A stretch of DNA of 46,609 bases, from positions 1 to 46,609 of the forward strand of contig LWTN01000236.1 of assembly GCA_002101225.1 (NCBI GenBank). The letters are read 5' to 3'. Shown piece by piece: positions 1-46,609 of the stretch. This DNA is from Cycloclasticus sp. symbiont of Poecilosclerida sp. M. GTDB taxonomy: Bacteria > Pseudomonadota > Gammaproteobacteria > Methylococcales > Cycloclasticaceae. The number at the start of each line of letters is the position of its first letter. Positions within the stretch are counted from its first letter, which is position 1. The position numbers and the translations under genes are program-made. The notes beneath the pieces were generated by a model. It did no database searches. It had not been told where the DNA came from and saw only the letters and a program-made list of their open reading frames with translations.

Positions 1-210
1 CGAGGACAAAATGAAAATGCCAATGGACTTTTAAGGCAATATTTTCCAAAATCTATGTGTTTAGTTGATATTGCTTATGAAGAAGTTAGAATGGCCGTTC
101 ATAAGTTAAATTCTAGACCTAGAAAGTGCTTGGGATTTAAAACTCCTTACGAGGTATTTTATGAAAACACGGGCGTTAATGCCAGTAAATTAGATGTGGT
201 GCACTTATGA
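1..210 (+). CDS. IS30-family transposase, C-terminal end (cut by window edge)
   Basis: Frame 1 is open from the first base to the TGA at 208-210. It encodes the last 69 residues of a DDE transposase. The stretch NENANGLLRQYFPK carries the final catalytic Glu in its typical IS30 context, and RPRKCLGFKTPYEVF is the usual C-terminal block. The 3' end of the gene runs into the terminal repeat of the element. The N-terminus lies outside the window, so whether the gene is intact cannot be judged. The element appears to have inserted into, or beside, the methyltransferase remnant that follows. Confidence 0.9.
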   Translation, partial: RGQNENANGLLRQYFPKSMCLVDIAYEEVRMAVHKLNSRPRKCLGFKTPYEVFYENTGVNASKLDVVHL

Positions 211-222
211 GTCGAATCCACC
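194..222 (+). repeat. Likely right terminal repeat of the IS30 element
   Basis: GTGGTGCACTTATGAGTCGA overlaps the end of the transposase gene, as IS30-family terminal repeats commonly do. A related sequence, with the same first 13 bases (GTGGTGCACTTAT), lies at 14741-14769. The exact outer end cannot be fixed without the left end of the element. Confidence 0.55.
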
Positions 223-808
223 TCTAAAGAATTATTTGATATTAAATCAAACTACATTGATGATAATTTTATTAAATTACATAGGACTAGCATTGACCTC
301 CCAAGAAAATTTTTACCAAAAAAAGAGTTTCTCGAATATCATCATGACTATATTTTTCGTAAATAATACAATATCAGACCGACTTTGGGCTGGACACCAA
401 AGAAGAAAGCGCGAAAATAAAATCAAAGGGAAAAGCTTTGGTTATGGCATTGTTACGGAAGAATCAGAATATACAAATACTATTTCTGCCAGATATTATA
501 AGGATGGTAGTGAGATTTTAATAAAACAAGAGGGTTGCAATCCTCGAAAATTAACACCAAGAGAAGCCGCTAGGCTTCAGGGTTTCCCTGAGAGTTTTAG
601 AATCCCAGTATCCAATACTCAAGTTTATCGACAATTTGGGAATAGTGTCCCAGTTAAAGTCATCGAGAAAGTTGCTAAGCAAATGTTGTTGCATTTAGAG
701 AATGATGCCGCTGAAAAGAAAAAACACAGTAAAACCAATCAAAGGACAGTCAAGAATACGGTGTCTTTTGCTTCCTTAAAAGATAGCGTGGCTGCTGTTT
801 GTCATTGA
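223..808 (+). pseudogene. C5-cytosine DNA methyltransferase, 5'-truncated and frameshifted
   Basis: From about base 362 this encodes the C-terminal part of a Dcm/HaeIII-type cytosine-5 methyltransferase. DRLWAGHQRRKREN belongs to the target-recognition region, and LTPREAARLQGFP with QFGNSVPVKV are conserved motifs IX and X. The catalytic PC motif and the SAM-binding N-terminus are missing. Bases 223-363 read coherently in frame 1 (up to HDYIFRK), then hit a stop, while the homology continues in frame 2 (NNTISDRLW). That implies a one-base indel near 358-368 in addition to the truncation at the IS30 end. The long ORF starting at 194 in frame 2 is therefore an artefact upstream of about 362. 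It probably makes no active enzyme. No partner restriction gene is visible. Confidence 0.8.
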
Positions 809-909
809 TTTAGTAAGATGCGGTGGAATAAGAAATCAGTAGATGTTTTTATTTACAATGCCAGACCAAGCGTTACGCTATCCGTGCAATTACTTAGGTT
901 AAAGAAAGT

Positions 910-1386
910 ATGTTGAAGTGGACGTGGATTTCGGCGGTAGTTCTGTTGTTAGACCAGCTTAGTAAATTATGGGTTGTAGAAAACTTCGCTCTGTATGAAT
1001 CGGTTTCCATCATCCCTTATTTAAACCTAACGTACGTTCACAATACCGGAGCCGCGTTTAGTTTTTTGAGTACAGCGGGTGGTTGGCAACGCTGGGTTTT
1101 TGCTGCAATCGCGGTTATTGCCGTCATTATTCTTACGGTTTGGTTGAAGCGCTTAAAAAGAGATGAGACTTGGTTGGCCTTTTCTTTGTCGCTCATACTG
1201 GGCGGTGCGATTGGAAACTTGTACGATCGTATAGCCTACGGTTATGTTATTGATTTTTTCGATGTGTATTATCAGCAGTGGCACTGGCCCGTTTTCAACG
1301 TGGCGGATTCCGCCATTTCCGTTGGCGTGACGATTTTATTGATCGATACCTTCTTTAACGAAAGGCGAGAATCATCGACGGCTTAG
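910..1386 (+). CDS. lspA: Lipoprotein signal peptidase (signal peptidase II)
   Basis: This inner-membrane aspartyl protease cleaves signal peptides from diacylglyceryl-modified prolipoproteins. The 158 residues match the usual family length and show four hydrophobic segments (about 4-22, 62-80, 88-104 and 130-147). The catalytic pair is Asp115 (YVIDFF) and Asp133 (FNVADSAI), and GNLYDR is also conserved. It serves the lipoproteins encoded nearby (LpoA, DolP, the CsgG-like protein). lspA normally follows ileS. Here its upstream neighbour is a methyltransferase/IS30 remnant, so the ancestral operon is interrupted. The 3' end overlaps the convergent ampD by 15 bp. Confidence 0.97.
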   Translation: MLKWTWISAVVLLLDQLSKLWVVENFALYESVSIIPYLNLTYVHNTGAAFSFLSTAGGWQRWVFAAIAVIAVIILTVWLKRLKRDETWLAFSLSLILGGAIGNLYDRIAYGYVIDFFDVYYQQWHWPVFNVADSAISVGVTILLIDTFFNERRESSTA

Positions 1387-1938
1387 TAGTGATTTAAAAG
1401 CAGGCCAGTCGAAGCTCTCGCCGGGGTCAGTTTTGCGCCCAGCAGATACATCGCAATGCCCAACGATCGTTTCATTTGAGAGTTCTGGGTAAGCTTTCAT
1501 TAAGGCCTTACAAACGAATGTTAATTGTTGATATTGCTCTTGGGTATACGGTATTTCGTCGGCGCCTTCTAATTCGATACCAATAGAAAAGTCGTTGCAA
1601 TCTTTCTCACCCTTAAAGCAAGAAACACCTGCGTGCCAGGCGCGTTCATGGAAGGGGACAAACTGTACGGTGTCGCCATTCCGCTTAATCAAAATATGCG
1701 AGGAAACTTGCAAGCCTTCGATTTCTTTAAAATAAGGGTGTGCTGTGCTATCGAGCTGATTGGTAAAAAATGCCTCGATAGAGTCACCGCCAAATTCATT
1801 CGGCGGCAAACTGATGCCGTGTATGATAATTAACTTTACGGGGCATGTCTCGGGGCGTTCATTTTTGTTGGGCGACGGTACTCGCCGTGCCTTTGTTAGC
1901 CAGTTGTTTTGTATCGCACTTGATTTATTATCAGTCAT
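1372..1938 (-). CDS. ampD: 1,6-anhydro-N-acetylmuramyl-L-alanine amidase
   Basis: This cytosolic zinc amidase removes the peptide from anhydro-muropeptides during peptidoglycan recycling, and its loss derepresses AmpC in species that have it. The 188 residues fit the AmpD subgroup. Expected ligands are present: His40 (IIIHGISLP), His161 (VGHCDV) and Asp171 (KTDPG). Glu122 (IGIELEG) and Lys169 occupy the catalytic positions. There is no signal peptide, which separates it from periplasmic AmiD-type enzymes. It converges with lspA (15-bp overlap) and diverges from nadC. Confidence 0.96.
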   Translation of the reverse strand: MTDNKSSAIQNNWLTKARRVPSPNKNERPETCPVKLIIIHGISLPPNEFGGDSIEAFFTNQLDSTAHPYFKEIEGLQVSSHILIKRNGDTVQFVPFHERAWHAGVSCFKGEKDCNDFSIGIELEGADEIPYTQEQYQQLTFVCKALMKAYPELSNETIVGHCDVSAGRKTDPGESFDWPAFKSLLSRR

Positions 1939-2097
1939 TTTTATTCAACCTTAATAACGCCTCTTCTATGCTAAACGATAGACGGCATAAAAACGTTAAA
2001 AACGTGCTGCCATTGAGTTATTGAACGTGATTTTTTCTTAACAATGGGAATTATGGGATAATAAGCGGCTTATAAATATTTTGCAGTAAAAATCAGT

Positions 2098-2940
2098 ATG
2101 CCAGTAGTCGATCAAAAAATTATAGATGAAGATGTCCGTCATTTTCTCGCTGAAGACGTCGGAAGCGGTGATTTAACGGCCATGGCGATTGACGAAAATA
2201 AGCAGGCGAAAGCTACCTTGATTTCGCGTGAAGTGGCCTTGATTTCTGGTCACCCCTGGTTTCAATCCGTCTTTAGCTCGCTAGACTCAACGATACAGAT
2301 TGATTGGCAGGTAGTGGAAGGTGCACCCGTTGATGTGGGTGGGGTGATTTGTACGCTATCCGGCTCAGCTCGTGCCTTATTAACGGGGGAAAGAGCGGCG
2401 ATTAATATCATGCAAACCTTATCCGCAACGACGTCCCTCGCTGGACGCTACGCTAAGGCAGTGGAAGGTACAAAGACCGTGGTACTCGACACGCGTAAAA
2501 CCATCCCAGGCCTTCGTATGGCGCAAAAGTATGCGGTACGTTGCGGGGGGTGTAAAAACCACCGGATGGGTTTGTATGATGGCATCTTGATTAAAGAAAA
2601 CCATATTTTAGCCGCAGGCGGAATAAAACAAGCGGTTATCGCGGCGCGTAAAACAAGTGCAAGCGTTGCCGTGGAAGTGGAAGTTGAAACGTTAGATGAA
2701 GTGCAACAAGCGCTGGAGGCACAAGCAGATATCCTTTTGTTGGATAATTTTACCATTCAACAATTAAAACAAGCGGTTGCTTTAAATAAGGGTTGGGTAA
2801 TGCTGGAAGCGTCAGGTAATGTGGATTTAACAACCGTGCGGAAGATTGCAAATACGGGCGTTGATTATGTATCAGTGGGCGCGTTGACAAAAAATATACA
2901 AGCGATTGATCTTTCCATGTGCATTGATTTGCAAGTTTAG
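2098..2940 (+). CDS. nadC: Nicotinate-nucleotide pyrophosphorylase (quinolinate phosphoribosyltransferase)
   Basis: It converts quinolinate and PRPP to nicotinate mononucleotide, PPi and CO2 in de novo NAD synthesis. The 280 residues are of typical length. An N-terminal open-faced domain is followed by the TIM-like barrel with LDTRKTIPGLR (about residues 138-148), RCGGCKNHRMGL, IKENH and the VEVEVETLDE and LLLDNF strands, ending in VDYVSVGALTK. It stands alone, divergent from ampD (159 bp between starts) and convergent with the dehydrogenase gene 8 bp downstream. Confidence 0.97.
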   Translation: MPVVDQKIIDEDVRHFLAEDVGSGDLTAMAIDENKQAKATLISREVALISGHPWFQSVFSSLDSTIQIDWQVVEGAPVDVGGVICTLSGSARALLTGERAAINIMQTLSATTSLAGRYAKAVEGTKTVVLDTRKTIPGLRMAQKYAVRCGGCKNHRMGLYDGILIKENHILAAGGIKQAVIAARKTSASVAVEVEVETLDEVQQALEAQADILLLDNFTIQQLKQAVALNKGWVMLEASGNVDLTTVRKIANTGVDYVSVGALTKNIQAIDLSMCIDLQV

Positions 2941-2948
2941 AGGTTTTT

Positions 2949-4319
2949 TTAGCGGATAGGAAAGACTTTATCGGGGTTCAAAATATTATCTGGGTCAAAC
3001 TGGCTTTTTATTTTTCTCATTAAATTAATTGCTACATCGTCGAGTTCTAAATTAATGTAGTTCTGTTTTTCTAAACCGATACCGTGTTCGCCGGATAAAC
3101 TGCCATTGAGGCTCATCACCAAAGAAAAAACGTCAGCCAGACACGCTTGGGCAAGGTCAAGCTGCTCGGGCTGAATGAGTAGGTTGACGTGAATATTTCC
3201 GTTGCCCGCGTGGCCAAAATTAACGATGGGTATCTGATATTGCGACGAGAGCTTTTCTAGGCCTTCAATCAGCACAGGCAATTCTGTAACGGGCACCACA
3301 ATGTCCTCGTTAATCTTTTTTGGCGAGATTTTTCGCAGCGTAGGCGAAAGCGCTTTGCGCGCTTCCCATAGGGCTTTAGTTTGTTCCTCAGTATGGGCAA
3401 TTTGCACCTCGATAATGCCGTCTACGCGCGCGCTTTCGGCTACTTTTTCGCTCAGTTCGCTCACGTTATTTTTGTCCCCGTCTACCTCGATAATCAATAG
3501 AGCTTGTGCGTCATCAGGTAACGCGTGTTGCATTTTATCTCGCACTAAAGAGATTGCAGTGGCATCCATAAACTCAAGTGCGCAAGGGGTTACCGATTTA
3601 GACATGATATTACTCACCGCTTTGGCCGCTGCGTGAACGGATTGGTAAACAGCTTGAAGCGTTACTTTTGTTTCGGGCAGTGGGGTCAATTTTAAGGTTG
3701 CTTGGGTAATAAAAGCGAGCGTGCCTTCGGAGCCGATAATGAGGCGGGTTAAGTCGTAACCCACGACACTTTTAGTCGTGTAGGCTCCTGTTTTAAGTGT
3801 TTCGCCTGTACCGGTCACGCAATTCAAGCCGAGGATGTTTTCGCGTGGAGTGCCGTATTTTACGGCCTTGGGTCCTGCTGAGTTGTAGGCTAAATTACCA
3901 CCGACGGTGCAAATAGCGGCGCTAGTCGGGTCGGGTGGCCAGAAAAAACCGTGCTCTGCTGCAGCGTGTTGTACTTGCTCGTTGGTCACGCCGGGTTCAA
4001 CAATCATGGCTCGGTTGTCAGGATCCATCTTGATGATTTTATTCATGCGCTCTGTTGAAACGACAATGGCATTTTCAGGTGGCACCGTAGCGCCTGTTGT
4101 ACCCGTTCCGCTGCCTCTGGCTACCATTGACACATGGTGTTGCTGACACAATTTTACCGTATCAACAACGTGTTGGTGTTTGGTTGGAAAAACCACAGCG
4201 ATGGGTGCGCGGTGTTGCTTGCTATTGTCGTAGCCATAAGGCCAACAATCAGCGGGCTCAGTTAGCGCAGGTATTTCCTGATATAGCTGCTTTAGAGCCT
4301 CTAAAAACTCGTGTTCCAT
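2949..4319 (-). CDS. FAD-linked oxidase, D-lactate/glycolate dehydrogenase type
   Basis: A 456-residue flavoprotein of the FAD_binding_4 plus FAD-oxidase C-terminal class (GlcD, D-lactate dehydrogenase (cytochrome), D-2-hydroxyglutarate dehydrogenase). The FAD-binding part shows VFPTKHQHVVDTVKL, then ARGSGTGTTG (about residues 67-76), VEPGV and TVGGNLAYNSAGPKAVKYG. The C-terminal domain has NFGHAGNGNIHVN and GSLSGEHGIGLEK, which hold the metal-binding and catalytic histidines. It has no Fe-S domain, so it is not the fused quinone-linked form. The substrate is not fixed by sequence; D-lactate is most likely. It stands between nadC and the dolP group and may be separately expressed. Confidence 0.88.
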   Translation of the reverse strand: MEHEFLEALKQLYQEIPALTEPADCWPYGYDNSKQHRAPIAVVFPTKHQHVVDTVKLCQQHHVSMVARGSGTGTTGATVPPENAIVVSTERMNKIIKMDPDNRAMIVEPGVTNEQVQHAAAEHGFFWPPDPTSAAICTVGGNLAYNSAGPKAVKYGTPRENILGLNCVTGTGETLKTGAYTTKSVVGYDLTRLIIGSEGTLAFITQATLKLTPLPETKVTLQAVYQSVHAAAKAVSNIMSKSVTPCALEFMDATAISLVRDKMQHALPDDAQALLIIEVDGDKNNVSELSEKVAESARVDGIIEVQIAHTEEQTKALWEARKALSPTLRKISPKKINEDIVVPVTELPVLIEGLEKLSSQYQIPIVNFGHAGNGNIHVNLLIQPEQLDLAQACLADVFSLVMSLNGSLSGEHGIGLEKQNYINLELDDVAINLMRKIKSQFDPDNILNPDKVFPIR

Positions 4320-4332
4320 GCAGCTGCTAAAA

Positions 4333-4923
4333 TCAGTTTATGGTCTCAAATAACTTAACTACACGTTGTACGCCACCAACGCGTCGGATGGTTTCAATTA
4401 CAGGGCTAATCTCATGTTGTAGTAGTAGCCCCATCAGGTAGACAACGCCATTTTCAGACACTACTTTAACGCGGGTTGGGTCAAAACCTTGTATATGGTT
4501 GAGGCCAAGCAGAGAGACTTTTGCTTTACTTGTAATTAAGCTATCGCTGCTGCGAGAAAGATAAGAACTTGAGGCTGCGACGATAATTTCATTTTGGGTT
4601 CTTTTTACCTTAGGCAAGGAACTAAGCTTGCTAACAACTTTGTTACGTAAAGCTTCAGTTGGCGCTTCGCCCGTTAATAACAACAGCCCATTATAACAAG
4701 TCACGTTGATATGGGTGTTGTTTCTAATCGCGTCGTCACTGTACAAAATTCGTAGCGCTTTAAATTCTATACCTTGGTCATCTATCACTGTGCCCGCGCT
4801 TCTGCGATCGTGTACAATCGCCACACCTGTTGCTGCACCACTGCCAACGGCGATGGCAGCGCAACCCGAGATAAATACGATTAAAAGTGAGCTAAGTAAA
4901 ATAAGTTTTATTGTGCGATTCAT
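4333..4923 (-). CDS. dolP: BON-domain outer-membrane lipoprotein DolP (YraP-like)
   Basis: A 196-residue lipoprotein with a lipobox at ISG-Cys21 followed by two BON domains (about 45-115 and 125-190). Homologues sit on the inner face of the outer membrane, bind anionic phospholipid and support BAM and amidase activation. I start it at the ATG at 4923, 4 bp after the diaA stop. A TTG at 4935 would add MDNN and overlap diaA, but it is less likely. It is last in the run lpoA-yraN-diaA-dolP, the same order as yraM-N-O-P in Escherichia coli, which supports the assignment. Confidence 0.9.
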   Translation of the reverse strand: MNRTIKLILLSSLLIVFISGCAAIAVGSGAATGVAIVHDRRSAGTVIDDQGIEFKALRILYSDDAIRNNTHINVTCYNGLLLLTGEAPTEALRNKVVSKLSSLPKVKRTQNEIIVAASSSYLSRSSDSLITSKAKVSLLGLNHIQGFDPTRVKVVSENGVVYLMGLLLQHEISPVIETIRRVGGVQRVVKLFETIN

Positions 4924-4927
4924 ATTG

Positions 4928-5895
<968 letters not shown>

Positions 5896-7503
5896 TTAGT
5901 CGAAAAATGTCGGTGTTAGTTGCTGTATTTGAGGTGCTAATCCTGTTGCATAAGAAGAGCCTTTCTTAAAGCTTGCGCACGTTAATTGGCGAGCAATATG
6001 CCCCTGATTATCAACTGAAAGAATACCCGTGTGGCCATTAAAGCGAGCGGAATACTGATTTCTCAGTCTTTCAAGGTGAGGAATGACTTGGTAGGCGTCG
6101 AGGCCGAGCGAAAATAGACGTTGGTGTGTTCCGTGTACGTCAGGCCAGTTTTTTAATAATTCGGCGTGGCTGTTGGCGCCCCCACTTTCTTTATCAATTA
6201 TGGAAGGCATATCACAAAACTGAATGCCATCAAGGTCACGATCATTAGCAGAGTTTTCATTGCCCTCGTAAATCTTAGACGTGCTGTAAATAACCAAATC
6301 TGAGGCGCGGTGAAAACGGAATTGAGGGCGAATCAATCGAGCTTCGCGAGGTGATGCAATCAGAAAAATAAAGTCAATATCTTTGCGTCGCCTTTCTTCA
6401 AACTTAATGTCTAATCTTAATTTTTGTTTAAGCGTTTGATGTCGCTGAATGCTTTCGTCTAGCTTTAGTATTTCTTTAATAGGCACTGAGTAATCAGCTT
6501 GTTTGGGCGTGTATTTATTCGAATCTAATACGTTCCCGCCAAACTGCTGCCATAGCGTGATGAAGTGGTTTGATAGGCGATCGCCCAACCTTGTGTCTGG
6601 TGCAAAAACAATCACGTTTTTTAAGCCTCGAGTCCACGCTAGGCTAGCCACCTGCGTTATTTCTTTTTCGGGGCTTAAAGAGAATTGGTATAGGTTGTGC
6701 CTAGATGATCCGCCGGTCTCGTTTAGCGCCACAACAGGAATAGATAAAGAGCCACTACGACTAATCCTGTCAACATTTGTTTTATCAAACGGCCCGATAA
6801 CAGCCTTTGCGCCGTCTCTAACTGCGTGAGAATACAGCGCTTCAACGGGCGCGGCAGAGGTGTCATAAAAGGTGATACTAGGTCTCCATTGCTTTCTTAA
6901 CAAATAAGAAGCCGTTGTAATGCCTTTACGGATTGTTTTTGCGGCGGATGCGTAAGCGCCCCTGCTCGGTAAAAAGACAGCAACTTTGCTGGGTGTTTTG
7001 TAGGTTATTTGTCTATCTTCTAAGAACTGTGAAAGTGCGGGCCCATTGAAGCTATGCCGAGGGTTACTATTTTTCCAGCGCCCAATTGTTCTGCTTTGTG
7101 TGCCGGCTCTTGGTTGCAGTTTTAAGATTAAAGCAAGGTCAATCCAGCCTTTCATGTTGCGATTTGCAGATTGCTTGACTGTTTCTAACTCCTGCGTAGC
7201 TAATAGCGTTAGCGTTTCTACTATAGATTGTTGATTATCTTCTTTGGCCAGAGGGTTGGTTATCAACGCATCAATCTGGGCGCCCACGCGCGCGCTTTCG
7301 TATAACTTTCCTTCTTGTAGTAAAACCGTTCTTTGTAGCATTAACTCTCGAACGTGCTGTGGTTGGTTACCAAAGTTTACCGGTGCCAATTGTCCTGAAG
7401 GTCTTTTGAAAGATGGGTTTGAACAGCTCGTCAGAAGTAAACAAATGCACGTGATTACGCCAATCGTTTTTGAAGCATGTAAAATGGTTTTAAATAAATT
7501 CAT
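5896..7503 (-). CDS. lpoA: Penicillin-binding protein activator lipoprotein LpoA
   Basis: An outer-membrane lipoprotein that reaches through the peptidoglycan to stimulate PBP1A. The 535 residues start with a lipoprotein signal (LLLTSC, lipidated Cys27). An all-helical N-terminal region follows (about 45-150), then a periplasmic-binding-protein-like domain (about 165-530) opening with KVAVFLPSRGAYASAAK. It is shorter than the E. coli protein (678 residues), mainly in the N-terminal part, as is common in other gammaproteobacteria. It is the first gene of the lpoA-yraN-diaA-dolP unit and is divergent from rsmI with only 48 bp between them. Confidence 0.93.
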   Translation of the reverse strand: MNLFKTILHASKTIGVITCICLLLTSCSNPSFKRPSGQLAPVNFGNQPQHVRELMLQRTVLLQEGKLYESARVGAQIDALITNPLAKEDNQQSIVETLTLLATQELETVKQSANRNMKGWIDLALILKLQPRAGTQSRTIGRWKNSNPRHSFNGPALSQFLEDRQITYKTPSKVAVFLPSRGAYASAAKTIRKGITTASYLLRKQWRPSITFYDTSAAPVEALYSHAVRDGAKAVIGPFDKTNVDRISRSGSLSIPVVALNETGGSSRHNLYQFSLSPEKEITQVASLAWTRGLKNVIVFAPDTRLGDRLSNHFITLWQQFGGNVLDSNKYTPKQADYSVPIKEILKLDESIQRHQTLKQKLRLDIKFEERRRKDIDFIFLIASPREARLIRPQFRFHRASDLVIYSTSKIYEGNENSANDRDLDGIQFCDMPSIIDKESGGANSHAELLKNWPDVHGTHQRLFSLGLDAYQVIPHLERLRNQYSARFNGHTGILSVDNQGHIARQLTCASFKKGSSYATGLAPQIQQLTPTFFD

Positions 7504-7551
7504 AAAGTGAAATTATTGGGCTTTTAGTCCATTAACGTTTAAAAATATTCC

Positions 7552-8412
7552 ATGTCAAAGCTTAAAGGTACATTGTATATCGTTGCAACCCCAATTGGAC
7601 ATTTGGGAGACATTAGCCTGCGCGCAATAGAGGTGCTTAAACAAGTTGATCTGATTGCAGCTGAAGACACGAGGAATAGCAAGGTGCTGTTGAGCCACTA
7701 CACGATAGTAACACCGATGACGGCTTACCACGAGCACAACGAAAGCAATAAAGCGAAACAGTTGCTGGATAAATTAGAGCAAGGCGAATCCATTGCGCTA
7801 ATTTCCGATGCGGGCACGCCGCTGATAAATGACCCAGGTTTTACCCTAGTGGAGCAAGCGCGAGCGTTAGCTATAAATGTTGTACCTATTCCCGGTGCGT
7901 GTGCAATTATAGCGGCCTTGAGTTGTACAGGGCTTGCAACGGCCAAGTTTAGCTTTGAAGGTTTTTTGCCGAGAACGTCGGGCGCACGTAAAGCCATTTT
8001 TGAGTTGTATGTGAGTCAAAGCAACACTCTCGTTTTTTATGAATCAAGCCATCGAATCTTGAGTTGCCTAGAAGATATCGCCGACGTTTACGAGCCATCG
8101 CGAAAAATGGCTATTGCGCGCGAGCTGACAAAAACATACGAAACGGTTGTTAGTAAAACGGTTGAAGAGGTTTTACAAGTTGTCCAGTCAGACAAAAACA
8201 TGCAGCGTGGAGAGTTCGTCGTATTGATTGAAGGGCTAGATAGAAAGAAAAGCCAAGAAGAAGCGTTGTCAGATGAGACACTTGAACTGATTACAGTCTT
8301 ATTAACGGAGTGCAGCGTTAAAACGGCGGTTAAATTAGCGCTGCAGATTAGCGGCGCGTCAAAAAAAGATATTTACAAAGCGGCGTTAGAGCTTAACGAT
8401 AAAGCCAATTGA
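7552..8412 (+). CDS. rsmI: 16S rRNA (cytidine(1402)-2'-O)-methyltransferase
   Basis: It adds the 2'-O-methyl group to C1402 of 16S rRNA in the decoding centre. The 286-residue tetrapyrrole-methylase fold shows GTLYIVATPIGHLGDIS at the N-terminus, LIAAEDTRNSKVLL, ISDAGTPLINDPG and VPIPGACA, all diagnostic of RsmI. The last codons and stop (8406-8412) form part of the 19-bp direct repeat that bounds the island downstream. The insertion therefore left the reading frame intact. rnpB normally follows closely in related genomes; here it is 6.8 kb away. Confidence 0.97.
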   Translation: MSKLKGTLYIVATPIGHLGDISLRAIEVLKQVDLIAAEDTRNSKVLLSHYTIVTPMTAYHEHNESNKAKQLLDKLEQGESIALISDAGTPLINDPGFTLVEQARALAINVVPIPGACAIIAALSCTGLATAKFSFEGFLPRTSGARKAIFELYVSQSNTLVFYESSHRILSCLEDIADVYEPSRKMAIARELTKTYETVVSKTVEEVLQVVQSDKNMQRGEFVVLIEGLDRKKSQEEALSDETLELITVLLTECSVKTAVKLALQISGASKKDIYKAALELNDKAN

Positions 8413-8424
8413 GTCAAAATAAGT
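8406..8424 (+). repeat. Left copy of 19-bp direct repeat flanking the island
   Basis: CAATTGAGTCAAAATAAGT occurs here and, with no mismatch, at 15183-15201. The flanking bases differ on both sides (C/G here; A/C there). This copy contains the rsmI stop codon. Collapsing the two copies restores a continuous rsmI-to-rnpB sequence, as expected for a target-site duplication. Confidence 0.9.
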
Positions 8425-8429
8425 GTCAA

Positions 8430-8454
8430 CCCAAAGTTAAAATGTCCGGTTTTA
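8430..8454 (+). repeat. Left terminal inverted repeat of the island
   Basis: CCCAAAGT, four variable bases, ATGTCCG, one base, TTTTA. The reverse complement of 15154-15178 has the same CCCAAAGT, ATGTCCG and TTTTA blocks at the same spacing. The blocks lie 5 bp (left) and 4 bp (right) inside the direct repeats. Confidence 0.85.
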
Positions 8455-8928
8455 GGACAGAGGATTTGGGTTATGTTTATTTGTGTAAGTCCGCCATGGG
8501 TGGCCAGACTTTGGTTTGAAGTTTGGTTGTTGTTGCCTTAGTTTGGCTTGGTTAACCGCATAGTTAATGGTTTTTCCATCTAATATGGGTATGGGCTTTT
8601 GCCCTTTTCCAAACCTTTTACAAGGTAATATCTTGCCTTTGTGTAGAATCGTCACTTGCCCAGAAAATGACTCGCAAACCGTTATTTTGCAATGACCAAG
8701 TCGGTAGTCTTTGTTCTTGCTTTGTATTTGATACTCTTTATTTTTACACTGGCAAGTCAGGTTCTTTGAAAGGCTTTTAGTGCTTTGAATACTGAGGATT
8801 TGATGTAACTCATTTTAGTTGTGTAGCACTTCACGATGGGCATCTTGCGGCGAAGCGGTTTTTGTAATCTTCAATAAACGCAGGTAGGCGTTAGCCTCGT
8901 CTATTATTCTAGTAAGTTCAGAATGTGT
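8452..8928 (-). pseudogene. ISNCY-type transposase, C-terminal remnant
   Basis: Reading leftward, pieces in different frames join into one protein tail: SELTRIIDEANAYL, then LPAFIEDYKNRFAA, then DAHREVLHN and NELHQILSIQSTKSLSKNL, and finally VTILHKGKILPCKRFG to a stop. The EAN-x-(Y/F)-LP-x-F-I-x-DY-N-x-RFA and DAHR blocks are typical of the end of DDE transposases annotated as ISNCY family. At least two indels separate the pieces, and everything upstream, including the catalytic core, is gone. The short intact ORF at 8452-8655 is only the last piece. Homology stops at about 8928, where the promoter of the amyloid operon begins. Confidence 0.8.
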
Positions 8929-8956
8929 TGGTTATTTTTTTTATATGTACTATAAT
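8928..8956 (+). promoter_or_regulatory. Predicted sigma70 promoter of the amyloid-like operon
   Basis: A perfect TATAAT (8951-8956) lies 17 bp after TTGGTT (8928-8933). Transcription would begin near 8963, about 90 bp before the first gene. ATCTCA (8961-8966) and TGAGAT (8976-8981) form a short inverted repeat at the predicted start that could be an operator or a 5' stem. The -35 region sits right at the end of recognisable transposase homology, so the promoter came with the cargo or was formed at the junction. Confidence 0.6.
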
Positions 8957-9052
8957 ACGTATCTCACAGTGGTATTGAGATAGCAATAAGCTAGTAATGA
9001 AACTAAACATATTGCATAAAAATTGATAAATCCTAAATGGAGATTAAAAATA

Positions 9053-9994
9053 ATGAATAAGACTTTTAAGAAAAACCTTTTGAGTGCAGCGACTATAGCA
9101 GCATTAACAACAACCGGTATGAGTGTGCAAGCAGCAGATTGGACTATTATACAGAACTTTAACGGCGCGACCTCACCAGTGCTAGACCAAGGTAACACAA
9201 CCTTAGTTACCGACTCTACCCAAGCAATTAACAGTATTGCGCTTAATTTAACGACTCCCGATGATCTGTTGAATGGTTCAAGCCAAGATGTGTCATTAAA
9301 TGGCAGTGCTAGTGTTGTCTTGACGCAGGGTGGTTCTGCTAATGTTCGAGCAACACAGGCATTGAATAATATCGTTGCAGATAATGTAGGTACGGGGCTT
9401 GTAAGTGCTGTGCTACAAACGATTTCAACGTCGCCAACTCTCACCACCCTAAGCCAAACCAGTGTGGGTGGAAGTGATAACGTACAAGCCATCAATAATG
9501 TAGACGCTCAGAACAGCATATTGGGGCTAAGCCAAACTTACGTGCCAGGTACTACGCTTAACCTTAATCAGGTAGATACAACCTCAGCCCGTGATCAGCA
9601 AGCAATAAACCGCGCTGAACTGACCGCAGATGGTGATGTAACGGGCATTTTACAAACCGCTACGGGAGCATCTGGGGCAACCACCTTTGAGCAAACAGGC
9701 ACTGCAGTTGGCCTTGTTCAGGCGGGCAACTTGATTGATATAGGTACTGGAAACAGTATTACAGGTGCGACAAATGTTGATCAACAGGTGTTTACCGGCG
9801 GTGTGACAACAATCCTAAACCAAACATCAAATACAGCACGCCAAGCACTTAATGCAATTGTTTATCTTACATCAGATGCTGCCTCGAATACAGAACAGGA
9901 ATTAACGCTTTCTGGTGCAACGACAACCTTTACCCAAAACGACACTACTAGCAGTGCTCAAGCAGGTAATTATGTAGGTACGAAGGGTACCTAA
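9053..9994 (+). CDS. Secreted curlin-like repeat protein, candidate amyloid subunit 1
   Basis: A 313-residue protein with a Sec signal peptide (about 1-28, cleavage after SVQA). The mature part starts ADWTIIQN and contains Q-A-x-N motifs at residues 57, 102, 145, 183, 223, 264 and 303, spaced 38-45 apart. Each lies after a T-T/L-x-x-Q strand, for example TTLSQ...NVQAIN. It is rich in Thr, Ser, Asn, Gln and Gly, nearly free of Lys after the signal, and has no Cys. Regular Gln/Asn ladders of this kind are seen in curlin-type beta-solenoid amyloids, though this is not the canonical 22-residue CsgA repeat. I start at the ATG at 9053 (GGAG at 9039-9042), not the TTG at 9023. It is the first gene of the operon and shares its mature N-terminus pattern with the fourth gene. 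Confidence 0.75.
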   Translation: MNKTFKKNLLSAATIAALTTTGMSVQAADWTIIQNFNGATSPVLDQGNTTLVTDSTQAINSIALNLTTPDDLLNGSSQDVSLNGSASVVLTQGGSANVRATQALNNIVADNVGTGLVSAVLQTISTSPTLTTLSQTSVGGSDNVQAINNVDAQNSILGLSQTYVPGTTLNLNQVDTTSARDQQAINRAELTADGDVTGILQTATGASGATTFEQTGTAVGLVQAGNLIDIGTGNSITGATNVDQQVFTGGVTTILNQTSNTARQALNAIVYLTSDAASNTEQELTLSGATTTFTQNDTTSSAQAGNYVGTKGT

Positions 9995-10006
9995 TCACCT
10001 TTCTCT

Positions 10007-10067
10007 AAAGGCTCTGTGCGGGGGTGTGTTTAATTTAATGTTTTTAGCACCTTGGCATAGAGCTTTT
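10007..10067 (+). other. Long imperfect RNA hairpin between operon genes 1 and 2
   Basis: AAAGGCTCTGTGC (10007-10019) can pair with GCATAGAGCTTTT (10055-10067) over 13 positions including two G-U pairs, with a 35-nt loop. It lies 13 bp after the stop of the first subunit gene and ends 18 bp before the next start. It lacks an immediate long T-tract, so a leaky terminator, RNA-processing or mRNA-stabilising element is more likely than a strict terminator. Such elements often set a high ratio of structural subunit to accessory proteins. Confidence 0.5.
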
Positions 10068-10085
10068 ATAATTTAAGGAGGTGTT

Positions 10086-10526
10086 GTGAGGCAATGCTTA
10101 CAACAGAGTGTTAAATCAGCGATGATGTTTTTTTGCTTGATATTGTTAACAATATCAAGCCTCGGCTTTTCGTCCTTGGCTCAATCCGAGGAAAGACGCG
10201 ATAATTGGCACAGTACCCTACCTGGGTTCCCCGAAGTGCCTTTAAACCTCCGCAGTGTAAATGAGGCGAATCAGATTAGTCGATCGTCGCGACGAATAGG
10301 CAGAGTGACTACAATTAATACCCCCCGCTTTGGCGTGGTTCAGGGGTTTAGAGTAACAGCACCAGACGGCTCGGTTTTTTTCGTGGATAACATTCAGTCA
10401 CCTAATTGTGCAGTATATGCACGGTATGTTGATCGCGGCTTTAGCAATACAGATTTCACGGTTGTCCCTAGAGCTAATACCAATAGCGTTAGTATTGGTA
10501 GTATTAATTTCGATAATTGCCGCTAA
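10086..10526 (+). CDS. Small secreted protein of the amyloid-like operon, two cysteines
   Basis: I do not recognise this family. The 146-residue product has a Sec signal peptide (hydrophobic core about 12-30, likely cleavage near FSSLAQ). The mature domain of about 113 residues has exactly two cysteines, Cys108 and Cys145, which probably form a disulfide in the periplasm. A central stretch (about 80-110, with GFRVTAPDGSVFFVDN) looks like beta-strands. The start is GTG with an unusually perfect AAGGAGG 4 bp upstream. Position between a fibre subunit and the CsgG-like lipoprotein suggests a chaperone, nucleator or adaptor comparable in role, not visibly in sequence, to CsgE, CsgF or HfaA. Confidence 0.7.
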   Translation: MRQCLQQSVKSAMMFFCLILLTISSLGFSSLAQSEERRDNWHSTLPGFPEVPLNLRSVNEANQISRSSRRIGRVTTINTPRFGVVQGFRVTAPDGSVFFVDNIQSPNCAVYARYVDRGFSNTDFTVVPRANTNSVSIGSINFDNCR

Positions 10527-10569
10527 CGATTAAAAGCATATACAAAAAAATAGGAATATTGGTGATAAA

Positions 10570-11985
10570 ATGAAAGGATTTTTTCCAATTGTAGCGATAG
10601 TATCCTGTTTAACAGGGTGTACCACTTATAGTATTAGCAAAATGGTAGAGGACTACCCCGTTAAAACACAAACCCAAATGAGTGGTGCACTACAATGTAT
10701 GGGAGGGAAGCTTAGAAATAATTCTGCCAATAACCCAGCTTACGTATTTTTAGTGCGTGATGTGATTGATGGCACGGTTAAAGAGGGTATGTATAACGAG
10801 GGTCCCTTAGCGGATGCAGGTAAAGTGCAACTGTCCAGTATCCTCAGTGCGCATACGATGCCTTCGTATGCGGTCATTGCAGATACGTTCCCAATGATAT
10901 TTTCATCTTTAGGTAATGAGGTGCTCGGGCTAAATCGCTATGGTATGCCAACAGATAGCAACATAAACAATTACTTATCCAAATTACTTGCTTATGTAAA
11001 TCTTAGCCGGCAACAAAGTGGTTTGCCACAAGTTAGCCGAATTATGCCATTGGTCATAGATGGTGCTTTTACACGCTTAGATGCTGCGCCAACAGTTTCC
11101 AGAGGCTATGGTCATAATGGCGGTTATCGTGGTGGAGATACAGAGGAGCGTAGCAGTGCCATTGATTTTGGTAAATCTATATCAGAACGTGCCATTACGT
11201 TGGTTTTGAATATTGTAGATCCACGTTTTAATACCATCGTTGGTACCGAATCATTTAACCTGACTTTCTATAACAACAGTAAAACAGCCCGATTCCGCGT
11301 GGGGATTAGCGATTTGTACTATGGATTTTCTAACACCGACGTGGTTGCAGAAAGTGTTCATGCAGCACAGCAAGCCTTACTAGATGCAGCAGCGGTTTGG
11401 ATTTTAGATAACGCGTATAAAAATAATGTTGCTTTTGAGGATTGTTTTAGCAGCCCAGAAGAAGCTGCTTTAGGGGCTGATGTGAGGACTAAACCAACAA
11501 CCCCACAATCTAAAGCAGCACCAGAAGCAGCACCAGAAGCAGCACCAGAAGCAGCACCAGAAGCAGCACCAGAAGCAGCACCAGAAGCAGCACCAGAAGC
11601 AGCACCAGAAGCAGCACCAGAAGCAGCACCAGAAGCAGCCAACAGTGACGCAGATGATAGCCATGCAGATCGTGTTGACAGTGAAGTAGCTGCAGCCACA
11701 GGTAAGAACAACGACATATCTGAAAAAACTGATGTGACTGAGTCGCCAGCAGATGCTGAACTACCTGTGAACGTTAAAGTAGTCACAACAGATAGTGTCA
11801 AAATGCGTGCCGAAGCGGTAACTGGAAACCTTATCAAATTCTTCGAAGCGGGTGAACATGTCGCCCTAATTGGAGTTTCAAAGAATGGTGACTGGAGTTT
11901 GGTTTATGATTCGGAAAAGCAGGAAGGCTGGGTTGCTTCTAAATATTTGAAACCATTAGGTGTAATCCCCCCAATAAATAATTAG
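10570..11985 (+). CDS. CsgG/HfaB-like lipoprotein with AAPE repeat linker and SH3 domain
   Basis: A 471-residue lipoprotein (LTG-Cys17). Residues about 30-300 resemble the CsgG/HfaB group: an early ALQCM, then VFLVRDVIDGTVKEG, a nucleotide-free alpha/beta layout, and a late helix AAQQALLDAAAVWILDNAY like the C-terminal helix of CsgG. CsgG forms the outer-membrane channel that exports curli subunits. Here the domain is followed by ten tandem AAPE units (316-355), an acidic spacer and a bacterial SH3 domain (about 400-467, ending in GWVASKYL) that could bind peptidoglycan. The C-terminal extension is not part of classical CsgG. The last eight codons lie inside a 24-bp sequence identical to the IS3 left end, so the natural C-terminus may have been changed. 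The CsgG relationship is judged by eye and should be treated as probable. Confidence 0.6.
   Translation: MKGFFPIVAIVSCLTGCTTYSISKMVEDYPVKTQTQMSGALQCMGGKLRNNSANNPAYVFLVRDVIDGTVKEGMYNEGPLADAGKVQLSSILSAHTMPSYAVIADTFPMIFSSLGNEVLGLNRYGMPTDSNINNYLSKLLAYVNLSRQQSGLPQVSRIMPLVIDGAFTRLDAAPTVSRGYGHNGGYRGGDTEERSSAIDFGKSISERAITLVLNIVDPRFNTIVGTESFNLTFYNNSKTARFRVGISDLYYGFSNTDVVAESVHAAQQALLDAAAVWILDNAYKNNVAFEDCFSSPEEAALGADVRTKPTTPQSKAAPEAAPEAAPEAAPEAAPEAAPEAAPEAAPEAAPEAAPEAANSDADDSHADRVDSEVAAATGKNNDISEKTDVTESPADAELPVNVKVVTTDSVKMRAEAVTGNLIKFFEAGEHVALIGVSKNGDWSLVYDSEKQEGWVASKYLKPLGVIPPINN
11515..11634 (+). repeat. Ten perfect 12-bp tandem repeats (AAPE linker)
   Basis: The unit GCAGCACCAGAA repeats ten times without a mismatch and encodes Ala-Ala-Pro-Glu, continuing briefly as GCAGCC. 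The lack of silent changes indicates recent expansion. Copy number is likely to vary between strains by slippage, always in frame because the unit is 12 bp. It separates the membrane-proximal domain from the SH3 domain. Confidence 0.97.
11960..11983 (+). repeat. Solitary copy of the IS3 left terminus inside a gene end
   Basis: The 24 bases here, starting GTGTAATCCCCCCAATAA, are identical to 13298-13321, the left end of the IS3 element plus one flanking base. They encode the last residues (GVIPPINN) of the CsgG-like protein, and its stop codon TAG spans the end of the match. It may be the scar of an earlier insertion and deletion by the same element. Confidence 0.85.
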
Positions 11986-12022
11986 CAACTTGCGTATATT
12001 ATTCCAAGCAGAAGGTCGCCAA

Positions 12023-12790
12023 ATGATGGGAAGAAAAATAGCCTTATCAATCTGTGTTTCAACGTTTTTAATAGCCTTTACTAACGCGTCAGCAAATGAT
12101 TGGAATGTGGTGCAGAATGCGCAGATAAACACTATAACGCTCAATCAAGGTAGCGCAGCAGCTACAGATAATTCACTACAAGGCGTTAATGTTGTTAATT
12201 TAGCAGCAGGGGATACGCTGTCTAATACCACTCAGACGACAGACTTTTCTGGTGGCGCTGTTTTTGAATTAAGGCAGTCAGGCGCAGGCAACAATAATGT
12301 GCAGTCGGTGAATATCGCCAGAGCATCAAGATTGACCGACATAACGCAACGGGTAACCGGGTTTGCAACGGCGCAAATGACACAGAATGTTACGGGTACT
12401 AATAATGTTCAAGCGTTGAATTATGCACGTTCAACATCAACAGCCGAAAATGTGACACAAGACGTTACAGGAGGCACAGTGACGATAACTAATACAGGAA
12501 CACCGGCAGATACTAACACCCAGGCACTTAATTATCTGCAATCCACCGGTGATGCCAGTGGCACTTTGAGTCAAAGCGTAACGCTTACTACTTTAAATGT
12601 CATCGGCAGTGCAGAGACCGGTAGTGTTCGCGGACAGGCGGCTAATGTATTGCTTGTGAATAATGCTGTCGCTGTGTCTGCCAGCGCTACAACGAACCAG
12701 AGCTTAGCTGTGGGTACGATAAATATAACACGTGATCCAGTATCTACTGCTCCTGTTGCTCTCTATCTTAACCGCATTATTGCTAATTAA
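12023..12790 (+). CDS. Secreted curlin-like repeat protein, candidate amyloid subunit 2
   Basis: A 255-residue paralogue of the first subunit. A signal peptide (about 1-24, NASA cleavage) precedes a mature start NDWNVVQN, matching ADWTIIQN. Q-x-x-N motifs occur at residues 53, 94, 130, 167 and 205, spaced 36-41. The second repeat, RQSGAGNNNVQSVNIA, is the closest match in the window to the curlin pattern Q-x-G-x-x-N...Q. No Cys follows the signal region. I use the ATG at 12023, with AGAAGG 8 bp upstream, in place of the TTG at 11990. It starts 37 bp after the CsgG-like gene and ends the operon. One of the two paralogues may be the nucleator and the other the major subunit. Confidence 0.75.
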   Translation: MMGRKIALSICVSTFLIAFTNASANDWNVVQNAQINTITLNQGSAAATDNSLQGVNVVNLAAGDTLSNTTQTTDFSGGAVFELRQSGAGNNNVQSVNIARASRLTDITQRVTGFATAQMTQNVTGTNNVQALNYARSTSTAENVTQDVTGGTVTITNTGTPADTNTQALNYLQSTGDASGTLSQSVTLTTLNVIGSAETGSVRGQAANVLLVNNAVAVSASATTNQSLAVGTINITRDPVSTAPVALYLNRIIAN

Positions 12791-12805
12791 GTATTGGGCA
12801 TGAGT

Positions 12806-13018
12806 CAGGAAAAGATAAAAGGGTCAGATGAGGTCTTAAAAAGCGAGTCCAATTTAAGCATTGTTGATAATTTCCGTCGAACGGTTTTCCTGATTTTAAT
12901 ACGCCATAAGCAGGCACTAACAGTTTCCGCATAACGGCAATTAGGGCTGCTTTTTTGGGGTTTCTTTTTTGGCCTGTAAGGGATGGTATAAATCCATCAT
13001 TTGTTGGTTGAACCTATT
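12806..13018 (-). pseudogene. IS110-family transposase, C-terminal remnant
   Basis: Reading leftward, RFNQQMMDLYHPLQAKK is followed, after a one-base loss in an A-run near 12980, by KKAALIAVMRKLLVPAYGVL and SGKPFDGNY. The KKAL-x-A-x-MRKLL block is the conserved C-terminal end of IS110/IS1111 transposases. Further frame slips follow before a stop near 12806. Nothing of the DEDD catalytic domain is present. It lies between the amyloid operon and a phosphofructokinase fragment. Confidence 0.8.
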
Positions 13019-13024
13019 GTTGCC

Positions 13025-13298
13025 GGCATGATTAAGTCTGCGTATGGTTACAAATACCACTGGGCCGTGGTATATTATTTACAACGCGCCCTCGACATAC
13101 CGCATCAAAGACAGACGTTGAGCAAGTATACTACGTCATGGGAAAGGCCGCTTTAGAGTCGGCACTTGATGGTGAAACCGCCGTCATGCCGACTATTGTT
13201 CGCACTTGCAATAAACCCTTATCAATGGGGAATTGGCACAGGAGAACTAAAAGATGTTGCCAATATGGAACAAAAATTACCGCCTGACTATATCAGTG
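13025..13298 (+). pseudogene. PPi-type 6-phosphofructokinase, C-terminal fragment
   Basis: In shifting frames this encodes YGYKYHWAVVYYLQRA, then HIASKTDVEQ, YYVMGKAALESALDGETAVM and PTIVRTCN, ending with VANMEQKLPPDYIS. These match the C-terminal half of pyrophosphate-dependent or PfkA-like phosphofructokinases. At least three indels break it, and the gene is cut at 13298/13299 by the left end of IS3. The expected continuation is not found on the right side of the IS, so flanking DNA was deleted. It is non-functional. Confidence 0.8.
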
Positions 13299-13377
13299 TG
13301 TAATCCCCCCAATAAATAATTGGAGTTTTAAGTAGAAAATTCTCATAATCTAAACAGAGGACTTTTCTATGACTAGG

Positions 13378-13654
13378 TGCCCCTTGAGGGTAAAACATCA
13401 CGCTACACAGACAGTCAGATTTTGGCGATTTTGAAACAAAACGAAGCAGGTATTGCTGTACCTGATCTCTGCCGTGAGCACGGCATGAGTTCCGCCAGCT
13501 TTTATAAGTGGCGCGCTAAATTTGGTGTATGGATGCTTCCATGATGAAGCGCATGAAACAGCTTGAAGATGAAAATCGACGTCTCAAGAAGATGTACGCC
13601 GAAGAAAAGCTAAAGGCAGAAATCGCCCGCGAGGCCATTGAAAAAAAGTGGTAA
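13378..13654 (+). pseudogene. IS3 orfA (helix-turn-helix), frameshifted
   Basis: This reads KTSRYTDSQILAILKQ then LCREHGMSSASFYKWRAKFG, the DNA-binding helix-turn-helix of IS3 OrfA. It then loses one base near 13527 (where GGMDASM would be expected) and hits a stop. The next frame continues MMKRMKQLEDENRRLKKMYA, the leucine-zipper region, to the TAA at 13652-13654. The start is also unclear: the ATG at 13369 is out of frame with the homology. OrfA is probably inactive, which would silence the IS. Confidence 0.85.
13642..13648 (+). promoter_or_regulatory. Programmed -1 frameshift site of IS3
   Basis: A AAA AAG at the end of orfA fits the X XXY YYZ slippery heptamer. Slipping back one base joins the orfA frame (stop at 13654) to the orfB frame (GTG GTA AAG from 13648), giving the OrfAB transposase, as known for IS3 elements. 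Confidence 0.8.
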
Positions 13655-14472
13655 AGCCATCTCGACGTAAAGAGATGGCGCATCATGCAGTATCTGAATA
13701 CACAACCAGCATTCGTGTTGCTTGTGATGTATTCTCTATCAGCGAAACCTGTTATCGCTATACCGCAAAACTTAGTGATGAAAATGCCGAAATAGCTGAT
13801 TGGTTATTGCGGCTAAGTCTCACCCACAAACGCTGGGGGTTTGGCCTGATCTATTTCTACCTACGCAACATCAAGGGCTTCACTTGGAACCATAAACGCG
13901 TCTATCGCATTTACAGAGAGCTTGAATTGAATCTACGCATAAAGCCTAGACGACGCATTAAAAGAGATAAACCTGAAGCACTCAGCGTACCTGAACAGAT
14001 CAATCAAGTTTGGTCTATGGACTTTATGAGCGATAGCTTGATGGATGGTCGAAGACTTCGCACATTTAATGTTATTGATGACTTTAACCGTGAAGGCTTA
14101 GGCATTGATGTTGATTTTTCAATGCCAAGCACGCGAGTTATCCGCTCACTTGAACAAATCATCCAATGGCGAGGCAAGCCATCTGCTATTCGGTGTGACA
14201 ATGGCCCTGAGTACATCAGTCAAACTTTTCGGGACTGGACAATAAAGCATCAAATTACGTTACTTTATATTCAGCCCGGGAAGCCAACACAAAATGCTTA
14301 TATCGAACGTTTTAATCGTACAGCCCGGCATGAATGGTTAGATTTACATCTTTTTAAATCAATAGCAGATGCCCAAAACTTGGCCACAGAATGGCTTTGG
14401 ACATATAATAATGAACGACCTCATACAGCGATAGGTGGTGTGCCACCTAGGTATTTGCTGAATGTGGCTTAA
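13648..14472 (+). CDS. IS3-family transposase OrfB (DDE)
   Basis: The 274 residues contain the rve integrase core: Asp in VWSMDFMSD (about 127), Asp in IRCDNGPEY (about 190) and Glu in NAYIERFNRT (about 225), the DDE triad with the usual IS3 spacing. An N-terminal HTH_21 region (HKRWGFGLIYFYLRN) precedes it. The first codon is GTG immediately after the slippery site, so the product is likely made mainly as an OrfAB fusion. The orf itself is intact, but orfA is not. Confidence 0.93.
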   Translation: MVKPSRRKEMAHHAVSEYTTSIRVACDVFSISETCYRYTAKLSDENAEIADWLLRLSLTHKRWGFGLIYFYLRNIKGFTWNHKRVYRIYRELELNLRIKPRRRIKRDKPEALSVPEQINQVWSMDFMSDSLMDGRRLRTFNVIDDFNREGLGIDVDFSMPSTRVIRSLEQIIQWRGKPSAIRCDNGPEYISQTFRDWTIKHQITLLYIQPGKPTQNAYIERFNRTARHEWLDLHLFKSIADAQNLATEWLWTYNNERPHTAIGGVPPRYLLNVA

Positions 14473-14511
14473 CCTCTACTTTTAACTTCGGTTATGAATG
14501 GGGGGATTACA

Positions 14512-14685
14512 GGTTCAGCTTTTTCAAAGACTGTAATTGCAATATCGCTTTATCAATTTTTGACTCTGTGACATGCTCAAGCGCGGACATAAGAAGCTTT
14601 TCTGAGCGAAAGCTTAAAAGATTTATTTGTATTGTTACCTGCACGTTCTTCTGCCGACTCTGCTATTTGTATCACTAAAACAAGC
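14512..14685 (-). other. Coding-like remnant of unknown origin
   Basis: The stretch right of IS3 reads on the minus strand as QINLLSFRSEKLLMSALEHV then TESKIDKAILQLQSLKKLN without a stop, ending at the IS3 border. The composition is protein-like. The end faintly recalls the C-terminal ACT-type tail of homoserine dehydrogenases, but the match is too short to name. It is probably a gene fragment cut by IS3. Confidence 0.35.
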
Positions 14686-14712
14686 AAAAAGGCCGAGCAA
14701 GCGGCCTTTTTT
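14686..14712. terminator. Bidirectional intrinsic terminator
   Basis: AAAAAGGCCG, the loop AGCAAG, then CGGCCTTTTTT: a 5-bp GC stem extended by A-T pairs and followed by six T. It works in principle on both strands. It would stop reading through from IS3 towards rnpB and from the truncated NTF2-like gene in the other direction. Confidence 0.85.
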
Positions 14713-14740
14713 AAGACTGAAACCATCTTGTTTTCAAATG

Positions 14741-14769
14741 TAAGTGGTGCACTTATTATGCGAATCTAG
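14741..14769 (+). repeat. IS30-like terminal repeat remnant
   Basis: GTGGTGCACTTATTATGCGA followed by ATCTAGG shares its first 13 bases and a GAATC block with the end of the IS30 element at 194-222, in the same orientation. No IS30 transposase sequence adjoins it. It directly precedes the truncated 3' end of the NTF2-like gene and may mark where an IS30 copy once cut that gene. Confidence 0.5.
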
Positions 14770-14799
14770 GATTTTTAACTGCTTACGAACTCTATCCTT

Positions 14800-15078
14800 T
14801 TAAGTGTTTGAGCGATATCTTTGCACAAACCTAACAACAGCTTCGTTATTACTGTTAAGTACTACTTTCACATCACTCAATAGAACTTCAATAAACTTAG
14901 GTTTACTCAACTTCTTCTTACGGCTTACTTTCCATTGCGAAAACTCCAAATTAGGTGGCAATATCAATGCTGTTGAATAACTCTGTAAATACTTATCAAA
15001 ATCTTGAGCTACCCATGCGCTCGCCCAGTTATTAACTGCTAGCTCTAATTCTACGCTCATCTTATTAAACCCATTCAC
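14800..15078 (-). pseudogene. NTF2-like (Cds6-type) domain fragment
   Basis: The 92 residues contain NNWASAWVAQDFDKYLQSYS, later ILPPNLEFSQWKVSRKKKL and VVRFVQRYRS. This W-x-x-AW-s-x-qD-x-x-x-YL...F-x-QxY-xS pattern is that of the C-terminal NTF2-like domain found after TPR or L,D-transpeptidase modules in envelope proteins. It stops at RYRSNT, where intact relatives continue for another strand or two, and has no N-terminal partner. The frame is open further upstream to about 15137 without a convincing start. It is probably a fragment trapped between the IS30-like end and the island's right end. Confidence 0.55.
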
Positions 15079-15153
15079 CTGCGCTATAGTGCAATATCTT
15101 TCTGAACTTATACATACAGCAACATTTATCCCTTAAAATTGTTTCCCCAAAGT

Positions 15154-15178
15154 TAAAAGCGGACATGACTACTTTGGG
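15154..15178 (-). repeat. Right terminal inverted repeat of the island
   Basis: The reverse complement reads CCCAAAGTAGTCATGTCCGC then TTTTA, matching 8430-8454 at 20 of 25 positions. All mismatches fall in a 4-base variable block and one single site. It lies 4 bp inside the right copy of the direct repeat. Confidence 0.85.
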
Positions 15179-15182
15179 CTAA

Positions 15183-15201
15183 CAATTGAGTCAAAATAAG
15201 T
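15183..15201 (+). repeat. Right copy of the 19-bp direct repeat
   Basis: Identical to 8406-8424 (CAATTGAGTCAAAATAAGT). It directly precedes the promoter region of rnpB. A 19-bp duplication is long for most IS families. From memory, some ISNCY/IS1202-type elements do make duplications of this order, which fits the transposase remnant at the left end. Confidence 0.9.
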
Positions 15202-15223
15202 CGTTAAAAGCTGTTAAATTTTG

Positions 15224-15229
15224 TACACT
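15224..15229 (+). promoter_or_regulatory. Likely -10 element of rnpB
   Basis: TACACT lies 5 bp before the predicted 5' end of RNase P RNA. No good -35 hexamer is seen at 16-18 bp spacing (TCGTTA region), so the promoter strength is uncertain. The element lies outside the island and was not altered by it. Confidence 0.45.
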
Positions 15230-15234
15230 AAACG

Positions 15235-15593
15235 CGGAGTTGGCCAGGCAGTCGCTCTGCGCAAGCAGGGAGGAAAGTCCGGGCTTCATAGGGTAAAGTG
15301 CCAGGTAACGCCTGGGGGGCGTGAGCCTACGGATAGTGCAGCAGAAAGTAAACCGCCTAAGTCTCTCGTAGACCGGTAAGGGTGAAATGGTGCGGTAAGA
15401 GCGCACCGCGTGTGCGGCAACGTATCACGGCGATGGTAAACCCCACTTGAAGCAAGACCAAATAGAGAAGCGGTAACGCAAGTTACAACGTGTGGCCCAC
15501 ACGGCTTCTGGGTAGGTCGCTCGAGGTGCTCGGTGACGAGCATCCCAGATGAATGACTGTCCACGACAGAACCCGGCTTATCGGCCAACTCCA
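15235..15593 (+). ncRNA. rnpB: RNase P RNA, bacterial type A
   Basis: This is the catalytic RNA that trims tRNA 5' leaders. The 5' strand of P1, GGAGTTGGCC (15236-15245), pairs perfectly with GGCCAACTCC (15583-15592). The P4 strands and core are present: GAGGAAAGTCCGGGC near the 5' end, ACAGAACCCGGCTTA near the 3' end, and the conserved AGGGTGAAATGGTGCGGTAA region. About 358 nt is normal for type A. In Pseudomonas-type genomes rnpB lies between rsmI and mraZ, as it does here apart from the island. Reverse-strand ORFs in this stretch are spurious. Confidence 0.97.
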
Positions 15594-15859
15594 TTTTAAT
15601 GTTATGTTGTAAGTACTAAATTATTGAAATTCATAGTGATTGCTTGAATTCGGCAGGTCTTGCCGATTATTCGTGATTTCCCCGTTTATTTTTGTCGCCC
15701 ACTCAAAGGGTTGAAGTTATTCAGTTTTCTCATTAAGAAAGCATCACAACTTTCTGATTTATAACATCTTTATTTCTCACATTAGCCGTATACATTTTTA
15801 TGTCGGCAAAACATTGCTAAGTCCTTGTTCGTAAACAAAGTATTTATGGAATTTGGTGC
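15594..15859. other. Intergenic stretch between rnpB and the mraZ promoter
   Basis: AT-rich, with no supported gene. A small hairpin CGGCA/TGCCG (15651-15655 with 15661-15665) may be a weak terminator or processing site for rnpB, but it has no T-tract. Confidence 0.6.
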
Positions 15860-15888
15860 TTGACGAAGGCTGTATTCATCCCTATAGT
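15860..15888 (+). promoter_or_regulatory. Sigma70 promoter of the dcw cluster (Pmra)
   Basis: TTGACG (15860-15865), 17 bp, TATAGT (15883-15888): five of six matches in each hexamer at the ideal spacing. Predicted start near 15895, directly before the MraZ repeats. Confidence 0.85.
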
Positions 15889-15896
15889 GCAAAAAA

Positions 15897-15926
15897 GTGG
15901 AAGAAAGTGGTAAAAAATGGAAATTA
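15897..15926 (+). promoter_or_regulatory. MraZ operator: three TGG repeats at 10-bp period
   Basis: GTGGAAGAAA, GTGGTAAAAA and ATGGAAATTA follow one another exactly every 10 bases, overlapping the predicted transcript start. MraZ is known to bind direct TGG(G) repeats of this period upstream of its own gene, so this is most likely an autoregulatory site for the whole mraZ-rsmH-fts operon. Confidence 0.8.
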
Positions 15927-15940
15927 GACTAAGGGGATGA

Positions 15941-16399
15941 ATGGTGTTTAGGGGAGTTAACAATGTGACGCTGGATGCGAAGGGGAGGTTATCTATCCCT
16001 ACGCGTTACCGTGTGCAGTTATTAGATACCTGTAACGGCCAAATGGTGATGACCGTTGACCGCGAACACAGCTTGCTGCTGTACCCCTTGGCGACTTGGG
16101 AGGACATCGAACGCAAATTAATTAAATTACCTTCTCTCGATAAACAAGCGCGCCGCTTACAGCGCTTGCTGATTGGTCACGCGACGGAGTGTGAGCTGGA
16201 CTCACAGGGCCGTGTATTGGTGTCACCACCTTTGCGTGAGTTTGCGCAGCTGGATAAGAAAGTGGTGATGATAGGCCAAGGCAATAAGTTTGAAATTTGG
16301 GATAATCAAACCTGGGCGGTAAAACGTGACCAGTGGTTTGATGAGGAAAATGCAGCAGAAGGTGACCTCTCGCCAGAGCTTGGCGCGTTGTCGCTTTAA
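15941..16399 (+). CDS. mraZ: Transcriptional regulator MraZ
   Basis: A 152-residue protein with two SpoVT/AbrB-like domains (about 5-50 and 78-125). It has FRGVNNVTLDAKGRLSIPTR at the start and ATECELDSQGRVLVSPPLRE in the second half, each with the DxxGR core. It forms a ring that binds TGG repeats and represses its own operon; the predicted site is at 15897-15926. AAGGGG 4 bp upstream supports the ATG at 15941. It overlaps the rsmH start by 1 bp. Confidence 0.97.
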   Translation: MVFRGVNNVTLDAKGRLSIPTRYRVQLLDTCNGQMVMTVDREHSLLLYPLATWEDIERKLIKLPSLDKQARRLQRLLIGHATECELDSQGRVLVSPPLREFAQLDKKVVMIGQGNKFEIWDNQTWAVKRDQWFDEENAAEGDLSPELGALSL

Positions 16400-17334
16400 T
16401 GGGGCGTAAGGTGGGGCATAAGCCTGTCTTACTGGAACAAGCGCTGGATGGATTAGTGCGACAAACTGATGGGGTTTATATCGATGGAACCTTTGGTCGT
16501 GGTGGACATAGCGGTGAAATATTGCAGAGGATCTCTCCGCAAGGCAAATTACTCGCCATTGATAAGGACGTGGACGCTGTGAATTCCGAGCAAGCAAAAA
16601 CATTATTAAACGATGCGCGCTTTGAATTGGCGCACGATAGCTTTGCGAATATGTCTGCTTTGGCTGCCGAGCGTGGAAACCTAGGAAAGGTGAGCGGTAT
16701 TTTGCTCGACTTAGGCGTGTCGTCACCCCAGCTTGACGTCGCCGAACGTGGCTTTAGTTTTATGAAAGATGGACCGCTCGATATGCGCATGAACACGTCT
16801 GAGGGTGAGTCAGCAGCAGAGTGGCTAGCTAGCGTGGATGAGGTTGAGTTAGCCAAGGTGTTAAAGGTTTACGGTGAAGATAAGTTTGCGCGTAAAATTG
16901 CGACTGAAATCGTACGGCAGCGAGCCGAAAAAGCAATTACTAGAACCGGGCAGTTGGCGGGCATTATTGCAGAAGTTGTGAGGAAACGTGAGCCGGGGAA
17001 ACACCCTGCAACGCGGAGCTTTCAAGCGATTCGTATCAAGATTAATAAAGAATTAGAAGACGTCGAAACTGCGCTGGCGCAGGCGGTGGATATTTTATCT
17101 AGTGGCGGTCGTTTGGCGGTGATTAGCTTTCATTCATTAGAAGATAGATTGGTGAAGCGGTTTATGCGTGACAATTCACAAGCCGCTTTCGTGCCACGCA
17201 ATTTGCCGTTGCCATTAGACGCCGAAAAACCTGTATTCAAGTGTATTGGTAAGGCAATTAAGGCGAATGCTGCTGAGCTGGCTGAAAACGTACGCAGTCG
17301 AAGCGCGGTGTTGCGCATAGCGGAGCGGGTGTGA
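16399..17334 (+). CDS. rsmH: 16S rRNA (cytosine(1402)-N4)-methyltransferase
   Basis: It N4-methylates C1402, the same nucleotide 2'-O-methylated by RsmI encoded across the island. The 311 residues include HKPVLLEQALDGL, the SAM-binding YIDGTFGRGGHS (about 28-39), LLDLGVSSPQLD and the insertion domain with DGPLDMRMN, then ISFHSLEDRLVKRFM. Length and motifs are typical. The TGA overlaps the ftsL start. Confidence 0.97.
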   Translation: MGRKVGHKPVLLEQALDGLVRQTDGVYIDGTFGRGGHSGEILQRISPQGKLLAIDKDVDAVNSEQAKTLLNDARFELAHDSFANMSALAAERGNLGKVSGILLDLGVSSPQLDVAERGFSFMKDGPLDMRMNTSEGESAAEWLASVDEVELAKVLKVYGEDKFARKIATEIVRQRAEKAITRTGQLAGIIAEVVRKREPGKHPATRSFQAIRIKINKELEDVETALAQAVDILSSGGRLAVISFHSLEDRLVKRFMRDNSQAAFVPRNLPLPLDAEKPVFKCIGKAIKANAAELAENVRSRSAVLRIAERV

Positions 17335-17606
17335 TGGAGGCGACTAGAAGTTGGGTTGCGCTGTTGGCTCCCCTCGTGGTTGTGTCGGCCTTGGTGGTTG
17401 TATGCGTTAAATATGACGCACGGGTGAAGTTTCACGATTTACAAAAAGAAACCAGTAGTCAAGACAAGCTAGAAAATGAATGGGCAAGATTGCAGTTGGA
17501 ATACAACACGTGGTCGACCAATAGCCGTATAGAAAAAGTAGCGCGTGAGAATTTAAACCTTGTCACGCCAAAAGCCGATGAAATTATTTTTATCAACATA
17601 AAATGA
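17334..17606 (+). CDS. ftsL: Cell division protein FtsL
   Basis: A small bitopic divisome protein that pairs with FtsB and FtsQ. The 90 residues have one N-terminal membrane segment (about 8-25, VALLAPLVVVSALVVV) and a periplasmic coiled coil (about 34-75). I choose the ATG at 17334 (overlapping TGA of rsmH) over the GTG one codon earlier. Sequence is poorly conserved, but size, topology and position between rsmH and ftsI are decisive. Confidence 0.93.
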   Translation: MEATRSWVALLAPLVVVSALVVVCVKYDARVKFHDLQKETSSQDKLENEWARLQLEYNTWSTNSRIEKVARENLNLVTPKADEIIFINIK

Positions 17607-19342
17607 GCTACAGCAACTACTCAACGCGAGATAAAGCAAACAAGGTTATCGTGCCTGAGCTTTCGGGCCGCCGTCGCTTTGTGTTGGCTTGCTTTATGTT
17701 GGTGATGATCGGCTTAATCGTGCGCGCGGTAGAGTTGCAAGTCATTAACAATAGTTTTCTACAGGGAAAAGGTGAGGCGGTTCATCTAAGAGACATTAAG
17801 ATGCCAGCCTATCGTGGAAAGCTAATTGATAGAGAAGGTAATGCGCTTGCGATTAGTGCGCAGGTGAGTTCGGTGTGGGTTAATCCGCAAGAGCTTGCAT
17901 TTGCGGACAATAAAGCTGAGTTTGCACAAATGCTGGGCTTTTCAGAGGGGGCGCTAAATCGAAAGTTAGCGAGGGTAAAATCTAAGCGCTTTGTCTACTT
18001 GCGTCGGCAGATGGATCCGCAAGTCGCGAGTTTTGTTGATGATTTGAAAATCCCTGGCGTTTACCTACAAAAAGAATATAAGCGCTACTACCCCGATGGC
18101 GAGGCGGTAGCGCACCTGATTGGTTTTACGAATATCGACGACCAAGGGCAAGAAGGGCTAGAGCTTGCCTTTAACCGCGAGCTAAAAGGCGAGGATGGGC
18201 TAGAGCGTGTAGTGCTTGATGGTAAGCGACGCATGATTAATCACGTAGAAAGTATTCGTTCGTCTGTGGCGGGTAAAGATATTCAGTTATCGATCGATAG
18301 GCGTTTGCAATACATTGCGCATCGCGAGCTTAAAGCGGCAGTGGCACAGCACAATGCCAAGGCAGGTTCATTGGTGTTGATGGATCCAAAAACAGGCGAT
18401 GTATTGGCGGTGGCAAATCAACCTGCTTTTAACCCTAATGATCGTTCAAGTTTAACGGCGTTTAATGTAAGAAATAGAGCCTTTGTCGATGCGTTTGAGC
18501 CTGGCTCAACGATGAAGCCTTTTACCGTGGCAGCGGGCTTGGAGTCCGGTAAGTATGACTCTTCTAGCGTGATAGAAACGAGTCCAGGGTTTTATAAAAT
18601 AGGTAGTAGTCGAGTGAGCGACCACCGCAACTACGGGCGAGTTGATTTAGCAAGGTTGCTATTAAAATCAAGTAATGTAGGCGCGAGCAAAATTGCCTTG
18701 GATATCCCTCGTGAAGGTTTCTGGGGTTTATTAAATGGGCTTGGTTTTGGCCAAGCGCCGGGTAGTTACTTTCCTGGAGAGGCGGGCGGAAAACTTGTGA
18801 GTTATGAGCGTTGGCGCCCCATCGAGGTTGCAACGTTGTCCTTCGGTTATGGCTTATCTACGTCAGTGTTGCAGTTAGCGCAAGCCTATAGTGTGTTGGC
18901 GAATGATGGTATTAAGCAGCCAATCTCACTGGTTAAAAAAGAGTCGGCTGAGCTCGGTGAGCGAGTGATGCGAGTCGATGTGGCGCAACAAGTTAGAGGT
19001 ATGTTGAAAGATGTTGTCAGCACAGCAGGGACCGCACCACGCGCAAGGATAAAAGGGTATTCGATTGCTGGAAAAACCGGCACGGTAAAGAAAGTTGTGG
19101 CGGGTGGTTATTCCGATGATAAATATCTAGGGGTGTTTGCGGGTATGGCGCCAGCTGACGATCCACGTTTAGTCATGGTTGTGATGATTGATGAGCCAAG
19201 GTCGGGTGATTATTATGGTGGCTTAGTTGCCGCACCCGTTTTTGCACGGGTTATGAGCGGCGCGTTACGCTTAATGAACATCCCGCCAGATAACGTACAA
19301 ACAACGCCGTTGCCAGCATCACTTGAGGGGGGTATTCGATGA
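17603..19342 (+). CDS. ftsI: Peptidoglycan D,D-transpeptidase FtsI (PBP3)
   Basis: The septal class B penicillin-binding protein. The 579 residues have one membrane anchor (about 26-46) and a pedestal domain with RGKLIDREGNALA. The transpeptidase domain has the nucleophile motif STMK (in EPGSTMKPFTVAAG), SSN (SSNVGASK) and KTG (AGKTGTVKK). Overlap with ftsL (4 bp) and murE (4 bp) points to translational coupling. Confidence 0.97.
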   Translation: MSYSNYSTRDKANKVIVPELSGRRRFVLACFMLVMIGLIVRAVELQVINNSFLQGKGEAVHLRDIKMPAYRGKLIDREGNALAISAQVSSVWVNPQELAFADNKAEFAQMLGFSEGALNRKLARVKSKRFVYLRRQMDPQVASFVDDLKIPGVYLQKEYKRYYPDGEAVAHLIGFTNIDDQGQEGLELAFNRELKGEDGLERVVLDGKRRMINHVESIRSSVAGKDIQLSIDRRLQYIAHRELKAAVAQHNAKAGSLVLMDPKTGDVLAVANQPAFNPNDRSSLTAFNVRNRAFVDAFEPGSTMKPFTVAAGLESGKYDSSSVIETSPGFYKIGSSRVSDHRNYGRVDLARLLLKSSNVGASKIALDIPREGFWGLLNGLGFGQAPGSYFPGEAGGKLVSYERWRPIEVATLSFGYGLSTSVLQLAQAYSVLANDGIKQPISLVKKESAELGERVMRVDVAQQVRGMLKDVVSTAGTAPRARIKGYSIAGKTGTVKKVVAGGYSDDKYLGVFAGMAPADDPRLVMVVMIDEPRSGDYYGGLVAAPVFARVMSGALRLMNIPPDNVQTTPLPASLEGGIR

Positions 19343-20880
19343 TGCCTGCTCATCAGCAAACTCCTCAAGTATTGCTCAGGGAACTATTAGAAGGTCTTGC
19401 GAATATTAAGCAAGATATTCGCGTGAGTATGTTGTGTCTTGATGCTAGAAAGGTTGAGAAAAACGGTCTGTTTTTTGCTATTGCAGGCACGCAAACGCAT
19501 GGGATGAGCTATGTGAATCAGGCCGTTGATAACGGTGCTTCTGCGATTGTTTATGACCCAGAAAAGGAGGGTCAGTTGCTGGCTGAAAGGTTTAAAAAGA
19601 CCAGTAATGTTAGCTTGATTAAAGTAGAAAAATTAGCCGAAAAAATAAATGAAATAGCAGGCCGCTTTTATCGGCATCCATCGCAACAGTTGGCTGTGAT
19701 TGGCGTGACAGGAACGAACGGTAAAACATCGGTTAGTCACTTTATAGCTCAAGCGACGGGCCGTGAAAAAACCTGTGGCGTGGTTGGAACTCTCGGATGG
19801 GGGCTGCCAGGTTCGTTGCAAGAAACGTTAAATACAACACCTGATGCTGTTAGTGTGCAGTCGCAATTATCTGAGTTGTTACTAGTGGGCGCGGACGCGG
19901 TGACCTTAGAGGTTTCATCGCATGGTCTGAATCAACAGCGTGTTGCAGCGATAGATTTTAAAGGTGCTGTGTTTACGAACTTAAGTCGTGATCATTTGGA
20001 CTTCCATGGCTCTATGGAGGCCTACAAAAAAACCAAGTTAGCGTTATTTGCTTGTGAAAGTTTAGAGTTTGTCGTCTTGAATATAGACGATAGTTTCAGT
20101 AAAGAAATCATTGAGGTGTTAGCGCCGTCGGTAAAAATTATAGGCTACGGACGCACTGCTGAAAAAGAAGCGAATGCCGATTTGTATATCAGTATTGAGG
20201 TGGAAAAGCATACTGCAGAAGGCCTTAGTTTTGTTTTAAGTCAAAGCGATTGTCAGGTGCAAATTGAATCAGGTTTGTTGGGTGTTTTCAACGTGGTTAA
20301 TCTAGCGGCGACAGCTGCGACCATGCTCGCTTTGGGATATAGCTTGGATTCTGCAGCAGCGGGAATCAAAAGAATTAAGACGGTCGCCGGCAGGATGGAA
20401 GTCTATAGCTCAGGTAAGGAATCGCCAACGGTTGTTGTTGATTACGCGCATACACCAGAAGCTTTGGAGTTGGCGCTAAAAAGTCTTCGTGAGCACAGCG
20501 TGGGTGCAGTATTCGTCGTGTTTGGTTGCGGTGGTAATCGTGATGAGGGGAAAAGAGCGCTCATGGGTGCAGCGGCAGAGAAATTTGCGGATAAAGTGTT
20601 TGTTACAAATGACAATCCGCGACAAGAAGAGCCTGCGAAAATCGCCCAGCAAATTTTGTCGGGCATCGCTAATAAAGATAAAGCATGTGTTGTTTTAGAT
20701 AGGGAGCAGGCGATAGAACAAGCCGTATTAACGGCAAAAGCAGGCGATATTGTGCTGCTAGCAGGGAAGGGGCACGAAAATTATCAGCAGTTTGCAGGTA
20801 TCAAGGTGCCCTTCAATGATGCAGAGCACGCGCGTAAAGCATTACAGAAAAAAGATGCGATGCGCGGGGGTGCAAGCTAA
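19339..20880 (+). CDS. murE: UDP-MurNAc-tripeptide synthetase, meso-DAP type
   Basis: A cytosolic Mur ligase adding the third residue to UDP-MurNAc-L-Ala-D-Glu. The 513 residues show the ATP loop GVTGTNGKTS (about 116-125), the catalytic-lysine region with LEVSSHGL, and DYAHTPEAL. The motif DNPR in VTNDNPRQEEP marks meso-diaminopimelate specificity, as expected for a Gram-negative. It ends TAATG, sharing one base with the murF start. Confidence 0.97.
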   Translation: MMPAHQQTPQVLLRELLEGLANIKQDIRVSMLCLDARKVEKNGLFFAIAGTQTHGMSYVNQAVDNGASAIVYDPEKEGQLLAERFKKTSNVSLIKVEKLAEKINEIAGRFYRHPSQQLAVIGVTGTNGKTSVSHFIAQATGREKTCGVVGTLGWGLPGSLQETLNTTPDAVSVQSQLSELLLVGADAVTLEVSSHGLNQQRVAAIDFKGAVFTNLSRDHLDFHGSMEAYKKTKLALFACESLEFVVLNIDDSFSKEIIEVLAPSVKIIGYGRTAEKEANADLYISIEVEKHTAEGLSFVLSQSDCQVQIESGLLGVFNVVNLAATAATMLALGYSLDSAAAGIKRIKTVAGRMEVYSSGKESPTVVVDYAHTPEALELALKSLREHSVGAVFVVFGCGGNRDEGKRALMGAAAEKFADKVFVTNDNPRQEEPAKIAQQILSGIANKDKACVVLDREQAIEQAVLTAKAGDIVLLAGKGHENYQQFAGIKVPFNDAEHARKALQKKDAMRGGAS

Positions 20881-22265
20881 TGCACGCGATGAGTTTACAG
20901 CAGCTAGCAACAGATGTAGGCGGTAAATGCCGTGGCGAAAATGTCTGTTTTGATGCGATTAGTACAGATACACGAACCTTGAAAGAAGGTGAGTTGTTTG
21001 TAGCCTTATCGGGCGAAAATTACAATGCAAATGATTTTGTCGAAGTTGCAAAACAAAAAGGTGCGATAGCTGCGTTAATGAGCCAGGACAGTGAAATAGA
21101 GCTGCCAACTGTGGTTGTGTCTGATGCGTTGCAAGCGTTGACTACGATGGCAAAAAATGAGCGTAAAAAATCAGCCGTTTCGTTAGTCGCAATAACGGGA
21201 AGTAATGGCAAAACGACCGTTAAAGAAATGCTTAGAAGTATTTTTGCGGAATCAAAGAAAGTGCTGGCTACTGAAGGTAACCTAAACAATCACATAGGCG
21301 TTCCTTTAACTTTATTGAAATTAACGGGCGAGCACCAAGTGGCAGTTGTTGAGATGGGTGCAAGCCACCGAGGCGAAATCAGCCAGCTATGTGAAATAGC
21401 AAAACCCGATGTGGCCGTGTTAAATAATGTAGGTGCTGCACACCTAGAAGGTTTCGGAAGCTTGCAAGGCGTCGCTGAGGCAAAAGGTGAAATTGTAAGT
21501 GGGCTCAATGACGCAGGTATAGCGGTCTTGAATTTAACTGAACCTTGGTTCGAGTATTGGAATGGTTTGGCTGGAGGAACGCGCGTGATGAGTTTTGGCT
21601 GGACATCTGAGGCCGATGTTTGGGCTGATGAGGCGACAATCATAAGCGAACTAATCGCGGGTGAGTTTAAGACGACTTTTATGCTTCACTATCAGAAAAA
21701 AGCCGCGCAAATAAGCTTAAATTTAGTGGGTGCACATAATATTTTAAACGCAGCTGCGGCTGCAACTGCGGCATTTGCAATGGGCGTTTCCATGCAGCAA
21801 GTCGCAGATGGTTTAGGTTTGATGCAGCCAGTTAAGGGTCGGCTACAACCATTAGCCGGGCTCAATCAAAGTGTAATTATTCATGATGGTTACAACGCGA
21901 ATCCGAAGTCTTTCGAGGCTGCCCTGAATTGCGTTCTATCGTTAGAAATTCCTATTTGGCTGGTGTTAGGGGATTTTTCAGAGTTGGGAGATGCAGCGGA
22001 AAGTATCCACCAGCAGCTTGGGCAAGACATTGCTAATAGTGGTGTGGAGCGCTTGTATGCTACAGGTCGCTTTATGAAGCACACAGTTAAGTCTGCATCA
22101 GCAGGTATTCAAGCAAAACATTTTGCAGAAAAATCAGCGCTTATTACAGAGCTGAGTAAGGCGTTGGTTAAAGGAGTTGTCGTGTTAGTTAAAGGCTCGC
22201 GATCACAGGGATTAGAAGACATCGTGGATCAATTAATCAATAAAGGGGATGTCGCATGTTGTTAA
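20880..22265 (+). CDS. murF: UDP-MurNAc-tripeptide:D-Ala-D-Ala ligase
   Basis: It adds D-Ala-D-Ala to complete the UDP-MurNAc-pentapeptide. The 461 residues have the Mur ligase ATP loop [14 protein letters not shown] (about 102-115), [12 protein letters not shown], the NNxGxAH motif ([11 protein letters not shown]) and DGYNANPKS in the C-terminal domain. The start at 20880 gives MHAMSLQQ; an internal ATG at 20889 is also possible. The 3' end overlaps mraY by 10 bp. Confidence 0.97.
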
Positions 22266-23338
22266 TACTGGCAGATTGGCTTTCTCAATTCGACAGCGGT
22301 TTCCGGGTGTTCCAGTACCTAACGTTACGCTCCATCTTAGGAACGCTGACGGCACTGCTGATTGCATTTTTAGTCGGGCCTACGATGATTAGGCGGCTAA
22401 CCTACCACAAGGTTGGACAAGCTATTCGCGATGATGGGCCGCAATCTCATCTATCTAAGGCGGGTACACCAACGATGGGGGGTGCGTTAATCTTGGTGGC
22501 TGTTGCGTTAAGCACGCTGTTATGGGCTGATTTATCCAATCGTTACGTATGGGTGGTGCTAACGGTTATGATGTTATTCGGTATTGTGGGTTTTATAGAT
22601 GACTATAAGAAAGTAGCGCTACAAGACCCTAAAGGCTTATCTGCGGGCAAAAAGTACCTGGGTCAGTCAATAACAAGTTTAGCAGCCGCAGTATTCTTAT
22701 TTTATACAGCTGAGTCTCCAGTCGAGACAACGCTCTTTATTCCTTTCATTAAAGAAATAACTTTTCAACTAGGTTGGTTGTTTATCCCGCTGACTTACTT
22801 TGTCATTGTGGGTACGAGCAACGCCGTTAATTTAACGGACGGTTTGGATGGTTTGGCGATTATGCCAACCGTGCTAGTGGCAGGTGCGCTGGGCGTTTTT
22901 GCCTATCTTTCGGGTAATTATCAATTTTCGCGATATTTAGATATTCCCTACTTAATAGATGCGGGTGAGCTGGTCGTGTTTTGTGGTGCGATTGTCGGCG
23001 CAGGTCTAGGATTTCTGTGGTTTAACGCCTACCCCGCGATGGTGTTTATGGGCGATGTCGGCGCATTGGCGCTTGGCGCTGCGCTGGGTGTACTGGCGGT
23101 GTTGGTGCGCCAAGAATTCGTATTAGCCATTATGGGTGGTGTGTTCGTGATGGAGGCGGTGTCGGTCATCATGCAAGTTGCGTCTTACAAGCTGGTAGGT
23201 AAACGTATTTTCAAAATGGCGCCAATTCATCATCACTTTGAGCTAAAGGGTTGGCCCGAGCCACGCATTATTGTGCGCTTTTGGATTATCACGGTGATGC
23301 TCGTTTTAATCGGCCTGTCATCGTTAAAAATTAGATAG
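22256..23338 (+). CDS. mraY: Phospho-N-acetylmuramoyl-pentapeptide-transferase
   Basis: An integral membrane enzyme that moves phospho-MurNAc-pentapeptide to undecaprenyl phosphate, giving lipid I. The 360 residues with about ten membrane segments carry the catalytic FIDDYKK (about 112-118), [10 protein letters not shown] (about 192-201), [11 protein letters not shown] and the loop [14 protein letters not shown]. This is a full-length typical MraY. The gap to murD is only 2 bp. Confidence 0.98.
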
Positions 23339-23340
23339 AA

Positions 23341-24723
23341 ATGAATACAGTTATGCAAACAGAGAAACATCAACGCAGCGGTTTAAGCCAATTAGGTTTG
23401 GATAGTGCCGATGCGCGCGTGCTGGTTATGGGACTCGGTTTAACGGGATTATCACTGGTACGTTTTTTATCTGAAAAAGGTGTCCAGCTCTGTGTTGTCG
23501 ATAGTCGAGAGACACCTCCTTATTTGGAAGAAGTTAAAGCCGAGTTTCCACAGGTGGTTGTGCATACAGGTAGTTACGATACGGGTTTATTTGACGTGGC
23601 GACACACCTTATTGTGAGTCCAGGTATCGGCTTAGATGAAGATAAAGTTCAGCAAGCCTTGAAAAAGGGCGTTCCAGTTTTGGGAGATATTGATGTGTTT
23701 GCGGTTTGTGCAGACGCCGATATTGCATGCATTACCGGTTCTAATGGTAAAAGCACGGTAACAACGCTATTAGGTGAGATGGCTACACAAGCGGGGTGGG
23801 ATGTGCGTGTTGGCGGCAACCTCGGTGTCCCAGCTTTAAATTTATTGTCGTCGGTTGAGCCAGATTTGTATGTGTTAGAGCTTTCAAGCTTTCAGTTAGA
23901 GAGAACGTCTGAATTAAAGGCAAGTGCGGCGGCAGTGTTAAATATTAGTGATGACCATATGGATCGTTACGAGAATATGGGCGCTTACATTCAAGCAAAA
24001 AAACGTATTTTCCACGGAGAAGGCTTGGTCGTTTATAACCGACATGACTCGCAAGTTACGGCGTTAGTTCCAGCGGGAAGGGAATCCACTTCGTTTGGCT
24101 TGGATGCGCCAGTTGGCGACGACTACGGTTTGCTAAAGAGCGATAAAGAGACTTATTTAGGGCGTAATAACAAAGGCCTCATATCAACAGTTGATTTGAA
24201 AATATGCGGTTCGCATAATATAGAAAATGCGCTGGCTGCTATGGCTTTAGCGGATGGGCTTTCAATGCCCAAGTTAGCCCAGAAACATGCGCTAGCAACA
24301 TTCGAAGGTCTTGAGCACAGAATGCAATGGGTTGCAGAGCGCGATGATGTAACGTGGATAAATGACTCAAAAGCGACTAACGTTGGCGCGTGTCTCGCGG
24401 CACTAAATGGTTTAAATGCTCCGCTTATTTTAATTGTGGGCGGCGATGGTAAAGGCGCCGATTTCTCAGAATTATCTGATGTCATCAAAGAAAAGGTCTC
24501 GACACTTGTTTTAATGGGCAAAGATGCAGCTAAATTAGAACAGCAGGTAGGCACGGACGCTCGTTGCTTGACGGCCGAATCGATAGAGCAAGCCGTGCAA
24601 ATGGCAGAAGAAAAAGCAGTAGCTGGAGACACGGTATTGCTATCACCTGCTTGTGCTTCCTTGGATCAATTTAAAAACTACCAAGAGCGCGGCAATCGCT
24701 TCATGAAGGCGGTGCAATCATGA
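23341..24723 (+). CDS. murD: UDP-MurNAc-L-Ala:D-Glu ligase
   Basis: It adds D-glutamate to UDP-MurNAc-L-Ala. The 460 residues start with a Rossmann domain (VLVMGLGLTGLSLVRFL), then the ATP loop ITGSNGKSTVTTLLGE (about 131-146), LELSSFQLE, HRMQWV, NDSKATN and LSPACASLDQFKNY. The order murE-murF-mraY-murD-ftsW is the standard gammaproteobacterial one. The stop overlaps the ftsW start (ATGA). Confidence 0.97.
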   Translation: MNTVMQTEKHQRSGLSQLGLDSADARVLVMGLGLTGLSLVRFLSEKGVQLCVVDSRETPPYLEEVKAEFPQVVVHTGSYDTGLFDVATHLIVSPGIGLDEDKVQQALKKGVPVLGDIDVFAVCADADIACITGSNGKSTVTTLLGEMATQAGWDVRVGGNLGVPALNLLSSVEPDLYVLELSSFQLERTSELKASAAAVLNISDDHMDRYENMGAYIQAKKRIFHGEGLVVYNRHDSQVTALVPAGRESTSFGLDAPVGDDYGLLKSDKETYLGRNNKGLISTVDLKICGSHNIENALAAMALADGLSMPKLAQKHALATFEGLEHRMQWVAERDDVTWINDSKATNVGACLAALNGLNAPLILIVGGDGKGADFSELSDVIKEKVSTLVLMGKDAAKLEQQVGTDARCLTAESIEQAVQMAEEKAVAGDTVLLSPACASLDQFKNYQERGNRFMKAVQS

Positions 24724-25919
24724 GTGAAGTTATGATGAATAACGCAGCTTTTGAGCAGGCCGTTGAGCGTCGCCATCATTATTATATAGACGCGGGCTTT
24801 ATGTTTGCAGCGATTAGTTTGTTATGCCTAGGTTATATAATGGTCGTCTCATCGTCACTCCATTTAGGTGAGCGAGCGTTTCAAAATGCCGCTTATTACC
24901 CACTAAGACAGTTGGCGCATATTGGCGTTGGTTTGCTGTTAGCTTACATAGCAGCGCGTGTGCCACTTAAAATATGGGAACAAATCGGACCAAATTTAAT
25001 TTTAGTGGCCATTGTGTTGTTAATTCTAGTCTTTATTCCGGGTATTGGCGTAAAGGTGAATGGCAGTTATCGTTGGATTGATTTAGGCGTCGCTAGATTA
25101 CAGATTTCAGAACTGGTGAAGCTGATTTCTGTGTTGTATATCGCGGGTTTCTTAACGCGTCACGTCGTGGTGGTTAGAGAGTCTATGAAAGGGTTTATTA
25201 GACCGCTTCTACCGCTAGGCATCATCATGGGTTTATTGGTGGCCGAACCAGATTTCGGGGCAAGCTTTGTGATTGGTTTTACGGTCATTTGCATGATGTT
25301 TCTGGGCGGTGCAAGGTGGATAGAATTTATTACCTTAGTTCTTATGTCGGTTGGTTTAGTTGTGCTTGCCATCGTTACGTCAAATTATCGGATGGAAAGA
25401 GTCACAGCCTTTTTGGATCCTTGGGCTGACCCACTAGACTCAGGCTTCCAGCTTGTGCAGTCATTCATTGCCTTTGGGCGCGGTGAATGGGTTGGTGTGG
25501 GTTTAGGTGGGAGTATTCAAAAGCTTTTTTATCTACCTGAAGCACATACCGACTTCATCTTTGCGGTGATGGGTGAAGAGCTGGGTTTGTTGGGCTCATG
25601 CGTCGTAATTTTATTATTCGGCTTATTTATATGGCGGGCCTTTCAAATGGGCATAGCGGCAGAGCGCCTGAACTTAAGGTTTTGTTCATTGCTGGCCTAT
25701 GGCTTAGGTACGTGGGTTGGTTTGCAAGCATTTGTAAATATAGCGGTCAACTTAGGCGCGTTACCAACGAAAGGTTTGACCTTGCCGTATATGAGCTACG
25801 GCGGTAGCAGCATGATTGTGATGTGTTTTGTTTTGGGTTTGTTGTGCAGAATTCACCACGAAACAAAGTTGTGCCTTGAAGATAAAATGAAGCAGAGGCG
25901 GCCATGGCAGTACGCATAA
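24720..25919 (+). CDS. ftsW: Septal peptidoglycan polymerase FtsW
   Basis: A SEDS-family glycosyltransferase that polymerises lipid II with FtsI. The 399 residues have ten predicted membrane segments. Conserved blocks are GSYRWIDLG, the catalytic-Asp region LLVAEPDFGASFVIG, LDPWADPLDSGFQLVQS, HTDFIFAVMGEELG and LPYMSYGGSSM. An N-terminal cytoplasmic tail of about 25 residues precedes the first helix. It overlaps murG by 16 bp. Confidence 0.97.
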   Translation: MSEVMMNNAAFEQAVERRHHYYIDAGFMFAAISLLCLGYIMVVSSSLHLGERAFQNAAYYPLRQLAHIGVGLLLAYIAARVPLKIWEQIGPNLILVAIVLLILVFIPGIGVKVNGSYRWIDLGVARLQISELVKLISVLYIAGFLTRHVVVVRESMKGFIRPLLPLGIIMGLLVAEPDFGASFVIGFTVICMMFLGGARWIEFITLVLMSVGLVVLAIVTSNYRMERVTAFLDPWADPLDSGFQLVQSFIAFGRGEWVGVGLGGSIQKLFYLPEAHTDFIFAVMGEELGLLGSCVVILLFGLFIWRAFQMGIAAERLNLRFCSLLAYGLGTWVGLQAFVNIAVNLGALPTKGLTLPYMSYGGSSMIVMCFVLGLLCRIHHETKLCLEDKMKQRRPWQYA

Positions 25920-26965
25920 TGATAATGGCAGGCGGCACAGGTGGGCACGTTTTTCCAGCGCTTGCAGTGGCGCAATGGCTGATTGACGCGGGTCATAATG
26001 TAAGTTGGCTGGGAACGCGTAAGGGTCTTGAGTCGCGTGTCGTGCCAGCGGCTAACATATCTATTGATTGGTTGAGTGTAGCGGGTGTGCGTGGAAAAGG
26101 CGTGCTTTCAATTTTGTTCGCACCGTTCATGTTGCTTGTGGCGTGCTGGCAAGCAATGAGAATAATCTCTGCAAGAAACCCTGATGTCATATTGGGGTTA
26201 GGTGGTTTTGCTTCGGGTCCAGGAGGGTTAATGGCTTGGGTGCTTAGAAAACCTTTGGTAATACACGAGCAAAATCGTGTGCCAGGTACGACTAACAAGT
26301 TGCTGAAAAAGTTATCAACTAGGGTGTTAGAGGCTTTTCCAAAAAGTTTTTCTGCTGATTCGGATGCAATTTGTACTGGAAACCCCATCCGCAAAAATTT
26401 GATGGTTAGAAACAAAAAAGGTCCATCTGACGGTCTTAAGTTGCTGGTAATAGGCGGCAGTTTAGGGGCGTCAATTTTGAACCAAGTTGTTCCTTACGCA
26501 CTTAAAAATATTCAGAATGAGCTCGCAATTGATGTGGTTCATCAATCAGGTAAGACAACACTTGAGGCGGCAAAATCTAACTATAAGCAGGCGGCGATTA
26601 AGGCTAAAATTTGTGAATTTATTGAAGACATGAGTGCGGTTTATTCGTGGGCTGATTTGGTGATATGTCGTGCAGGTGCGATGACCATAAGCGAGGTCGC
26701 GATAATGGGATTGCCGACTATTATAGTGCCGCTGCCTAGCGCAATAGATGACCATCAAACCAAAAATGCGCAGTATCTCTCTGATGCGGGAGCTGCAGTA
26801 TTAATTCCACAGTCAGAATTTTCAGTTGAACGATTGGAAAGGGAAATTAAAGGTATCGCGGAAGATGCAAATAAGCGCACCAAGATGGGGAATAAAGCAT
26901 TTGAATTGGCAAAGCCTGGTGCCACAGAAAGGGTGGCAAATATCTGTTTGGAGGTGGCGTTATGA
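25904..26965 (+). CDS. murG: UDP-GlcNAc:lipid I N-acetylglucosaminyltransferase
   Basis: A peripheral inner-membrane GT-B enzyme converting lipid I to lipid II. The 353 residues carry the first G-loop [16 protein letters not shown] (about 8-23), [37 protein letters not shown] and the donor site [10 protein letters not shown] with DDHQTKNAQ. The start at 25904 lies within the ftsW end and is the only one preserving the N-terminus. Confidence 0.97.
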
Positions 26966-28416
26966 TGCCTGAATCTCATAAGCACCCATCAGCGCTTTTA
27001 GGCTTTGGTAAGCTTCGTCGCATTCACTTCGTCGGGATTGGTGGCGCAGGTATGAGTGGTATTGCAGAGGTGCTCATTAATTTGGAATATGAGGTTTCAG
27101 GATCTGATATTCGTGAAAGCAAGACGACAAAGCACCTAACGAAACAGGGTGCAGCAGTGTTTATTGGTCACTCTGAAAGCAATATAGAGGGTTGCGACGT
27201 TGTCGTAACATCCACCGCAGTAAATAAAGAAAACGTTGAGGTGCTTGCGGCGCAGGAAAGGCGCATTCCCATCATTCCACGCGCGGAAATGCTAGCTGAA
27301 ATTATGCGCTTTAGATTTGGCATCGCGATTGCTGGAACGCACGGAAAAACGACTACCACAAGTTTGTTGGCAATTTTAATGACGGAAGGTGGCTTAGACC
27401 CAACGTTTGTTATTGGTGGCTTGCTCAATAGCGCGGGCACAAATGCTAAGTTGGGTGAGAGCCAGTATTTGGTGGCCGAGGCCGATGAAAGTGACGCTTC
27501 GTTTTTGCACTTACAGCCGATGATCTCAGTCGTGACCAATATCGACCAAGATCATATGGCGACATACGGCGGAAATTTCTCAAACGTGAAAGAAGCGTTT
27601 AAATCCTTTTTGCACCAATTGCCCTTTTATGGTTTGGCGGCGTTGTGCGTGGATGATGAAAATATTCGCGAAATCATGTCTTCAATTGGCAAGCCCATAA
27701 TCACTTATGGCATAGAACAAGAAGCGGATATACAAGCACTTGATGTAGAGCAAGAAGGGTTTGTTACAAAGTTTAATCTTAAACGTTTTAACGAAGCCGA
27801 GGTGTTGCCAGTGGTCTTGAATATGCCCGGTAGGCACAACGTACTAAATGCTTTGGCGGCCATTGCGGTTGCCAGTGAATTGGGAGTTTCTGACGAAGCC
27901 ATTCAGACAGCGCTAAAAGAGTTTAAGGGTATTGGTCGCCGTTTTCAGGTGAATGGTGAAATCACGTTGCCAAATCAAGGTTCAGCGTTATTGATTGACG
28001 ACTATGCTCATCACCCGCGAGAAGTGATGGCGACGCTGACAGCGGCGCGTGAAGGCTGGCCAGAAAGTAGATTGGTGCTCGTGTTCCAACCACACCGTTA
28101 TACGAGAACGCGTGACCTATTTGAAGATTTTGCCCAAGTGTTAAATGAAGCGGATGATCTGGTGTTGCTCGATGTGTTTGCTGCAGGCGAGGAGCCTATC
28201 GTAGGCTCGGAAGGGGCAGATTTGAGTCAAGCCATACGCCAGCGCGGGAAACTCGTGCCTACTTTTGTAAAAGAGATAGAGGAGCTGCCCGTTATCTTAA
28301 AAGACTTGCTCCAAGATAGAGATGTGGTTTTAACTCTTGGGGCGGGCAATATTGGGCTTGCATCGGCTAATTTGAAAGATCAAATCGATGCATTATTTCA
28401 AGGTGAAGCAGGTTGA
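26962..28416 (+). CDS. murC: UDP-N-acetylmuramate:L-alanine ligase
   Basis: The first Mur ligase, adding L-alanine to UDP-MurNAc. The 484 residues show [17 protein letters not shown] (about 21-37), the ATP loop [13 protein letters not shown] (about 128-140), [12 protein letters not shown], the invariant [10 protein letters not shown] and [10 protein letters not shown]. Typical length. Start and stop overlap murG and the murB region. Confidence 0.98.
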
Positions 28417-28418
28417 TT

Positions 28419-29321
28419 ATGGCCATGAATCAGTCTAGTCAAATTCAAGGTAAATTATTCAGTAATGAGCCGCTAGCGCGCTATACATCATGGCGTGTAG
28501 GGGGTAATGCAGAGCGCTTATACAAGCCTTTAAGTGTTGAAGATTTACAAAGTTATATACAGCAAATACCAGAAGGAGAGTCACTAACATGGCTAGGCTT
28601 GGGTAGTAATGTATTGATTCGCGACGGCGGAATTAAAGGGACGGTAATTTATACCCGAGGTTGTTTGAACCAGCTGAATTATTTATCAGAAGAAAACGTA
28701 TATGCTGAAGCGGGCGTACCGTGTGCGCACGTTGCAAAGTTGGCGGCAGAGAAAGGCTTGGCAGGCGCGGAATTTTTAGCAGGCATCCCCGGCACCATGG
28801 GTGGGGCATTAGCTATGAATGCGGGCGCATTTGGCGGAGAGACTTGGAACCTTGTCGACAAAGTCGTGCTGATTAATGCAGTGGGTGATTTGATTACGCG
28901 TAGCGCAGATGAATTTGAGATTGCGTATCGCTCGGTGTCATTGAAAGAAGGTGAATGGTTTGTTGGATGTTACTTGCATATACCCGTAGAAGAAAACGGC
29001 AAAGGACGTGAAAAAATTAAAGAGTTATTGGCAAAAAGAGCGAAGACTCAGCCGACTAATCTGCCCAGTGGCGGTTCAGTATTTAAAAATCCAGAGTCTG
29101 ACCATGCAGCGCGTTTAATCGAAGCATCTGGGTTAAAAGGTTTGCGGCTCGGTGGCGCTCAGGTGTCAGAAAAACACGCTAACTTTATTGTGAATATTGG
29201 AAAGGCATCAGCGGCTGATATAGAAGCGTTAATTGAGCGCGTTAAGGCAGGAGTGCTCGAGCAACAGGGTGTCATGCTTGAAACAGAAGTGCGTGTTATT
29301 GGGGAGGGTTTGAGCAGATGA
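28419..29321 (+). CDS. murB: UDP-N-acetylenolpyruvoylglucosamine reductase
   Basis: An FAD enzyme reducing UDP-GlcNAc-enolpyruvate to UDP-MurNAc with NADPH. The 300 residues are of the short type I-like layout: YTSWRVGGNAERLYKP, GLGSNVLIRDGG, AEFLAGIPGTMGGALAMNAG, AYRSVSL, LPSGGSVFKNPE and LIEASGLKGLRLGGAQVSEK. I take the ATG at 28419, 2 bp after the murC stop. A TTG at 28413 would overlap murC, and an ATG at 28425 is also possible. Relatives of the long E. coli type have an extra C-terminal domain, absent here. Confidence 0.95.
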   Translation: MAMNQSSQIQGKLFSNEPLARYTSWRVGGNAERLYKPLSVEDLQSYIQQIPEGESLTWLGLGSNVLIRDGGIKGTVIYTRGCLNQLNYLSEENVYAEAGVPCAHVAKLAAEKGLAGAEFLAGIPGTMGGALAMNAGAFGGETWNLVDKVVLINAVGDLITRSADEFEIAYRSVSLKEGEWFVGCYLHIPVEENGKGREKIKELLAKRAKTQPTNLPSGGSVFKNPESDHAARLIEASGLKGLRLGGAQVSEKHANFIVNIGKASAADIEALIERVKAGVLEQQGVMLETEVRVIGEGLSR

Positions 29322-30259
29322 ATGCATTAAAAACACCTCTGTGCTTTGGCAAAGTTGCCGTCGCAATGGGTGGGTTCGCTGCGGAGCGTGAGATTTCATT
29401 GTTAAGCGGAAAAGCGGTATTGGCAGGGTTGCAAAGTGAAGGGGTGGATGCGGTTGCATTTGATACGCGCGATGGCAGTTTGGAGAGCCTTAAAGATATG
29501 GATGTTGACCGTGTATTTAATATTATCCATGGCCGCGGAGGAGAAGATGGGCAATTGCAAGGTGCATTGGGTTTGCTAGGTATACCTTATACCGGTAGCG
29601 GCGTGTTGGGCTCTGCTTTGGGTATGGACAAGTGGCGAACAAAGCTGTGTTGGACAGGTTGTGGCGTTTCAACACCAAAATGGATGATGTTGAGCGCAGC
29701 GTCTGACGTCGCAGCTTGCGCTCAGGCCTTAGGTTTTCCCGTAATTGTAAAGCCGGTGCTAGAAGGCTCAAGTATCGGAATGGCAAAGGCGAATGATGCT
29801 AAGCAATTAGCGATAGCCTATAACAACGCTGCAAGATTTGGCTGCGAGGTGATGGCTGAACAGTGGGTTGAAGGGCCAGAATATACGGTTGCGATTTTGA
29901 GTGGCAAAGCTTTACCGATGATAAAGCTCGAAACGCCACATGATTTTTATGACTACGAGGCCAAATATAAATCAAATTCAACTCAATACCACTGTCCTTG
30001 TGGGTTGGAACAAGAAAAAGAAGTCGAACTTCAAAAGTTGGCGATAAAAGCGTTTGAGGTCGTTGGCGGGTGTGGTTGGGGCCGAGTTGATTTAATGCTA
30101 GACGACAATGGAAATGCCTGGTTCTTAGAGATTAATACCGTGCCAGGGATGACAGACCACAGTCTTGTGCCGATGGCTGCAAAGCAAGCGGGCATAAGTT
30201 TTTCTGAGTTGACCCTGCAGATTTTAGAAACAAGTTTCATAGAAGCAGGAGCTGTGTGA
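29318..30259 (+). CDS. ddlB: D-alanine--D-alanine ligase
   Basis: An ATP-grasp ligase making D-Ala-D-Ala for MurF. The 313 residues include GGFAAEREISLLSG (about 14-27, the family GG-x-S/A-x-E-x-x-x-S loop), FNIIHGRGGEDGQLQG, PYTGSGVLGSALGMDK, KPVLEGSSIGM, AEQWVEGPEYTVAIL and the metal site LEINTVPGMTDHSLVP. Location between murB and ftsQ is that of ddlB. Confidence 0.97.
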   Translation: MNALKTPLCFGKVAVAMGGFAAEREISLLSGKAVLAGLQSEGVDAVAFDTRDGSLESLKDMDVDRVFNIIHGRGGEDGQLQGALGLLGIPYTGSGVLGSALGMDKWRTKLCWTGCGVSTPKWMMLSAASDVAACAQALGFPVIVKPVLEGSSIGMAKANDAKQLAIAYNNAARFGCEVMAEQWVEGPEYTVAILSGKALPMIKLETPHDFYDYEAKYKSNSTQYHCPCGLEQEKEVELQKLAIKAFEVVGGCGWGRVDLMLDDNGNAWFLEINTVPGMTDHSLVPMAAKQAGISFSELTLQILETSFIEAGAV

Positions 30260-31050
30260 TGGTGAGTGCAATAAAAGAAGCTGTAGTAAATAAGAAAACG
30301 ATGGTGCGCTGGTCGTTAGATTTAATGCTGTTAATAGCTTCGGTTGTGTATTTATCACAATGGATTAACAACACAGAAACTTTGCCTATTAAAAATATAC
30401 GCATAGAAGGTGAGTTTCGTTATGTCTCGCAGCAGCAACTCACGGAGGTTTTGGCTGCTTCAGTTCAAACGGGCTACTTCTCAATGAATTCAGGAAAGAT
30501 TATCACGGCAGCTAAAAGTATTCAGTGGGTTAAGGATGCGAAAGTGAGACGAGTATGGCCTGACACGATTGTTTTAAGCATTACTGAGCAAAAAGCAGTG
30601 GCTAGATGGAACAAAAACAGCTTAATAAATAAAGAAGGTGAGGTCTTTGCGCCAAAGTTTATAGAAGGTTTAGAAAATTTGCCGCATCTGTATGGCGCGA
30701 ATGAACAAAGTCAGTTGGTACTTAGTAAATTTTCTAAGATAAATAATGTGTTTGAAAAGAACGGGCTCGCGGTACATCTTCTGGCAAAAACGGAACACGG
30801 TAGCTGGACAGCAGAGTTAAAAAATGGAACCCAGGTGTTGATGGGGCAAGTTGACCCAGTAGAAGCAATGGATAAAGGGCTACAAGTCCTAGCGCTGGCT
30901 GAAAGCAATGTATTGCAACAAATTAAGGTGTTAGACCTTCGTTACCCAAACGGTTTATCGGTTGTTTGGAGAAAAGGGTTGAAACCCAAGAAGCTCATGA
31001 TTGGCAAAAGTTTGCATGGCATTAATCAAAACGAGCCAAAAAAAGGCTAA
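30259..31050 (+). CDS. ftsQ: Cell division protein FtsQ
   Basis: A bitopic divisome protein linking FtsA/FtsK to FtsBL. The 263 residues have a cytoplasmic tail, one membrane helix (about 20-40), a POTRA domain beginning LPIKNIRIEGEFRYVS, and the beta domain with VRRVWPDTIVLSITEQKAVARW and VLDLRYPNGLSVVW. I use the ATG at 30259 (overlapping the ddlB TGA) instead of the GTG one codon earlier. Confidence 0.96.
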   Translation: MVSAIKEAVVNKKTMVRWSLDLMLLIASVVYLSQWINNTETLPIKNIRIEGEFRYVSQQQLTEVLAASVQTGYFSMNSGKIITAAKSIQWVKDAKVRRVWPDTIVLSITEQKAVARWNKNSLINKEGEVFAPKFIEGLENLPHLYGANEQSQLVLSKFSKINNVFEKNGLAVHLLAKTEHGSWTAELKNGTQVLMGQVDPVEAMDKGLQVLALAESNVLQQIKVLDLRYPNGLSVVWRKGLKPKKLMIGKSLHGINQNEPKKG

Positions 31051-31054
31051 AAAA

Positions 31055-32284
31055 ATGAAAAAGAGTAGTGATAAAAATTTAATCGTCGGTCTCGATATTG
31101 GAACTTCAAAAGTGGCCACTATCGTAGGTGAAATCACACCAGATGGCATGATAGATATTATTGGTGTGGGCTCACACCAATCAAGAGGGTTAAAAAAAGG
31201 TGTTGTCGTTAACCTTGAGTCCACTGTGGGCTCAATACAGCGTTCAGTAGAAGAGGCTGAATTGATGGCGGGTTGTCAGATAAGTTCTGTTTATGTAGGC
31301 ATTGCAGGTAGTCATATCAGCAGTTTGAACTCCAGTGGTGTGGTGGCGATTCGGGATAACGAAGTGCAATTTTCAGATATCTATCGGGTTATAGATTCGG
31401 CGCGGGCAGTTGCTATCCCATCAGATCAAAAGATCCTTCATATTATGCCGCAAGAGTTCACGATTGATGGGCAGGAAGGCATAAGAGAGCCAGTTGGCAT
31501 GGCGGGTACTCGATTAGAAGCGCGGGTACATATCGTGACAGGTGCCGAAAGTGCAGCACAGAATATTATTAAGTGTGTACGCAGATGTGGTTTAGAAGTC
31601 GACGATATTATTCTCGAGCAGCTCGCATCGAGTAGTGCTGTGTTAACGGATGATGAAAAAGAACTGGGCGTATGTTTGGTCGACATCGGTGGCGGTACGA
31701 CAGACATAGCGGTCTTTTGTGATGGTTTCATCCGCTTTACGGCCGTTATTCCAATAGCCGGCGATCAAGTAACAAATGATATCGCCGTCGCCTTGCGCAC
31801 CCCTACGCAACACGCCGACGAAATAAAGCTAAAGTACGCCTGTGCGTTAACAAAGTTGGTGCATGAAAATGAAATGATCGAAGTGCCGAGTATTGGGGAT
31901 CGCCCACCGAGACAGATTTCGCGGTCAAATTTAGCGGATATTATCGAGCCGCGTTATGAAGAATTGATGATGTTAATACAAGCAGAATTAAGGCGTAGTG
32001 GTTTTGAAGATATTGTAGCCGCGGGTGTTGTTCTTACAGGCGGGAGTTCAAAAGTTGAGGGGTTAGTAGAGCTAGCAGAAGAAGTTTTTCATATGCCAGT
32101 GAGGCTTGGGTGCCCGCAATATATCTCAGGGCTAAACGAGGTAGTGAGAAATCCAATTTATGCGACAGGTGTCGGCTTGCTTTTGTTTGGGCAGCAAAAT
32201 AGAGAGGGTGAAGGTGGAGAGGCAGAAGGTGGTTTAAGTGCAATGTGGAAAAAAATGAAGAGTTGGTTTCATGGCAATTTTTAA
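31055..32284 (+). CDS. ftsA: Cell division protein FtsA
   Basis: The actin-like membrane tether for FtsZ. The 409 residues start MKKSSDKN; the open frame extends 18 codons upstream into ftsQ, but that is not native. Motifs: VGLDIGTSKVATIVGEI (about 10-26), the 1C domain, CLVDIGGGTTDIAVF, VVLTGGSSKVEGL. The C-terminal amphipathic helix (about 395-409, MWKKMKSWFHG) is the membrane-targeting sequence. The ATG at 31055 lies 4 bp after the ftsQ stop. Confidence 0.97.
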   Translation: MKKSSDKNLIVGLDIGTSKVATIVGEITPDGMIDIIGVGSHQSRGLKKGVVVNLESTVGSIQRSVEEAELMAGCQISSVYVGIAGSHISSLNSSGVVAIRDNEVQFSDIYRVIDSARAVAIPSDQKILHIMPQEFTIDGQEGIREPVGMAGTRLEARVHIVTGAESAAQNIIKCVRRCGLEVDDIILEQLASSSAVLTDDEKELGVCLVDIGGGTTDIAVFCDGFIRFTAVIPIAGDQVTNDIAVALRTPTQHADEIKLKYACALTKLVHENEMIEVPSIGDRPPRQISRSNLADIIEPRYEELMMLIQAELRRSGFEDIVAAGVVLTGGSSKVEGLVELAEEVFHMPVRLGCPQYISGLNEVVRNPIYATGVGLLLFGQQNREGEGGEAEGGLSAMWKKMKSWFHGNF

Positions 32285-32328
32285 TCGTAACGTTTTAAAA
32301 AAAGTAAATTTAAAAGAAGGAGAATATC

Positions 32329-33492
32329 ATGTTTGAATTAATGGATGCATACAGTCAAAACGCAGTAATTAAGGTGATCGGTGTCGGCGGTGGCGGCGGA
32401 AATGCAGTCAGCCATATGGTGAATAGCTCTATTGATGGAGTGGAATTCATTTGCGCGAATACAGATGCGCAAGCATTGAAGAACACGCCGGCGAAAACTG
32501 TTTTACAACTTGGTAATAATCAGACAAAGGGGTTAGGTGCGGGTGCAAACCCAGATGTCGGGCGTCAATCTGCCTTAGAAGATAGGGAGCGAATACAAGA
32601 AGTTATTCAAGGCTCAGATATGATTTTCATCACTGCAGGTATGGGTGGAGGAACAGGTACGGGTGCCGCGCCAATCTTTGCTGAAATTGCAAAAGAAATG
32701 GGTATATTAACGGTTGCAGTTGTTACTAAACCATTTCCATTTGAAGGCAAAAAACGCATGCAAATAGCGGATGAAGGCGTAGAAGAGCTAGGGCGTTATG
32801 TTGACTCATTAATCACTATACCTAACGAGAAACTACTTCACGTATTAGGTAAAGACATGAGTTTGCTAAATGCTTTTAAAGCGGCAAATGATGTCCTATT
32901 GGGTGCGGTGCAGGGGATAGCAGAGCTTATTACGCGTCCTGGTTTAATTAACGTCGATTTTGCAGACGTTAGAACGGTGATGTCAGAGATGGGCATGGCG
33001 ATGATGGGTACGGGCTCAGCAGTAGGTGAGTCTAGAGCAAGAGAAGCCGCAGAATCTGCAATACAAAGTCCGTTATTGGAAGATATTAATGTGCAAGGTG
33101 CACGGGGTATTCTCGTTAATATTACGGCCGGGATGAATATGTCAATTGGTGAATTTGAAGAGGTGGGTGCAGCGATAAAGGAATTTGCCTCTGATGACGC
33201 TAATGTAGTCGTTGGAACGGTAATTGATCCTGACTTGGCAGATGAAATGCGGGTAACAGTAGTGGCAACGGGCTTAGGCGAAAAAATCGCTAAGAGAAAT
33301 CCAGTACCTTTAATGAAGCCTGAAGGGGTTAAAAAAGCAGCGGTTATAAGCGGTGAGACGGACTATGAAATACCAACCGTCTTACGCGATGCAAGAAGTG
33401 AAATGCCAGAGAAAAAAGCAATTGGTTTAGACAGTACAACTGACCCTGCTTATTTTGATATTCCAGCTTTTCTAAGAAGGCAGGCTGACTAA
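32329..33492 (+). CDS. ftsZ: Cell division GTPase FtsZ
   Basis: The tubulin-like Z-ring protein. The 387 residues contain VGGGGGNAV (about 19-27), the tubulin signature GGGTGTGAAP (about 107-116), the T7 loop region NVDFADVRTVM and the conserved C-terminal peptide YFDIPAFLRRQ that binds FtsA and ZipA. A strong GAAGGAG ribosome-binding site lies 10 bp upstream. The linker is short (about 50 residues). Confidence 0.98.
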   Translation: MFELMDAYSQNAVIKVIGVGGGGGNAVSHMVNSSIDGVEFICANTDAQALKNTPAKTVLQLGNNQTKGLGAGANPDVGRQSALEDRERIQEVIQGSDMIFITAGMGGGTGTGAAPIFAEIAKEMGILTVAVVTKPFPFEGKKRMQIADEGVEELGRYVDSLITIPNEKLLHVLGKDMSLLNAFKAANDVLLGAVQGIAELITRPGLINVDFADVRTVMSEMGMAMMGTGSAVGESRAREAAESAIQSPLLEDINVQGARGILVNITAGMNMSIGEFEEVGAAIKEFASDDANVVVGTVIDPDLADEMRVTVVATGLGEKIAKRNPVPLMKPEGVKKAAVISGETDYEIPTVLRDARSEMPEKKAIGLDSTTDPAYFDIPAFLRRQAD

Positions 33493-33568
33493 ATTATTTA
33501 GAATAATGCGTAATTAATGCAATGCGGATCTTTGCTAATATTGGTTGCTCAACAGTAAAAGAGTAGTT

Positions 33569-33598
33569 TTGGTGCATTTGGAGGTAATATGGTAGTAT
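33569..33598 (+). promoter_or_regulatory. Possible lpxC promoter
   Basis: TTGGTG (33569-33574), 18 bp, TAGTAT (33593-33598), in the 143-bp ftsZ-lpxC gap. Matches to consensus are modest (3 and 4 of 6). lpxC often has its own promoter in related species. Confidence 0.3.
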
Positions 33599-33635
33599 CG
33601 CTAGCAAAAATGATTAAATTGCGTGGGATTGGGGA

Positions 33636-34550
33636 ATGATTAAACAGCGGACGCTCAAAAACGTAATTCGTGCGACGGGTGTGGGGCTGCACAGTGGTGA
33701 GAAAGTGTACTTAGCACTTCGCCCGGCTGCGCCAGATGTAGGCATAGTTTTTAGACGGGTGGACTTTGATGAGCCCGTAATAATTCCTGCAAAGGCTGAA
33801 AATGTCGGGGATACTCAATTATCTACCTCATTAATGCAAGGAGACGTACGTGTCTCAACGGTAGAGCATTTGTTATCTGCTATCGCTGGCCTAGGTATAG
33901 ATAACCTTTATATAGATTTAAGTGCAGCGGAAGTTCCTATAATGGATGGAAGCGCGGGGCCTTTTGTATTTCTTCTACAGTCCGCAGGGATAGAAGAGCA
34001 AAATGCAACAAAGCGTTACATTAAAATTAAGAAAAAAATCATCGTAAAAGATGAAGATAAGTGGGCAAGCTTTGAACCGTTTGATGGGTTTAAAGTAGGG
34101 TTCAGTATTGACTTTGAGCACCCTGTTTTCAAATCAAGGGTACAAGAAGCGTGCATTGACTTTTCTTCAACATCTTTTGTAAAAGAAATTAGCCGGGCGC
34201 GTACATTCGGCTTTATGAAAGATATTGAAATGTTACGCCAAAGAAATTTAGCGCTAGGCGGAAGTTTAGACAACGCGATTGTGGTTGATGATTATCGTGT
34301 GTTAAATGAAGACGGTTTGCGTTACGAGGACGAATTTGTGAAGCATAAGATACTAGATGCGATTGGTGATCTATACTTATTAGGACATAGTTTGATTGGT
34401 GAGTTTAAAGGGTATAAGTCAGGCCATGAATTGAACAACAAGCTGTTAAGAGCATTATTGAAGCAAAAAGATGCTTGGGAAGAGGTCACGTTTGACGAGA
34501 CGGATAATTACCCGATTTCGTATATGGACCCATTACCAGTCTCTGTATAA
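33636..34550 (+). CDS. lpxC: UDP-3-O-acyl-N-acetylglucosamine deacetylase
   Basis: The zinc enzyme for the committed step of lipid A synthesis. The 304 residues contain the zinc and catalytic motifs: [12 protein letters not shown] (His about 79), [34 protein letters not shown] (His and Asp ligands about 238 and 242), and [15 protein letters not shown] (general-base His). Full length and standard position after ftsZ. It converges with dciA after 5 bp. Confidence 0.98.
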
Positions 34551-34555
34551 AAGAA

Positions 34556-34987
34556 TTATAAAGTATCGGCAAGTTTTTTTAGCGCGATACTGAGTACGTC
34601 ATTTCGATCTAAGTTGTAAGGTTGATTTAGATTTATGATGGTTTGTTTTGAAGCTCTTTTGGTATGACGAAGCTTGTGTTTAGTTTGAATAGAGGTTTTG
34701 GGCAAGACTTTAACATTGAAGTTTTTAATAGGCCTCTTAGTTAGAGCAGATAAATTTTTTAAAATTGTTCGCCGCATAAACAGGAGTTTAGAGGCCCAGG
34801 CCGAGGAATCGGTAAATAAGACAATTTTATCGTTAGTATGGATGGCATGTAGACAGTGTAAGGCAAGTTGTGGTGAGAGAATTTCTTTAACTTGCTTGGT
34901 TAATTGGCGCTGAGAATTTAAATTAAGATGGATACTTTTTAATCCGTCGAGGGAGTTTGATCTGCTGTTGATGGGGTGTTTAAACAT
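34556..34987 (-). CDS. dciA: DciA-family (DUF721) replicative helicase loader
   Basis: The 143-residue DUF721 protein has the N-terminal KH-like domain (about 20-100), with SQRQLTKQVKEILSPQLALH and IVLFTDSSAWASKLLFMRR. A basic tail is rich in Lys, Arg and Thr. DciA is the ancestral loader of DnaB in bacteria lacking DnaC/DnaI. Position between lpxC and the M23 peptidase matches Pseudomonas-type genomes and supports the name. Confidence 0.85.
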   Translation of the reverse strand: MFKHPINSRSNSLDGLKSIHLNLNSQRQLTKQVKEILSPQLALHCLHAIHTNDKIVLFTDSSAWASKLLFMRRTILKNLSALTKRPIKNFNVKVLPKTSIQTKHKLRHTKRASKQTIINLNQPYNLDRNDVLSIALKKLADTL

Positions 34988-35031
34988 TCGTAAAGTTTAG
35001 CGCAATAGTGCAGCAATCAAAAAAATAAAAT

Positions 35032-35949
35032 ATGCAAATAATACTATTATCAAAAAAAGGCAAAAAAGCACTGCATGTCTCTTTTGCACAGAAAGGGTTA
35101 ATGATTGCGATGCTTGCAACACCTTTGATACTGGCTTTGGTTCTTTATGTAATGAGTGCCTTTGATTCAGGTTTAAGCCCGAGTGCAAAAGCTACGACCA
35201 TTGGCAGTGAAGTATTATCACAGCGTGAAGAGCTTGACCGTCTGCGCGAAAAAACACGTAATACGCTTGATGGAATGACGCTACGCGTGGGTCAAATGCA
35301 AGCCCAGTTAATTCGGTTAAATGCTGTAGGTGAACACTTAGCAAAAAAAGCTAAACTTGATGCGCCAGAATTTAATTTTGACGAAGTTCCAGCTCAAGGT
35401 AGCTCGGGGTTGCTGGATACTTTTACTTCATCATTTGACGAAGGGCAGCTGATGAAGGATATCGATTCACTTGATGAGCAAATGGGATTGCGTGAGAAGC
35501 AATTAGAGTTACTGGATCATTTCCTTATCAATAAAACGCTGACTAGAAAAGTTCGTCCAGCGGGGTTACCAGTGGATAAGGGTTGGTTGTCATCTTATTT
35601 TGGCTATCGCGCTGATCCGTTTACAGGTAAAAGAGTGTTTCACCACGGTGTGGATATCGCGGGCAAAGAAGGTTCTAAAGTGCTGGCCGTTGCGGCAGGC
35701 CTTGTCACCTGGGTGGGTGAAAAGAATGGATATGGACATTTAGTAGAAATTGACCACGGTGCAGGCTATGTAACACGCTATGGGCACAATAAGTCTATTA
35801 AAATAAAAGCAGGCGATGTCGTTAAGCAAGATCAGATTATTGCTTTAATGGGCTCAACTGGACGTTCAACAGGGCCGCACGTGCATTTTGAAGTTATTCA
35901 AAACGGTAAAAAGGTTAATCCTAAGAAATACCTTAACGCTGCACGATAA
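35032..35949 (+). CDS. M23-family (LytM) peptidase, membrane-anchored
   Basis: The 305 residues have a membrane helix (about 24-45), a coiled-coil region (about 62-165) and a C-terminal LytM domain (about 190-300). The domain begins LSSYFGYRADPFTGKRVFHHGVD in two adjoining parts, with the His and Asp zinc ligands, and later has GPHVHFEV for the remaining His residues. The catalytic set looks complete, so it may cut peptidoglycan cross-links. EnvC/NlpD-type activators usually lose these residues. It is divergent from dciA and upstream of secA. Confidence 0.9.
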   Translation: MQIILLSKKGKKALHVSFAQKGLMIAMLATPLILALVLYVMSAFDSGLSPSAKATTIGSEVLSQREELDRLREKTRNTLDGMTLRVGQMQAQLIRLNAVGEHLAKKAKLDAPEFNFDEVPAQGSSGLLDTFTSSFDEGQLMKDIDSLDEQMGLREKQLELLDHFLINKTLTRKVRPAGLPVDKGWLSSYFGYRADPFTGKRVFHHGVDIAGKEGSKVLAVAAGLVTWVGEKNGYGHLVEIDHGAGYVTRYGHNKSIKIKAGDVVKQDQIIALMGSTGRSTGPHVHFEVIQNGKKVNPKKYLNAAR

Positions 35950-36037
35950 GTTCGAAAATCCCTCTCTGTAAGTACCTAATGCCGTGTGATTTACGGTATC
36001 ATTCCGCACTTCTTTTTTATAAAAACCTTCTTTAGAA

Positions 36038-38692
36038 ATGATTACTAATATCGTACGAAAAGTTTTCGGTAGCCGGAATGATAGGTTTGTTAGATCCAAA
36101 CAAAAAATTGTTTCCGAGATTAACGTAAAAGAGGCCGAAATTAAGGCATTAGACGATGTTGCGCTTAAGAATAAAACAGACGAGTTTCAAGAACGCCTAT
36201 CTCAAGGCGAAAATCTAGATTCACTAATACCAGAAGTTTTTGCTGTTGTACGCGAAGCTAGTGTGCGTTCATTAGGTATGCGCCATTTTGATGTGCAATT
36301 AATTGGCGGTATGGTGTTACACGATGGACGTATCACCGAAATGAAAACAGGTGAGGGTAAAACGTTAGTAGCCACCCTTGCAGCCTATTTGAACGCACTA
36401 ACCGGTGAGGGCGTTCACCTTGTAACGGTTAATGACTATCTTGCGGAACGAGATGCGGAATGGATGGGGAAATTGTATGCCTTTCTAGGTATGACAACAG
36501 GTGTCATAACAAATAGTATGAGCCCGACTGAAAGGCGCGAAGCGTACGCATGCGACATTGTTTACGGAACAAATAATGAGTTTGGCTTTGATTATTTGCG
36601 CGATAACATGGCGTTCAGTTCAGAAGAAAAAGTCCAAAGAAAACTATCGTATGCCATCGTCGATGAAGTGGATTCGATCCTAATCGATGAAGCACGTACA
36701 CCGTTGATTATTTCGGGCCCCACTGAAGATAAAAGTGGCCTATATTTACAACTAAAAAAACTCGTAGAGAACCTCGAAGTTGAGCCCCAAGAAGAAGGCG
36801 CTGAAGGTGACTTTACTATTGATGAAAAAGCAAAACAGGTGTATTTGACAGAACTCGGTCACGAAAATATAGAAAAACTGCTGGTGACAGCAGGCCTCTT
36901 AAGTGGAGAAGAGAGCTTATATGACGCTGCAAATATCGGTTTAATGCATCACGTATATGCGGCGCTTCGTGCGGGCGCCTTATACCAAAAGGATGTCGAT
37001 TATATTGTTAGTGATAATCAGGTGGTTATAGTCGATGAATTTACCGGTCGAACGATGCCAGGTAGGCGTTGGGGTGAGGGTTTACACCAAGCGGTTGAGG
37101 CGAAAGAAGGCGTAAAGATTCAAAGTGAAAACCAAACAATGGCTTCGATTACATTCCAGAATTATTTCAGAATGTATGACAAATTGTCTGGTATGACGGG
37201 TACGGCGGACACAGAAGCATTCGAATTCCAACAAATTTACGGATTAGAAGTCATTGTAATTCCAACCCATCGTGATATGTCAAGACAAGATGACGGTGAT
37301 CTTGTGTACCTCACATCAAAAGAAAAATTTGACGCGGTAGTTGAAGATATTGAAGACTGTTATAAGCGGAAACAGCCCGTTCTAGTTGGAACAACATCTA
37401 TCGAAGTGTCTGAATATATATCAAAGTGCTTAAAAGAGAAAAAGCTACCGCACGAGGTATTAAACGCTAAGCAGCACGAGCGTGAGGCTCAAATTATTGC
37501 CAATGCAGGTGCGCCTTACGCCGTAACTATTGCAACTAATATGGCAGGCCGAGGTACAGATATTGTTCTGGGTGGTAAAACGGAGGAGTTAAAGGCTTCT
37601 GACGAATGGAGTAAAAAACACCAGGCTGTAATAGCGTCGGGTGGGCTGCGTGTAATTGGTACAGAGCGACATGAATCGCGACGTATTGATAACCAGTTAA
37701 GAGGACGGTCTGGACGTCAAGGCGATCCCGGTTCTAGTCGCTTTTACCTTTCACTAGAAGATAATTTGATGCGGATTTTTGCTTCCGAGCGCGTATCAGG
37801 CCTGATGCAAAAGTTGGGTTTAGAAAAAGGCGAATCAATAGAGCATCCATGGGTCAGCAAAGCCATCGAAAATGCCCAGCGTAAAGTCGAGGGGCATAAC
37901 TTTGATATGCGAAAGCAATTGCTTGATTATGATGATGTAGCAAATGATCAACGATGTGTGATTTACGAACAACGTAATGAAATCATGGCTGCAGGTGAGA
38001 TTTCAGATACGATTGAGTCTATACGCGAAGACGTTGTTATGCAGCTCGTTGATCAATATATACCCTCTGAAACGATGGAAGAGCAATGGGAAATAGAAGC
38101 GCTTGAAGCTGCACTCGATGATGCTTTTTCATGCAAGGTTAAGCTTCAAGAAGCGCTGGATAGGGATGATTCATTAGATGAAGAAGGGCTACGCGGTCTA
38201 ATTTTGGATTCAATTACAGGCGAATACACAGAAAAAGAAGCGCTTGCTGGGCCGGATGTATTAAGGCACTTTGAAAAGTCCGTTATGTTGCAAACGCTAG
38301 ACACTCAGTGGCGTGAGCACCTCGGCTCAATGGATCACCTTCGACAAGGCATTCATCTACGGGGCTATGCTCAAAAAGATCCAAAACAAGAATATAAACG
38401 CGAAGCATTTTCGATGTTCACTGAGATGCTGGATAGCTTAAAAAAGGACGTTATTATGCTCGTAAGCAAAGTGCAGGTTCGTTCGGAAGAAGATGCAGAA
38501 GCCGTTGATGAACAGCGTCGTATGCGCCAAAAAATGGACTTCCAGCACGCTGGAGCAAATGCGCTTGAAGACGAACAGGCAGAAGAAAAAGTACAGCCTT
38601 TCAAACGGACGGATAAAAAAGTAGGCCGAAATTCACCTTGCCCTTGTGGTTCTGGAAAAAAATACAAGCAGTGTCATGGCAAGCTAACGTGA
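36038..38692 (+). CDS. secA: Preprotein translocase ATPase SecA
   Basis: The motor of Sec secretion. The 884 residues have Walker [10 protein letters not shown] (102-110), the DEAD-like [15 protein letters not shown], the preprotein cross-linking domain, [13 protein letters not shown], and [19 protein letters not shown] in the second RecA fold. The C-terminal [13 protein letters not shown] binds zinc and SecB. A weak stem (CCGT/ACGG near 35980-35996) precedes it, but no SecM-like arrest gene is visible. Confidence 0.98.
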
Positions 38693-38732
38693 TGGGCCAA
38701 TATTAATTTCTATGGCGAATTAGCGCAGGCAG

Positions 38733-39929
38733 ATGGGAAGATTATTACCAGTTCCTGGGGTCAGAATAGGTACGGCGTGTGCTGGAATAAAGCAGTATGA
38801 ACGCGACGACATCGTCGTAATTGAATTAGTTAAGACAGCGTCCGTTGCAGCGGTGTTTACCCAAAATAAATTTTGTGCAGCACCTGTCATTGTTGCACAA
38901 AGTCATTTACAGGATGCATCTCCCTGCTATGTATTAATTAATTCTGGTAATGCCAATGCAGGCCTAGGTAAGGCGGGAGTAGATGCTGCTGAGAGGTGTT
39001 GTAATGCGCTTGCAGGCGAGTTAGGTGTGACTGGAAGAGCAGTCCTTCCATTTTCCACAGGGGTTATTGGCGAACCGCTGCCGGCTGACAAAATTATTCT
39101 TTCTCTCCCCGAAGCAATTAAGGATTTAAACGGGAACCATTGGTCAAAAGCCGCTTCAGCAATTCTGACAACAGATACTAGGGAAAAGGCTTATTCATGT
39201 GAAGTGATGGTAGCTGCGAAAAAAGCTGTTATAACTGGGGTGGCTAAAGGCTCGGGCATGATTAGGCCTGATATGGCAACAATGTTAGCCTATATTGCAA
39301 CCGATATAAGTATCGATAAAGGTCTGTTGCACGAGATGTTGAAAGAGGCCGTTGAATACTCATTTAACCGTATTACTGTTGATGGGGATACCTCGACCAA
39401 CGATGCTGTCGTATTGATTGCAAGCGGTGTGCTAGAAGTTGTGTTGGAAAATAGAGATAGCCCCGGATATGCTGATTTTTTTACTGCCCTGGTAGAAACA
39501 TGTCAATTTCTTGCAAAAGAAATTGTACGTGACGGTGAAGGCGCAACTAAGCTGATTAGAATTCAGGTAGAAAAGGCTGCATCTACTGAAGATGCGAAGG
39601 AACTTGCTTATACCATTGCTCACTCACCATTAGTTAAAACCACATTTTTTGCTTCGGATCCGAATTGGGGGCGAATTTTAGCAGCGGCTGGCCGGGCTAA
39701 TATTGAACGGCTCGAAGTTGATAAAATCAACATCCACCTAGACGAAATATGTATCGTGCGCGGTGGTGTGAAGGCAAAAGACTATACGGAAGCAGCCGGT
39801 CAACGTGTGCTTAGTCGAAAAGAAATCACAGTACGGCTCGACTTAGAACAAGGTGATGCATCTGCTGAGGTATTGTCCTGTGATTTATCTTATGATTATG
39901 TGAAGATTAATGCTGAATACCGTACCTAG
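38733..39929 (+). CDS. argJ: Bifunctional glutamate N-acetyltransferase/ornithine acetyltransferase
   Basis: It recycles the acetyl group in arginine synthesis. The 398 residues have the autoprocessing motif in GSGMIRPDMATMLAYIATD (cleavage before the Thr, about residue 187), giving alpha and beta chains. Other blocks are LINSGNANAGLG, STGVIGEPLP, DGDTSTNDAV, GEGATKLI and DPNWGRILAAAGR. It keeps the N-terminal region typical of forms able to use acetyl-CoA, but mono- and bifunctional types are not separable by eye. Adjacent to secA as in Pseudomonas. Confidence 0.95.
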   Translation: MGRLLPVPGVRIGTACAGIKQYERDDIVVIELVKTASVAAVFTQNKFCAAPVIVAQSHLQDASPCYVLINSGNANAGLGKAGVDAAERCCNALAGELGVTGRAVLPFSTGVIGEPLPADKIILSLPEAIKDLNGNHWSKAASAILTTDTREKAYSCEVMVAAKKAVITGVAKGSGMIRPDMATMLAYIATDISIDKGLLHEMLKEAVEYSFNRITVDGDTSTNDAVVLIASGVLEVVLENRDSPGYADFFTALVETCQFLAKEIVRDGEGATKLIRIQVEKAASTEDAKELAYTIAHSPLVKTTFFASDPNWGRILAAAGRANIERLEVDKINIHLDEICIVRGGVKAKDYTEAAGQRVLSRKEITVRLDLEQGDASAEVLSCDLSYDYVKINAEYRT

Positions 39930-39952
39930 TTTGCGTACAAACAACTAATCAG

Positions 39953-40903
39953 ATGATGTCTTCTGTGCTTAGAGTGGCTGTTGGTATTGTCCGAAATAGT
40001 AAAAATGAAGTTTTAATTAGTAAGCGGCATATAGAAGCGCATCAAGGTGGATTATGGGAATTTCCAGGTGGTAAGTTTGAAGCTTCTGAGGACACTTTTA
40101 AAGCGCTAAAACGAGAGCTAGACGAAGAGCTTGGCATCCAGATATATTCTGCAAGCCCGTTAATTAAAGTCCAACATCAATATACAAAATTAACCGTCTT
40201 ATTAGATGTCCAAATCGTTGAGTCATATTCCGGTGTTGCCATAGGTAAAGAATCACAAGAACTACGGTGGGTCGCGTTAGAAGAATTAAATGGTTATTCA
40301 TTTCTTGCAGCCAATCAAGCAATTATAAATACTTTGTTGCTGCCAAAATTCTATCCGATTGTTGACGACAGTATGGGCGAATGCGCTGAAATGGAGGAAC
40401 ACCTTAATTTCTTAATCGAGCAAGGATATAAGGCAATTCAACTAAGGGCTAAAAATTTAAGTGCTAATTCATTTAATGAGCTAGCAAAAAACTGCATTCA
40501 GTTGAGTAACCCAAAAGGCGTTACATTATTTCTCAATACAAGCATGAATACGGCTATGTCGCTAGGCGCTACAGCCGTTCACCTAACTGCGGAAAGACTC
40601 ATGGCAATGGGTAATCAAATGCCTAAGACGCCGCTGCAAATAGCAGCTTCGTGCCATAGTGAGAAAGAATTACATAAAGCTGAGAAAATTGGCGCTAAAT
40701 TTGCCGTGCTATCCCCAGTCTGTAAGACGGAGTCACACTCGGGTGTACGTGAGCTGGGTTGGGCGAAATTTAGAGAATACGCAGAGTATTCAAAAATACC
40801 TGTTTTTGCACTAGGCGGGCTTGCTCGTTCTGATTTATCGGCGGTTTTGAGCTCTAACGGGCAAGGTGTCGCGGGAATTCGTGATTTTATTCCAAGAAAA
40901 TAG
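39953..40903 (+). CDS. Nudix hydrolase (MutT-like) fused to a ThiE-like domain
   Basis: The 316-residue two-domain protein. The N-terminal part (about 1-130) is Nudix, with the box GGKFEASEDTFKALKRELDEEL (in two stretches: GGKFEASED and RELDEELG), matching GX5EX7REUXEE. It probably hydrolyses 8-oxo-dGTP. The C-terminal part (about 135-310) is a thiamine-phosphate-synthase-like barrel: AIQLRAKNLS, AVHLTAERL, ASCHSEKELHKAEKIGA, PVFALGGL. The fusion is known in Pseudomonas and relatives. Its C-terminal function is uncertain, since several ThiE active-site residues appear altered. Confidence 0.9.
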   Translation: MMSSVLRVAVGIVRNSKNEVLISKRHIEAHQGGLWEFPGGKFEASEDTFKALKRELDEELGIQIYSASPLIKVQHQYTKLTVLLDVQIVESYSGVAIGKESQELRWVALEELNGYSFLAANQAIINTLLLPKFYPIVDDSMGECAEMEEHLNFLIEQGYKAIQLRAKNLSANSFNELAKNCIQLSNPKGVTLFLNTSMNTAMSLGATAVHLTAERLMAMGNQMPKTPLQIAASCHSEKELHKAEKIGAKFAVLSPVCKTESHSGVRELGWAKFREYAEYSKIPVFALGGLARSDLSAVLSSNGQGVAGIRDFIPRK

Positions 40904-40916
40904 AAAACGACTTTAG

Positions 40917-41099
40917 TTAAAAATTATTTGATTCGTCATCTCTTGCTATTTGCGCTTCACCTGCTATTAAATAATTCTCAGATGCCCACTCACCGAGATC
41001 AATTAATTTACAGCGCTCACTACAAAAGGGTCTAAAGGGGTATGTTTCGTTCCAGTGGACATTTTTGTTGCAAGTAGGGCATGTAATAGGCGTGCTCAA
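40917..41099 (-). CDS. yacG: DNA gyrase inhibitor YacG, zinc-binding
   Basis: The 60-residue protein has CPTCNK near the N-terminus and [17 protein letters not shown], a four-Cys zinc site. YacG binds GyrB and blocks DNA binding by gyrase. It overlaps the zapD stop by 4 bp and ends the pilBCD-coaE-zapD-yacG run, 13 bp from the convergent Nudix-ThiE gene. Confidence 0.96.
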
Positions 41100-41863
41100 A
41101 GTTGGCAGATAGTTAATCTGAAATCAACGCGCTTATTTGTTTGTTGTGATCTATCAAAATCGTTGGGTTCCATAAACTGGACGCCAAAGTGGTGTTTTCC
41201 ACCGCTAATTTCTGCGTAATATTCGCAAGACTTATGTAGTGAAATACGAATCAGTTGAGGTGCCCGGGAAAGCTCTAAATCAGCTTGGTAATATCCACTT
41301 AAGGCCTGCTGTGCGGTGCTTAATGCACTGTTTCTAATTAATTGTAGGAGCTGCTGAATAGTATGTTCTACAAGGTTGAGGTCGTTGTACCATTCATTAA
41401 TTTCCTCACGTAAGTGAGATGCTGGTCTATTCAGCCAGTGATGGTAGGCTGGCAAATCAAATGAGCAAGGACCGCTAGATAGGCTGTTTCGTTGCGTGAG
41501 AGATTTTAATAATTCTAAATCAGATGTTTTTTGACCAATTTTATGCTGTATGAGCGAAAATTGAGCAATTAAATCTTTTAACTCGAAGATAGTTTTTTCT
41601 AGTCGTTTATGGTCCACATCAGGGCTTTCAAGTAAGGGACTCAATACGTTTATAATGCGATTAATTTCTCTCGTTAACTCAGCCTTAAAGTCACTTCGTT
41701 TTGCTAGCGAGAGTATATCCAACACACTACATAATTCAGAACGCCTAGCCGGTTCCTCCTCAAACTGTGAGAAATATTTTTTTTGAAAAAATAAATTCTC
41801 CAAACGCAAAAAACTTCTTACGCATTCATTTAAAGGTAGCTCGTAGGTAATTAGGTTTGACAA
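41096..41863 (-). CDS. zapD: Cell division protein ZapD (Z-ring associated)
   Basis: The 255-residue DUF1342 protein begins with [21 protein letters not shown] in two parts and has the helical domain plus the C-terminal beta part ending [16 protein letters not shown]-type residues ([10 protein letters not shown]) are conserved. ZapD bundles FtsZ filaments. Positioned between coaE and yacG, as in E. coli. Confidence 0.95.
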
Positions 41864-41906
41864 GGCTTTTCGTAGGTTTTCCGATTCGAGCTTATTTTGA
41901 AGGAAG

Positions 41907-42512
41907 TTAGGGCGTATTTCTAGTGCTGATTTCTAGATATGACCGATGTAACGCGCTGACTTGCACGGTTAGGTTTTCTATTGAGCTGTTATTTTTAATG
42001 ACATCGTCAGCATTATTGAGCCTGTATACGCGAGAGCATTGCTGGTGAACGATTTTTTTTATTGTGGCTTGTTCGGTATGGTCGCGTTTAATAACACGCT
42101 TAATTTGAGTTTCTTCTGCACAGTCAATGACGAGTACACGACCGACTTTCTTTTGATAGTTTGTTTCAAATAATAATGGGATGCTCATTATTCCGTAGGC
42201 GAAATTAACAGCATCAAGCTGTATCAGCATTTCGCTTAAGATGAGAGGGTGTAGGATTTTTTCGAGCTTTTCTTTTTTACTCCTTTCATCAAATACGTGT
42301 TGGCGCAATTTCTTTCTATTTAAATAGCCGTCTTGTTGTAGAAAACATCGTCCAAATACTTCAATAATCTTTTTAAGTGCGGGTCTTTCTGGCTGTACAA
42401 GCTCATGCGCTATTTCGTCGGCATCGACAATGGGAGCGCCTAGTTTCTTGAAAAGTTGCGTAACGGTTGTTTTACCGCAACCAATTCCGCCTGTTAAGCC
42501 AATCGTTAGCAC
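41907..42512 (-). CDS. coaE: Dephospho-CoA kinase
   Basis: The last step of CoA synthesis. The 201-residue P-loop kinase has GLTGGIGCGKTTVTQLF (about 5-21), VDADEIAHELVQP and IPLLFETNY, with a lid region around KRVIKRD. Full length. It starts 6 bp after the pilD stop, so it is probably part of the pil operon. Confidence 0.96.
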   Translation of the reverse strand: MLTIGLTGGIGCGKTTVTQLFKKLGAPIVDADEIAHELVQPERPALKKIIEVFGRCFLQQDGYLNRKKLRQHVFDERSKKEKLEKILHPLILSEMLIQLDAVNFAYGIMSIPLLFETNYQKKVGRVLVIDCAEETQIKRVIKRDHTEQATIKKIVHQQCSRVYRLNNADDVIKNNSSIENLTVQVSALHRSYLEISTRNTP

Positions 42513-42518
42513 GAAATT

Positions 42519-43391
42519 TTATAAGCCAGCAAAGCGGAGGTATGCGTTGTTGATGTTATCTCCCCATATCATGGCGATAAACCCGGCGGTTGCTAAATAA
42601 GGGCCAAATGGAATCTGGGTATTAATGCCGCCTTCTTTAATAATTATGAGTGTTACACCGACGATTGCGCCGACGAAGGCTGAAAGCATCAAAACTAAGG
42701 GGATCATTTGCCAGCCAAGCCAAGCGCCTATGGCGGCGAGCAGTTTGAAGTCACCATACCCCATGCCTTCTTTGCCCGTGATGAGTTTGAAGAGCCAATA
42801 CACAAGCCATAGACTTAAGTAGCCTACTAAGGCACCAATAATAGTGCTATGGGGACTGTTAAACACGTCGAACAGGCTTAAAAATAACCCAAGCCACATT
42901 AAGGGAAGACAAATAGAATCAGGTAGAAGCTGGGTGTCGTAGTCTATTAGAGTCAAACAAATCAAAGACCAGCTAAATATTAATGCAGCGACGGTTTGAA
43001 TGCTAAATCCAAAATGTAATGCGATTCCTACGGAGATTAGACAAGTTATTAATTCAATGAGTGGATAACGGATTGAAATATGTGAATTGCAGTGCTTACA
43101 CCGACCTCGTAAAAACAGATAGCTAAATATTGGGATATTTTCAAACGCCCCAATAAAGTGATTGCATGAAGGGCAGCGAGAACGTGGGGTTGAAAGATTA
43201 AAGGCTTCCGACTCTTGTGTAGAATTCGCTTGATCTAGAAAAGTTAGACAGTCATTTGTCCAGTCACGTTTAAGCATGATGGGTAAGCGATAGACAATAA
43301 CGTTAAGAAAACTACCCACCAGCAGGCTAAACAAGCCAATGGTGACAAGGAAAAATGTTGCGTTTTGTTGCAGCTCTATAATTAACTTCAA
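42519..43391 (-). CDS. pilD: Type IV prepilin peptidase/N-methyltransferase
   Basis: This inner-membrane enzyme cleaves and methylates prepilins and pseudopilins. The 290 residues have the zinc-binding CPSC...CKHC motif in the N-terminal cytoplasmic domain (about 72-100). The two catalytic Asp residues lie in LIDYDTQLLPD and GYGDFKLLAA, and several membrane helices are present. Acts with PilB and PilC encoded upstream. Confidence 0.97.
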   Translation of the reverse strand: MKLIIELQQNATFFLVTIGLFSLLVGSFLNVIVYRLPIMLKRDWTNDCLTFLDQANSTQESEAFNLSTPRSRCPSCNHFIGAFENIPIFSYLFLRGRCKHCNSHISIRYPLIELITCLISVGIALHFGFSIQTVAALIFSWSLICLTLIDYDTQLLPDSICLPLMWLGLFLSLFDVFNSPHSTIIGALVGYLSLWLVYWLFKLITGKEGMGYGDFKLLAAIGAWLGWQMIPLVLMLSAFVGAIVGVTLIIIKEGGINTQIPFGPYLATAGFIAMIWGDNINNAYLRFAGL

Positions 43392-43412
43392 TTTAAATGC
43401 TTAAGATTTCAG

Positions 43413-44633
43413 TTAGAAAACAGAGCCCAACTTAAAGATAGGCAAGTACATCGCAATAATTAAGCCGCCTACTAATACGCCAAGAATAGACATGATTAAC
43501 GGTTCAACTAAGCTACTTAATGAATCGACTGCGTTGTCAACTTCCTCTTCATAGAAATCAGCAACTTTGCCTAACATGGTTTCAACGGAGCCAGCTTCTT
43601 CGCCAATAGCGACCATTTGCACAACCATATGAGGAAATAACTCAGCATTACGCATGGCCTGTTGCAGTTGAATCCCCGTTGCAATCTGTTCTCGCATTTG
43701 CAATACGGCATTAAAATATACAATATTACCAGTAGCCCCAGCTACCGATTGTAAAGCTTCTACTAAGGGTACACCTGCAGCGGACATGGTTGAAAGGGTT
43801 CGTGCATAACGAGCGATAGCAGCTTTGTTAATAATCTCACCAATAACAGGGAGTTTAAGTATAGCTCTGTCTAAAAAGTGGTTGAATTTTCTAGAGCGTT
43901 TCTTGAGTTGAGCTATAGAAAATATAGCGAGGCCTATGAGACTAAAAATAATCAACCACCATTCCTGCATATAGCGCGAGATGTTTACGACGAATTGAGT
44001 AAAAGCTGGTAAATCTGCGCCAAATCCTTGGAATAGGCTCTCGAATTGAGGGACAACAAAAACAAGTAGGATGGCTGTTACTATAAGGGCCACAGCCAAG
44101 ACTGCTATTGGGTAGGTTAATGCTTTTTTAATTTTTGCTTTTAGGCTTTCAGTTTTTTCTTTATATTCAGCAATTTTATGTAGTAACTCTTCAAGTATAC
44201 CCGCGTGTTCACCGGCTTCTACAAGGTTGCAATATAAACCGTCAAAATGCAGAGGATATTTTCTAAGGCCCTCGGTTAAAGTTGAACCACCTTCAATATC
44301 AAATTTTATTGCCATGAGCATATCTTGCATAGCTGGGTTTTCATGCCCTTTTCCAACAATCTCGAACGCTTGAACGAGCGGAATACCTGCCGCCATCATA
44401 GTTGCTAGTTGTCTACTAAAAACAGCAACATCCTTCGGGGTGATAGGTTTTTTTGTAAGCCCCCCCAAGAAAGGTTGGGGTTTCTTTTTAACTTTTATTG
44501 GCCTTATGCCCTGGCCACGCAGCTCCGCTTTTACTATTGCATCGCTTCGTGCGATCGTTTCGCCTTTAGTTCGAACGCCTTTGCTATCTGTACCTTCCCA
44601 AAGATAAATGATTTTTTTTGAAGTTGCAGCCAT
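43413..44633 (-). CDS. pilC: Type IV pilus inner-membrane platform protein PilC
   Basis: The 406 residues contain two GSPII_F domains (about 70-195 and 275-395) with membrane helices near 175-195, 220-240 and 380-400. It includes FSRQLATMMAAGIPLVQAFE and YARTLSTMSAAGVPLVEALQ. PilC links PilB/PilT to the pilus base. It lies 5 bp downstream of pilB and 21 bp upstream of pilD. Confidence 0.97.
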   Translation of the reverse strand: MAATSKKIIYLWEGTDSKGVRTKGETIARSDAIVKAELRGQGIRPIKVKKKPQPFLGGLTKKPITPKDVAVFSRQLATMMAAGIPLVQAFEIVGKGHENPAMQDMLMAIKFDIEGGSTLTEGLRKYPLHFDGLYCNLVEAGEHAGILEELLHKIAEYKEKTESLKAKIKKALTYPIAVLAVALIVTAILLVFVVPQFESLFQGFGADLPAFTQFVVNISRYMQEWWLIIFSLIGLAIFSIAQLKKRSRKFNHFLDRAILKLPVIGEIINKAAIARYARTLSTMSAAGVPLVEALQSVAGATGNIVYFNAVLQMREQIATGIQLQQAMRNAELFPHMVVQMVAIGEEAGSVETMLGKVADFYEEEVDNAVDSLSSLVEPLIMSILGVLVGGLIIAMYLPIFKLGSVF

Positions 44634-44638
44634 GATAA

Positions 44639-46357
44639 TTAGTCTTTTGTGATTCGGTTAATTTCTTCTAAGCTTGTAATACCCTCAAAAACTTTTTTTA
44701 GCCCGCTCTGTCTTAGTGTAAACACACCCTCAGAAGCAGATTGTTTTTCTAAATCTTGTGTGGAGGCATTAGCGACAATTAATGATTCCATTTCATCAGT
44801 TATAGGCATTACTTGGAAAATACCTGTCCGGCCTTTGTAACCATCAACGCAACCCTCGCAACCAACAGCTTTATAAAGTTTAATGCTCTTTGCTTGTTGT
44901 TCGCTAAAACCTTCTTTGATTAAGATCTCTACAGGAAGCTCTTCTTGCTGTTTGCACAGAGGGCAAAGTATACGCATTAAACGTTGAGCCATAATTAAAA
45001 GGATTGAGGAGGCTATGTTATAAGTAGGTATTCCCATTTGCGATAGCCTACTTAGTGTTTGTGGTGCATCGTTTGTATGCAAGGTAGAGAGCACTAAGTG
45101 GCCTGTCTGAGCTGCTTTTATTGAAATTTCAGCTGTTTCTAAATCGCGAATCTCACCAATCATTATGATATCAGGGTCTTGGCGTAGAAAGGCGCGTAGG
45201 GCAGTTACAAACGTGAGCCCAGTCTTAGTGTTGACGTTAACCTGATTGATGCCGTGTACAGTAATTTCAACAGGGTCTTCTGCAGTTGATATATTTACAT
45301 CAGGTTTGTTAAGTAGATTAAGAGCTGTATACAGTGTGACTGTTTTACCGCTACCCGTTGGCCCTGTAACTAGTATCATGCCATAGGGTTTATCGATAGC
45401 GTCTAAAAAGAGTTGTTTTTGTTCTGGGTCAAAGCCCAATTGTTCAATATCAACTTCAGTAGCTGAGGAATCTAAAATACGAAGTACAATTTTTTCGCCA
45501 TATAAAGTCGGGCATGTGTTTACTCGAAAATCAATAGAGCGTGACTTGGATTTGGATAGCAACATCTTTATACGGCCATCCTGGGGAATGCGTCGTTCAG
45601 ATATATTTAGACGAGCCATTACTTTAATTCTGGAAGTTAGTTTAGCGGCAATATTGTTGGGCGGCGAGGCGACTTCTTTTAATAGACCGTCTTGCCGTGT
45701 ACGTATTCTGAGCTTTTTCTCGTAGGGTTCGAAATGAATATCGGATGCCCCCTTTTTTATGGCATCAAGTAAAATTTTATTTACAAATCGTACAACAGGC
45801 GCGTCATCAATTTCGCTTTCAACGTCGTCGGCCCCAACTTCTGGGTCCTCTTCAAAATCGATATTGTCTAAGTCTTCATCATCGAACAAATCATCAATTG
45901 ATGAATCTTCTGCATCAAGTGCAGCATCAATTACGGCGGTTAATTTATCCTCTTCTACAAGAATAGCTTCGGTCGTCATTCTTGTTTGGAACTTAATTTC
46001 GTCGAGTGCATGCAAATTTGTTGGGTCAGCAACGGCAACGAATAACCTATTGCCTCGTTTTAGAATTGGTAAAACATGGTGTTTTTTAAGTAGACCTTCA
46101 TCCAATAAATCTGTTGGTATAGATTCTAGCTGCATAGCGTTAATATCAAAAATCGGAATGCCAAATTCTTGAGAGGCTGAAATAGCAATAACTTTGGAAG
46201 AAAGAATTTGTTGTTCGACTAAATAGGTAACAAAGTTTTTCTTTTGAGCTGAAGCGGCAGCATAGTGAGTGCTAGCCTCTTCTTTTTTCAGTAGCCCCTC
46301 GGAGATAAGCAGTTTTGCTATACCATTAAGAAATATATTTTGTTGTTGTGCTGCCAT
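44639..46357 (-). CDS. pilB: Type IV pilus assembly ATPase PilB
   Basis: The extension ATPase. The 572 residues have an N-terminal MshEN domain (about 5-150), then Walker A GPTGSGKTVTLYTAL (about 335), the Asp box region, Walker B IIMIGEIRD, His box HLVLSTLHTNDA and the tetracysteine zinc site (CPLCKQQ and CEGCVDG). First gene of pilBCD-coaE-zapD-yacG. The major pilin pilA, usually found divergent next to pilB, is not within the window; an IS5 remnant occupies that side. Confidence 0.98.
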   Translation of the reverse strand: MAAQQQNIFLNGIAKLLISEGLLKKEEASTHYAAASAQKKNFVTYLVEQQILSSKVIAISASQEFGIPIFDINAMQLESIPTDLLDEGLLKKHHVLPILKRGNRLFVAVADPTNLHALDEIKFQTRMTTEAILVEEDKLTAVIDAALDAEDSSIDDLFDDEDLDNIDFEEDPEVGADDVESEIDDAPVVRFVNKILLDAIKKGASDIHFEPYEKKLRIRTRQDGLLKEVASPPNNIAAKLTSRIKVMARLNISERRIPQDGRIKMLLSKSKSRSIDFRVNTCPTLYGEKIVLRILDSSATEVDIEQLGFDPEQKQLFLDAIDKPYGMILVTGPTGSGKTVTLYTALNLLNKPDVNISTAEDPVEITVHGINQVNVNTKTGLTFVTALRAFLRQDPDIIMIGEIRDLETAEISIKAAQTGHLVLSTLHTNDAPQTLSRLSQMGIPTYNIASSILLIMAQRLMRILCPLCKQQEELPVEILIKEGFSEQQAKSIKLYKAVGCEGCVDGYKGRTGIFQVMPITDEMESLIVANASTQDLEKQSASEGVFTLRQSGLKKVFEGITSLEEINRITKD

Positions 46358-46431
46358 TGCCGTATGTTTTCGTATGCTAAAAGGTAAAGTACTGCTAATG
46401 TAAGTTCAAAACATGTTTTTGTCTAGCGCCT
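46358..46431. other. pilB upstream region
   Basis: A 74-bp AT-rich gap between pilB and the IS5 remnant. It must hold the pilB ribosome-binding site and perhaps its promoter; I see no clear hexamer pair. Confidence 0.4.
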
Positions 46432-46609
46432 AAGAATATAAATAAGGTGGGCGAGCTGTGTTAGAGTCATAAATTGAGGTGAGTAATGTTTCTATTTCAG
46501 ACCATTCCAACAAGGCTTCTGTGTCATCAAGACTATGAAGAATAGGGTGCTCTAAGTCAGCGGTTGAAAAGAAGAGGTTGGATTTTCTAGAGAATGTATG
46601 GATTTTGCA
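46432..46609 (-). pseudogene. IS5-family transposase, N-terminal fragment (window edge)
   Basis: The minus strand reads FSRKSNLFFSTADLEHPILH, then DTEALLEWSEIETLLTSIYD and SNTARPPYLYS before a stop near 46442. D-x-x-HPIL...W..IE..L...YD..TGRP.YP is the start of IS5-type transposases. After YLYS the sequence resembles the next expected block (LFRALL) but out of frame, so it is frameshifted or cut. The upstream end lies outside the window. Confidence 0.65.

Follow-up and report, generated by a model that had tools for sequence, protein, structure and literature searches.

Gene organization and genomic island

The window, i.e. the whole stretch of 46,609 nucleotides analysed here, stems from a Cycloclasticus sponge symbiont whose genome (2.3 Mb) belongs to the same genus as the Cycloclasticus sponge symbiont G039 (LWTM01000075). 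Four co-oriented genes with small gaps, here named A to D, had been proposed to form an operon on this DNA, and their order, strand and coordinates were all found to be correct (Table 1). The gaps A/B, B/C and C/D amount to 91, 43 and 37 bp, respectively, and gene C as a whole covers the positions 10570-11985 (471 aa). All four genes are open and each of them possesses a plausible ribosome-binding site. Gene B has a GTG start and is preceded by AAGGAGG. With a G+C content of 0.44, the operon does not deviate from the remainder of the window.

A single strong promoter, which had also been suggested, could not be substantiated: the region contains 12 promoter-like sites, while 11.2 were expected from shuffled sequences. 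Judged by eye, the sequence TTGGTT-17-TATAAT (8928-8956) combines a perfect -10 region with a poor -35 region. The top-scoring intergenic site (TTAGCA-17-TATAAT, 10044-10072) sits ahead of gene B.

Table 1. Positions of the operon genes and of the features of the surrounding island
Feature	Position	Strand	Description
Left 19-bp direct repeat	8406..8424	.	CAATTGAGTCAAAATAAGT; contains the rsmI stop codon; left island edge
Gene A	9053..9994	+	313 aa; exported Q/N-ladder repeat protein, probable fibre subunit
Gene B	10086..10526	+	146 aa; small exported two-Cys protein, candidate accessory factor
Gene C, first part	10570..11484	+	lipoprotein with predicted CsgG-type fold; predicted outer-membrane secretion channel
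Gene C, tail	11485..11985	+	(PEAA)n linker, then SH3_3-like domain; probable cell-wall tether
Gene D	12023..12790	+	255 aa; second exported repeat protein, paralogue of A
IS3-type transposase (orfB)	13648..14472	+	inside the island; rve_3 E=2.8e-25, rve E=3e-22, HTH_21 E=8e-8
Right 19-bp direct repeat	15183..15201	.	34 bp ahead of rnpB; right island edge
rnpB	15236-15596		

Between rsmI and rnpB, the operon is part of an island of 6.8 kb bounded by exact 19-bp direct repeats; none were expected in shuffled sequences. In two relatives (L069 and L070) rnpB comes after rsmI at a distance of no more than about 50 bp, and at L068 about 240 bp separate the two genes. The genome of L070 carries the operon at another place, near htpG (L052). 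The simplest interpretation is that the operon moved horizontally. The 19-bp repeat is long for an ordinary target duplication of an insertion sequence.

Some further features of the island were noted. The region 12870-13290 downstream of gene D contains no intact long open reading frame and resembles mobile-element remnants, and a short open reading frame on the minus strand (14800-15078) encoding a Cds6_C NTF2-like domain (E=4.8e-11) is apparently a gene fragment. The sequence GTGTAATCCCCCCAATAAATAATT at the very end of gene C (11960-11983) has an exact second copy at 13298-13321, on the left flank of the IS3 element, and the beginning of GTGTAATCCCCCCAATAAATAATT is found again in inverted orientation past the transposase as AATGGGGGGATTACAG (about 14496-14512). 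Because of this recurrence, the final codons and the stop of C may derive from an old insertion-sequence end. The transposase, the direct repeat and the gene fragment would also be compatible with the operon being island cargo that has no present function in the host strain. We regard this as highly improbable, since none of the four genes is interrupted or lacks a plausible ribosome-binding site, and since other genomes carry them in unchanged order at about 24-58% identity.

The repeat proteins A and D and the small protein B

The products of genes A and D are paralogues, as indicated by BLASTP (E=2e-5) and by a profile-profile comparison (99.2%, E=2.6e-19), which yielded a score of 135 against a maximum of 17.6 for shuffled profiles. 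By inspection, A possesses a signal peptide. The mature proteins have the predicted near-identical starts, ADWTIIQN in A and NDWNVVQN in D, both of which fit D-W-x-[IV]-[IV]-Q-N. Similarly, the regular ladder stood up to a statistical test: the motif Q-[AGSV]-x-N occurs seven times in A and five times in D, whereas 0.83 occurrences were expected in each of them (P<0.0005).

Self-comparison disclosed a period mostly of 36 to 42 aa. For D, z-scores of 3.8 at 36 aa (window) and 4.7 at 37 aa (L052) were obtained, and for A of 3.7 at 39 aa (L053) and, more weakly, 2.7 at 40 aa (window). The repeats had been described as about twice as long as the CsgA unit. They are longer than the curlin unit of 23 aa (PMC10192328), but "about twice" is slightly generous because the actual ratio is approximately 1.6-1.8. 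Homologues of A exist at L052 (two copies), L053 and L047, and D is conserved at L052, L053, L054 and L045. Across the loci, D comprises 235-263 aa and A, which is sometimes duplicated, 313-488 aa.

Structure prediction, one of the checks that had been recommended, gave a confident all-beta, solenoid-like AlphaFold model for D (pLDDT 84, pTM 0.87). It was built from four sequences, and regular beta predictions on such a basis can turn out over-regular. Strand-rich segments recur in the model every ~36-37 aa, a spacing like that of the sequence repeat. Among solved structures no confident relative of the model was found; solved FapC ranked only 27th (E=0.9). Viral models gave weak matches, several of which are named 'Curlin associated' (E 0.04 and above). 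Given the predicted beta-rich structure of D, A and D may be capable of forming amyloid.

By sequence the two proteins are not curlins. Their hhalign scores were at decoy level, there was no match to Pfam curlin (PF07012), and the curlin kernel N-x-phi-x-phi-x-Q was found not once in A and twice in D, compared to five times in CsgA and six times in CsgB. Gene A matched no family of Pfam or NCBIfam.

Gene B lies directly 5' of C at every locus whose contig extends that far. Its mature product contains two cysteines, in agreement with the proposed small exported two-Cys protein, and a conserved block G-x-V...VDNI..P-x-C. The gene order B before C parallels csgF before csgG, and by eye QPSFAYGEVNNSKLL of B looks like the CsgF start NPNFGGNPNNGAFLL; the statistics gave this likeness no backing, and it serves as no more than a lead. 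B was rejected as a divergent CsgF (hhalign score 9.7 versus a decoy mean of 10.8; no pairwise z above 2) and likewise as CsgE, the similarity to which did not exceed that of shuffled sequences.

The lipoprotein C

Gene C encodes a lipoprotein with the lipobox LTGC, the lipid-carrying cysteine of which is invariant, as are two further cysteines. The lipid-carrying cysteine is followed by a threonine, and by the usual sorting rule C is therefore expected at the outer membrane. Pfam CsgG (PF03783) did not match C at E<=1, nor did NCBIfam recognise the protein; moreover, the PF03783 scan of the genome gave no match and sequence searches of the PDB with C yielded nothing relevant. Profile comparison disclosed a distant similarity. 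The C profile reached 92% against eleven CsgG-family proteins with the signal peptides included. Without signal peptides it scored 31.6, compared to 18.1 for the best of 60 shuffled decoys and 15.6 for the reversed profile, at a nominal probability of only 16%. Against curli-type CsgG alone the score was not above the decoys, a comparison that with three sequences is too narrow.

The AlphaFold model of C (six sequences) is of modest confidence (mean pLDDT 61, pTM 0.66). Its best 15 Foldseek matches in the PDB were all CsgG (best E=1.2e-6), with TM-scores of only 0.3-0.4. The order of strands and helices agrees with CsgG, and low-confidence insertions (model residues 155-190 and 219-245) are located at the positions of the two transmembrane hairpins of CsgG. 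C also contains a conserved loop DGPL-[AS]-D, in which G, L and the last D are invariant and which lies near the position of the CsgG constriction loop. Profile score, Foldseek ranking, strand and helix order, insertions and loop combine to make a CsgG-type fold of C likely. Of the proposed assignment as a CsgG/HfaB-like lipoprotein, the CsgG part holds for the predicted fold and for the profile score above decoys, but not for membership in PF03783.

The next structural matches of the model were PelC (E=2.4e-4), HpaA and GNA1162, CsgG-fold lipoproteins without a known role as protein channels. C could accordingly be imagined as a lipoprotein that, like PelC or GNA1162, makes a ring in the periplasm but no protein channel, A and D being periplasmic or exported otherwise, and the low confidence of the hairpin regions would fit this idea. 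We consider it quite unlikely: the best E-value of CsgG lies two orders of magnitude below that of the next structure, both hairpin positions carry insertions, the operon holds no other gene for an outer-membrane pore, and C is strictly linked to the repeat subunits. On the basis of the insertions at the hairpin positions, C would rather form a pore in the outer membrane, as the nonameric CsgG does.

The tail of C contains a 12-bp repeat array. Its SH3_3 domain (E=2.9e-5) attained 24.6 bits, just under the cut-off of 27 bits. SPOR replaces the SH3_3-like domain in C of L054 (E=1.9e-12) and, weakly, of L052 (E=0.058), while the domain scans recognised no tail domain in C of L045 and L053. Matches of other genomes to the PEAA linker were discarded because of their low complexity. 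Since the C-terminal region of CsgG faces the periplasm (PMC12822426), it is plausible by analogy that the tail tethers the channel to the cell wall. Fusions of CsgG-family proteins with wall-binding-type domains are not unprecedented, as three lipoproteins outside curli (L022, L023 and L036) match PF03783 and have ends that by inspection resemble a peptidoglycan-binding domain. These proteins differ from C in that they are recognised by PF03783, whereas C is not and carries tails of the SH3 or SPOR type.

Distribution and relation to known export systems

The C family was present in four of the 311 genomes of the order and in two more genomes of one genus among 369 of the class; no additional genome was found among 398 of the phylum. 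Searches with the D profile identified A/D-type proteins in two of the 311 genomes of the order, and B-type proteins occurred in three of 146, in each case together with C. Thus, in the survey for conservation that had been named as a check, the gene set recurred, and A/D and B were never encountered without C in the order surveyed. A pattern scan of ~85,000 species genomes, which used an alignment, revealed five loci (Cycloclasticus, Crenothrix, Methylomonas and two gammaproteobacterial MAGs); a single-sequence query had found none. Since distant relatives escape the pattern scan, these five loci are a minimum. L052 (with two A genes), L053, L047 (same place as L045) and L046 all show the order A-B-C-D, which thus exists in another Cycloclasticus, in one MAG and in two further genomes. 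The contig of L054, a MAG, starts at C and carries C-D. Plasmids, phages and viral contigs gave no match to the operon. The gene set is rare and occurs in a few oil-, methane- and sponge-associated bacteria.

With the curli system of E. coli (csgBAC/csgDEFG) the operon shares a lipoprotein with a predicted CsgG-type fold, a pair of exported repeat subunits that are paralogues, a gene for a small exported protein directly 5' of the channel gene, and Q/N-rich stacking repeats. It differs by its repeat of about 36-40 aa with the motif Q-[AGSV]-x-N instead of the curlin kernel, by the channel gene between the subunit genes, and by the SH3/SPOR-type tail of the channel. As predicted, CsgE and CsgF are missing; PF10614 and PF10627 are absent from the genome. 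Some accepted curli operons are also devoid of csgE and csgF (PMC3521004). Because PF03783, curlin, CsgE and CsgF all gave no match, the operon falls outside the curli family by sequence. The designation as a curli-like minimal export-and-fibre system consequently fits the part concerned with export and the overall principle, but by sequence not the subunits, since the repeats of A and D are not curlin repeats. In the Fap system of Pseudomonas, the imperfect repeats of exported proteins likewise form a beta-solenoid (PMC12822426), but this system is a six-gene operon with other accessory proteins; at the thresholds used, none of the proteins A to D matched a Fap-named family of Pfam or NCBIfam.

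HfaABD of Caulobacter crescentus, likened here by description, comprises a CsgG-like lipoprotein and two exported surface proteins; HfaB is needed for the outer-membrane targeting of these two, one curlin-like and one adhesin-like (PMC6707917). The NCBIfam scans gave no relevant match. By the logic of a holdfast anchor, C would export A and D to build a short anchor that binds polysaccharide or a host surface, and not long fibres. The same count of parts in Caulobacter (PMC6707917), wall-binding-type tails that would suit a load-bearing anchor, and a sponge symbiont as one of the hosts speak for it. Nevertheless, we think such an anchor rather unlikely, because the loci that were read closely contain no linked polysaccharide genes and because A and D are paralogous to each other, a relationship not described for HfaA and HfaD, which were compared by description only.

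None of the outcomes that the original prediction had named as speaking against it, namely lack of a CsgG fold, a non-solenoid prediction for both repeat proteins and lack of co-occurrence, was observed. The SH3/SPOR tails, the mobile island and the short form of the operon go beyond that prediction. The operon is best read as putative CsgG-type export of non-curlin subunits that would form a fibre, a mode of action like that of curli or Hfa export, and we consider it fairly probable that it encodes a CsgG-type export and surface-fibre system which is not curli. In this system, A and D would cross the inner membrane by means of their Sec signal peptides. C, as an outer-membrane lipoprotein, would make a ring whose two inserted hairpins constitute the pore, while its SH3- or SPOR-type tail may reach the cell wall. 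A and D would leave through C, probably unfolded, and outside the cell would fold into Q/N-stacked beta-solenoids joining end to end. A may be the main subunit, with D acting as anchor or nucleator, and B might help C in the periplasm or at the surface. That the genes even represent a separate CsgG-type secretion lineage with channel, subunit and accessory families of its own, a swappable SH3/SPOR wall tether and a non-curlin beta-solenoid fibre with rungs of ~37 residues, we consider somewhat less likely than not.

Literature on Cycloclasticus and curli, CsgG and SPOR, or CsgG and Crenothrix contained no report of such a system. Published curli surveys rely on Csg models (PMC3521004, PMC12822426) and would probably miss the operon, because it does not match Pfam CsgG, CsgE, CsgF or curlin. 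If the fibre-export reading is true, the range of fibre subunits served by CsgG-type export extends beyond curlin and HfaA. C would then be a candidate channel with a swappable wall-binding tail, by which the fixation of such channels in the envelope becomes testable. The operon adds a candidate surface structure to a sponge symbiont and to methane oxidisers.

A short form of the operon exists in Crenothrix and Methylomonas, consisting of a single, small repeat protein of 132-146 aa, B, C and one additional exported protein. Just 5' of its repeat gene, divergent HTH_3 regulators are encoded (positions 5958-6353 in Crenothrix L055 and 6678-7193 in Methylomonas L056), which possibly control the operon. 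In Crenothrix, an extra small exported protein of 106 aa without a Pfam match is encoded between the repeat gene and B (L055 6957-7277).
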